Below are positions 1 through 42,913 of a stretch of 42,913 nt of DNA, piece by piece; position 1 is the stretch's first letter, and each line of letters opens with the position of its first letter. Below the pieces are notes generated by a model that searched no databases, was not told the DNA's origin, and saw only the letters and a list, made by a program, of their open reading frames with translations. Made by a program: the position numbers and the translations under genes. Source of the stretch: Planctomycetaceae bacterium. Lineage in GTDB: Bacteria > Planctomycetota > Planctomycetia > Pirellulales > UBA1268. The stretch lies in NCBI GenBank assembly GCA_947449135.1, contig CANFQO010000020.1, positions 1 through 42,913 on the forward strand, given 5' to 3'.

Positions 1-152
1 CCGAACTTCTTCTTCCATCGGTAGTAGGTCTGCTCCGTCACACCGATCTTCTTGACCGCCTCCAAGACGGTCTTGCCTCTCCCCACCTCAACCTCGACCT
101 CTCGAAGCTTGGGGATGATCTGCTCAGCCAGTTCCTTCTTTCCGCGTGGCAT
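1..152 (-). CDS. IS3-family transposase OrfA, N-terminal part (runs off the left edge)
   Basis: This minus-strand frame opens at an ATG at 152-150. A GGGAGG ribosome-binding site sits 8 bases upstream. About 50 residues are visible. They start MPRGKKELAEQ, are rich in charge, and include EAVKKIGVTEQTYYRWKKKF, a typical HTH_8 (transposase_8) helix-turn-helix ending in the YYRWKKK motif. In IS3 elements OrfA binds the terminal repeats and is fused to the DDE-domain OrfB by programmed frameshifting. OrfB is not in the window, so whether the element is intact cannot be judged. I am confident of the family and less so of the subgroup. Confidence 0.75.
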   Translation of the reverse strand, partial: MPRGKKELAEQIIPKLREVEVEVGRGKTVLEAVKKIGVTEQTYYRWKKKF

Positions 153-226
153 TGGTTGCCTCCCTTGGTTTGCTCCACCCCCAGATTCTCTCTCTGGAGG
201 CGGTGCCGTTTAAGGGGGGCAGGTCA
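1..226 (-). mobile_element. End of an IS3-family insertion sequence (partial)
   Basis: The left edge of the window lies inside an insertion sequence. It holds the start of an OrfA transposase on the minus strand. Upstream of that is a terminal-repeat-like sequence at about 206-226, which on the minus strand begins TGACCTGCCCCCC, with the TG start usual for IS3 ends. The outer boundary near 226 is supported because sequence similarity with a second copy of a host fragment (1009-1057) begins exactly there. The rest of the element, including OrfB and the other end, is outside the window. Confidence 0.6.
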
Positions 227-274
227 GAGGCTCCGCACCACCATGGCCGCCGTCAGGCTCGCTTTCGCGTGGCT
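226..274 (+). repeat. Diverged copy A of a 49-base gene fragment next to the IS end
   Basis: This stretch aligns without gaps to 1009-1057. In one frame both copies encode a similar peptide, LRTTMAAVRLAFAWL here and LRTTFVPVRLAFTWL there. Similarity starts exactly at the proposed IS boundary and stops after the conserved Trp-Leu. The copy is therefore a remnant of the same gene family as the fragment at 885-1304, cut by the insertion sequence on its left and decayed on its right. I see no gene in the rest of 275-422. Confidence 0.5.
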
Positions 275-422
275 GTCACTGCGGGCGACAAGATCGAGAG
301 CTTGCGGCAGTGGGCTTCCGGTCGGTGCCTGTCGGCGGATCGGGCGGGGGTGTATGCGCGGTCGGAAGGGGTGAGTGGCGGTCGGGTGCGGAGAGTCGTG
401 CGGGAGCCGGGGGTGAACTGAC

Positions 423-770
423 CTACGGCAATCCTTTCGACTCGCTTTCGACCTTGCCCCGGCCCACATCTTCGACAACCGAATAGCCCTCGACCGTGAA
501 CCAGCGAGTGAACAGGTCGAAGTCGGCAGTGTCGGGCCATACCTTCTCGTCAGGCTGCCAACGCGCAAGTTCCCGCCTGAAGATTTCCTCGAAGATGTCC
601 TCGACCGCCTCCTCGATCTCGTCGGGATAGTGGCAGGCGGGGATGAGATACACCGCTCGTTCGGCGATCCCCTTCCGCTCTTGGATCGCCTCGTCCGTGA
701 TGCCGCACGTTTTGAGCCAGCCGTAAAACGCCGCCTCGTGGCCAATGACGACAGCACTGCGATTGAGCAT
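423..770 (-). CDS. Small conserved hypothetical protein
   Basis: The product is 115 residues, acidic, and starts MLNRSAVVIGHEAAFYGWL. It resembles a widespread family of small bacterial proteins of unknown function. These begin MLNRSA, have a central VYLIP strand, an acidic helix with a repeated (I/L)FEEE-type pattern (here EDIFEEIFRREL), and a W-P-x-(D/E) plus F-x-x-WF segment (here VWPDTADFDLFTRWF). This match is from memory of the family and was not searched. There is no signal peptide or membrane segment, so the protein is probably cytoplasmic. It sits alone between scraps of mobile DNA. The start ATG is well placed at the conserved N-terminus. No function can be assigned. Confidence 0.75.
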   Translation of the reverse strand: MLNRSAVVIGHEAAFYGWLKTCGITDEAIQERKGIAERAVYLIPACHYPDEIEEAVEDIFEEIFRRELARWQPDEKVWPDTADFDLFTRWFTVEGYSVVEDVGRGKVESESKGLP

Positions 771-884
771 GGGCTTTGCCGGGGTTTCTAGACCGGCTTT
801 CTGCCCACGGACCGCTCCACCCGCTTTTGTGTGCGGGAAGACCTATTGGGAAACCCTACCGCACACGCACTTGAAAGGAAACCG

Positions 885-1304
885 ATGCACGATATGGCAA
901 CAGCGATCACAACCGACACTTCTATCAACACCGGCCTGACCAGTTCTCGCCGGCCCACGACCCAACCCCACAACAGTCCCGTCACTCAGACCTCTCCCAA
1001 CGCCGCCCAGAGACTTCGCACCACTTTTGTCCCCGTCAGGCTCGCCTTCACGTGGCTCGGCGTCAGAAAGACCTTGGCCCCGGAGCAATGCACGACGGCA
1101 GCCAGAGCGGTCCATGCTGATCGGGAACTTCTCTCGGCCAGCAAACTGATCCTCGACACCAAGAGCCCCGCCCACCGTGCCGTGGCTGTGGACCTGTCTT
1201 GGGAGCCTTCAGGAACCGGACGGAGGCGTTGGGGGCTGAAGGGGGTGGCTGATCTGCTACCGCCAGTTCCGAAATGGCTCGTAGATGCGAACCGCGAAGA
1301 ATAA
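885..1304 (+). pseudogene. Truncated planctomycete-type hypothetical gene
   Basis: The frame starts at ATG 885 with AAGGAA 6 bases upstream. It reads through a low-complexity Thr/Pro/Ser N-terminus into RLAFTWLGVRKTLAPEQ and then a LLSASKLILDTKSPAHRAV segment. I recognise that segment, from memory, as the start of a longer planctomycete protein family found with mobile elements. After about residue 105 the sequence stops resembling anything and becomes Arg/Gly-rich. It then runs into the 3' end of the beta-barrel gene on the other strand (overlap 1257-1304), so the C-terminus is probably lost. A second, shorter remnant lies at 226-274. The gene could still be expressed as a short protein, but I treat it as broken. 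Confidence 0.45.
1009..1057 (+). repeat. Copy B of the 49-base duplicated gene fragment
   Basis: This is the counterpart of 226-274, lying inside the truncated frame at 885-1304. The most conserved block is CCGTCAGGCTCGC, shared exactly by both copies, followed by TTC, one mismatch and CGTGGCT. Differences are scattered rather than clustered, so the duplication is old or the copies belong to separate family members. Confidence 0.5.
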
Positions 1305-2123
1305 TTCGCTGGCACTGAAGGCGGAACCGATGACTTCACTCCCAGCCGGCACCGGCACATACGAGATCACGCCGGTTGACGTGCTATTCGCGATTTGAAA
1401 GTAGCGATACCCGATGTCGAGCGTGATTCGGTCAGTAATCGCGTATGCAGTGCCGCCACCGGCCTGCCACGCAAACGTGCTCACGTTGTTGGTCGTGGCA
1501 ATCTGATAGTTCGGCGGCACAAATTCCCCGGCTGACTGTTTCAGATAGGAGAACCGGTAGCCGCCGCCTCCGATCCCGCCGCCGAGGTAGAGTGACAGTC
1601 GGTCTGTGGCTTGGTAGTCCCGCCAGATATTCACGAGAGTCGACCACCCGTTTTTGGCCGACGATGTGAATCGCCATTCCTCAAGGCCGATGGGCGCCTC
1701 AAACGTGGTGCCTCTTTGGCTGACGAGATTATCTCGGCTCCGGCCTTCGAACTCGACACGCCAGTCGCGGTCGAGCGCTTCGAATGCAAGGCCAATGGCA
1801 CCGCCCGCAGTAAACAGCGATTGGTTGGCAGCAGGACTTGGCGACGGATCGCCCGTTCCATTCCCGTTGGGGCCAAGGGGCGTGGCAAGTGTGGCAAAGG
1901 AGCCACCGATGATACCGGCAACGTAGAGTCGTCGTGCGACGCCTTCACCACGGGAAAGACCGACCGGCTCAATGAGATCGTCCAACGCCGACGCTTCACC
2001 CGGCTGCTGGAAATCGATTGGGGCACCGAGTGCTTCGATGCTGGGCCCGACATCATCGCCGGCACTAGCTCGTACGGCGCAGGTGCACACAACTGCTGCC
2101 AGCACCATGAAAAGCCGTCCCAT
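1257..2123 (-). CDS. Outer-membrane beta-barrel protein, unknown function
   Basis: The product is 288 residues from the preferred ATG at 2123, which has a GAGGGGG ribosome-binding site 5 bases upstream. Starts at 2141 and 2180 are possible. The first 20 residues (MGRLFMVLAAVVCTCAVRASA) form a Sec signal peptide with an Ala-rich cleavage site. The mature part alternates hydrophobic and polar residues with many Gly and aromatic residues. Examples are GGAIGLAFEALDRDWRVEFEG, LYLGGGIGGGGYRFSY and ITLDIGYRYFQIA, the pattern of OmpA/OprF-like 8-stranded barrels. Family: OMP_b-brl-like, by appearance only. The C-terminus ends in IYEPFRNWR and lacks a clean terminal Phe. It stands alone, with the antitoxin gene upstream in the same direction. 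Confidence 0.65.
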   Translation of the reverse strand: MGRLFMVLAAVVCTCAVRASAGDDVGPSIEALGAPIDFQQPGEASALDDLIEPVGLSRGEGVARRLYVAGIIGGSFATLATPLGPNGNGTGDPSPSPAANQSLFTAGGAIGLAFEALDRDWRVEFEGRSRDNLVSQRGTTFEAPIGLEEWRFTSSAKNGWSTLVNIWRDYQATDRLSLYLGGGIGGGGYRFSYLKQSAGEFVPPNYQIATTNNVSTFAWQAGGGTAYAITDRITLDIGYRYFQIANSTSTGVISYVPVPAGSEVIGSAFSASELFFAVRIYEPFRNWR

Positions 2124-2164
2124 CGCCGCCCCCTCACTCATCCTTCTATGAAGTCCCCCTTTTA

Positions 2165-2306
2165 TGAACGTCCGGGCCAACTGAAATATCTATCCCTCCA
2201 AGTTTGCGCTGAGCCGTATTAGCCACAGCCCCTACCTTCGCTCCCGGGAGTTGTTCGGCCAGCCCGCACAGCCCACCAGAACGTCGCCAAAATTCACACC
2301 CGGCAC
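2165..2306 (-). pseudogene. Decayed MazF/PemK-type toxin gene
   Basis: Two bases after the antitoxin stop, a GTG at 2306-2304 starts a frame reading VPGVNFGDVLVG. MazF/PemK toxins often begin with a comparable (V)NFGDVVLV strand. The frame ends at a stop after 24 residues. In another frame the next bases read EQLPGAKVGAVANTAQRKL, similar to the usual (D/E)Q..GAK.RPAVVVN segment that follows in this family. I infer a toxin gene broken by a frameshift and internal loss, left behind an intact antitoxin. The match rests on short segments and could be coincidence. Confidence 0.35.
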
Positions 2307-2308
2307 CC

Positions 2309-2518
2309 TCAGGGGCTGTCATACACCGAGTCGTCAGGACCGTAGTGTGCGGCCAACTGTTCCGCCGAGAGTCTTGTCCACGCGGCTTCGTCGTCCGCGG
2401 CTGGCTGGCCGGCAGCATCCCGCCTCTGCAACAGATATTCGAGATAGTGCAGGGCCTCGCGCCGCAGCGATTCAGGCAGCGCCAGGGCCCGCTCGTAGAT
2501 GGCTTCCGCGGTCGTCAT
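2309..2518 (-). CDS. VapB/DUF2281-type antitoxin-like protein
   Basis: The product is 69 residues starting at ATG 2518 (MTTAEAIYERALALPESLR). The first half is the (T/V)xxxIYexxxxLPxxxxxEvLdYiEFL helix pattern of DUF2281-type antitoxins, here ALPESLRREALHYLEYLLQRR. The second half is an acidic, unstructured tail (AAWTRLSAEQLAAHYGPDD) that in such proteins wraps the toxin. The usual partner is a MazF/PemK or PIN toxin encoded immediately downstream. Here only a possible toxin remnant is present at 2165-2306, so this antitoxin appears to be an orphan. A longer upstream frame exists, but its N-terminus crosses the tRNA and has no protein-like features. Confidence 0.65.
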   Translation of the reverse strand: MTTAEAIYERALALPESLRREALHYLEYLLQRRDAAGQPAADDEAAWTRLSAEQLAAHYGPDDSVYDSP

Positions 2519-2689
2519 GAATGCGAGCCTAACCGACTCCAAAGTCCGTGTGGAACGGAAGCGCTCCGAACGATCCGGCCGTTGACCACAAAATTGACCA
2601 CACTCTCCCGGCTGGAACTGACACTTCTTGGCAATCTGGGGCAGATGTGACGGCAGACGGCGATGCTCGTTCTGCGACCCCAGCGCAAC

Positions 2690-2736
2690 AAAAAACCCCT
2701 GCGAAGGCCGCTGTTGTCGGCACATCGCAGGGGTTT
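2690..2736 (-). terminator. Rho-independent terminator after tRNA-Cys
   Basis: AAACCCCTGCGA at 2693-2704 pairs perfectly with TCGCAGGGGTTT at 2725-2736 (12-bp stem, 20-base loop). Read on the minus strand, the stem ends in a run of six T before GTTG. It lies 10 bases beyond the 3' end of the tRNA, as expected for its terminator. Confidence 0.8.
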
Positions 2737-2745
2737 CAGAAGCAG

Positions 2746-2817
2746 AGGCTCCGGTCGGAGTCGAACCGACGATGGCGGATTTGCAATCCGCTGCCTTAGC
2801 CACTTGGCTACGGAGCC
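2746..2817 (-). tRNA. tRNA-Cys (anticodon GCA)
   Basis: A full cloverleaf can be folded on the minus strand. The acceptor stem is GGCTCCG (2817-2811) with CGGAGCC (2753-2747). There is a D-arm with AAGTGGCTAAGG, an anticodon loop TTGCAAA in a GGAT/ATCC stem with anticodon GCA, and a T-arm GGTTCGACTCC. The discriminator base is U, the identity element for tRNA-Cys. The 3' CCA is not encoded, so it must be added by a CCA transferase. A strong terminator follows. Confidence 0.95.
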
Positions 2818-2833
2818 ACTCTCTACCGACCAA

Positions 2834-3191
2834 CCGACAGCGATCACGCTACGGGAGATTGGGTTGTTTGGTCAAGCTGTACTTGTCGCGTTGACATGAC
2901 CGGTTCTGCCGCCAAACACGGCTGTCCCGATCCTGCCTAGGAAATCGGCCACCGGGGCCCCATTCCTTCAATCTGTTCTCGGCCTGTTCACGGGCTCGAC
3001 CCAACCAGTCCGCCGGTTGGGGGCCTGCAGAAACGCGGAAAATCGCCAAACACGGGCAGAACCGGCAGAGTTTGGCCCAGCACCAAAAAGACCGATATAG
3101 TCTCGGCTTGCCAAACCATCCGCCCGCCGGGCAACCAGGCGGTTGCGGACGTCACGCCATAGACACCACCACTGATCAAGGAGCTTCGCGG
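2834..3191. other. Intergenic region between tRNA-Cys and gnd, no gene seen
   Basis: This is about 360 bases without a convincing reading frame. The divergent genes on either side should both be transcribed out of it. I see a short hairpin, CCCAACC with GGTTGGG, near 3000-3021, and a candidate gnd promoter listed separately. Otherwise nothing recognisable. Confidence 0.5.
3072..3101 (+). promoter_or_regulatory. Candidate promoter of gnd-SDR-zwf
   Basis: TTGGCC (3072-3077), an 18-base spacer and TATAGT (3096-3101) resemble -35 and -10 elements of a housekeeping sigma factor. The -10 matches TATAAT at five of six positions. It would give an mRNA leader of about 85 bases before the gnd ATG. No obvious operator is visible. 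Confidence 0.4.
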
Positions 3192-4637
3192 ATGACCAAG
3201 CAGGCGTCGTGCGACATCGGACTCATCGGACTGGCCGTCATGGGCGAAAATCTCGCCCTCAACATCGCCAGCCGTGGCTACTCCATCGCGGTCTACAACC
3301 GCACGACCAGCGTCACCGACGCCTTCATCGCCAGCCGAGGCAACCAGCCGAATGTCGTCGGCTGTCACAGCATCCAAGACCTCGTCGCGTCTCTGAAGGC
3401 CCCGCGGAAGGTGATGATGATGGTCAAGGCCGGCCCGGCGGTGGACGATCTGATCAAGACGCTCACCCCCCTGCTCTCCAAGGGTGACGTCATCATCGAC
3501 GGCGGCAACACGCTGCCATCCGATACCGACCGCCGCACGCGGGAGGTCGAGGCCTCGGGACTGCTCTACATCGGCACCGGCGTCTCCGGCGGCGAAGAGG
3601 GGGCACTCAAGGGCCCGAGTCTCATGCCTGGCGGCTCCAAGGCAGCATGGCCGCTCGTTCAGCCGATCTTCCAGGCGATCGCCGCCAAGGTCGGCCCCAA
3701 GGGCGACATCCCCTGCTGCGACTGGGTGGGCCCACGCGGCGCCGGCAACTACGTGAAGATGGTTCACAACGGCATCGAATACGGTGACATGCAGCTGATC
3801 TGCGAGGCCTACTGGCTCTTGAAGCAGGCGGCCGGCCTCTCCAACGATAAGTTGGCAAAGGTCTTCGACACCTGGAACCGCGGCGAGCTCGATAGCTACC
3901 TGATCGAGATCACCCGCGACATCTTCACCGCCCGCGATCCCGGCACCAACGACTTCGTCGTCGACAAGATCCTCGACAAAGCCGGCGCCAAGGGCACCGG
4001 CAAGTGGATGAGCCAGCTGGCACTCGACATGGGCGTGCCCAGCACGCTCGTCACGGAGGCGGTCTATGCTCGCTGTCTCTCCGCAATGAAAGAACAGCGA
4101 ACCCGCGCCAGCCGCGTGCTCACGGGCCCGGACATGCAGAACCACGGCGACACGCCAGTGTTCATCGAGCAGGTCCGCCAGGCTCTCTACGCTTCCAAGA
4201 TCGCCAGCTATGCCCAGGGCTTCGTGCAGTTGGCGGCCGCCGCGAAGGAGAATGAATGGCAGCTCGACTACCGATCGATCGCCATGCTCTGGCGCGGCGG
4301 CTGCATCATCCGCGCCCAATTCCTGGAGCGCATTGCAGAGGCCTACGACGCCGAGCCCACCCTGGAAAACCTGATGCTCGCGCCCTACTTCCAAAAGGCA
4401 CTCGCCGACAGTCAGTCGGCCTGGAGGCATGTGATCGCGACAGCCGCCACGATCGGCGTGCCGGTGCCCGGGTTCATGGCGGCGTTGGCCTACTACGACG
4501 GCTACCGCCACGAACGGCTGCCGGCGAACCTCCTGCAGGCGCAGCGTGACTACTTCGGCGCCCATACCTACGAACGCACCGACAAGCCCGGTACGTTCCA
4601 CACCGAGTGGCTGGATCTCCGCCGCCCGGTGGGCTGA
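3192..4637 (+). CDS. gnd: 6-phosphogluconate dehydrogenase (decarboxylating)
   Basis: This 481-residue enzyme oxidises 6-phosphogluconate to ribulose 5-phosphate and CO2 with NADP+ in the oxidative pentose-phosphate pathway, as a cytoplasmic dimer. The N-terminal Rossmann motif GLAVMGENLALN (13-24) is followed by NRT (36-38), typical of NADP binding. Further on are GGNTLPSDTDRR, the substrate-binding segment VGPRGAGNYVKMVHNGIEYGD with catalytic Lys and the nearby Asn, and the signature ILDKAGAKGTGKW. The length is normal for the long, dimeric class. The start is fixed by AAGGAG 8 bases before ATG 3192, and the upstream 40 in-frame residues are not protein-like. It leads an operon with an SDR enzyme 32 bases downstream and zwf after that. 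Confidence 0.97.
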   Translation: MTKQASCDIGLIGLAVMGENLALNIASRGYSIAVYNRTTSVTDAFIASRGNQPNVVGCHSIQDLVASLKAPRKVMMMVKAGPAVDDLIKTLTPLLSKGDVIIDGGNTLPSDTDRRTREVEASGLLYIGTGVSGGEEGALKGPSLMPGGSKAAWPLVQPIFQAIAAKVGPKGDIPCCDWVGPRGAGNYVKMVHNGIEYGDMQLICEAYWLLKQAAGLSNDKLAKVFDTWNRGELDSYLIEITRDIFTARDPGTNDFVVDKILDKAGAKGTGKWMSQLALDMGVPSTLVTEAVYARCLSAMKEQRTRASRVLTGPDMQNHGDTPVFIEQVRQALYASKIASYAQGFVQLAAAAKENEWQLDYRSIAMLWRGGCIIRAQFLERIAEAYDAEPTLENLMLAPYFQKALADSQSAWRHVIATAATIGVPVPGFMAALAYYDGYRHERLPANLLQAQRDYFGAHTYERTDKPGTFHTEWLDLRRPVG

Positions 4638-4669
4638 TCGTTTCACCTCACAACGCAGGACAGACTTTC

Positions 4670-5461
4670 ATGGCCGACAAGGCTGACTCCTATCTCGAGA
4701 ACCTGTTTGGAATGTCGGGCCGCACGGCCGTGGTCGTCGGCGGCACTGGCGTGCTCGGCGGCGCGCTCGCCGAGGGCCTGGCACGGGCCGGCGCATTCGT
4801 CGTCGTGGCAGGCCGGGGTGCCGACCGCGGCGAGGCACGCGTCGATGCGATCAAGGCTGCGGGCGGCAACGGCGTGTTCGTCTCGGTGGACGCGGTCGAC
4901 CGCGCCAGCGTAACGGCGCTCTTGCAGGCGGTGCTCCACGCTCGCGGACGCGCCGACATCCTCGTGAACTGCGCCGGCGTGAATTCATCGGTGCCCTATT
5001 TCGAGATCGCCGACGACGACTTCGCCAAGGTGCTCGACACCAATCTCAAGAGCACCCACCTCGGCTGCCAGATTTTCGGCGATCACATGGCGGGCACTGG
5101 CGGCGGCGCGATCCTGAATATCGGCAGCGTCTCGGCAGACAAGCCGCTTTCGAAGGTGTTCGCCTATTCAGCCTCGAAGGCCGCGGTCGTGAACTACACG
5201 CAGAACGTGGCCCGCGAATTGGCTCCCAAGGGTGTCCGCGTCAACGTGCTCTGCCCGGGCTTCTTTCCCGCCGAGCAAAACCGCAAGATTCTCTCGCCCG
5301 AACGGACGGCCTCCATCATGGGTCAGACGCCGATGAACCGCTTCGGCAATCCCGAAGAACTCGTCGGCGCCGCGATCCTGCTCTGCGCGCCCGTGGCGGG
5401 TAGTTTCATCACCGGCACCGACCTCTACGTCGATGGCGGCTTCACCGGCATGAGGCTGTAG
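4670..5461 (+). CDS. SDR-family dehydrogenase, probably acting on a gluconate-type sugar acid
   Basis: The product is 263 residues, a classical short-chain dehydrogenase. It has the cofactor loop GGTGVLGG near residue 24, the NNAG-equivalent NCAGVNSS, and the catalytic Ser (IGSVSA) with YSASK. The C-terminal part has CPGFFPAEQNRKI and ends in the usual YVDGGF. Close relatives include gluconate 5-dehydrogenase and SDR-type fructuronate/mannonate oxidoreductases. Its position between gnd and zwf (32 bases after gnd, 2 bases before zwf) supports a role with gluconate or a related sugar acid, but the substrate is inferred. Notably, this slot often holds 6-phosphogluconolactonase in other bacteria, and the protein is not that enzyme. 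ATG 4670 is preferred because family homology begins about 20 residues later. Confidence 0.85.
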   Translation: MADKADSYLENLFGMSGRTAVVVGGTGVLGGALAEGLARAGAFVVVAGRGADRGEARVDAIKAAGGNGVFVSVDAVDRASVTALLQAVLHARGRADILVNCAGVNSSVPYFEIADDDFAKVLDTNLKSTHLGCQIFGDHMAGTGGGAILNIGSVSADKPLSKVFAYSASKAAVVNYTQNVARELAPKGVRVNVLCPGFFPAEQNRKILSPERTASIMGQTPMNRFGNPEELVGAAILLCAPVAGSFITGTDLYVDGGFTGMRL

Positions 5462-5463
5462 CA

Positions 5464-6924
5464 ATGCCCCACACGATCGTGATCTTCGGCGCCTCGGGCG
5501 ATCTGACGAGCAGGAAGCTCGTGCCCGCGCTCTACAACCTGATGCGGTCCGGACTCCTGCCGGCCGACACGCGGATCGTTGGCTTTTCGCGAACGCCGAT
5601 GAGCGACGACGAGTGGCGGCTGTCGCTCCGCGAGTCCACCGCCAAGCACGCTGAGGGCGACCCCCTCGACGACGCCAGTTGGCGGGAGTTTGCCAAAACC
5701 ATCCACTACCAGCCTGGCGACATCGGGCGGTCGGAAGACTTTCAAGGCTTGGCCGACCGCCTCCACACGCTCGAGGGCGGAGCCGAAGCGACCCGGGTCT
5801 ACTACCTCGCCACGGCCCCGCAGTTCTATGAACCGGTGGTCGCGGCGCTTGGCAGCCACGGCATGGCCGCCGAGACGCACGGTCCCCGGCGGATCGTCGT
5901 GGAGAAGCCGTTCGGCACCGACCTGACGACGGCCCGAGCGCTCAACGAGCATCTCCACGGAGTATTCCGCGAAAGCCAGGTCTTTCGCATCGACCACTAC
6001 CTCGGCAAGGAGTCGGTGCAAAACATCCTGGCGCTGCGGTTCGCCAACGCGATCTTCGAACCGATTTGGAACCGCCGCTACATCGATCACGTGCAGATTA
6101 CCGTGGCCGAGGAGGTGGCGGTGGGACGCCGGGCGAGCTACTACGACACCGCGGGCGTACTCCGCGACATGTTCCAGAACCACCTGCTGCAACTGCTGAT
6201 GGTGACGGCGATGGAAGCGCCGGCGCGATTCAACGCCAGTGCTGTTCGCAACGAGAAGGTGAAGGTGCTCGAAGCGATCCGACCGCTCGACCTGGGCGAG
6301 GTTGCAGCGGCCGGGATTCGCGGTCAGTACCGCGGCTACCTCGACGAGCCGGGCGTGCCACCGAACAGCCAGACCGCCACATTCGGGGCAATCCGCCTGG
6401 AAGTCGACAACTGGCGTTGGCAGGGCGTGCCGTTCTATCTGCGAAGCGGCAAGGTGATGAGCTGTCGCACGACCCAGATCGTGATCGCCTTCCGGCAGCC
6501 GCCCCTCGAGCTCTTCGCCGACGGCAAGCACCATGGCGCCCGCGAGGCCAACCGGCTCGTGATCCAGATCCAGCCGGCCGAGGGCATCCAACTCCACTTC
6601 CATACCAAGGTCCCGGGCGGCGGCATGAAGCTGCGACTGACAGACCTCGAGTTCAGCTATTCACGCCAGTTCATGGGCCGACTTCCCGAGGCCTACGAGC
6701 CGCTGTTGCTCGACGTGATGACGGGAGATGCCAGCCTGTTTGCCCGGGCCGACGAGGTGGAAAAGTCGTGGGAAATCATCGATCCGTTCGTACGTGCCTG
6801 GGGTTCGGTCGACATGTCGCCGATCGCCCTCTACGACGCCGGCGAATGGGGCCCCATGGAAAGCGTTGAATGGATGGGGGCCCAGGGCCGCACGTGGTTC
6901 GACACCTGTCCCGTTCTGAAGTGA
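5464..6924 (+). CDS. zwf: Glucose-6-phosphate 1-dehydrogenase
   Basis: This 486-residue enzyme catalyses the first step of the oxidative pentose-phosphate pathway, glucose 6-phosphate to 6-phosphogluconolactone with NAD(P)+. The cofactor motif GASGDLTSRKL is at residues 9-19. EKPFG is at 147-151, and the active-site signature RIDHYLGKE (175-183) includes the catalytic His and substrate-binding Lys. The large C-terminal beta+alpha domain is complete and length is normal. It starts 2 bases after the SDR stop, so translational coupling is likely. Together with gnd it supplies NADPH and pentose phosphate. A dus gene follows 26 bases later. Confidence 0.97.
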   Translation: MPHTIVIFGASGDLTSRKLVPALYNLMRSGLLPADTRIVGFSRTPMSDDEWRLSLRESTAKHAEGDPLDDASWREFAKTIHYQPGDIGRSEDFQGLADRLHTLEGGAEATRVYYLATAPQFYEPVVAALGSHGMAAETHGPRRIVVEKPFGTDLTTARALNEHLHGVFRESQVFRIDHYLGKESVQNILALRFANAIFEPIWNRRYIDHVQITVAEEVAVGRRASYYDTAGVLRDMFQNHLLQLLMVTAMEAPARFNASAVRNEKVKVLEAIRPLDLGEVAAAGIRGQYRGYLDEPGVPPNSQTATFGAIRLEVDNWRWQGVPFYLRSGKVMSCRTTQIVIAFRQPPLELFADGKHHGAREANRLVIQIQPAEGIQLHFHTKVPGGGMKLRLTDLEFSYSRQFMGRLPEAYEPLLLDVMTGDASLFARADEVEKSWEIIDPFVRAWGSVDMSPIALYDAGEWGPMESVEWMGAQGRTWFDTCPVLK

Positions 6925-6950
6925 CGACTGCTGAACGTGACGCTGCTACG

Positions 6951-8039
6951 ATGACCGTCACCATGCTGGCGCCATTCCAAGCCCCTACGCTGTCGATCGG
7001 CGGCATTCCGCTCGCCTCGCCCGTGGTGCAGGCTGCGCTCTCGGGCTACAGCGACCGGGCGATGCGTGTGCTGGCACGGCGCTACGGAGCAGCCTACTCG
7101 CTCGGCGAGGTGCTGCTCGACCGGTTCGTCGCCGAAGTCGGCCGAAACAAACGCAACCTCGCCCGGATCGCCGTGTCGCCCGAGGAGCATCCGGTCGGTG
7201 GCCAACTGATGGGTTCAAACCCCGACGACTTCCCGCCCGCCGCCCGTCGGCTCGTGGCCGAGGGATTCGACGTCATCGACATCAACTTCGGCTGCCCCGT
7301 GAAAAAGGTGCTCGGCCGCTGCCGCGGCGGCTACCTGCTCAGCGTGCCGGAGACGGCGCTCGAGATCGTGTCGCGGGTCCGCGAAGCGGTGCCACCAGGG
7401 GTGCCCGTCACGCTGAAAATGCGGCGAGGCATCGACGACTCGCCGGAAAGCGCCGACAAATTCTGGACGATTTTCGACGGCGCCTTCGCGCGAGGCGTCG
7501 CCGCGATCACCGTCCATGGCCGCACCGTGCAGCAGAAATATGTCGGCCCGAGCAACTGGGAGTTCCTCGCCGCCGTGAAGCAACATGCGGGCAGCCGGAC
7601 CGTGATCGGCTCCGGTGACCTCTTCTCCGCCGAAGCCTGCGTGGCAATGCTGCGACAGACCGGCGTCGACGGCGTGAGCATCGCAAGAGGGGCGATCGGC
7701 AACCCGTGGATCTTTCGGCAGACGCTCCGCCTCCTCGCCGGCGAACAACCGCTCCCCCCGCCCACGATCCACGAGCAGGCCGATATGCTCCGCGAACACT
7801 TCCAACTGGCCGAGGAGCTCCATGGCGCCGACCTTGCCGGCCGGCTGATGCGAAAGTTTGCGATCAAATATGCCCGACTGCATCCGGAGTATCTGCCGGT
7901 CCGCACGGCCTTCGTCGACGTGAAGGTGAATGCCAGCTGGTCCGACGTGCTCGCAAGGTACTATGCCGAAGACGGTCCCGGCCGCGACCCCGCCGCTGAC
8001 ATCGACGAGACGACGGAGTGCTCGACCGCACCCGAGTGA
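6951..8039 (+). CDS. tRNA-dihydrouridine synthase (DusB/NifR3-like), first copy
   Basis: The product is 362 residues. Dus enzymes are FMN-dependent and reduce specific uridines of tRNA to dihydrouridine with NADPH. Visible are the N-terminal FMN strand VQAALSGYSDRAMRVLARR, INFGCPVKKV carrying the presumed catalytic Cys, VTLKMRRG, the ITVHGRTVQQKY substrate/FMN segment, and GSGDLFSAE plus ARGAIGNPWIF. The family's usual GAALL after the Cys motif is RGGYLL here, a variant. The ATG at 6951 lies 26 bases after zwf. A second ATG at 6963 is possible, since TACGAT at 6947-6952 could be a -10 element just before it. A second Dus gene lies at 13883. The specificity of each cannot be told from the sequence. 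Confidence 0.88.
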   Translation: MTVTMLAPFQAPTLSIGGIPLASPVVQAALSGYSDRAMRVLARRYGAAYSLGEVLLDRFVAEVGRNKRNLARIAVSPEEHPVGGQLMGSNPDDFPPAARRLVAEGFDVIDINFGCPVKKVLGRCRGGYLLSVPETALEIVSRVREAVPPGVPVTLKMRRGIDDSPESADKFWTIFDGAFARGVAAITVHGRTVQQKYVGPSNWEFLAAVKQHAGSRTVIGSGDLFSAEACVAMLRQTGVDGVSIARGAIGNPWIFRQTLRLLAGEQPLPPPTIHEQADMLREHFQLAEELHGADLAGRLMRKFAIKYARLHPEYLPVRTAFVDVKVNASWSDVLARYYAEDGPGRDPAADIDETTECSTAPE

Positions 8040-8056
8040 GAGGCCGCAAGCTCCTG

Positions 8057-9271
8057 CTACGCCAGCGCCCGTTCGATTTCCGTGCGCACGTCGGCGTCAT
8101 CCTCGAATGTCAGTCGTGCAACGAGCGCCGCGTGGGCCTGTTCGGCCACACGATCGTTCAGGTGGCGCCATCTGCCCAGCGCCCATGCCGCCGCGCCGCG
8201 CACCACCGGATCCCCGCCAGCCAGCGCAGCGGCCAAGGCGTCGAACGACGGGATATGAGGTTGATTACCGAGGGCGATCGCCGCCGATCGCAGGAGGCCG
8301 CGACGCTTCGCCCGCAGCAGTGGCGAGCCCTTGAACCGCCGCCGAAAGGCTGCGTCATCAAGGTGCAGAAGTTCGGCGAGCGAGAGCGTCGTCGTGCCCT
8401 GACGCGGCTGGAACGTCGGCTCAGATGAGCCCGGCGCATGGCGGTTCCACGGACAGACCTCCTGGCAGATGTCGCAGCCGAAGATCCAGTCATGCATGCC
8501 CGGCCGGAGGGAGGCAGTGATTGGCCCGTGGTCTTCGATCGTCAACGCACTGATGCAGCGGCTGGCATCGAGCACGCGGGGCTCCACGAAGGCGTCGGTC
8601 GGACAGGCATCGAGGCAGGCGGTGCAACTGCCGCAGTGGTCGACCTGGAGCGGCGCATCGACCGGCAACTCGAGATCGGTGAGGAGCGCCGTCAGAAAAA
8701 AGAAACTGCCCGCATGGGGATCGATCAGCATCGTGTTTTTGCCGAACCAGCCCAGACCGGCCAGCCAGGCGAACTCTCGCTCGGCCAGCGGCGCCGAATC
8801 GACGACACCCCGGGTGCGGCAGCCTGGCACGCGGGCCTCCAGCCATGCTGCCAGCATGTTCACCCGGCTGCGGAGCAGGTCGTGATAGTCATCTCCCCAC
8901 GCATATCGGGCCACGCGGCCCCGACCCTGCCGAGCCGCATCTGCATCCGCGCTATCACCCTGATCAGCGTTTGCAGTGGTCGCATAGTCGACGGCCAGCA
9001 TGATCATGCTCCGCACGCCGGGAAGGAGCGTCGCCGGGTCGGCTCGTAGGTGCTCCTGACGCTCAAACCATTGCCGGATCACGCCGGCAAACCCCTGGTC
9101 GAGCCACCGGCGAACCAGATCCTGCCGAGGGGGCGGCCCGGCTGGAGCAACGCCCAGTCTGGAAAAGCCCAGCCGCAGCGACTCCTGCCGGAGTTCTTCT
9201 ACGAGCAGGCCCACTCCCTGATCGGCGGCAGCAGGACTGTTCGACGGAGAGGAGTCTGTGGACATTTTCAT
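8057..9271 (-). CDS. queG: Epoxyqueuosine reductase
   Basis: The product is 404 residues from ATG 9271. QueG performs the last step of queuosine synthesis, reducing epoxyqueuosine in tRNA with cobalamin and two [4Fe-4S] clusters. The sequence shows the N-terminal cobalamin-binding domain (SRLGVAPAGPP; SMIMLAVDY), the ferredoxin-like cluster motifs CGSCTACLDACPTDAF and CDICQEVCPWN, and a C-terminal HEAT-like part with ALGNQPHIPSFDALAAALAG and ALGRWRHLND. This layout matches bacterial QueG, and length is slightly longer than usual because of the HEAT-like tail. It converges on dus (stops 17 bases apart), so two tRNA-modification genes sit side by side. A start at 9265 is almost as good. No clear ribosome-binding site is present. 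Confidence 0.93.
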   Translation of the reverse strand: MKMSTDSSPSNSPAAADQGVGLLVEELRQESLRLGFSRLGVAPAGPPPRQDLVRRWLDQGFAGVIRQWFERQEHLRADPATLLPGVRSMIMLAVDYATTANADQGDSADADAARQGRGRVARYAWGDDYHDLLRSRVNMLAAWLEARVPGCRTRGVVDSAPLAEREFAWLAGLGWFGKNTMLIDPHAGSFFFLTALLTDLELPVDAPLQVDHCGSCTACLDACPTDAFVEPRVLDASRCISALTIEDHGPITASLRPGMHDWIFGCDICQEVCPWNRHAPGSSEPTFQPRQGTTTLSLAELLHLDDAAFRRRFKGSPLLRAKRRGLLRSAAIALGNQPHIPSFDALAAALAGGDPVVRGAAAWALGRWRHLNDRVAEQAHAALVARLTFEDDADVRTEIERALA

Positions 9272-9406
9272 GGGCTCAGGCGGCAACCAGCCGGGACTGC
9301 AACAACGAAGATGTGGTATCGGCTCGACAGTCGGAATGCTGGCAGGCAGGGACAATTGGAAAGACGGCGGGGTCTACGCCAGCCTGGCTCGCAGCCCTGC
9401 CCAAAG

Positions 9407-9438
9407 CAATCCCATCGGCCCGAGTCGAGATGGGATTG
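9407..9438. repeat. Perfect 10-bp inverted repeat between divergent queG and the lipoprotein gene
   Basis: CAATCCCATC (9407-9416) and GATGGGATTG (9429-9438) are exact inverted repeats separated by 12 bases. The hairpin lies in the 316-base gap between two divergent genes, the only structured element I see there. It has no T-run on either strand, so it is more likely an operator or RNA structure than a terminator. The rest of 9272-9587 holds no gene I can support. Confidence 0.45.
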
Positions 9439-9587
9439 GAACTGATCTGGACCCATGCGGGCCACTCGCTATCCTCCCCCCCGACCGTGGCTTTCCAGGC
9501 CCGGTCCGGGCCCAGATTGTGCGTCCTGATTCGTCATGTCGAAATCGTTGGCCTTTTTTCCAACCGCCAGCCTGCGGAGTTCGAGCC

Positions 9588-10433
9588 GTGTTGCAATTTT
9601 CCAGCCACAGCCCCGAGTCCGCTCGGTCCCAGCATGATGCCAAGCCCCGGGATGCCATCTCCCCGCTCGGCGATCACGGTTCCTATCTCTGCCTGGCCAC
9701 GGCGGCCCTCGCAGCCGTGGCGTTGCTGGGGCTCGCAGGCTGTCAGACCCCACCACAGTCGGCCGCACCGGTCTACGGCAGTACGGTCGCACCACCGGCG
9801 ACTGGCATGATCGGACAACCCGCCGCCTACGGCAGCTACTCGGCGGCACCGCCGGCCGTTTCCATCCCGGGGGCCCCTGGCTCGGCACCGATGCCCGGCC
9901 CGGCCACCAGTTGGCAGGGCGTCGCGCAGCCGGCCGCGCCAGCCGCCAATACCTGGAGCTGGGCACAGTCGGGCAACCCCGCGGCGGCCCCCGCCATGCA
10001 GCAGCCGGCGATGCAGGCACCGAACATGCAGCAATATGGCTCGCAGTTGTCGAACCAGGCGAACCAGTATCAGCAGAGCCTTAGCAACCAGACGCAGCAA
10101 TACGCCAACCAATTGCAGGCCCAGCCGCAGCAGTATGCCAACCAGGCCCAGCAGTCGATGACTGCACAGCAGCAACAGCTGACCAACCAGCTGCAGAACA
10201 CGGCAAACCAATACCAGCAGGGCTTCAACAACCAGGCTCAGCAACTGAACAACCAGTTTCAGCAGGGCATGCAGAGCACTCAGCAGCAGGTGGCCAACCA
10301 GGCTCAGCAGGCCATGCCGCAGATGCCGACCGGACCGCAACAGCAGACGGCCAACGGCAACTGGTGGCCCTTCTCCAACACCAGCGGCATGCCGCCGGCA
10401 CGGGCCGTCCCCGTCCAGCCAGCCCGATACTGA
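9588..10433 (+). CDS. Asn/Gln-rich lipoprotein, unknown function
   Basis: The product is 281 residues from GTG 9588, which has GGAG 9 bases upstream. An alternative in-frame ATG lies far upstream in unlikely sequence. A hydrophobic stretch (LATAALAAVALLG) leads to the lipobox L-A-G-C with Cys52, so the protein should be lipidated and anchored in the envelope. A Pro/Ala/Gly-rich linker follows. From about residue 140 to 240 there is a region made almost only of Gln, Asn, Ala, Ser and Thr, with irregular repeats of NQxxQQ, for example SNQTQQYANQLQ and NQAQQLNNQFQQ. It probably forms coiled coil or disordered structure. I do not recognise a domain. It lies upstream of the short SecA paralogue, separated by a repeat-rich gap. 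Confidence 0.65.
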   Translation: MLQFSSHSPESARSQHDAKPRDAISPLGDHGSYLCLATAALAAVALLGLAGCQTPPQSAAPVYGSTVAPPATGMIGQPAAYGSYSAAPPAVSIPGAPGSAPMPGPATSWQGVAQPAAPAANTWSWAQSGNPAAAPAMQQPAMQAPNMQQYGSQLSNQANQYQQSLSNQTQQYANQLQAQPQQYANQAQQSMTAQQQQLTNQLQNTANQYQQGFNNQAQQLNNQFQQGMQSTQQQVANQAQQAMPQMPTGPQQQTANGNWWPFSNTSGMPPARAVPVQPARY

Positions 10434-10771
10434 TATACGCCGGGCATATCCATCCCGCTGTCCCATCGCTCCCGCTCCGGGCTTCTATTCGTGGGCGGCA
10501 CAACCGTTTGGGGTCATGGTACCGGTTGAATAAAAGCCCCCGGCGGAAGCCGGGGGACTCCGGGTATGCAGCTGTTCCGCGTTGCCACGCCGATCCGCCT
10601 GCGTGCGCTGAAACGGCCATGCATCGCCTCCGGGGTCGCGTTCGCTCCCGGTGTCCCATCGCTCCCGCTCCGGGCTTCTCTCCCCCCCGACTTGTCGGTC
10701 TTCGGAAACCCTCCGATACTGAATCATCGCCGCCATTGATGGTGGTGGTCCTCTTGGTGAGAGCAGGGTCC
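10434..10771. repeat. Repeat-rich intergenic region upstream of the secA-like gene
   Basis: A 28-base sequence is present twice as exact direct repeats, at 10459-10486 and 10652-10679 (core CCCATCGCTCCCGCTCCGGG). Between the copies is GCGCTGAAACGGCCAT (10605-10620), which recurs exactly at 27186-27201 in another intergenic gap. A perfect GC hairpin lies at 10537-10556. These features suggest a dispersed, structured intergenic repeat family. No protein-like frame crosses the region. Confidence 0.65.
10532..10556 (-). terminator. GC-rich hairpin with T-tract on the minus strand
   Basis: CCCCCGGC (10537-10544), a GGAA tetraloop and GCCGGGGG (10549-10556) form a perfect 8-bp stem. On the minus strand it is followed by TTTTATT, which is terminator-like. 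No minus-strand gene ends here, however, so it may instead be part of the surrounding repeat element, or act only as a barrier after the plus-strand lipoprotein gene. Confidence 0.4.
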
Positions 10772-12718
10772 ATGTTCGAGTGGTTGGAAGGCATTGCCCC
10801 CCGATTCGGCATCGGCACGCGTCCCGCCATCAATGCCTCGACATGGCAGATGGTTACCCGTATCGAGGCCCTTGCGCCGGAGATGGAGGCTCTCAACGAC
10901 CTCGCTCTCAAGCGGCTGGGCCGGTCGCTCTCCTACCGGGCCCGAGCCGGGGAACCGACCGATTCACTGCTCATCGAGAGCTTCGCCGCCACCCGTGAAG
11001 CCGGTCGGCGACGACTCGGCATGCGGCACTACGACGTGCAGTTGCTGGCAGGCATTGCGCTCGTCAATGGAGCGATCGTCGAGATGCAGACGGGCGAAGG
11101 GAAGACGCTCGTGGCGACGCTGCCGCTGGTGCTCTACTCGTTCTCCGGTCGTGGGGCCCATCTCGCGACAGTCAACGACTACCTCGCCAAGCGTGATGCC
11201 GAGTGGATGACGCCAATCTACGAAGCCCTCGGCCTCAGCGTAGGCATCGTGCAGTCCCAGCAGGATTTCGATGCCCGGCGCAAGGCCTATGCCTGCGACG
11301 TCACTTACGGCACCGCTGGGGAGTTCGGCTTCGACTTCCTCAAAGACCGCTTGATGAACCGCGAGATCACCGAGGGCCGCGGCGACCTTGGCGCCGTGCT
11401 CGCTGGCACCACCCCTGGCAGCTCCGCCAAGCTCCTGCAGCGGCCCTATTGGTTCGCGCTGGTCGACGAGGCAGACAATGTGCTCATCGACGACGCGAGA
11501 ACTCCGCTGATCATCGCATCTCCCCCGGGCGAAGCACAGGCTGCTGAACAGGCACTCTTCCGCTTCGCCGCGCAGGCTGCCGTGACCCTGCAGGCCGAAG
11601 AGGATTTCGAGGTCGAGCAGCAGAAGCAGACCTGCGAACTGCTGGGCCGCGGCCGCAGCCGCGTGCGGGCCATGGTGCGGCCCGACGCGATCGAATCGGT
11701 GAGCCTGCTGGCGATCTACGAGGCCGTGGAGCGGGCAGTACGGGCCCGACGATTCTTCATCCGCGACCGGCAGTATGTCGTCCGCGACGGCAAGGTGGTG
11801 ATCATCGATGAATCGACGGGCCGGGCTGCCGAGGGACGCAACTGGCGAGACGGCCTGCACCAGGCCGTCGAGGCCCAGGAAGACATCGAGATCACCGTGC
11901 CGTCAGGACATGCGGCGCGAGTCACCCTCCAGAATCTGTTTGCCCGCTGGCCGCATCTTGCCGGCATGACCGGGACGATTGCCACCAGCGCCGCGGAACT
12001 CGCGCGGACCTATGACGTGGCGGTGGCCGTGGTGCCCACCAACCGCCCGGCAATCCGCCAACGGCTTGCACCGGTGGTCTGCGTCAACCAGGCTGAAAAA
12101 TTTGCCCGGATCGTCCTGGAAACGGCGGAGTTGCATGCCGTCGGACGGCCGGTGCTCATCGGCACGCGTTCAATCGACAAGTCGGAGGAACTGTCACGGC
12201 TCCTCGACGGGGCCGGCCTACGGCACACCGTGCTCAACGCGCGTCACATCGAGAAGGAGGCGGAGATCGTGTCGCAGGCCGGGCAGCTTGGACAGATCAC
12301 CGTCTCCACGAACATGGCGGGCCGTGGCACCGACATCAAACTGGGTGACGGTGTGCTGGAGTTGGGCGGACTCCACGTGATCTGTACCGAACTCCACGAC
12401 TCGGCCCGAATCGACCGTCAGCTCGTCGGCCGCTGCGGTCGGCAGGGCGATCCCGGCACCTGGCGACAGTATGTGTCGCTCGACGATGACATCCTGGTCG
12501 CGGGCTATGGCGCCGCCCGGGCCCGCCGCCTGGTGGCCCGTCTGGCCGGACGCATGGACGGCGATCCGGAGCGGCTTCTGGCGGCGTTCCGGCGGGCGCA
12601 ACGGCGGGTCGAGGCCCGGCACGTCCGGCAGCGTCGCCTGCTTGAATACGTCGAACGGCAGCGGGCGGAGGCCCATATCCAGATGAGCCAAGACCCGTAT
12701 CTCGATGCGGCGTCCTGA
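10772..12718 (+). CDS. Short SecA paralogue (preprotein translocase ATPase-like)
   Basis: The product is 648 residues against about 850-1000 for normal SecA. It has the full DEAD motor: MRHYDVQLLAG, Walker A MQTGEGKT, TVNDYLAKRDAEWM, TYGTAGEFGFDFLKDR and VDEADNVLIDDARTPLI (DEAD box with Ala where SecA usually has Val). The substrate-crosslinking domain has DGKVVIIDESTGR and LAGMTGT. The second motor domain has STNMAGRGTDI and LVGRCGRQGDPG. It ends just after the start of the helical scaffold (ARHVRQRRLLEYVERQR). The helical wing domain, most of the scaffold and the zinc-binding C-terminus that contacts SecB are therefore missing. This suggests an accessory SecA for a special set of exported proteins, as with SecA2 proteins. 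Flanking genes are a lipoprotein and a secreted TolC-like protein. The start at ATG 10772 is set by homology; the ribosome-binding site (AGGG) is weak. Confidence 0.88.
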   Translation: MFEWLEGIAPRFGIGTRPAINASTWQMVTRIEALAPEMEALNDLALKRLGRSLSYRARAGEPTDSLLIESFAATREAGRRRLGMRHYDVQLLAGIALVNGAIVEMQTGEGKTLVATLPLVLYSFSGRGAHLATVNDYLAKRDAEWMTPIYEALGLSVGIVQSQQDFDARRKAYACDVTYGTAGEFGFDFLKDRLMNREITEGRGDLGAVLAGTTPGSSAKLLQRPYWFALVDEADNVLIDDARTPLIIASPPGEAQAAEQALFRFAAQAAVTLQAEEDFEVEQQKQTCELLGRGRSRVRAMVRPDAIESVSLLAIYEAVERAVRARRFFIRDRQYVVRDGKVVIIDESTGRAAEGRNWRDGLHQAVEAQEDIEITVPSGHAARVTLQNLFARWPHLAGMTGTIATSAAELARTYDVAVAVVPTNRPAIRQRLAPVVCVNQAEKFARIVLETAELHAVGRPVLIGTRSIDKSEELSRLLDGAGLRHTVLNARHIEKEAEIVSQAGQLGQITVSTNMAGRGTDIKLGDGVLELGGLHVICTELHDSARIDRQLVGRCGRQGDPGTWRQYVSLDDDILVAGYGAARARRLVARLAGRMDGDPERLLAAFRRAQRRVEARHVRQRRLLEYVERQRAEAHIQMSQDPYLDAAS

Positions 12719-12762
12719 CCGTGAACGACACCCCCGGCAGTCATGGTGGCTCGAGATGCCGC

Positions 12763-12768
12763 TATGAT
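12763..12768 (+). promoter_or_regulatory. Candidate -10 element giving a leaderless mRNA for the TolC-like gene
   Basis: TATGAT lies 6 bases before the preferred ATG at 12775, so transcription would begin at or next to the start codon. The same 6-base spacing is seen upstream of sufR. No clear -35 hexamer is present, which keeps confidence low. Confidence 0.35.
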
Positions 12769-12774
12769 GCGACC

Positions 12775-13815
12775 ATGCCGACCCTTCTGTCCTTCTTCAT
12801 GTTCCTGCTGTGCGTGGCGCCGCTCCTGACGGTGGCCCACGCAGAGGACCAGTACGTGCAGGAGCCGGCTGCCGATGGCACGGTGTCGATCGTGTCGGCA
12901 CCGCCAGCAGCGGGCCGCGATGAACCGGCTACCGTCAGTGTGGCGACCGATCTGCTCTCTCAATCTCTCGAGCCACTTGAGTCCGGCTTCCGCGGCGACG
13001 CGACTGCCGGTGGCAGTTCCGCGGCAGCAGCCTCATCAGTGAACGCGGCGGTATACACCCGACCGTTGCCGCTGGTGGAGGCGTTGGAGCGGTCAGGCGA
13101 CCGATCGCGGCGGCTCTGGATCTCACAGGCGTATTGGAAGGTGTCGGCAGGATTCGCGATGCTCCGCTGGAGCACCGAGGCACTCGAACGGTTGGAGCTG
13201 ATCGCCCCCGGTGGTGATCCTCACGACCGTGCCGTTCTCGACGTGGCAGTATCTGCCGCCCGCGCCGATCTGGCCGACGCCCGGGCGGAACTCGTCTCCG
13301 CCCAGCAGGAACTGGTCGACCTCGTGCGACTGCCCGCCGGCGATCCGCTGCCCTGGCCGGTCGACAGACCCCTTGCCGGCCCCTACCAAACACACTTCGA
13401 GACTCTTTTCTCGACTCGTCCGGCAACGGGCCGCATCCGGGCGATCGTGCGGATGCTGCCCTTGAAACACGAGGCGCTCGAAGCCCGCGCGGCGGCCGTG
13501 GTGGCCGCCCAGAAGGCAATGCAAATGGCGGAGGCCGACCACGCGAAGGGGCAGCGGCCCATCGAGGCGGTGACCGCCGCCCATGCCGCAGTCACCGGCC
13601 AGCAGCGAGAGTTCGTCAAAGTGATGAAGGCCTACAACCTCGACATCGCCGAATATGCCATGGCGGTGGCCGATCTGTCGGTGCCCGACGACCGCTTCGT
13701 CTCGATGCTCATCGGCACCCCGATCCAATGGCGGCCCCAGGCCTCCGCGGCACCGCAGTCCTCCCCCCAACAACTGCCCGCCACACCACTCTCTCCAGTG
13801 CCGACGGCCAACTGA
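12775..13815 (+). CDS. Secreted TolC-like coiled-coil protein, unknown function
   Basis: The product is 346 residues from ATG 12775. The first 23 residues (MPTLLSFFMFLLCVAPLLTVAHA) form a clear signal peptide. After a Ser/Ala-rich linker there are long amphipathic helices, such as AVSAARADLADARAELVSAQQELVDLVRLP and ALEARAAAVVAAQKAMQMAEADHAKG. The segment MKAYNLDIAEYAMAVADLSVP resembles the conserved end of the helical hairpins in planctomycete TolC-like proteins (NxxIAxYAL). The protein is too short and irregular to be a full TolC with beta barrel. It starts 56 bases after the secA-like stop, on the same strand, so the two may be linked in function. The family call is by appearance only. A GTG start at 12721 is possible but would bury the signal peptide. 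Confidence 0.6.
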   Translation: MPTLLSFFMFLLCVAPLLTVAHAEDQYVQEPAADGTVSIVSAPPAAGRDEPATVSVATDLLSQSLEPLESGFRGDATAGGSSAAAASSVNAAVYTRPLPLVEALERSGDRSRRLWISQAYWKVSAGFAMLRWSTEALERLELIAPGGDPHDRAVLDVAVSAARADLADARAELVSAQQELVDLVRLPAGDPLPWPVDRPLAGPYQTHFETLFSTRPATGRIRAIVRMLPLKHEALEARAAAVVAAQKAMQMAEADHAKGQRPIEAVTAAHAAVTGQQREFVKVMKAYNLDIAEYAMAVADLSVPDDRFVSMLIGTPIQWRPQASAAPQSSPQQLPATPLSPVPTAN

Positions 13816-13882
13816 CTCCAGCGCCAATCGATTCGTACTTTCACGCCCGCAGCGACGCTGCACCTTTTGGTCACCGACCGTC

Positions 13883-14944
13883 ATGCCGATGCCCGCCAGT
13901 GCCACCATGTCCGCCACTGCGACACCCCATGCGCCGATCCCGCCGCTCACCATCGGGCCGGTTGTCGTCGATCCACCTGTGCTCCAGGCACCGATGGCCG
14001 GGTATACGAACTACGCCTATCGACAGGTGGTCCGCGAGTGTGGCGGCGCGGGCCTGCTGGCCACCGAGATGATAGCCGCCCGCAGCGCCACCTGGTTGGA
14101 GACGCACCGCAGCGAGAATCCGGATCGACTCTGGGGCGTGCGGGACGAACCGCGACCGCTGGCGGTACAGATGTGGGACAACGACCCGGAGAATCTGGCG
14201 CAGGTGGGCCGTCGACTTGCCAAGGATTTTCTTGTCAGTGTCGTCGATCTGAACTTCGGCTGTCCCGTCCGGCAGGTCACTGAGAAGGCGCATAGCGGAT
14301 CGTGGCTACTGCGGGATCCCGACCGCGTGGGCACAATCGTTCGGCGGGTGGTCGAGGCCTGCGACGGCGTGCCCGTCACGGCGAAGATCAGGCTTGGCTG
14401 CGCCGACACCTGCCGCACCGCCGTCGAGGTGGCGCAGCGGATCGAGGAGGCTGGGGCTTCCTGTCTCACCGTGCACGGCCGTGTGGCGTCACAGTTCTTC
14501 ACGGGCAGAGCCGACTGGGAGGCGATCGCGGAGGTGAAGCGGAGCGTGTCGCGAATGCCGGTTGTGGGCAACGGGGACATCGATTCCGCGGAGACGGCCG
14601 TGGCCCGACTCCGCGAGAGCGGCGTCGATGGCGTGATGATCGCCCGGGAGGCACTCGCCCGGCCTTGGATCTTCGCCCAAGTGGCGGCGCTCCTGCGGGG
14701 CGAGCCGATGCCACCCGATCCCACACTCACCGAACAGCGGGAACTGGTGTTCCACCACTACGACCTCGTCTGCAGGCGATTCGGCGTCGAGCGGGGCACG
14801 ATGCTGATGCGGAAATTCGCATGCGCCTATGCGCAGGGGCTACCGGGTGCCCGTGACTTCCGCGGCAAGGTGTCCCGCGTGACCACCCGGGAAGAGTTCC
14901 TCGACGCCATGAACACCAGCTTTCCAAGGCACGATCCCGTCTAA
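13883..14944 (+). CDS. tRNA-dihydrouridine synthase (DusB/NifR3-like), second copy
   Basis: The product is 353 residues from ATG 13883; ATG 13889 and 13907 are alternatives. The FMN-dependent Dus signature is complete: LQAPMAGYTNYAYRQVVREC at the N-terminus, VDLNFGCPVRQV with the presumed catalytic Cys, and the VTAKIRLG strand. It also has LTVHGRVASQFFTGRADW, VGNGDIDSAE and IAREALARPWIF. Like the first Dus it has an altered post-Cys segment (HSGSWLL). The two proteins are clearly paralogues but have diverged throughout, so they probably modify different tRNA positions. It lies 67 bases after the TolC-like gene and about 80 bases before sufR, whose own promoter sits in between. Confidence 0.88.
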   Translation: MPMPASATMSATATPHAPIPPLTIGPVVVDPPVLQAPMAGYTNYAYRQVVRECGGAGLLATEMIAARSATWLETHRSENPDRLWGVRDEPRPLAVQMWDNDPENLAQVGRRLAKDFLVSVVDLNFGCPVRQVTEKAHSGSWLLRDPDRVGTIVRRVVEACDGVPVTAKIRLGCADTCRTAVEVAQRIEEAGASCLTVHGRVASQFFTGRADWEAIAEVKRSVSRMPVVGNGDIDSAETAVARLRESGVDGVMIAREALARPWIFAQVAALLRGEPMPPDPTLTEQRELVFHHYDLVCRRFGVERGTMLMRKFACAYAQGLPGARDFRGKVSRVTTREEFLDAMNTSFPRHDPV

Positions 14945-14992
14945 CCGGCTCCGCCGGACCTACCCCCCGCTGCCGATTATTCACAGAAATGC

Positions 14993-15020
14993 TTGTCAAA
15001 AATGACCAATCGCATACAGT
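14993..15020 (+). promoter_or_regulatory. sufR promoter with overlapping inverted repeat (candidate SufR operator)
   Basis: TTGTCA (14993-14998), a 16-base spacer and TACAGT (15015-15020) form a good housekeeping promoter. The -10 ends 6 bases before the sufR ATG, so the transcript would be leaderless. TTGTCA, four A, then TGACCAA (15003-15009) is an imperfect inverted repeat lying over the -35. A repressor bound there would block RNA polymerase. Because SufR proteins commonly control their own operon, this is the likely operator, though the sequence differs from the cyanobacterial CAAC-N6-GTTG site. Confidence 0.55.
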
Positions 15021-15026
15021 ACAGGC

Positions 15027-15776
15027 ATGAACCGCAGCACGTCCCCCGCAGAACACCGTTCCTCCGACGCAGCCGTGATCGAACTGCTGCGGGTGCAGAA
15101 TGCGATTGGAATCGGTGAACTCGCCCGGCAACTGGGCGTCACTGCGACCGCGGTTCGCCAACGGCTTGATCGGCTGATGCGGGCCGGTCTGGTCGGCAGA
15201 ACCACCCTTTCCGGCGCTAAGGCGGCCACCGACTCCGGCCACACGCGCACGCCCAGACTGCGTGGCCGGCCCTCGCATGTCTACAGTCTCACGGAGAAGG
15301 GCCGCCGGAGCGGTGGCGACAATTTCCGGGATTTGGCGGTCGTGCTCTGGAACGAGATTCGGAGTGTCCGCGAACCAGCCGTTCGCCGGGGCCTGATCTC
15401 GCGGATTGGCTCAGCCATGGCCGGTATGTACCGCGATGAAGTGTCGGGCGATACGCCCGGGCAGCGGCTGGAGCAGATTGCGAAAGTCCTGCGTGACCGA
15501 CAGATTTCCTGTGATGTTGGGCACTCAGGCACCGCGCGCGAGGCCACTGCTGCCGATCGCCTGTCGGTGCTCACAAGCTACACCTGCCCATTCCCTGAAC
15601 TGGCAGAGCAGGATCGTGGCATTTGCGCCGCCGAACGGCTGATGCTGCAAGACCTCGTCGGCTCCGCGGTGCAACTGACCGAATGCCGGCTCGATGGGGC
15701 AGCCTGTTGCCGATTCACCGCAGGCGGCGACGAATTCCTGTCTGCAAACACTGCCACTTGCAACAAGCCGGGCTGA
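15027..15776 (+). CDS. sufR: SufR-type Fe-S-sensing transcriptional regulator
   Basis: The product is 249 residues. A winged helix-turn-helix lies at about 15-90 (GIGELARQLGVTATAVRQRLDRL, then a wing ending GRPSHVYSLTEKG). The C-terminal domain carries the cysteine set of SufR: Cys187 in YTCPFPELAEQDRGIC, Cys200 (12 residues later), Cys220 and the Cys227-Cys228 pair in RLDGAACC. In cyanobacteria SufR holds a [4Fe-4S] cluster and represses sufBCDS, letting go when clusters are short. Here it stands directly upstream of nuoB-sufCBD in the same direction, which supports the same job. The promoter overlaps an inverted repeat and appears leaderless. The gene may be cotranscribed with the rest, as the 78-base gap to nuoB has no promoter I can see. 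Confidence 0.9.
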   Translation: MNRSTSPAEHRSSDAAVIELLRVQNAIGIGELARQLGVTATAVRQRLDRLMRAGLVGRTTLSGAKAATDSGHTRTPRLRGRPSHVYSLTEKGRRSGGDNFRDLAVVLWNEIRSVREPAVRRGLISRIGSAMAGMYRDEVSGDTPGQRLEQIAKVLRDRQISCDVGHSGTAREATAADRLSVLTSYTCPFPELAEQDRGICAAERLMLQDLVGSAVQLTECRLDGAACCRFTAGGDEFLSANTATCNKPG

Positions 15777-15854
15777 AGCATTGAATGCCGAACGGCCTCC
15801 GTCACATTCCACCTCGCCACCACACCCGCCCACCCAACAGTAGGAGTTGCCACC

Positions 15855-16478
15855 ATGACACAGCCCCAGGTCAATCCGACACCATGGATCGAGGGTCGTT
15901 TCGAGGAGAACATGGTCCTGACGACTGTCGAACAGGCCATTAACTGGGCCCGACAGTCGAGCATCTGGCCGATGACGTTTGGTCTCGCCTGCTGCGCGAT
16001 TGAGATGATGGCTGCCGGTGCGAGCCGATACGACCTCGACCGTTTTGGTGCTGGCGCCTTCCGTGCCACCCCCCGGCAGGCCGACCTGATGATCGTTGCC
16101 GGCACCGTCACCTACAAAATGGCCAGCCGCGTCCGTCGCCTCTACAACCTCATGCCCGATCCGAAATATGTGATCGCCATGGGCGCCTGCACCACCGGCG
16201 GCGGCCCCTATTTCAAATGGGGCTACCACGTGGTGAAGGGCGTCGACTTGGTCGTGCCCGTCGATGTCTATGTGCCCGGCTGTCCGCCCCGTCCAGAAAG
16301 CCTGCTCGAAGGTCTCATGCGTATCCAGGACAAAATCCAAGGACAGCGGATCGCCAAGCGGACGGGCAGCGTGGGCAAGGTCGACGACGAACTCCCCGTG
16401 CCCCACCATTCCGGCTACGTCGTGTCGCCAGTTGCCGATGGCAGTCTCGTGTTCGACCATCAAAAGGTGCAGTCCTGA
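15855..16478 (+). CDS. nuoB: NADH-quinone oxidoreductase subunit B, inside the suf operon
   Basis: The product is 207 residues. NuoB is the complex I subunit that holds cluster N2, the last Fe-S centre before quinone. The four ligands are visible: the tandem Cys in [10 protein letters not shown], Cys in [12 protein letters not shown] and Cys in [30 protein letters not shown] at the N-terminus and SIWPMTFGL match the family, and length is normal with a slightly extended C-terminus. TAGGAG 8 bases before the ATG gives a strong start. No other nuo gene is nearby: it lies between sufR (78 bases upstream) and sufC (38 bases downstream). It may be the only nuoB, relocated, or a second copy serving another role such as a cluster-sensing or hydrogenase-like small subunit. 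The sequence looks like true NuoB. Confidence 0.9.
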
Positions 16479-16516
16479 ACGACGGCCACCCCGAAGAAAA
16501 CCAAAAAGGAAAACTG

Positions 16517-17389
16517 ATGTCCGCCCATTCGCAGGAAAAACTCGTCATCACCGGGCTGCATGCCGCCGTGGACGGCCAGGAGATCCTCAAGGGCGTCGAC
16601 CTGGAGATTGGTCGTGGGGAAATTCACGCGCTGATGGGCCCCAACGGCTCCGGCAAGAGCACGCTGGGCTACTGCATCATGGGCCATCCGTCCTACGAGG
16701 TCACGGCCGGCTCGATCGAACTGGTGGAGGCCGACGGCACGCGACATGATCTGCTCGCGATGGAGCCAGACCAGCGGGCCCGTGCGGGTGTCTTCCTGGC
16801 CTTCCAGCGGCCGATGTCGATCCCCGGCGTGCGGTTGGCCGACTTCCTCCGACACGCGGTCACGAACGTGCGAAATCCGGACCGCAAAGAGGGACAGGAA
16901 CTGATGCCGATGCGGGATTTCCGCAGCGAACTCAAGGCGAAGATGGCAGATCTCTCGATCGACACCGAGTTTGCCCGACGGTATGTCAACGATGGTTTTT
17001 CCGGCGGCGAGATGAAGCGGGCTGAGATCCTCCAGCTCGCGATGCTCCGCCCGAAGTTCGCGATTCTTGATGAGACAGACAGCGGCCTCGACGCCGACGC
17101 CGTTCGCCTCGCCAGCCAGAGCATCGCCCGAATCGGCGGTGCCGAGATGGGAATCCTGATCATCACGCACCACGAGCAACTGCTCGAACACAATATTCCA
17201 CTCCGAACGCACGTGATGCTCGGCGGTCGGATTGTCGAGTCTGGCGGGCCGGAACTGGCCGCCGAACTGCATAAGAGAGGCTACGAGCGGATCCGCGCAG
17301 CCTATCCCGAGGCCGCGGCCGCGGAACGTTCGATGCAGGATTCGACCACCACGAGCGAACTCCATCCGGCCCCTCCCGTCACCGCCTGA
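16517..17389 (+). CDS. sufC: Fe-S cluster assembly ATPase SufC
   Basis: The product is 290 residues. SufC is the ATPase of the SufBCD scaffold, an ABC-type subunit working in the cytoplasm. It has Walker A GPNGSGKST, a Q-loop region FLAFQRPMSIPGV, the signature FSGGEMKRAEILQ, Walker B FAILDETDSGLDADA and the switch His in ITHHEQLL. These are the typical SufC forms, with ETDSGLD instead of EPTSALD. AAGGA 7 bases upstream supports ATG 16517. The C-terminus carries about 30 extra residues rich in Ala, Thr and Ser after GYERIRAAYPEA. The gene is 38 bases after nuoB and 45 bases before sufB. Confidence 0.97.
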   Translation: MSAHSQEKLVITGLHAAVDGQEILKGVDLEIGRGEIHALMGPNGSGKSTLGYCIMGHPSYEVTAGSIELVEADGTRHDLLAMEPDQRARAGVFLAFQRPMSIPGVRLADFLRHAVTNVRNPDRKEGQELMPMRDFRSELKAKMADLSIDTEFARRYVNDGFSGGEMKRAEILQLAMLRPKFAILDETDSGLDADAVRLASQSIARIGGAEMGILIITHHEQLLEHNIPLRTHVMLGGRIVESGGPELAAELHKRGYERIRAAYPEAAAAERSMQDSTTTSELHPAPPVTA

Positions 17390-17434
17390 ACTCCACCACC
17401 TGTTACGAGCGCCCGACACGAAAAGGAACACACC

Positions 17435-18877
17435 ATGGCTACCGGTCTTCATCCCTCCGCGGGCGATTCCAGCACGATCGCGGTCGGCACAGGCGACGCC
17501 ATCGGCGAAATCAACAAGTACGACTTCCGCACCGACTCCCCGGCCGTCTTCAAGGCCCGTCGCGGCATCGATGCGAGCATCGTTGCGCAAATCTCGGAGA
17601 TGAAGCGGGAACCGGCATGGATGCGTGACTTCCGGCTCAAGTCGCTGGAAATCTTCAACTCGAAGCCGATGCCCCACTGGGGTGGCGATATCGCTGTCGA
17701 TTTCCAGGACATCTTCTACTACCTGAAGCCCGCCGAGCAGCAGGGGAAGACCTGGGAGGAGGTGCCCGACGCCATCAAGAAGACGTTCGACCGACTCGGC
17801 ATCCCAGAGGCCGAGCGAAAGTTTCTCTCGGGTGTGAAGGCGCAGTTCGAGAGCGAGGTGGTCTACGGATCGCTGCAGGAGGATCTGTCGAAACAGGGCG
17901 TGATCTTCACCGACACAGACACCGCCGTCCGCGAACACCCTGACCTGCTCCGCGAGTATTTCGGCCGGATCATCCCGCCGACCGACAACAAGTTCGCTGC
18001 CCTCAACTCGGCCGTCTGGTCGGGCGGTTCGTTCATCTACGTGCCCAAGGGCGTGAAGATCGAATTCCCGCTGCAGGCCTACTTCCGCATCAATGCCGAA
18101 AGCATGGGGCAGTTCGAGCGGACACTGATCATCGTCGATGAGGGCGCCCAGGTGCACTACGTCGAGGGCTGCACAGCGCCGATGTACTCCACCGAAAGCC
18201 TCCACTCCGCAGTGGTCGAGATCGTCGTCAAGAAACATGGCCGCTGCCGCTACACAACGATCCAAAACTGGGCCAACAACATCTACAACCTCGTCACCAA
18301 GCGGGCCATGGCCTACGAGGGAGCGATGATGGAGTGGATCGACGGCAATCTCGGCAGCCACCTGACGATGAAATACCCGGCGGTCTACATGATGGAACCC
18401 GGTGCACGTGGCGAAATCCTCTCGATCGCATTCGCCTCGGCGGGCCAGCATCAGGACGCCGGCGCGAAACTCGTCCACGCCGCCCCCAACACGTCCGGTC
18501 GGATCGTCTCCAAGAGCATCTCGAAGAACGGCGGCCGCGCCAGCTATCGCGGACTGGTCCGCGTTGAGCCGGGTGCTCGCAAGAGCCGGTCGAGCGTCGT
18601 CTGCGATGCCCTGATCCTCGACGACAGGAGCCGCAGCGACACCTATCCGTATATCGAGATCGAGGAACAGGACGTCTCCATCGGCCACGAGGCGAGCGTC
18701 TCCAAGATCGGGGAGGAGCAACTCTTCTATCTCACCAGCCGCGGGCTGACTGAGGCGGAGGCGAGCACGATGATCGTGGGCGGCTTCATCGAACCGCTCG
18801 TGAAGGAACTGCCAATGGAGTATGCGGTGGAGATGAATCGGCTCATCGAACTGCAGATGGAAGGCTCGGTGGGGTGA
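17435..18877 (+). CDS. sufB: Fe-S cluster assembly scaffold SufB
   Basis: The product is 480 residues, normal for SufB. SufB carries the nascent cluster in the SufBC2D complex. Recognisable segments are KYDFRTD near the N-terminus, [57 protein letters not shown] with the conserved Cys, and the C-terminal beta-helix core with [40 protein letters not shown] precedes the ATG by 9 bases. sufD begins 10 bases after its stop, so the pair is probably translated together. Sequence conservation is very high, as usual for this gene. Confidence 0.97.
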
Positions 18878-18887
18878 CCCGACTTCC

Positions 18888-20312
18888 ATGATCTCCACAC
18901 CCATGACCACACCCTCAGCCACTGCCCTGCCCGCCACCTTCGACCGCGCATCGCTCGAGCAACTGCTTGCCGATCAGCACCCGGGTGGGGTGGCTCCCGC
19001 CTGGGTGATCGACCGCCGCCGGGCGGCTTTCGATCGGCTCGAATCGCTTCCCCTGCCCGACCGGCGGGACGAGAACTGGATGCGGACCGACATCCGCCTC
19101 TTCAAGCCCAAGGCCTGGGGCCTGCGGCGGCGTCCGAACTCCGACGCCACCATCCCGACGGGCCTGCTCGCGGAATGTCTGGCGGGTGGCCGGTCTTCCG
19201 GCGATGCGTTCTTCGACGATTCCCCGCAGGCAGCTGGCAACAGTACGCCGCTCGCAGGACGCCTGCTCTCCCTTGATGGCCATGTGCTCAGCGAGGAGCT
19301 CGATCCGGCCCTCGCCGCCCGTGGAGTCTTGTTTGGTTCGGCTGACCGACTGCTCGCCGAGCATGCCGACATATTCCAGCGGCACTGGTTCTCCGTGATC
19401 GACTCGCAGTGCGACTGGTTTGCGGCGTTGCACGCGGCGTTCCATACGGCAAGCACGGTGCTCTACGTGCCTCCCGGTGTAAAAATCAACGAGCCGCTGC
19501 ATGTGCTCTCAGGACTCGGCGAAGGCGGCGTCGACACCTCGCATGTGCTCGTCGTGCTCGGCGACGGTGCGGAGGCAACGGTGCTCACGGAGACGGCCGG
19601 CGGCGGTGGCGCCAGCTTGGCCCCCGGGTCGGGCTTTCACTGCGGCGGCACTGAGATCGTCGTTGGCCGTAGCGCCTTCCTCCGGATGGTCAACCTGCAG
19701 AACTGGAGCACGGGCGTCTGGCACTTCGCGCGTCAGAAGGCCGTGGTACATGAGCAAGGACGGTTGCAGTGGACGCTTGGTGCACTCGGTAGCCGGCTCT
19801 CCCAGGTCGCCCAAGACGTGGCGCTCGTTGGCCGCGGCGCATCGGCCCAGGTCAACGGCGTGATGTTCACTGAGGGTCGCCAGCAGTTGGTCTACAACAC
19901 GCTCCAGCACCACGAGGCCCCTGGCTGCCGAAGCGACCTGCTCTACAAGGGCGGTCTCCAAGACCGCTCCCGGCTCGTCTGGCGAGGCATGATCAAGGTG
20001 GACAAGGCCGCGCAGAAGACCGACGGCTACCAGCGAAACGACAATCTCATGCTCTCGCGCGAGGCCCGCGCCGACTCCATCCCCGGCCTTGAAATCGAGG
20101 CCGACGACGTCCGTTGCACGCACGGCGCCACGAGTGGCCGGGTCGACGAAGAGCAGATCTTCTACGCTCAGGCCCGCGGCCTCTCCGCCGACGAAGCTGC
20201 CCGACTGGTGGTCGCCGGGTTCTTCCAGCAGGTTTTCGATCGAATCACGATCCTGCCCGTCCGCGAGGCACTCGCCCGGGCGATCGGCAGCCGCATTCGC
20301 CGCATCTCCTAG
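18888..20312 (+). CDS. sufD: Fe-S cluster assembly protein SufD
   Basis: The product is 474 residues. SufD pairs with SufB and is needed for iron entry into the scaffold. The N-terminal part has PLPDRRDENWMRTDIRLF (the usual P.RR.E.WRYTD motif). The beta-helix core has STVLYVPPGVKINEPLHVL, and the C-terminus GATSGRVDEEQIFYAQARGLSADEAARLVVAGFF, with the conserved His of the CTHGATSG segment. ATG 18888 is 10 bases after sufB; ATG 18903 is a possible alternative. It is somewhat longer than many SufD proteins because of an insertion near residues 85-130. I see no sufS or sufU in the window, so the cysteine desulfurase must be encoded elsewhere. Confidence 0.95.
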   Translation: MISTPMTTPSATALPATFDRASLEQLLADQHPGGVAPAWVIDRRRAAFDRLESLPLPDRRDENWMRTDIRLFKPKAWGLRRRPNSDATIPTGLLAECLAGGRSSGDAFFDDSPQAAGNSTPLAGRLLSLDGHVLSEELDPALAARGVLFGSADRLLAEHADIFQRHWFSVIDSQCDWFAALHAAFHTASTVLYVPPGVKINEPLHVLSGLGEGGVDTSHVLVVLGDGAEATVLTETAGGGGASLAPGSGFHCGGTEIVVGRSAFLRMVNLQNWSTGVWHFARQKAVVHEQGRLQWTLGALGSRLSQVAQDVALVGRGASAQVNGVMFTEGRQQLVYNTLQHHEAPGCRSDLLYKGGLQDRSRLVWRGMIKVDKAAQKTDGYQRNDNLMLSREARADSIPGLEIEADDVRCTHGATSGRVDEEQIFYAQARGLSADEAARLVVAGFFQQVFDRITILPVREALARAIGSRIRRIS

Positions 20313-20372
20313 CTGCGGTTCCCAGTTGCATTTTCCCGGCGGCGGTTCGCTGCCCTTTTTTGGAGTCCCACC

Positions 20373-21200
20373 ATGCCCGACTTCACCCGTGTGGCTGACC
20401 TGTCGGAGATTGCCGATCCGGGCAAAATGCTCGTTGAAGTGGACGGGGAAGTCGTCGCACTCTTCCACGTGGAAGGCCGTTTCTACGCCATCGACGATGT
20501 CTGTACGCACGACGGCGGCCCGCTCGTTGACGGTGAACTCACCGGCTACAAAATCGCCTGTCCACGGCACGGGGCAAAGTTCGATATCCGCACAGGTGCC
20601 GCGCTTTCGATGCCCGCCGTGCGGCCGACTCGGGCGCACGCCGTGAAGGTGGAGGACGGCGGCGTGTGGGTGGCGCTGGGATCCGGCCCCGGGGCCACGC
20701 CCGGCCCGAACAATCAGGCGGCCGACTTCAGGAGCTACACACCGACCAATACAGCCGCGAGCGCAGCCGAATCCTCTCCCGCATCGCACGCATCAGCTGG
20801 ATCGCCGGCAGCGGCATCCTCGACGCCAGCAACCGCCGGGGCGTCGCCGTCCACGGCGACAGCGGCAGCGACCGACGGCGTGCCCAGCGAAGAGGCCGTC
20901 CGCGAATGGCTCAAGGAGGTGAAGGATCCGGAACTGTTCGTGAATATCGTCGACCTGGGCCTGATCTACGGGGTGACCCTCTCGCCATCGGCCGATGCAC
21001 CGGGCAAGCACCAAGTCGCGATCGACATGACGATGACGAGTCCCGCCTGTCCGGCCGGGCCACAGCTGATCGCCGACACCAAGCGAGCGGTTGGCAGCCG
21101 TGACTCAATCGCGGGCGTTGAGGTGCGAATCGTGATGGATCCCCCGTGGACACCCGATCGCATGACGGATGCCGCCCGCGACCAACTGGGCATCTTTTGA
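20373..21200 (+). CDS. Rieske ferredoxin-SufT (DUF59/MIP18) fusion protein
   Basis: The product is 275 residues in two domains. Residues 1-105 are a Rieske ferredoxin of the bacterial dioxygenase type: CTHDGGPLVDGELTGYKIACPRHG contains the C-x-H...C-x2-H ligands for a [2Fe-2S] cluster. Residues 110-170 are a linker made mostly of Ala, Ser, Thr and Pro. Residues 172-275 are a MIP18/DUF59 domain with VKDPELFVNIVDLGLIYGV, MTMTSPACPAGPQL and the conserved MDPPWTPDRM. DUF59 proteins (SufT, PaaD) help deliver Fe-S clusters to client proteins. The position at the end of the suf operon, 60 bases after sufD, supports a maturation role. The Rieske domain could carry electrons for cluster repair or transfer; that is inference. 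Both domains look intact, with no sign of a sequencing error. Confidence 0.9.
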   Translation: MPDFTRVADLSEIADPGKMLVEVDGEVVALFHVEGRFYAIDDVCTHDGGPLVDGELTGYKIACPRHGAKFDIRTGAALSMPAVRPTRAHAVKVEDGGVWVALGSGPGATPGPNNQAADFRSYTPTNTAASAAESSPASHASAGSPAAASSTPATAGASPSTATAAATDGVPSEEAVREWLKEVKDPELFVNIVDLGLIYGVTLSPSADAPGKHQVAIDMTMTSPACPAGPQLIADTKRAVGSRDSIAGVEVRIVMDPPWTPDRMTDAARDQLGIF

Positions 21201-23376
21201 GGAATCTGGCCTCCGACCACGTCCGCCTGACGGCGTTGAGCGGGCTTCTCTCCACCTTCCCTGGATCCAGGCCGTGCTCGTCCCGTTCACGCTGCTCCTC
21301 AACGCAGCCGCGATTTTTCTTCTGGAACCGTTCGCCGGAAAGTGGCTCATGCCCTGGTACGGCGGTTCGCCGGCGGTCTGGAACGCCTGCATGTTCTTCT
21401 TCCAGGGAGTGCTGCTCGCCGGCTACCTCTACGCCCACTGCCTCCAGCGACTCTCCCTGCCCGTCCAGATTGGGGTCCACGGCGTCGTGATGGTGGCGAC
21501 ATGCCTGACGTTACCCGTATCGATCGTGACAACGGGCGTGCCAGGGGCTGCCGTGCATCCTTCGTGGAACGTCGTGGTCGACCTGTTCCGATCGATCGGC
21601 GCCATCTTCTTCGTGCTTTCGGCAACGTCGCCCCTGCTTCAGGCATGGTTTGTCCAATCGGGATCACGACACAATCCGTATCCGCTGTTCGCGGCTAGTA
21701 ATCTGGGGAGTCTGATCGGACTGCTCGCCTTTCCCTTCATCGTCGAGCCCTGGCTGCCGCTTTCAGCACAGGGAGCCTGGCTGACGATCGCTTCCGCTGC
21801 AGTGATGGTGCTCGTCTCTGCGAGTGGCTTGGCATGCTGGCGCACGAGAGCGTGCGACACGCTAGCGACTGACGAGGCAGTCGGTCTGGAGCAACCTGTG
21901 TCAGTGGCGGTGGCAGCGCCGCCGCAAGCCGGGCTCTGGCTGCTCCTCTCGATGTGCCCATGCATGCTGCTGATGGGGAACACCGTGCACCTGACCAGCG
22001 AAATTGCCCCGATGCCGTTGCTCTGGATCGTCCCGCTGGCACTCTACCTCGCCTCCTTCGTGGTCGCCTTCTCGCACACCCGATATTCCGCGGCTGTGAC
22101 CCGCTGGGCTGGACCAGCGTTCTTCGCCTGCGCTCTCGTCATCGCCTGGCGCGTCTTCCTGCAGCGGCATGAAGCGATCGATCTGCTGCTGCACTGCCTG
22201 CTGCTGGCCACGGGAGCCACCGCCCTCCACGGACAATTGGCGACGGCCCGTCCGGATGCCGGGCGGCTTACCGAGTATTACACCGTGATCTCGCTCGGCG
22301 GGCTTGTGGCCAGCGGATTCTGTGCGCTGATCGCGCCGCTCTTGTTCAATTGGCAGGCCGAATATCCGCTGGCGATCGTGGCAACACTGCTGCTCGTCGT
22401 CTGGCCGGCAATTCCTCGACTCCACCTGCGTGATGGTTCTGTTATTTCACGCACCGCCCGGCTTGCCGTCGCAGGGATCGTGTTCCTGGGACTGGCATGG
22501 AACATCTATTTTTCAGAGCGAGCGAGCAGAACACTCCTGCGTGAGCGGACGTTCTTTGGCGATTTCCAGGTGAACATCGGCGCAGCAGGGAGAACATTCC
22601 AACTCGTCCATGGTCGCACGACCCACGGCGCGCAGATGATCTCCGATGACGTCCGCGTGCGGCGAATTCCGCTGTGCTACTACTTTCTCACCGGACCAGT
22701 CGGCCGCGTGATGCTTTCCAGCAGGAGTTTGCCGATCGCCACCGATGTGGCGGTGGTCGGGCTCGGCGTCGGGTCGCTGGCAGCCTACGGGGAGCCGGGA
22801 GACCGTTACGACTTCTACGAGATCGACGAGGCCGTGGAGCGAGTGGCCGACGGGAACGGTCCGTTCACGTTTCTGGCCGATGCCCGTGACCGCGGCGCGG
22901 AGATGAGGGTCATCATCGGCGACGCGAGGCTGCGACTGCAGAAGGCCGAGTCGGCACGCTATGGAATGATCGTGCTGGATGCCTTCTCAAGCGACGCCAT
23001 TCCCGTGCACCTGCTGACCGTGGAGGCCGTCGGCGAATATCTGCAGGCGCTGCAGGAGGACGGTCTGCTTGTCTTCCACATCTCGAATAACTTCGTCGAT
23101 CTGGAGCCCGTCATCGCAAACCTCGCGGCAGCGTTGGGACTGGAGGCGTTCGTTCAGGATAACATCGACATTTCAGAGGAAGAGACGAAGCGGGGCAAGA
23201 TGCCTTCCACGTGGGTGGTCGCCGCCCGGTCAGCAGAGGCTCTCGATCCAATCGTGCGCAGCGGCGACTGGCGAAGGTGCAACCAGCGGCGTGGCGTCGA
23301 GTTGTGGACCGATCAGTTCTCCAACGTCCTGGCGGTCATGCGGCAGTGGGGCGACGGTCAACGCGACGCCCCCTGA
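21169..23376 (+). CDS. Membrane-fused spermidine-synthase-like methyltransferase-fold protein
   Basis: The product is 735 residues from ATG 21169, overlapping the previous gene by 32 bases; GTG 21274 is an alternative start. The N-terminal half has about ten hydrophobic segments, starting LVPFTLLLNAAAIFLLEPF and including LLSMCPCMLLMGNTVHL. The C-terminal third is a spermidine-synthase-like Rossmann domain: the nucleotide loop VVGLGVGSLAAYG, an acidic YEIDEAVERVA, IIGDARLRL and VLDAFSSDAIPVHLLT. Proteins of this build are common in planctomycetes and other bacteria. They are usually annotated as fused MFS/spermidine synthase, but polyamine synthesis is not shown for them. The acceptor site normally used for putrescine cannot be confirmed here. 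The overlap with the suf operon suggests cotranscription. Confidence 0.8.
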   Translation: MPPATNWASFEESGLRPRPPDGVERASLHLPWIQAVLVPFTLLLNAAAIFLLEPFAGKWLMPWYGGSPAVWNACMFFFQGVLLAGYLYAHCLQRLSLPVQIGVHGVVMVATCLTLPVSIVTTGVPGAAVHPSWNVVVDLFRSIGAIFFVLSATSPLLQAWFVQSGSRHNPYPLFAASNLGSLIGLLAFPFIVEPWLPLSAQGAWLTIASAAVMVLVSASGLACWRTRACDTLATDEAVGLEQPVSVAVAAPPQAGLWLLLSMCPCMLLMGNTVHLTSEIAPMPLLWIVPLALYLASFVVAFSHTRYSAAVTRWAGPAFFACALVIAWRVFLQRHEAIDLLLHCLLLATGATALHGQLATARPDAGRLTEYYTVISLGGLVASGFCALIAPLLFNWQAEYPLAIVATLLLVVWPAIPRLHLRDGSVISRTARLAVAGIVFLGLAWNIYFSERASRTLLRERTFFGDFQVNIGAAGRTFQLVHGRTTHGAQMISDDVRVRRIPLCYYFLTGPVGRVMLSSRSLPIATDVAVVGLGVGSLAAYGEPGDRYDFYEIDEAVERVADGNGPFTFLADARDRGAEMRVIIGDARLRLQKAESARYGMIVLDAFSSDAIPVHLLTVEAVGEYLQALQEDGLLVFHISNNFVDLEPVIANLAAALGLEAFVQDNIDISEEETKRGKMPSTWVVAARSAEALDPIVRSGDWRRCNQRRGVELWTDQFSNVLAVMRQWGDGQRDAP

Positions 23377-23470
23377 ACGGCCTCTGTATCAAAGGCCCTC
23401 TGACATACCACAACGCCCGGTGTCGCCGGCGCACGGGCGCCCACGACGAACGCACTGGATTCCTGCGAGC

Positions 23471-24763
23471 TTACGCGCTCTTGTGCCGGGCCGCTTCGCG
23501 GACCGGAACCACTGGCTCCGTTCCCGCGACGTTCCGCTCGTTGATCACGTAGGTGCTGCCGTTGTTCTCCGGCAGATCGAACATAATGTCGAGCATCACG
23601 TCCTCCATGATCGACCGCAGACCGCGGGCCCCGGTCTCCTTCCGCATTGCCCTGCGGGAGATCGCCACGAGCGCTTCGTCGGTAAATTCGAGCTTGCAGT
23701 TCTCGACTCCGAAGAGCTTCTGATACTGCTTCACGAGTGCATTCTTCGGCTCCTTGAGCACCTTCACCAGAGCCGTCTCGTCGAGCGGTTGCAACGACGA
23801 GATCACCGGCAACCGGCCGACGAGTTCAGGAATCAGACCGAATTCGAGAATGTCGTCGGAATCCACCTGTGGCAACAGTTCCGAAAGGTCGGCGTCGCCA
23901 CGGTAGCCACTGGGCTGACCAAAGCCGATCGTCCGCTTGCCGAGTCGCCGGGCGATGATCTTGTCGATGCCAACGAACGTTCCTCCGCAGATGAAGAGGA
24001 TGTTCGACGTGTCGATCTGAATGTACTGCTGCTCCGGATGCTTGCGGCCGCCTTGGGGCGGCACATTGGCCACGGTGCCTTCGAGCATCTTGAGGAGCGC
24101 CTGCTGCACGCCCTCGCCGGAGACGTCCCTGGTGATGGAGACGTTTTGGCTTGTCTTACCGATCTTGTCGATCTCGTCGATGTAGAGCACGCCCCGCTGC
24201 GCCGCCTCGATGTCGAAATCGGCAGCATTCAGCAGTTTGAGGAGAAGGTTTTCGACGTCCTCGCCAACGTAGCCCGCCTCGGTGAGCGTGGTCGCATCGC
24301 CAATGGCAAATGGCACGTCAAGGATCTTCGCCAGCGTGCGGGCCAGCAGGGTCTTGCCCGAACCGGTGGGGCCGAGCATCAGGATGTTGGACTTGTCGAC
24401 TTCGACGTCCCCACCCTCGCTGCCCAGATTGAGACGCTTGTAATGACTATGGACGGCAACTGCGAGCACCCGCTTGGCGTGCTGCTGGCCAATCACATAT
24501 TGATCGAGGTGGCCGACGATCTCCCGGGGCGACGGAATGGTGGTGAAGAGCTGCTTGCTCGTCCCGCGTCGCCGCTTCTCCTGATCCAGGATCGACTGGC
24601 AGAGATCGATGCACTCGCCGCAGATATAGACGTCGCCCGGTCCCTCGACCAACGGACCGACATCGCGGTAGCTCTTTCGACAGAACGAACAGAAGGCATT
24701 CTTCTTCGTCGTTCCGCCAGCACCACGGCGTCCCAGCCCGCCGACATCTTTCCCTGATGGCAT
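23471..24763 (-). CDS. clpX: ATP-dependent Clp protease ATP-binding subunit ClpX
   Basis: The product is 430 residues, a normal length. ClpX unfolds tagged proteins and feeds them to ClpP. The N-terminal zinc domain has Cys25, Cys28, Cys48 and Cys51 (CSFCRKS and CGECIDLC). The AAA+ domain has the linker segment [18 protein letters not shown], Walker A GPTGSGKT, the pore loop [11 protein letters not shown], Walker [10 protein letters not shown], and the sensor region [14 protein letters not shown]. The C-terminal domain has [13 protein letters not shown] as [15 protein letters not shown]. clpP is not adjacent, in contrast to many bacteria. A small membrane protein gene lies 71 bases upstream on the same strand and probably shares its promoter. 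Confidence 0.97.
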
Positions 24764-24834
24764 GCTTCAATTCCTCGAGGGTCTTTTCCCGCCCGTTCAC
24801 CACAGGCTTGTGTCGCTCTGAGCGTTTCAGCGCA

Positions 24835-25098
24835 CTACGAGATGCCCAACCCCTGCTGGCGATTGGATTCCTTCGCATCGGTCCGCACGTGCGGCTCGAC
24901 GAGCGTAGATATTTTTCGGTATTCCTCTTCGCTTAGCTCACCCTTGTCCCGCAGATTTTTGTAGCCGACAAGAGAGCTTTCCCAATCGCCATGATCGGTC
25001 TCTGGCTCGAGCCACCACGAGCGGACTGCGACGATCGCAGCGATCCCGAGGGCTACAAAGAGACCGAGCAGGAGGGCACTGATCAGATACGCTTGCAC
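24835..25098 (-). CDS. Small membrane protein with SHOCT-like C-terminus
   Basis: The product is 87 residues from GTG 25098, with AGGA 9 bases upstream. One transmembrane segment near the N-terminus (LISALLLGLFVALGIAAIVAV) is followed by a WWLEPE turn. A short cytoplasmic helix then reads LRDKGELSEEEYRKI, the pattern of SHOCT domains (LkdlGiITeEEFea). SHOCT proteins are often small and membrane-bound and may help oligomerisation. The location directly upstream of clpX, same strand, suggests a link to protein quality control, but nothing in the sequence proves it. Highly charged, Lys/Arg/Glu-rich tail. Confidence 0.7.
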   Translation of the reverse strand: MQAYLISALLLGLFVALGIAAIVAVRSWWLEPETDHGDWESSLVGYKNLRDKGELSEEEYRKISTLVEPHVRTDAKESNRQQGLGIS

Positions 25099-25185
25099 GG
25101 CACACGATCCTGTCGCGGAGGATGTTCACCCGGAAGGAGGCACGGCTCCCTGGAGAGCGCCTACGTTTTCCAGCGCGCCAGCTGC

Positions 25186-25215
25186 ATTATGGCCGCCGGT
25201 CGCACATGGGGTCCA
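25186..25215 (-). promoter_or_regulatory. Candidate promoter for the SHOCT-like gene and clpX
   Basis: On the minus strand TGGACC (25215-25210), an 18-base spacer and CATAAT (25191-25186) resemble -35 and -10 elements. The start would lie about 80 bases before the GTG at 25098. The gap 25099-25433 otherwise holds no gene I can support. Confidence 0.4.
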
Positions 25216-25433
25216 GAAAGATCCCCCCCACTTTTCGCAGGCCCTACAGGCTATGGCAATGGCAATGTCTATTGCCTCAAAACCGACCGGTTTTCCTGCT
25301 TGTGACGAAAAAACGCGACTTTCCGCGCTGGATGGCCGATTTTCCCGACATGGCACGACTCTCGCCACCATACCGCCCACCGTTCCACCGTTGCCGCCGG
25401 CCACGGCACCTCTTTCCGCTGCCGGAGATCGCG

Positions 25434-27098
25434 ATGGCCCTCGCCGTCGTGTGGGCCGCTCTGGGCAGTCTGGCTCCAGTCGCAGTCGGTGCCGACGTCC
25501 CTGCCGAGCAGGCACGACTTCCGGAACTGGTGCGGACCAAACATCGCACGTTTTCGATCCCCTTCCGACTGCCCGCAGCTCAGGACGCCGACGCAACGCC
25601 GCTTCGAGTGTCGCTGAGCGTTTCGAAGGATCTGGGCGGCAGCTGGGAGGCTGCCGGGGAGGTCGCCCCCTCGGCTGGCACCTTCGCCTACCAGGCGGGA
25701 GCAGATGGCGAGTATTGGTTTCGTCTGCGGTCCATCGATCGCAAGGGACGGACACGCGGCGGCGAGGGCCCAGACATGCGGGTGCTCGTCGATGCTGCCG
25801 GCCCGCGGCTCGCCGCCCGTGTGTGGAAGGGAGCCGATGGTGAGATCCTCTGCCGATATGCCGCCATCGACGATTCAATCCGCATGGAATCTCTGAAACT
25901 CGAATACCGCACCGCCGACGCCCAGGGCTGGAAGACCGTCGCTGCCGAGGGCGTGCTCTCCCGTGAGTCTCCGGCCCACCTTGTCGGTGAAGAGATCTGG
26001 TGGGCGGGCGAGAAAGTCGATGCACTGACGGCGCGGATCACTGTGTCAGACTCCGCTGGCAACCAGACCGTGCGGCAGTTCACGATGGAGCCGACCGATC
26101 CCAATATTGATCAGACGGCATTGGCTCAGGAACTGGGTGCCCCCAGCCTGCCCACGCAGGAGCAGCCCTCCGACGCGGCCCTTTCGCGCATGCCTCGACC
26201 GGTCACACAGGCTTCCTCGGCGACCGGCGGTTGGACGGCCGAAACCGCCGCCGCTTGGTCGGCGGAACAGCCGCGCAGTCAGGTCGCAACTGGCCATATG
26301 GGTGTCGGCCGCAGCAGGAGTGAACCGCCGAGCGTGCTGGCCAAGAGTGCCACAGATCCCACAGGAGGCCGTAGCCTGCTGGCCTCGACAGCCGCTGGAC
26401 TGCCCGCCCAGATGCCCTCCCAACTTTCCGGTGAACCACAGCCACTGGAGTACCGCGGTCGGCCGCTGCAGCTTTCCCGATCCCGCCGCTTCGCCTGGGA
26501 TTACGAAATGCCGGCTGAACGACCGAACGCCACGCCCCTGAGGGTTGAACTCTGGAGCACGCGTGACGGCGGCATCTCCTGGCAGAAGGCTGCGGTGGAT
26601 GATGACGACAAGAGCCCCATCGCCGTGACACTGCCGGCGGCAGGCCTCTACGGTTTTCGGCTCGAGATCCTGCCGGCCGCGGCGGATGCTGGCACTGGCC
26701 CGCGGCCGGGGGAGACGGCCGAAAGCTGGATCGGCATCGACGAAGATCCGCCTCATGTGGAACTTCTCGCTGCCACCCGCGTGTCCGAAGGCGACGCCAG
26801 CGGCATTGTGATCCGCTACACATCCCGCGATCAGCTGCCCGCACCAAAAACAACCCGACTTTTCTATTCGCCAAACGCGGAAGGCCCTTGGGCCACGATT
26901 GTCACTGCGATCGACAACCAGGGCGAATACCGTTGGCAACCGGACCGTGCGACGCCGGCCCGCGTCTATCTTCGTGTCGAGGTCTCCGATGCCGCCGGCA
27001 ATGTTGGGGCGGTCACGAGCCCGGAGCCCGTCACCGTGTCGACCTCTCGTGTCGTCGGCCGTCTCGGTGGCGTCCGCACGCTGCCCGCAGGGCCGTAG
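25434..27098 (+). CDS. Secreted protein with two Ig-like repeats, unknown function
   Basis: The product is 554 residues from ATG 25434, which has GGAG 6 bases upstream. Starts at 25350 or 25332 would add an Arg-rich leader to the same hydrophobic stretch. MALAVVWAALGSLAPVAVGA is a signal peptide. Two similar modules are visible. The first (about 25-215) contains ATPLRVSLSVSKDLGGSWEA and ARITVSDSAGN. The second (about 355-540) contains ATPLRVELWSTRDGGISWQKA and LRVEVSDAAGNVGAV. Each module looks like two beta-sandwich units of the Ig/FN3 kind that end in (V/I)xDxAGN. They flank a low-complexity Ser/Ala/Gln/Pro stretch. Such proteins are probably cell-surface or periplasmic. I do not recognise a family with a known function. 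A repeat-rich gap follows the stop. Confidence 0.65.
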   Translation: MALAVVWAALGSLAPVAVGADVPAEQARLPELVRTKHRTFSIPFRLPAAQDADATPLRVSLSVSKDLGGSWEAAGEVAPSAGTFAYQAGADGEYWFRLRSIDRKGRTRGGEGPDMRVLVDAAGPRLAARVWKGADGEILCRYAAIDDSIRMESLKLEYRTADAQGWKTVAAEGVLSRESPAHLVGEEIWWAGEKVDALTARITVSDSAGNQTVRQFTMEPTDPNIDQTALAQELGAPSLPTQEQPSDAALSRMPRPVTQASSATGGWTAETAAAWSAEQPRSQVATGHMGVGRSRSEPPSVLAKSATDPTGGRSLLASTAAGLPAQMPSQLSGEPQPLEYRGRPLQLSRSRRFAWDYEMPAERPNATPLRVELWSTRDGGISWQKAAVDDDDKSPIAVTLPAAGLYGFRLEILPAAADAGTGPRPGETAESWIGIDEDPPHVELLAATRVSEGDASGIVIRYTSRDQLPAPKTTRLFYSPNAEGPWATIVTAIDNQGEYRWQPDRATPARVYLRVEVSDAAGNVGAVTSPEPVTVSTSRVVGRLGGVRTLPAGP

Positions 27099-27117
27099 CT
27101 GATTTACGCGAAACATC

Positions 27118-27208
27118 GGCATCCTGCCCACCTGACAGGCGGCAGCCTGTCCACAGCGAGTCGCTTGGCGGGCCTCCGCCCGCTGGCGCTGAAACGGCCA
27201 TCCAGGCC
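27118..27208. repeat. Intergenic cluster of small hairpins (dispersed repeat)
   Basis: The gap between the secreted protein and holA contains three short hairpins: GGCATCCTGCC (27118-27128), GACAGGC/GCCTGTC (27134-27140 and 27145-27151), and GGCCATCCAGGCC (27196-27208). GCGCTGAAACGGCCAT at 27186-27201 matches 10605-10620 exactly. Read on the minus strand, the first and last have loops close to those of the AGGAT hairpins at 36533-36596, so they seem to belong to one repeat family. Confidence 0.55.
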
Positions 27209-27258
27209 TGCCGCGTGGGGCCTTGTCCGCCTCACGCCGGGCACGGCCCACAACCCGC

Positions 27259-27264
27259 TACACT
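27259..27264 (+). promoter_or_regulatory. Candidate -10 element of holA
   Basis: TACACT in the context GCTACACTG precedes the holA start by about 27 bases. The mRNA would start near 27271 and include the GGAG ribosome-binding site at 27279-27282. No clear -35. Confidence 0.3.
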
Positions 27265-27291
27265 GACGGCTTTCCCGTGGAGAGCCGTGCC

Positions 27292-28425
27292 GTGCCCGAC
27301 GCCGCCAGTGCCCTCGATATCCTCCAACAGCCGGCCGAATGGTCGCTCGGGTCGCCGTCACTGGTTGCCTTGGTTGGAGACGAGCCGTTCCTGGTGGGCC
27401 ACATGCTCACCCTGCTCCGCGATCACCTTTGTCCTGACGAGGCCGACCGGTCGTGGGCATGGCGGGAATTCGCCGGTGACGCCGATCCGGATCCCCGCGA
27501 TGTCTTCGATGAGGCGGCCACGGTGCCGCTCTTTGCAGGCGCCACTCGCGCGGCCGTCGTGCGGAGTGCCGACGGCTTTGTAACCGCGGCCCGCGAAAGA
27601 CTCGAAATGCTCGCCGGTTCTCCACGCAGCGCCGCTGGCGGCCGTGGACTCGTGATCCTCGAGGTGAAGAGCCTGCCAGCCAACACCCGTCTCGCCAAAG
27701 CGGTCGCCAAGCACGGCCTCATCATCGATGTCTCGATCCCGCCGCGTGCCAATCTGGCGGCCTGGGTACGCCAGTGGTCACAGTCGCGACACGGCATCCA
27801 GTTGGCCGCCGCCACAGCGCAACGACTGCTGGAGCGGCTCGGCAACAACCTCGGCCAGGTCGACCAGGCGCTGGCCCGCCTCGCCGCCGCCACCGATCCA
27901 GCCGCGAAGAAAACAGCCATTCAGCCGGAGGCGATCGATGACTTTGCCGGCAGTCCGCTGGAGCGGACCGCCTGGGGCATGATCGACGCCGCCGCCACGG
28001 GCGATGCCCGCGAGGCCGTCACCCAACTGGCCGCGCTCCTTGCCGCCGGCGAAAACCCCATTGGCATCAGCGCACAGATCGCCTCGGTGGTGCGCCGACT
28101 CTCCACGGCAGCCCGGCTGCTTGCCCTTCCGGCAGCGGGCGGCCGCCCTGCGGGCATCGAACAGGCGCTTCGGGAGGCAGGCGTGGCTGCCTGGCCGAAA
28201 GCGCTGGCACAGGCCCGCGAGTCGCTCGGACAACTCGGACCACGACGGGCCCGGCAGCTTCCCAGGAGGCTCCTGGACCTCGACCTCGCGCTCAAGAGCG
28301 ATGCCTCGCGGGGTCTGCGCGCCCGGCTGGCCTTGGAGCGGCTCTTCTGCAAGATGAGCCGGCAGGCGGCGGCCGCAGGCAGTCCGCGTCGCGAGACGCC
28401 CGCCCCTCAACACCGCCAACTCTGA
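27292..28425 (+). CDS. holA: DNA polymerase III subunit delta
   Basis: The product is 377 residues from GTG 27292, with GGAG 9 bases upstream; GTG 27277 is the alternative. The delta subunit opens the sliding clamp as part of the clamp loader. The N-terminus LVALVGDEPFLVGHMLTLLRDHL matches the family (xxFGDExFLxxxxxxxLR). The first domain continues with FDEAATVPLFAGATRAAVVRSADG. GRGLVILEVKSLPANTRLAKAV corresponds to the D1 end. The C-terminal collar region has DLDLALKSDASRGLRARLALERLF, the usual D..lKtg...p...le.l element. It lacks a Walker A motif, as expected for delta. purB follows 50 bases later. Confidence 0.85.
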   Translation: MPDAASALDILQQPAEWSLGSPSLVALVGDEPFLVGHMLTLLRDHLCPDEADRSWAWREFAGDADPDPRDVFDEAATVPLFAGATRAAVVRSADGFVTAARERLEMLAGSPRSAAGGRGLVILEVKSLPANTRLAKAVAKHGLIIDVSIPPRANLAAWVRQWSQSRHGIQLAAATAQRLLERLGNNLGQVDQALARLAAATDPAAKKTAIQPEAIDDFAGSPLERTAWGMIDAAATGDAREAVTQLAALLAAGENPIGISAQIASVVRRLSTAARLLALPAAGGRPAGIEQALREAGVAAWPKALAQARESLGQLGPRRARQLPRRLLDLDLALKSDASRGLRARLALERLFCKMSRQAAAAGSPRRETPAPQHRQL

Positions 28426-28475
28426 CAGCATCCGCCCCAGACACGCGCAGCAGAAACACGCCTCAGGAGCCCCTC

Positions 28476-29918
28476 GTGAATTCCGATTCCCTCACCGATC
28501 CCCGCGACCGCTGGGACAACCCGCTTGCCTCACGCTATGCCTCGGCCGAGATGTCACGGCTCTGGAGCGACAACCACCGCTACAAACTCTGGCGGCAGAC
28601 GTGGCTGGCGCTGGCAGAGGCGGAAGCCGAACTGGGTCTGCCGATCTCGCCAGCACAACTCGCCGAGATGCGGGCTCATCTTGAGCCGATCGATTTCGCG
28701 AAGGCGGCCGACTACGAGCGGAAGATGCGGCACGATGTGTTCGCCCATCTCCACACCTTTGGCGATGCCTGCCCACTGGCGCGCCCCATCCTCCACCTCG
28801 GGGCGACGAGCGCCTATGTAACCGACAACACCGATCTGATTCTGATGCGGGATTCGCTCGATCTCGTGGCGTCCCGACTGGCCGTGGTGATCGAGCGACT
28901 GGCGGACCGCGCCCTGGAGACCCGTGATCTGGTCTGCCTGGGCCGCACCCACCTGCAGCCCGCGCAGCCCACCACGATCGGCAAGCGGATCTGTCTCTGG
29001 ATCCACGATCTGCTCCTCGATCTGGAGGAGGTCTTGCACCGCCGGCGACTCCTCCGCGGACGTGGCGTGAAGGGCACGACCGGCACACAGGCCAGCTTCC
29101 TCGAACTCTTCGAGGGCGATCACGCCAAGGTCCGCCGGCTCGACGAGATCGTGTCACGGAAGCTCGGCTTCGACCGCTCCTACGACGTGACCGGACAGAC
29201 CTATTCGCGAAAGGTCGATTCGCAGGTCGTGTCGGTGCTTGCGGGCATCTCGGAATCGACCCACAAGGCCGGCAATGACCTTCGGCTGGCCGCAGCATGG
29301 GCAGAACTCGAGGAGCCTTTCGAGGCGGATCAGGTCGGCTCCTCCGCGATGCCTTACAAGCGGAACCCGATGCGGGCGGAACGGATGTGCGGACTGGCAC
29401 GGTTTGTGATGGGGTTCACGGCGACTACCAGCCAGACGGCGGCGGTGCAGTGGTTCGAGCGGACGCTCGACGACTCCGCCCCGCGGCGGCTGGTGCTCCC
29501 GCAGGCGTTCCTCGCCACGGATGCGCAACTCGTGATCTATGCCAACATTGCCGGTGGACTGGTCGTGCTGCCGGGTGCCATCCGACGCAACCTGGAACAC
29601 CACCTCCCCTTCCTCGCCAGCGAGCGGCTGCTGATGGCCGCCTCGAAGGCTGGCGGCGACCGGCAGGAGCTTCACGAGGCGCTCCGCCGTCACAGCCACG
29701 CCACCACGGCGCGGATGCGTGAGGGGCACGACAACGATATGGTCGAGCGGCTAGCAGCCGATCCGCTCTTCGCGGGCATCGATCTGGTGCAGGCGATGGA
29801 CGTGCCCGGCCTGGCCGGCCGAGCGGCGGCCCAGGTGGAGGAATTCATCGCCGGTCCGGTGCGGGCGGCGCTCGCCGAGTGCCCGACGCGTGCCGCCGAA
29901 TCGGCACTGCGAGTGTGA
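28476..29918 (+). CDS. purB: Adenylosuccinate lyase
   Basis: The product is 480 residues from GTG 28476, with AGGAG 7 bases upstream. PurB acts twice in purine synthesis, releasing fumarate from SAICAR and from adenylosuccinate. The fumarase/ASL superfamily signature GSSAMPYKRNPMRAER is near residue 288. The other conserved pieces are present: HLGATSAYVTDN, the catalytic-His segment GRTHLQPAQPTTIGKR, and the QWFERTLDDSAPRRLVLPQAF region. The length matches the longer, animal-like PurB subgroup rather than the 430-residue B. subtilis type. It is followed by fur on the opposite strand, 4 bases away. Confidence 0.96.
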   Translation: MNSDSLTDPRDRWDNPLASRYASAEMSRLWSDNHRYKLWRQTWLALAEAEAELGLPISPAQLAEMRAHLEPIDFAKAADYERKMRHDVFAHLHTFGDACPLARPILHLGATSAYVTDNTDLILMRDSLDLVASRLAVVIERLADRALETRDLVCLGRTHLQPAQPTTIGKRICLWIHDLLLDLEEVLHRRRLLRGRGVKGTTGTQASFLELFEGDHAKVRRLDEIVSRKLGFDRSYDVTGQTYSRKVDSQVVSVLAGISESTHKAGNDLRLAAAWAELEEPFEADQVGSSAMPYKRNPMRAERMCGLARFVMGFTATTSQTAAVQWFERTLDDSAPRRLVLPQAFLATDAQLVIYANIAGGLVVLPGAIRRNLEHHLPFLASERLLMAASKAGGDRQELHEALRRHSHATTARMREGHDNDMVERLAADPLFAGIDLVQAMDVPGLAGRAAAQVEEFIAGPVRAALAECPTRAAESALRV

Positions 29919-29922
29919 GAGG

Positions 29923-30429
29923 TCACACCCGGTCCTGATGTCGCGACTTGCTGCGATTGCTGCGGCAGTCGGCACATAGGCCGGAGATGATCAGCCGGTG
30001 GCTCCGCGCACGAAACTGGTGCTGACCGGCGACCGCGTCGCAGATCCTGGCGAGATCGTCGCTGGAGAATTCGATCAGCTTCTGGCATGACGTGCAGTGA
30101 AGATGGTCGTGCTGCGGGTAGCCGTAGTCGTGCTCATAGACGGCCCGACCTCCGAGCACCATCTTGCGCAGCAGGCCCGCATCCACCATCTCTGTGAGCG
30201 TGCGGTAGACGGTGGGGCGACTCGCCTTCGCCCCCTCTGGCGTCTGGCGGAGCCCGGCCAGGAGCTGCTCCGCATCGAAATGCTCGTGATGGCTGCTGAC
30301 GTGGTCGACGATCACCTGACGCTGCCGCGTGATCCGCTTGCCACGGGTCTGGAGAAACTCCGCGAACCGCTCGCGCGGCGTCAGCGCGACGTCAACCTTG
30401 CCGAGTGAAAAGTCAGATGCGATGGCCAT
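29923..30429 (-). CDS. fur: Fur-family metal-dependent regulator
   Basis: The product is 168 residues. The DNA-binding winged helix has RITRQRQVIVDHVSSHHEHFDAE and SRPTVYRTLTEMVDAGLL. The metal-binding domain has HDHLHCTSC (His107, His109, His111, Cys112, Cys115), with the second Cys pair Cys152 and Cys155 near the C-terminus. The Cys pairs form the structural zinc site, and the His/Asp/Glu set binds the regulatory metal. The sequence suits Fur, but PerR or Zur cannot be excluded from residues alone. It is longer than typical Fur because of 15 extra N-terminal residues and a basic C-terminal tail. Its candidate promoter is at 30460-30487. Confidence 0.85.
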   Translation of the reverse strand: MAIASDFSLGKVDVALTPRERFAEFLQTRGKRITRQRQVIVDHVSSHHEHFDAEQLLAGLRQTPEGAKASRPTVYRTLTEMVDAGLLRKMVLGGRAVYEHDYGYPQHDHLHCTSCQKLIEFSSDDLARICDAVAGQHQFRARSHRLIISGLCADCRSNRSKSRHQDRV

Positions 30430-30459
30430 GGAATCTTTCAGGAGATGACCGTCTCTGCG

Positions 30460-30487
30460 AGTCTAAATCGCATCCGGCATAAGTCTA
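30460..30487 (-). promoter_or_regulatory. Candidate fur promoter
   Basis: On the minus strand TAGACT (30487-30482), a 16-base spacer and a second TAGACT (30465-30460) match -35 TTGACA and -10 TATAAT at four of six positions each. The transcript would begin about 24 bases before the fur ATG. The identical hexamers also form a direct repeat that a regulator could use. Confidence 0.4.
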
Positions 30488-30598
30488 GCGGTCCGAACCG
30501 CCGGGGGCGGCGAAAGCCTCCGACTCGAGGCCAGGATAGGCCGACTCGCTTCGGCTTCCCCCGACCCCCGGCTCGCCGAAAGACCGACTACGCTTCCC

Positions 30599-30639
30599 AA
30601 AAAACGCCAACAGCCGGCCCGTTGCCGGACCGGCTGTTG
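30599..30639 (-). terminator. Rho-independent terminator of flgM
   Basis: CAACAGCCGG (30608-30617) and CCGGCTGTTG (30630-30639) form a perfect 10-bp stem with a 12-base loop. On the minus strand the stem is followed within three bases by TTTTTT (30604-30599). It lies about 35 bases beyond the flgM stop codon. This is a classical terminator and separates flgM from fur. Confidence 0.85.
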
Positions 30640-30673
30640 CTTGGACAGTATTTTAGATCAGCCGGCGACTGAC

Positions 30674-30967
30674 TCAGCCGCTGAGGCGATCGAGCAGGCG
30701 GTCGAGCGCCAGGTCGAGTTTCTCAGGCGTGTCGTACGAACCGTCGGCAATCGCCGCCCGGATCGCGTTGACGCGATCGAAGCGAATGTCGCCGGTCGAT
30801 TCCGCAGACCGCACCGCATCGACCGACAGCGTCACCGAATCGTGCACCTCGGACACACCCTGCTGCATGGCGGCCTGAGTGCCATCAGCGGCCTGTGCGG
30901 CCTCGACACCCTTCAAGGCGTTCAGCCCCTGCGATCCCTGCGTCGACGTGACACCCCAGATGTTCAT
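30674..30967 (-). CDS. flgM: Anti-sigma-28 factor FlgM-like protein
   Basis: The product is 97 residues from ATG 30967, with AGGAG 8 bases upstream. FlgM binds the flagellar sigma factor FliA and is exported once the hook is complete, releasing late flagellar genes. The C-terminal segment RFDRVNAIRAAIADGSYDTPEKLDLALDRLLDRL matches the sigma-binding part of FlgM (R...I...I..G.Y.vd...iA..ll). The N-terminal part is Ser/Gly/Ala/Gln-rich and probably unfolded, as in other FlgM proteins. The middle has VSEVHDSVTLSVDA, corresponding to the usual D.v.lS motif. The gene is downstream of the sigma factor gene on the same strand, about 390 bases away, and ends at a strong terminator. Confidence 0.8.
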   Translation of the reverse strand: MNIWGVTSTQGSQGLNALKGVEAAQAADGTQAAMQQGVSEVHDSVTLSVDAVRSAESTGDIRFDRVNAIRAAIADGSYDTPEKLDLALDRLLDRLSG

Positions 30968-31354
30968 GTTGGCTCTCCTGTAGCGAAACCGGCGTACCGC
31001 GTTTCGAATCCCCAATGCACCCCCGACATGTCCGCTTCTACGCCGTTGCCGGCCGGAAGGTTCTCGGGTTCATGGCGAGTGTTGGGATTCGCGGCTGCCT
31101 GTTCCTTTCTGACTGACTGATCTCATCGCTATTGTTGCCGCGCTTCCGCGTTCCGGCGACACCAGTCGCCGGACAGCGGCCGGACGGAATCACCCGTGCG
31201 GTCGCCGCGACCAACCTTTTCTCATCGACCAACCGCGATTCCAAACTTCAGAAAAATTTTTCCCGGCTTGTTTTTCGCATTCTGCGGGCCCCAGGGGCCC
31301 GCATCCTGCCTAGACTGCCAGCCTGACGGCCGGCCAAACCATCGACACGGCCAA
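30968..31354 (-). other. 387-base gap between the sigma factor gene and flgM
   Basis: No protein-like frame is visible. The gap holds a perfect 10-bp inverted repeat, TGCGGGCCCC/GGGGCCCGCA, around a single A at 31293 (31283-31303). It also holds CCTAGACTG (31309-31317) and an AT-rich AATTTTTCCC (31255-31264). The last two are also found, in the same order and similar spacing, downstream of flhA (32356-32390). They may be transcription signals for the flagellar genes, but they do not match sigma-28 or sigma-54 consensus. Confidence 0.4.
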
Positions 31355-32149
31355 TCAACTCAGCGCAAATTCCACCTTCCGCCGATCAAGCTGATTCTGG
31401 AGACGCTCCACGATGGCCGAATGCATCTGGCTGACGCGGCTCTCGGAGAGATCGAGCGTCGCGCCGATCTCCTTCATCGTCAGTTCCTCGTAATAGTAGA
31501 GGATGATGATCAGACGTTCGTTGCGGTTGAGTCCCTTGGTGACCAGCCGCATCAGGTCGGATTTTTGAATCCGCCGCGTCGGATCTTCACCCTTCTTGTC
31601 CTCCAGGATGTCGATCTCCCGGACGTCCTTCGAACTGTCGGTCTCGCACCACTTCTTGTTGAGGCTCACGAGGCTCACAGCATTGGCATCGACGAGGTGT
31701 TTTTCGAACTCCTCGTGCGACAGCCCCATGTGGGCCGCGACCTCGGCATCGGCCGGGGCACGCCCCAGTCTCGCCTCGAGCGTCTTGACCGCTTCGTTGA
31801 GCTTGCTGGCTTTCGATCGGACGAGACGTGGCACCCAGTCCATGGTCCGCAGTTCGTCGAGCATCGCCCCGCGAATTCGCGGCACGCAGTAGGTCTCGAA
31901 CTTCACGCCGCGAGACATGTCGAAGGCATCGATCGCGTCCATGAGGCCGAACGTGCCCGCTGACACGAGATCGTCGAGTTCGACGCCGTCGGGTAGACGG
32001 GACCAGATCCGTTCGCCGTTGTATTTGACCAGCGGCAGAAAGATCTCGATGAGCCGGTTCCGGAGTGTCTCGTTCGACTGGTCGGCCTTGAAGGTCGTCC
32101 AGATCTCGAGCATCTCCTCAGCCGACGGCTGGGACGCATAGTTCGCCAC
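31355..32149 (-). CDS. fliA: Flagellar sigma factor, FliA/WhiG type (sigma-28)
   Basis: The product is 264 residues from GTG 32149, which has a strong AAGGAGG ribosome-binding site 5 bases away. The sigma-70 family regions are clear. Region 2 has YNGERIWSRLPDGVELDDLVSAGTFGLMDAIDAFD, then GVKFETYCVPRIRGAMLDELRTMDWVPR, the LR..DWVPR ending being typical of FliA and WhiG. Region 3 has LEARLGRAPADAEVAAHMGL. Region 4 has LNRNERLIIILYYYEELTMKEIGATLDLSESRVSQMHSAIVERL. It should direct late flagellar genes and be held by FlgM, encoded downstream. It lies 252 bases after flhA in the same direction. Confidence 0.92.
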   Translation of the reverse strand: MANYASQPSAEEMLEIWTTFKADQSNETLRNRLIEIFLPLVKYNGERIWSRLPDGVELDDLVSAGTFGLMDAIDAFDMSRGVKFETYCVPRIRGAMLDELRTMDWVPRLVRSKASKLNEAVKTLEARLGRAPADAEVAAHMGLSHEEFEKHLVDANAVSLVSLNKKWCETDSSKDVREIDILEDKKGEDPTRRIQKSDLMRLVTKGLNRNERLIIILYYYEELTMKEIGATLDLSESRVSQMHSAIVERLQNQLDRRKVEFALS

Positions 32150-32335
32150 GTCATCCTCCTTGAAAGGGCCTTACCTGCAAAGCCGCGGTTCAGCGCTGCC
32201 GCCACGCCACGAACTTCTTGTCTTCACGCCGGAGACGCACCATCCTGGTGCATCCCGACACTCCGCACTCGCCTGTATCCGACACCGACCAGCACCGCCG
32301 AACTTCTCATCATCGACCAGAAGCCGGCACCTACC

Positions 32336-32365
32336 TGAATGTTTTTCCGTTGAATATTTTTCCCT
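32336..32365. repeat. Two tandem 15-base repeats between flhA and fliA
   Basis: TGAATGTTTTTCCGT (32336-32350) is followed directly by TGAATATTTTTCCCT (32351-32365), differing at two positions. The AT-rich pair lies in the 252-base gap after flhA, about 190 bases before the sigma factor start, and could bind a regulator. The remaining bases of the gap show nothing else I can name apart from CCTAGACTG at 32382-32390. Confidence 0.45.
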
Positions 32366-32401
32366 GTGGCCATCCAGCCCACCTAGACTGCTGCGGCCGC
32401 C

Positions 32402-34525
32402 TCACGCCGCCCGCAGCACCTCGCCACCTCCCACACACGCAAACACTTCCACCCGCTCCTCGTCGGCCAGTTCCTCTGTCGCAAGCACCTGCACGTCGGG
32501 GAGATGGCGGGACAGTGCCTCGCGGACCTGGAGCCGAACGGCTGCGGGCACGATAACCACAGGCCGCGCACCCCGATCCACGACGGGGCGAACGGCACGC
32601 CGCACTTCTGCAATCAATGGGAGGGGCAGACGACCTGAGCCGCCGACGATCGCGTCGATCGCAGCCCCTTCCAGCCGCACTGCGACGAGCCTTCCCCGCG
32701 GGTCCCGGGCTCGACGGCAGATCGATCGGGCCAGCGATCGCCGGACGATTTCCGCCAACTGCGCCGGATCAGCCGCCTCGGCGGCATGATCAGCCATGAT
32801 TTCGAGCACCTCGGCCAGCGGCCGGATCGGCACGCCGTCGCGGAGCAGGCACTGCAGCGTGCGGTGAATGCGGGCGATCGTGAGTACGCCGGGCACCACC
32901 TGCTCGACGACCGCGGGCTGCACGGCACGAAGCGATTCAATCAGCCGAGCCACCGCGTCCCTGGTAAGCAAGCGGTCACCGTGGCGACGGATCGCCGCCT
33001 CAATGCCCCGGGCGATGCAGTCGGCGTCGCCATAGACGGCCGCACCGCGGCGAGCGGCAGTCTCCGCCAGGGCATGGCCCACCCAGGCGCCACGCCGACC
33101 GGAGAGCGGATCGATTGCGGGGGCGTCTTCGGCTTCGTTCTGTTCGGGGAAGAGTTGCTCGTCGAGCACCTCCCCAGCGGCCGCCACGGCCAGCAGTTTC
33201 CCAGCCGGGATCTCCGCCTCGATGACGACATCGCCCGCGATCGTCACCCGGTAGCAGCGGTTGGGGAGTGACATGTTGTCACGCATCGCGATCGATGGCA
33301 CGACCAGCCCCAGATCGGCGGCCACGGTCGATCGCACCGCGGCCGACCGCTCTGACAGTGGAGCCGATTGTCCTCTGCCTGATGCGGGCGAAAGCAGTCC
33401 CACCAGACCGCGGCCCAATTCCACGACGATGCGTTCGTCAGCGAGCAGTTCATCGGCAGGATTCGCCCGCGCCGTCACCGTGGCATTCGCTTCGGAGCCC
33501 GCAGCCCCCCGCCCGGCAGCACGCGGCTGTTTCGGCGCGCGCCCAATCATCCAGGCAGTCGTTGCCACCGCTACGGCCATTCCCGCCAGCGGCAGGAAGG
33601 GCAGGTCAGTCAGCGACAGCAGGCCGAGAAACACCGCCGTGATCACGAGCACGTGCGGCCGTGAGAAGAATTGCCTGCCCAGTTCCTGCGACAGGTCGAC
33701 CGTCTGACTCGACCGTGAGATGAGCAGCCCCGTGGCCACCGAGATAAAGAGCGATGGCACGGCGCTGACGAGCCCGTCGCCGATGGTCAGCCGCGAGTAG
33801 ATGTCGAGCGCCTTCGGCACCGGCATGCCGTGCTGCACAACGCCGATAGCCAGGCCCCCGACCAGATTGACCACCGTGATGATGACGCTGGCCACGGCCT
33901 CGCCGCGAACAAACCTGCTGGCACCATCCATGCTGGCAAAGAAATCGGCCTGCCGTTGCAGGTCGAGCCGCAGCTGCCTCGCCTGGTCGCGGGTGATCGT
34001 GCCGGCCTGCAGATCTGAGTCGATCGCCATCTGGCGGCCCGGCAGACCGTCGAGGGCAAACCGGGCGGCCACCTCGCTCGTGCGGGTCGAACCGGCGGTG
34101 ATCACGACGAACTGGATCACGGCGATAATCGCGAAGATCACCGCACCGACGACGATGTTATTGGCGGCCACGAATTCGCCGAAGGCCTGCACCACCTCTC
34201 CGGCGGCGCCGGCGCCGTCGATGGCCGCGCGGGATAGCACCAGCCGCGTGGTGGCGATGTTGAGCACCAACCGCACGAGCGTGGAGCCGAGCAGGAAGGT
34301 GGGGAAGATGCTCAGTTCAAGCGGTGTGCGGGCTGCGAGCGCCCCCAGAAGCGCGAGCACCGAGATGGTGAGGTTGGCCGCCAGCAGCAGATCCACGACC
34401 GCCGCCGGCACCGGTGCCAGCACCACCATCACCGACAGCAGAATGACCGCCGGGATCGCGTAGTCGAGAACGTGGGCCGAGGCAGCCCGAGGAGCTGCCG
34501 CGGATATGCCTGGGGACTGCGCCAT
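32402..34525 (-). CDS. flhA: Flagellar biosynthesis protein FlhA
   Basis: The product is 707 residues from ATG 34525. FlhA forms the nonameric gate of the flagellar type III export apparatus in the inner membrane. The N-terminal 330 residues hold about eight transmembrane segments, including VILLSVMVVLAPVPAAVVDL and NIVVGAVIFAIIAVIQFVVI. The FHIPEP signature is TSEVAARFALDGLPGRQMAID, with Arg for the usual Lys in PGKQM. The C-terminal cytoplasmic domain has VRSTVAADLGLVVPSIAMRDN and YRVTIAGDVVIEAEIPAGKLLA, and continues to VFACVGGGEVLRAA. An InvA/SctV-type protein is less likely, because it lies with fliA and flgM. The gene starts 226 bases from a divergent plus-strand gene. No other export genes are in the window. 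Confidence 0.93.
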   Translation of the reverse strand: MAQSPGISAAAPRAASAHVLDYAIPAVILLSVMVVLAPVPAAVVDLLLAANLTISVLALLGALAARTPLELSIFPTFLLGSTLVRLVLNIATTRLVLSRAAIDGAGAAGEVVQAFGEFVAANNIVVGAVIFAIIAVIQFVVITAGSTRTSEVAARFALDGLPGRQMAIDSDLQAGTITRDQARQLRLDLQRQADFFASMDGASRFVRGEAVASVIITVVNLVGGLAIGVVQHGMPVPKALDIYSRLTIGDGLVSAVPSLFISVATGLLISRSSQTVDLSQELGRQFFSRPHVLVITAVFLGLLSLTDLPFLPLAGMAVAVATTAWMIGRAPKQPRAAGRGAAGSEANATVTARANPADELLADERIVVELGRGLVGLLSPASGRGQSAPLSERSAAVRSTVAADLGLVVPSIAMRDNMSLPNRCYRVTIAGDVVIEAEIPAGKLLAVAAAGEVLDEQLFPEQNEAEDAPAIDPLSGRRGAWVGHALAETAARRGAAVYGDADCIARGIEAAIRRHGDRLLTRDAVARLIESLRAVQPAVVEQVVPGVLTIARIHRTLQCLLRDGVPIRPLAEVLEIMADHAAEAADPAQLAEIVRRSLARSICRRARDPRGRLVAVRLEGAAIDAIVGGSGRLPLPLIAEVRRAVRPVVDRGARPVVIVPAAVRLQVREALSRHLPDVQVLATEELADEERVEVFACVGGGEVLRAA

Positions 34526-34664
34526 GAAACGACGTCTGCCGGGGGAGGAAACGACGGGACCGACCGAGGACTGTCGGGCCGGCCGAGGACTGTCTGCGAG
34601 GGGCGGACAATAGCGGTGCTGTACGGGGCGGTCCAGACCGCTCCGCGGCTTCGCCTTCAGCAGA

Positions 34665-34670
34665 TAGAAT
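34665..34670 (+). promoter_or_regulatory. Candidate -10 element of the small gene at 34752
   Basis: TAGAAT (five of six matches to TATAAT) lies about 80 bases before the ATG, in the gap shared with divergent flhA. The same hexamer is used as a candidate -10 before the redoxin-fusion gene at 36724. No clear -35. Confidence 0.3.
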
Positions 34671-34751
34671 GGCAAATCGCGAGTTTTTCCGGCGGTTGAG
34701 TTGCCGTCGGAAACGAAGTCCTCCCCTTTTTTAGCAGGATCTGCCGCGACG

Positions 34752-35198
34752 ATGCACTTCAACCGTTTTGGGCTGGCCTTCGACTACCCGGAAAACTGGT
34801 CGGTCGACACCGATGATTCGCAGGACCGTTATGCCGCGGTGACCGTCTATTCACCGGAAGGTGGCTTTTGGTCGGTGAGTGGCCACGCGGCCGGCGGCGA
34901 TCCGGCAGAACTCGCCGTGGCGGTACTCGCCCAGATGCGAACCGAGTACCAGGATCTCGACAGCGAGCCGGCAGGAGACGAGATCGCCGGACATGCCCTC
35001 ACCGGCCTGGACATCAACTTCTATTGTCTCGATCTCACGAACACCGCGCAGGTGCGGACGCTCGAAACAGCCGACGCGATCTACCTCCTCATCTGCCAGG
35101 CGGAGGATCGGGAGTGGGAGCGGATCTCCGCGGTATTTGCGGCGATCACCACCAGCTTCGTCGCGGCATTGCCGGAACCGCTCCCCGACGACGACTGA
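34752..35198 (+). CDS. Small hypothetical protein with PsbP/DcrB-like fold pattern
   Basis: The product is 148 residues from ATG 34752; an upstream GTG-type extension is less protein-like. The start FGLAFDYPENWSVDTDD, followed by AAVTVYSPEGGFWSVSGHAA, resembles PsbP/DcrB (DUF1795)-type domains. These open with a (V/I)SF.YP..W segment and a beta strand with a polar end. Unlike those, no signal peptide or lipobox precedes it, so it is probably cytoplasmic. The centre has LDINFYCLDLTNTAQVRTLETADAIYLLICQAEDREW. The acidic C-terminus ends in PDDD. The gene is single, between flhA (divergent) and a TerC gene (129 bases downstream). Function unknown. Confidence 0.6.
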   Translation: MHFNRFGLAFDYPENWSVDTDDSQDRYAAVTVYSPEGGFWSVSGHAAGGDPAELAVAVLAQMRTEYQDLDSEPAGDEIAGHALTGLDINFYCLDLTNTAQVRTLETADAIYLLICQAEDREWERISAVFAAITTSFVAALPEPLPDDD

Positions 35199-35263
35199 TT
35201 CGTTGCCACTTCCCTGCACGGGCCGTCCCGTGGGCCATCTGCCACAACTCCGCTCCCGTCGGC

Positions 35264-35269
35264 TAAGAT
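35264..35269 (+). promoter_or_regulatory. Candidate -10 element of the TerC gene
   Basis: TAAGAT, in the context GGCTAAGATTG, lies about 58 bases before the GTG start. A short GC hairpin, CACGGG/CCCGTG, is present upstream. Neither is accompanied by a convincing -35. No yybP-ykoY (manganese) riboswitch could be folded by eye. Confidence 0.3.
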
Positions 35270-35327
35270 TGCCCATCCGCTTCAGCCCCCTCCCCCGCTC
35301 CCACCCTCCCCCCTGGAATCAGCCACG

Positions 35328-36407
35328 GTGTATCTGCTTGCACAACTCGACGCACCGGCGGACCTCGCAGCCTCGGGATCGACGATCCAGATGTGGCACT
35401 GGCTGGCCTTCGCCGCCATGGTGGCGGTGCTGCTGACGCTCGACCTGACAGTGTTCCACAAAAAGGCCCATGAGCCATCGCTCAAGGAAAGCGCCTTCTG
35501 GACGCTGTTCTGGGCGGCTCTGGCGCTGGCCTTCAACGCCCTGGTCTGGTGGTGGCTCGGCGGCCAGGCTGCCATCGAGTTTCTCACCGGCTATCTCGTC
35601 GAGTGGTCGCTGTCGATGGACAACGTCTTCGTGTTCGCGGTGATCTTTGGCTACTTCCGCGTGCCGCTGAAGTATCAATACCGCGTGCTCTTCTGGGGCA
35701 TCCTGGGCGCCGTGTTGATGCGGCTGTCATTCGTCCTGGTGGGGGCCGAACTGGTCGAGCGATTCCACTGGGTGATGCCACTGTTCGGCGCCTTCCTCGT
35801 CTACACGGGCATCAAGCTGGCGTTTGGCGAGGAGGAGTCCCATCCGGAGGAGAGCACCTTGGTGAAGCTCTTCCGTCGGCTCATCCCGGTGACAAACCAG
35901 TCCGATGGAGACAAGTTCTTCGTGCGCGAACAGGGCCGGCTGATGGCCACACCGCTGTTTCTCGTGCTCTTGATCGTCGAGAGCACCGATGTGCTCTTCG
36001 CAGTCGACAGCGTGCCGGCGATTCTCGGCATCGTCACGCCGGGGGCCCACTACATGCGTTTCGTCGCCTTCACGTCGAATGTCTTCGCGATACTCGGCCT
36101 CCGCGCTCTCTACTTCCTGCTCGCGGGCGTGATGGACATGTTCCGTTTCCTCAACTACGGCCTCTCCGCGGTGCTCGTGTTCGTGGGTGGCAAGATGATC
36201 CTCGAAGCGGCCCGACACAGTGAGTCGCTGGCCGCCTGGGGCGGCTGGGATGCCCATACCAAGGGACATCTGGTGCATCCGGCCGTGTCGCTGCTGGTGA
36301 TCGTCGGTCTGATCGGCGCGAGCGTGGGTGCTTCGCTGGCCTTTCCAGAGCGAAAGGACGGTGCGGAGGTGGCGGGCGACAAGGCCAAGGAACCGCCGCA
36401 CGGCTGA
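35328..36407 (+). CDS. TerC/Alx-family integral membrane protein
   Basis: The product is 359 residues from GTG 35328; ATG at residue 22 is possible. About nine transmembrane segments are visible, starting WHWLAFAAMVAVLLTLDLTVF. Family motifs are LDLTVFHKKAHE, WSLSMDNVFVFAVIF and VESTDVLFAVDSVPAILGI, the last two carrying the acidic residues of the conserved helices thought to bind metal. Alx is an E. coli relative induced by alkaline pH and linked to manganese export, and TerC was named for tellurite resistance. Metal ion export, probably manganese, is the likely role. The C-terminus is a short, Lys/Glu-rich tail. The gene stands alone. A repeat-rich gap follows. Confidence 0.9.
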   Translation: MYLLAQLDAPADLAASGSTIQMWHWLAFAAMVAVLLTLDLTVFHKKAHEPSLKESAFWTLFWAALALAFNALVWWWLGGQAAIEFLTGYLVEWSLSMDNVFVFAVIFGYFRVPLKYQYRVLFWGILGAVLMRLSFVLVGAELVERFHWVMPLFGAFLVYTGIKLAFGEEESHPEESTLVKLFRRLIPVTNQSDGDKFFVREQGRLMATPLFLVLLIVESTDVLFAVDSVPAILGIVTPGAHYMRFVAFTSNVFAILGLRALYFLLAGVMDMFRFLNYGLSAVLVFVGGKMILEAARHSESLAAWGGWDAHTKGHLVHPAVSLLVIVGLIGASVGASLAFPERKDGAEVAGDKAKEPPHG

Positions 36408-36521
36408 CAACGAGCCGACATGCATCGAGCGGCCCAAACCCTGCTTACTCCCCCGAGCACGTTGGAGTTGACTGTTTTCAATGGGGAATGCGTGAGGGGC
36501 TGGCCGGGCCCCAAGAGCCGG

Positions 36522-36610
36522 CGTTGCTGACAAGCGTAGGCAGGATGCCGGAGCGCAGTCAGCAACGAGTGAGCGTAGGCCAGGATGGCCGGAGCGAACG
36601 TCCGGCGTTG
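36522..36610. repeat. Structured intergenic repeat with two related hairpin units
   Basis: The gap 36408-36771 holds no gene, but this part is strongly structured. Unit 1 (36533-36555) and unit 2 (36572-36596) both read AGCGTA, a short stem around AGGAT, then GGAGCG. The stem is GGC/GCC in unit 1 and GGCC/GGCC in unit 2, so one base was added on both sides and pairing is kept. Unit 1 is enclosed by a perfect 10-bp inverted repeat, CGTTGCTGAC (36522-36531) and GTCAGCAACG (36558-36567). GGCAGGATGCC also occurs on the minus strand at 27118-27128. Confidence 0.7.
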
Positions 36611-36699
36611 GGGTTCGGTCAGCCCCGAACCGCGGCCAACTCGTCAGGGTCAAGCGTCAACCATTGGATGCTCCCCGTCGTAAACTGTGGATTGAGCAG

Positions 36700-36729
36700 C
36701 TAGAGCCAGACTGAGCTACGCTCTAGAAT
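36700..36729 (+). promoter_or_regulatory. Inverted repeat overlapping a candidate -10 of the redoxin-fusion gene
   Basis: CTAGAGC (36700-36706) and GCTCTAG (36720-36726) are exact inverted repeats. The second half overlaps TAGAAT (36724-36729), a good -10 element. The mRNA would start about 36 bases before ATG 36772. A repressor could bind the repeat. A -35 is not evident. Confidence 0.4.
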
Positions 36730-36771
36730 CACATCGTTACCTTCTCTCTGTCGCCTTGCCGAGGGTTTCGC

Positions 36772-38766
36772 ATGCCCCGTCCCCATCTGGCCGTCGTGTT
36801 CATGCTGCTCGGGCCGCTCTGCGGCGGAACCGCCCGAGCGGAGTCCCCTCCTCTGGCGCCGGCGACGCTTCGCGATGAGACACCTGCTACCGATATATTT
36901 CCATTGAAGACGGTCGATGGCAGTGGGATCCCGTTCGATTCCGCCGCGCCGTGTCACGTGATCGCTTTTCTCGGCGTCGGCTGTCCGGTGGCCAGGCAGT
37001 ACACAGGTCGACTCGAAGAGATTGCGGCGCGGTATGCCGACCGCGGCGTCCGTGTGATCGGCGTCGATTCCAACCGGCAGGACTCGCCCGAGGAGTTTGC
37101 CGCTGCGGCCGATGAAATGGGCGTGACGTTTCCGCTCGTGCTTGATCAGGAGCAGCGGATCGCACGGCGTCTCGGAGCAACGCGCACCGGTGGCGTGGTG
37201 GTGCTCGACGCCCTCGGCACCGTCGCCTACGCCGGCCGCGTCGACGACCAGTACGCCCCCGGAATCGCGCGTTCTGCGCCCACGGTCAACGACCTCGTCG
37301 CCGCGATCGACGATCTCCTCGCCGGCCGGCCCGTGGCAGTGCCCCGCACCGAGCCTGTCGGATGTTTGATCACGTTCGACCGCGACGCCCGCGTCGCCGA
37401 CGACTCTGCGCCCACGTTTCACCGCGAGATCCTCCCGCTGCTTCATGGCCATTGCATGGAGTGCCACCGTTCCGGCGAGATCGGTCCGTTCAACGTGTCT
37501 ACCCTCGAAGAGGTCCGCGGGTGGGCGGAGATGATGCTCGAGACGATGGAGCAGCAACGCATGCCCCCCTGGCATGCGGCGGCAGGGCACAGCGAATTCA
37601 AAAACGCCCGGCAACTGCCCGATGACGCCATCCCGCTCTTCCGTCGCTGGATCGAGGCCGGCATGCCAGCTGGCGATGCGGCTGCGGCCCCCCCCTCCCC
37701 CGCCTTTGTCGACGGGTGGCGTCTGCCACGCGAACCAGACCTCGTCGTCCCACTCGGGAGGCGGCCCTACGCGGTGCCTGCCTCCGGCACCGTCGACTAC
37801 CAATACTTCGTCGCCGATCCGCACCTCGAGGAGGAGACCTGGGTCGCTGCCGCACAGGTCGTGCCGGGTGTTCCCTCGGTCGTTCATCATGCGATCGTCT
37901 TCACCCGTCCGGAAAACCTCGCCGAATTCCGCGGCCTGGGCTTCGTGACCGCCTACGTGCCTGGTCAGCGGGGCACCACTTTTCCGCCAGGTCACGCGAG
38001 GCGAATTCCCGCCCGATCGAAGTTCGTATTCCAAATGCACTACACCCCCGATGGCCGGGAGCGGGAGGATCTGACCCGTGTCGGTATCGTGCGAATTCCA
38101 CGCGAGGAGGTGACGCACGAAGTGATCACCCAGGCGGCGGTCGAACAGGACTTCGAGATCCCGCCGAACACCGCCGCGCATCAGGTGCATGCCGAACTCA
38201 AGGGCTTCACCAGGGGCAGCACGCTCCTGGCCGTCTCCCCCCACATGCACCTCCGCGGCAAGGCGTTTGAACTGCGTGCCCGCCGGGGGGAGCAGTCGGA
38301 GACGCTCCTGTCGGTGCCGCATTACGACTTCAATTGGCAACACACCTACGAGTTCGCCACACCGCTTCCTCTCGACGACGTCGATGCCCTCGAAATCGTC
38401 GCGGTGTTCGACAACTCCGCCGGCAACCCGACGAACCCGGACCCGGAGGAGACCGTGATGTGGGGCGAACAGACGTGGGAGGAGATGGCGCTGGCGTTTT
38501 TTGAGGTCGCGCGGCCGCTGACCCCAACGGACAAACCAGCGACGCCAGTTCGGGATAGGCAGGCGGAACCGGAGGACAGCGTTGCTGCCGCCCGCGCCGC
38601 GTCGTTCCTCGAACGCTTCGATGCCAACCACGACGGGGTCGTCGTCCGCACGGAAGCCTCACGGATCGTCCGCGACTACTCGTTCAAGATCATCGATGGC
38701 GATGGCGATGGCCGGATCACCCGCGATGAGGCGCTGCGCGCCATGCGGGGGCGCCGTGGCCGGTGA
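36772..38766 (+). CDS. Redoxin-cytochrome c-copper monooxygenase-like-EF-hand fusion protein
   Basis: The product is 664 residues, secreted (signal peptide 1-23). The order of modules is as follows. (1) A peroxiredoxin-like thioredoxin fold, about 40-190, with a single Cys71 in FLGVGCPVARQY and no resolving Cys nearby. (2) A cytochrome c-type haem motif, C228-x2-C231-H232 (HCMECH), followed by RMPPWHA, which may supply an axial ligand. (3) A region resembling the C-terminal half of ascorbate-dependent copper type II monooxygenases, with His372-His373 (VVHHAIVF), FQMHYTPDG and His491-x-His493 (HMHLRG). (4) Two EF-hands at 617-628 (DANHDG) and 642-653 (DGDGDG). This layout is known in planctomycetes, where the substrate is unknown. 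The peroxiredoxin part may reduce or protect the haem and copper centres. An MMPL exporter follows 52 bases later. Confidence 0.85.
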   Translation: MPRPHLAVVFMLLGPLCGGTARAESPPLAPATLRDETPATDIFPLKTVDGSGIPFDSAAPCHVIAFLGVGCPVARQYTGRLEEIAARYADRGVRVIGVDSNRQDSPEEFAAAADEMGVTFPLVLDQEQRIARRLGATRTGGVVVLDALGTVAYAGRVDDQYAPGIARSAPTVNDLVAAIDDLLAGRPVAVPRTEPVGCLITFDRDARVADDSAPTFHREILPLLHGHCMECHRSGEIGPFNVSTLEEVRGWAEMMLETMEQQRMPPWHAAAGHSEFKNARQLPDDAIPLFRRWIEAGMPAGDAAAAPPSPAFVDGWRLPREPDLVVPLGRRPYAVPASGTVDYQYFVADPHLEEETWVAAAQVVPGVPSVVHHAIVFTRPENLAEFRGLGFVTAYVPGQRGTTFPPGHARRIPARSKFVFQMHYTPDGREREDLTRVGIVRIPREEVTHEVITQAAVEQDFEIPPNTAAHQVHAELKGFTRGSTLLAVSPHMHLRGKAFELRARRGEQSETLLSVPHYDFNWQHTYEFATPLPLDDVDALEIVAVFDNSAGNPTNPDPEETVMWGEQTWEEMALAFFEVARPLTPTDKPATPVRDRQAEPEDSVAAARAASFLERFDANHDGVVVRTEASRIVRDYSFKIIDGDGDGRITRDEALRAMRGRRGR

Positions 38767-38818
38767 TCTCCCACCCGCACCACCGACATCACTGCTGACT
38801 GTCTTCTCGGAAGCGGCG

Positions 38819-41149
38819 ATGGACCACCGAGTGGCGCGGCCCTCCGTCACGGCGCGGGCATTTGCGGCCGTCATCGATCACCCTTGGTTGTGCCTCCTCT
38901 TCGCCCTCGGGCTGACCGCGTTGGCTGCCGCAGGCTACCGCGATCCGGGTTGGGCCAAAGGGGCGTGGAAGGGAACCTGGTGGCGGGGGGCCGAAGCCGG
39001 CGAGAAGGTCGACAGTGGGCCGGCACGCCCGCGACGGGCCGGGCGTGGCAGCGGCTCGGCCCTTGGTCGCGCCGACGCGATCCTGGTGGTGGAGTGTCCG
39101 GCAGTGTTCACACGCGAGGGGACTGCGGCGCTGAGGCATGTTGTCGATCGCCTCGAATCGCTTGACTCGGTGGCAGGGATCACCTGGCTCGACAGGGCAC
39201 CGCCGCTCAATGTATTCGGGCTCTCCGAGCCGGTCCTCCCCCGCGGGCCGGCCTCGCCGAAGCGATTCGAGGTGGCCCGCGAGAAGGCGCTCGACCATCC
39301 GCTCGTCGTCGGGCAACTGCTCTCGCCAGACGCGCAGACGCTGCTGTTGCTTGTCACCTATGACTGGGCACTCGTGCAGGATGAGGTCGATGTCACCGAC
39401 GCCCTCGTCGAGACCGCCAGGTCGGCGGCGGCCGACCATCCCGGAGTGCCGCTCTCGTTCGCCCTCACCGGCCCGGTGCCGATTCGTCTGCAGTGGACGC
39501 GAAACAGGGATGCCAACGAGTGGATCTATCTGTCTGTCGGATTCGGTCTGATCCTTGCCCTTTCCTCCGTGCTGTTTCGCGGACTGTCGGTGGTGCTCGT
39601 CACGGCAGCGGCGCCGGTGATCGGTGTGTTGTGGACTCTCGGACTCATCCGTTCGATCGGCCTTCAGGACAACCCGTTCAGCCACATCATCCTGCCGGTG
39701 CTCCTCAGCCTCGTCGGCTTTGCCGACTCGGTGCACATGATGGTCGACATTCGCCGCGGCCTCGCGACTGGTCTCACGCCCCGCGCGGCCTGCCGCCGGG
39801 CGCTCGGCACCGTCGGTGTCGCCTGCTTCCTGACGATGATCACGACCGCCATCGGGATGGCCTCGCTGTCGCTGGCACGGCACGAGACCGTCCGTGACTT
39901 CGGCTGGTCGTGCGTGATCGGCGTGGCCGCCACCTGGGTGGCGGTGTTGACGGTGTTGCCGCTGTGCTGTGCCACCCCCTGGAGCCGAGTCCTCGCACGG
40001 GGCGCCGGTCGCGAGGTGATCGGCGGCCAACTCCACCGCGTCGCTCGCGGGATCGACTTCACACTCCGTCATGCGGGGATCACGAGTGCTGTGACGATCG
40101 GCCTGTTCGCGGCCCTCGGCGTGGTGACGCTGCGGCTCCAACCCGATGACAGAAAGGCAAACATCCTCCCGCCGGGAAGCCCCGCTCAGCGGGCCCTCGA
40201 CCAGATCGACACGGCCATGGGTGGGCTCGACGTCTGCTCGGCTGACCTCCAGTGGACCGGCGACCCGGCGCCGGAAGAGGTGGCTGATGTCCTGGGTGAG
40301 GTCGATCGGATCCTGGCCGCGGAGCCACTGCTCGGTCACCCGCTCTCCGTCTGCCGCCTCGTCGACGCGCTCCCGGGCGAGGGGCCCGCACGCGAGCGGA
40401 TGGACCTCCTCGATCTCCTTCCACCGCCCCTCAAGGACACCCTTTACAATCCGGTTGCGCGGACAGCGCGGGTGACGTTTCGCGTGCCCGACCGCGGCAC
40501 CGTGGCCTGCAAGCCGACGTTTGAACGGGTCGATGAAGGACTGCGGCGGATCGAGGCGGCCCATCCCGGCTTTGCGCTCACGCTCTCCGGTGAGCCGATC
40601 ATGCGGTGGCGCGATCTCTATCAGGTGGTGATCGATCTGGCCCGCAGCCTCGGGACGGCGGCGTTCGAGATCCTCGTGGTGATGGTGGTGGCGTTCCGCT
40701 CGCTGCGTCTGGGGCTGATTGCGATCGTTCCCAACATGCTGCCGCTAGCGGCGGCCGGCGGATGGATGGTGCTCACCGGGCAGCCGCTCGACATCGTCTC
40801 TGTGTGCGCCCTGACGGTCTGCCTGGGGATCGCCGTCGATGACACGATCCACTTCCTCTCACGCTACCGCTTCGAACTCGATCAGGGGCTCGACAAGCAG
40901 ACGGCGATCCGCCAGGCGTTCGCCGAGGTGGGCACCGGGATGATCATGACGACGATCGTCCTCGTCGCCGGATTCTCCTCGGTGTTTGCCAGCGACAGCC
41001 GCGACCACCGGGCGTTCGCCTCGCTCGGCGTGGTCACTCTCGGGATCGCTCTGCTGTGCGACCTCTTCTGCCTGCCGGCGCTGGTAGCGGTCTTCGACAG
41101 GCCGCCGAAGGCATCGGGGGTCGCTGCGCCCGCAAGTCTCACCGACTAG
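38819..41149 (+). CDS. MMPL/RND-family membrane transporter
   Basis: The product is 776 residues from ATG 38819, with GGAAG upstream; GTG 38755 is an alternative that overlaps the previous stop. The build is the two-fold repeat of MMPL proteins. An N-terminal membrane segment (WLCLLFALGLTALAAAGY) is followed by a large outer domain, then five segments including YLSVGFGLILALSSVLF, VLLSLVGFADSVHMMVDIRRG and FLTMITTAIGMASLSL. A second outer domain follows, then five more segments, LVVMVVAFRSLRLGLIAIVPN through LGIAVDDTIHFLSRYR. The GFADSVHMM and GIAVDDTIHFL motifs carry the acidic residues used in proton coupling. These proteins export lipids or hydrophobic compounds. It is smaller than efflux RND pumps and has no partner MFP in the window. 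It may work with the redoxin fusion upstream. Confidence 0.88.
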   Translation: MDHRVARPSVTARAFAAVIDHPWLCLLFALGLTALAAAGYRDPGWAKGAWKGTWWRGAEAGEKVDSGPARPRRAGRGSGSALGRADAILVVECPAVFTREGTAALRHVVDRLESLDSVAGITWLDRAPPLNVFGLSEPVLPRGPASPKRFEVAREKALDHPLVVGQLLSPDAQTLLLLVTYDWALVQDEVDVTDALVETARSAAADHPGVPLSFALTGPVPIRLQWTRNRDANEWIYLSVGFGLILALSSVLFRGLSVVLVTAAAPVIGVLWTLGLIRSIGLQDNPFSHIILPVLLSLVGFADSVHMMVDIRRGLATGLTPRAACRRALGTVGVACFLTMITTAIGMASLSLARHETVRDFGWSCVIGVAATWVAVLTVLPLCCATPWSRVLARGAGREVIGGQLHRVARGIDFTLRHAGITSAVTIGLFAALGVVTLRLQPDDRKANILPPGSPAQRALDQIDTAMGGLDVCSADLQWTGDPAPEEVADVLGEVDRILAAEPLLGHPLSVCRLVDALPGEGPARERMDLLDLLPPPLKDTLYNPVARTARVTFRVPDRGTVACKPTFERVDEGLRRIEAAHPGFALTLSGEPIMRWRDLYQVVIDLARSLGTAAFEILVVMVVAFRSLRLGLIAIVPNMLPLAAAGGWMVLTGQPLDIVSVCALTVCLGIAVDDTIHFLSRYRFELDQGLDKQTAIRQAFAEVGTGMIMTTIVLVAGFSSVFASDSRDHRAFASLGVVTLGIALLCDLFCLPALVAVFDRPPKASGVAAPASLTD

Positions 41150-42913
41150 GGCAGGATGACCTCGACGTCGGCTCCCGCCGCAAGGCTCGTCGTCTTCCCG
41201 GCCACCTCGATCGCGAGCGGCCGATCCCCCGCCCGCCGCCGTAGGACGGTGATGCTCCCGTCCGGTCGGGCCGTGACGTCGATGAGGTGATCGTGGATGC
41301 GGATCGCAGTCACGGTCAGCTCCGGCCACTCGGCAGGGAGACGCGGTGCGATCCGGCAGCCCTCGGCCGTCGGCTCGAAGCCAAGGAAGCCGTCGAGCAT
41401 CACCTGGGGCACGAGCACGCTTTCCATGAATTCTTCATCCACTCCCAGACCGCCTGCCGTGCCTCCTCCCTGGAGCGTGCCGCGTCCCTTCTCCGGTTCG
41501 AAGTATTTCCGGTAGCCCCCCTCCTTCTGCACCTCGGCATACCAGTCGAGGATCTCCCGGAGCCGTCGCCAGGCATCGTCGGGCCCAAGGGTGGCAAGGC
41601 GAGCCATGATGTCGTGGTAGCTGAAGCCTAGGACAGCACCGCCGTCCTGTACCTGGCCTCCCCAGGGGATCGTTTCCGGTCCCGTCCACATCCACGCGTA
41701 GGTCTCGACGTTGCGTTTCGTCGTCGCCCGCGGGGCGCAGCGCCAGTGGTAGATGTCGGAACCGCGTGACGTGTCTCCCTCGACCTCACGCTGTCCGTCG
41801 ACCCAGGCGAGGATCGAATCCGCCTGTTCCGCCGAAGCCATGCCGTATTGAATCGCCTCGAGATTCACGAACGTGAAGCCGTAGTCGTAGGCCTTGCCGG
41901 TCGCGTCGATCCAGCCGACAAACCGACCCGTCGTGGGATTCCAGAACCGTGCCTGGAAATCGGCCCGCATGGCAGCGACGAGCCCGCGCAGGTCGGCGGG
42001 ATCGAACGGGGCATCGGCTGCCTCAGCAGCCGGTGGTGTGATTCCTGCTGTCGGGATCATCCACTCGCTGTGACGCAACACCGCCTCCTCGAGAACAGCC
42101 AGTCGGAGCAAGGCGTCGGCCAAGTACATCGTCGCCAGCGCGTCATGGCCACCGAAGGGGAGCAGGTCCCAGTAATTGTTTCCCACGCCGATGCCGGGAA
42201 GCAGTCGCTTCGTGCCGTCAGGCTGCGCATCGAGGCCGGAGCGTCCGTCGTGGCCGACCCAGGGAACCACGACGTGTTTCTCTTCGCGGACACGGAACTC
42301 CTTCAAGGCGAAGCGGGCGGCCCTCCGCATCCGTGGCAGCGACTGGCGGAGAAAGTCGCTGTCGCCGGTCCAGAGAAAGGTCTCGGCGCAGCCGCGGATG
42401 AAGAGGGCGTTGGTGATCGGGTGGCGGGTGTCGATCGCCGTGAAGATCGACTTCAGCGCCACGGTGGAGCCATTCGCTCCGTCGATCTCGATCGAGTATC
42501 CGGTGAGGATCCCCGCATAGCCGGGCTGGGGGTAGAGCGGCAGGTTGATGATCGCCAGGCTCCCGTCGGCCGGTGGGAGCGGCAGCGGCACGCCTGTCGA
42601 CGGCTGCCAGCCCTCCTGCCCCTCGATCCGCCACCGCAGCCGGGCGGTCGCGCCAGTGGGGAGTTTCTCGGCGGCCCATTCGATCCGGGCAAACGGGGCG
42701 ACGATCGTGCCACAGCGGAAGGAGGGCGTGGTGAGCGTGACGCGGTCGGCGTTCACATCAAGGAGCATGCCGCGGAGAGGATCGGCAGTCTCGCGGGAAG
42801 TGGCTCCGTCGATCTGAAACCCTCCCGGCGGCGCGAGCGCCTGAAGCCTGACCTGCTGGACCGCCCACCCGTCGCCGGCGACGGAAAAATGCCAGCCGGA
42901 ACCGGTGCTCTGC
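41146..42913 (-). CDS. Six-hairpin glycosidase, N-terminus outside the window
   Basis: At least 588 residues; the frame is open through the right edge, so the start is missing (an internal ATG at 42768 is probably not the true start). Aromatic and acidic segments of an (alpha/alpha)6 barrel are visible: GIGVGNNYWDLLPFGGHDAL, with possible catalytic Asp nearby, FWNPTTGRFVGWIDATGKAYDYGFTFVNLEAIQYG, and WMWTGPETIPWGGQVQDGG. The N-terminal part is a beta-sandwich (LRWRIEGQEGWQPSTG), and the C-terminus has a Greek-key sandwich (RIHDHLIDVTARPDGSITV). The family may be near GH78/GH95/GH116-like or glycogen-debranching enzymes; I cannot choose. It degrades or modifies a polysaccharide, probably outside the cytoplasm. 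The stop overlaps that of the MMPL gene by 4 bases, convergent. Confidence 0.75.
   Translation of the reverse strand, partial: QSTGSGWHFSVAGDGWAVQQVRLQALAPPGGFQIDGATSRETADPLRGMLLDVNADRVTLTTPSFRCGTIVAPFARIEWAAEKLPTGATARLRWRIEGQEGWQPSTGVPLPLPPADGSLAIINLPLYPQPGYAGILTGYSIEIDGANGSTVALKSIFTAIDTRHPITNALFIRGCAETFLWTGDSDFLRQSLPRMRRAARFALKEFRVREEKHVVVPWVGHDGRSGLDAQPDGTKRLLPGIGVGNNYWDLLPFGGHDALATMYLADALLRLAVLEEAVLRHSEWMIPTAGITPPAAEAADAPFDPADLRGLVAAMRADFQARFWNPTTGRFVGWIDATGKAYDYGFTFVNLEAIQYGMASAEQADSILAWVDGQREVEGDTSRGSDIYHWRCAPRATTKRNVETYAWMWTGPETIPWGGQVQDGGAVLGFSYHDIMARLATLGPDDAWRRLREILDWYAEVQKEGGYRKYFEPEKGRGTLQGGGTAGGLGVDEEFMESVLVPQVMLDGFLGFEPTAEGCRIAPRLPAEWPELTVTAIRIHDHLIDVTARPDGSITVLRRRAGDRPLAIEVAGKTTSLAAGADVEVILP

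Follow-up and report, generated by a model that had tools for sequence, protein, structure and literature searches.

PHM and DBH, animal enzymes that produce amidated hormones and noradrenaline, are the closest described systems to the protein reported here. In the passages of PMC4846438 cited here, CuM is suggested to bind O2 and CuH to transfer electrons, and ascorbate supplies two electrons. The copper ligands of DBH are given there as His262, His263 and His333 for CuH and His412, His414 and Met487 for CuM. The cited part of the literature also describes a closed form, in which 4 to 5 Å separate the coppers. As far as its Table 3 goes, a 2020 review (PMC7435645) places PHM and DBM under eukaryotes only.

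Here we describe a gene for a protein in which a copper domain of this kind is joined to a haem domain. On balance, we favour the reading that it is secreted to the periplasm and acts there as a two-copper monooxygenase with the PHM/DBH fold, its electron donor being a cytochrome c fused within the same protein. A search of papers available without subscription gave no description of this haem-copper family among the matches listed.

The locus and the encoded protein

The window, which is the whole stretch of 42,913 nucleotides that was analysed, comes from a host assembly of 3.69 Mb in 169 contigs. An ORF at 36772-38766 (+) encodes 664 aa and has exactly the coordinates reported for it in an initial annotation, which had described a secreted fusion of four modules. 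The redoxin, the haem site, the copper domain and the EF-hands were indeed all present in this one ORF. The features of the ORF and its surroundings are as follows.

29923-34762, all minus strand: FlhA (FHIPEP), a sigma-70 family factor and a Fur-family regulator
35328-36407, plus strand: TerC/Alx-family metal homeostasis membrane protein, upstream (385 bits)
36772-36840, plus strand: Sec-type signal peptide, residues 1-23 (approximate)
36883-37380, plus strand: redoxin domain, residues 38-203, with C71 (CP motif) and C198
37393-37686, plus strand: c-type cytochrome domain, residues 208-305, with C228-x-x-C231-H232 and M264 in MPPW
37705-38526, plus strand: type II copper monooxygenase domain, residues 312-585, from fold and ligands
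38569-38751, plus strand: EF-hand pair, residues 600-660, loops 617-628 and 642-653 from a pattern scan
38819-41149, plus strand: MMPL-family membrane transporter, 776 aa, the next gene (PF03176 89.8 bits, cut-off 20.5)
41146-42768, converging on the MMPL gene: glycoside hydrolase-like ORF with a GH65 C-terminal domain

The signal peptide was assigned by eye from the hydrophobic N-terminus, with the boundary placed between GGTARA and ES. The full protein was modelled with AlphaFold2 from 66 aligned sequences, and the model had a mean pLDDT of 90.3 and a pTM of 0.85, with low confidence over much of residues 1-30. Cysteines are found at positions 17, 61, 71, 198, 228 and 231 of the 664-aa protein and nowhere else. 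The copper ligands, the CxxCH motif, M264, C71 and C198 were each kept in 87/87 aligned sequences, the query counted. A search of the host genome returned no second copy; the sole other match was to the redoxin alone.

The copper domain has a PHM/DBH fold

When residues 320-586 of the model were searched against known structures, both Foldseek and VIA-align returned PHM and DBH, and the region has two jelly-roll domains in the PHM topology. PHM was the first Foldseek match (3mlk, E 5.6e-14), and the structure of the PHM M314I mutant (1yi9) was also among the matches. VIA-align superposed residues 320-585 of the model on 1phm with a Z of 20.8 and an rmsd of 2.8 over 245 residues. The Pfam model PF03712 (Cu2_monoox_C) scored 21.7 bits with the query and 24.9 bits in a whole-genome search, against a cut-off of 23, and matched 50/66 members of the alignment at E <= 0.01. 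Because the score of the query itself was just under the cut-off, the identity of the domain was set by fold and ligands. PF03712 had matches in 0/14 control genomes, so the copper domain is not commonplace in bacteria.

The predicted ligands are H372, H373 and H423 for CuH and H491, H493 and M572 for CuM. A copper-domain profile (A2, built from 53 sequences) was compared with the PDB, and human DBH was the only match at E <= 10 (E 3.3e-4). In the alignment of this profile with DBH (4zel), the HH, H and HxH motifs were in register and the five histidine ligands were paired; the chain positions 223, 224, 294, 373 and 375 lie 39 below His262, His263, His333, His412 and His414. M572 was placed at PHM Met314 by register only (model residue 586 corresponds to PHM 328). 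The histidine ligands were kept in 189/189 aligned sequences, and M572 in 188 with one gap.

The initial annotation had named three histidine-based copper motifs and had missed the sixth ligand, M572. Its suggestion that these motifs could bind copper agrees with the predicted structure, which has the PHM/DBH fold and complete CuH and CuM ligand sets. The type II copper monooxygenase fold is well supported, and so are the complete sets of ligands for CuH and CuM.

The haem domain

The single CxxCH site that had been noticed earlier was confirmed as C228-x-x-C231-H232. C228 and C231 were conserved in 186/186 sequences, H232 in 185/186 and M264 in 186/186, and M264 is our candidate for the distal haem ligand. 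Among the 66 members of alignment A1, PF13442 (Cytochrome_CBB3) matched 48 and PF14376 (Haem_bd) matched 28 at E <= 0.01; none of the Pfam cytochrome models matched the query protein itself at E <= 1.

The haem domain modelled alone had a pLDDT of 86.9. In a fold search with this model, the best match was chain A of 5c2v with a Z of 5.0, which is weak and at a level that may occur by chance according to the tool. This weak structural neighbour is the hydrazine synthase of Kuenenia. A haem-domain profile compared with PDB sequences gave no confident match, only weak ones (best E 0.04). Since the fold searches gave no confident match, the haem assignment leans on the motifs and on the Pfam matches of the relatives. 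Among the proteins of the host genome is one for cytochrome c assembly (PF01578, 82.1 bits).

The haem and copper domains are kept together

The A2 profile matched 58/149 Planctomycetota genomes, the host genome counted. A scan of genome contigs with query peptides gave 104 loci, of which 80 were kept; the peptide patterns favour close relatives. Planctomycetota titles were carried by the records of 77 loci, and the relatives in named records were Planctomycetota. From the collected sequences, 192 distinct ORFs with a copper domain were sorted with profiles built in this analysis. Because query peptides were used, this set is biased towards the kin of the query, and near-identical rows remain in it.

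The order redoxin-haem-copper-EF was found in 93 of the 192 ORFs, including loci titled Stieleria and Rhodopirellula. An origin of the gene as an artefact, by frameshift fusion, misassembly or chance motifs, had nothing in its favour; it was rejected on the ground of this distribution and has next to no chance of being true. The other orders were redoxin-haem-copper (59/192), haem-copper (21/192), haem-copper-EF (11/192), EF-redoxin-haem-copper (3/192) and haem-copper-EF-redoxin (1/192), and the remaining ORFs were copper-EF (2/192) or copper only (2/192). The haem and copper domains were within one ORF in 188/192. Among the four exceptions, two were cut by sequence ends (L113 and L134) and one was interrupted by a stop codon (L072). 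The fourth (L198:3959-4978, 340 aa) is neither cut nor interrupted, and no CxxCH motif was found on its strand in the 9 kb available.

This distribution gives indirect support to a role of the haem in feeding the copper, since the pair is nearly always kept in one ORF while the redoxin and the EF-hands come and go. A different role for the haem was also considered, in which it is a sensor or a structural element and the monooxygenase depends on ascorbate or another small reductant. The cited passages of PMC4846438 offer a precedent: DBH has an extra N-terminal domain, a DOMON, and domains of this class can have haem or sugar as a ligand, yet the enzyme uses ascorbate. A structural haem would be more easily lost, however, than the near-constant pairing and the near-invariant candidate haem ligands allow, and we regard this alternative as quite unlikely.

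Several observations on individual relatives were made in the same set. One gene (L200:3164-5320, minus strand) is a natural permutation in which the haem, copper and EF-hand modules come first and the redoxin lies at the C-terminus, not the N-terminus. In three others (L193:3408-5807, L208:3193-5397 and L209:3714-5681) TPR repeats follow the copper domain on its C-terminal side, and L208 and L209 are without a fused redoxin. Several relatives contain an in-frame TGA, for which recoding was considered and rejected: it is an ordinary stop in the BLAST alignment of L010 and L094, and L011 ends there too. Four MAG records (L040, L042, L044 and L094) are titled Candidatus Kuenenia stuttgartiensis and carry the gene at 74-78% identity. 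These titles look wrong, because L094 contains all of L010, a locus from a genome placed in the query's own family.

The redoxin and the EF-hands are variable partners

The redoxin domain scored 42.1 bits with PF08534 (cut-off 26.6), and PF00578 was also above its cut-off. VIA-align superposed residues 31-205 on 2cvb with a Z of 21.8 and an rmsd of 2.6 over 170 residues. The thioredoxin-like proteins 2cvb, 2ywi and 3u5r share with the query the redoxin fold, 28-31% identity and a C-terminal GC motif that contains C198. In 2cvb there is a CxxC, whose last cysteine is aligned with C71; the query retains C71 alone. The initial annotation had read this module as a single-Cys peroxiredoxin. There is one active-site cysteine, C71, as it had said, but C198 is about as conserved: among the fused redoxins, C71 was found in 155/156 and C198 in 154/156. 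TxxC is the active-site signature of peroxiredoxins, and it is missing here, residue 68 being Gly; therefore "thioredoxin-like redoxin" is a safer term than peroxiredoxin. A search of plasmids for homologues gave 23 records, all of them redoxin-only matches.

The EF-hand pair was recognised by PF00036 (EF-hand_1) at 26.1 bits against a cut-off of 25.4. A loop scan found the 12-residue DxDxDG...E pattern at 617-628 and 642-653, in agreement with the two canonical calcium loops proposed before.

The redoxin was fused to the haem-copper protein in 156/192. The neighbourhood of unfused genes was analysed for the 19 that had at least 700 nt upstream and at least 1200 nt downstream. A separate redoxin was adjacent in 11/19, in every case on the strand of the haem-copper gene (7 upstream and 4 downstream). 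Under the same flank requirement, an extra redoxin was found beside 0/107 fused genes. The other 8/19 unfused genes were without a neighbouring redoxin, and the redoxin may therefore be dispensable. Judging from these gene arrangements, the redoxin is a frequent but mobile partner and the haem belongs to the core. As for the joining of all four modules, the redoxin and the EF-hands are regularly separate, while the haem-copper pair is not.

The association with a redoxin raises another explanation, a copper enzyme driven by peroxide. Such an enzyme would use H2O2 instead of O2 and two electrons, the haem would prime the copper once, and the redoxin would control the peroxide. The tie between the redoxin and the haem-copper protein, by fusion or adjacency, and the conserved CP cysteine are in line with this explanation, and priming of the copper would also account for the inseparable haem. 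The separate redoxins kept C71 in 12/12 and C198 in 10/12 (the other two were gaps at the end of the aligned stretch), and 5/12 had Thr three residues before C71, as peroxiredoxins do. At that position, however, the fused redoxins had Gly in 101/156 and Thr in only 7/156. In addition, according to the cited passages of PMC4846438, DBH inserts an atom of O2 with ascorbate as the source of electrons, and in PHM the suggested site of O2 binding is CuM. We consider the peroxide-driven enzyme unlikely and retain the monooxygenase supplied with electrons by its haem.

A downstream MMPL transporter in one clade

For the MMPL gene, the most probable start codon is the ATG at 38819, 52 nt past the stop codon of the copper gene. 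Its product shares PF03176 with the MMPL/HAE3 RND transporters; the longer ORF scored 127.7 bits with TIGR00921, far below the cut-off of 351.9. The initial annotation had suggested that this adjacent pump may export the product, and had named co-occurrence of the two genes across genomes as a check. We mapped the linkage on a FastTree of 185 rows. MMPL was directly downstream in 66 rows, all inside one clade of 74 rows (support 99). Of these 74 rows, 70 could be scored, and MMPL was present in 66 and absent in 4. Outside the clade, MMPL was downstream in 0/95 testable rows. The 11 rows of the sister group (support 90), which also have EF-hands, lack it. One gene outside the clade (L172) has an MMPL gene upstream. 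The linkage is real but limited to one clade, and the simplest account is that MMPL was gained once and then mostly kept. Export of the product by the MMPL protein is still a guess.

When the flanks of 150 loci were clustered, MMPL was the sole constant neighbour, lying at +1 on the same strand in 53/53 loci of its cluster. A wider conserved operon was considered and rejected; the clusters of kinase, DUF1501, sulfatase, TPR, Dus, PSCyt2, WD40 and MutL genes were scattered or limited to a few loci. The GH65-like ORF and the MMPL gene also converge in close relatives, L094 and L044 among them.

The TerC/Alx-family gene upstream brings up metal homeostasis. Sco-kind copper chaperones are thioredoxin-like, as the redoxin is, and the PHM fold could bind, store or deliver copper without any oxygenation, the redoxin and the MMPL protein acting in metal homeostasis. 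We think a copper-handling protein very unlikely. The catalytic set of three His plus two His and Met was kept throughout the 189 sequences, apart from one gap, and TerC was found upstream in just one other genome (L028, which is contained in L105 with the same sequence). It was absent upstream of relatives such as L040, L043 and L045, each with more than 3 kb of upstream sequence.

A proposed mechanism

In the monooxygenase that we favour, electrons from the respiratory chain would reach the c-type haem and pass from it to CuH, one at a time, and then to CuM. O2 would be activated at CuM, and a C-H bond of the substrate would be hydroxylated. From the chemistry of DBH and PHM, ascorbate would not be needed, the fused cytochrome taking its role; this proposal fits because versions without haem are nearly absent. 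The redoxin, with C71 and C198, would most likely shield the copper/haem pair from peroxide, or keep thiols or copper reduced, and the EF-hands may stabilise or anchor the protein in a calcium-dependent way. For the MMPL clade, a hydrophobic product or substrate that the transporter moves would be probable; it is the MMPL neighbour alone that suggests a hydrophobic substrate. The MMPL pairing is a lead to that substrate.

More broadly, and with some hesitation, we propose that Planctomycetes may have a widespread branch of the PHM/DBH enzymes that is free of ascorbate, in which a covalent cytochrome c on the same chain would lead respiratory electrons into CuH. If this is true, the arrangement in bacteria may reveal how enzymes of this kind operated when ascorbate was not yet to be had, a reading that is suggested because cytochrome c sits where DBH has DOMON. 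It would add an enzyme class to the bacterial copper proteins. A coloured haem as donor in a natural fusion would also allow each electron to be traced by spectroscopy inside one protein.

Comparison with known systems

The copper domain has in common with PHM (1phm, 1sdw) the two-domain fold and the ligands, three His plus two His and Met, at 17-18% identity. PHM is without a fused haem, whereas the query copper domain carries one. In an approximate register, Arg240, Asn316 and Tyr318 of PHM, which we take to be its peptide-binding residues, correspond to S489, L574 and F576 of the query. Given these substitutions, and as far as this register allows, the protein is probably not a peptide amidator.

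Human DBH (4zel) is similar to the query in having an extra domain ahead of the copper core. According to the cited passages of PMC4846438, DBH has DOMON at the place where the query has cytochrome c, has a dimerisation domain as well, and uses ascorbate. Both copper domains of DBH contain disulfides in the same account, and the query copper domain has none because it contains no Cys. Each domain type of the protein is known; what is new is the tight haem-copper fusion, the mobile redoxin and the MMPL transporter in one clade.
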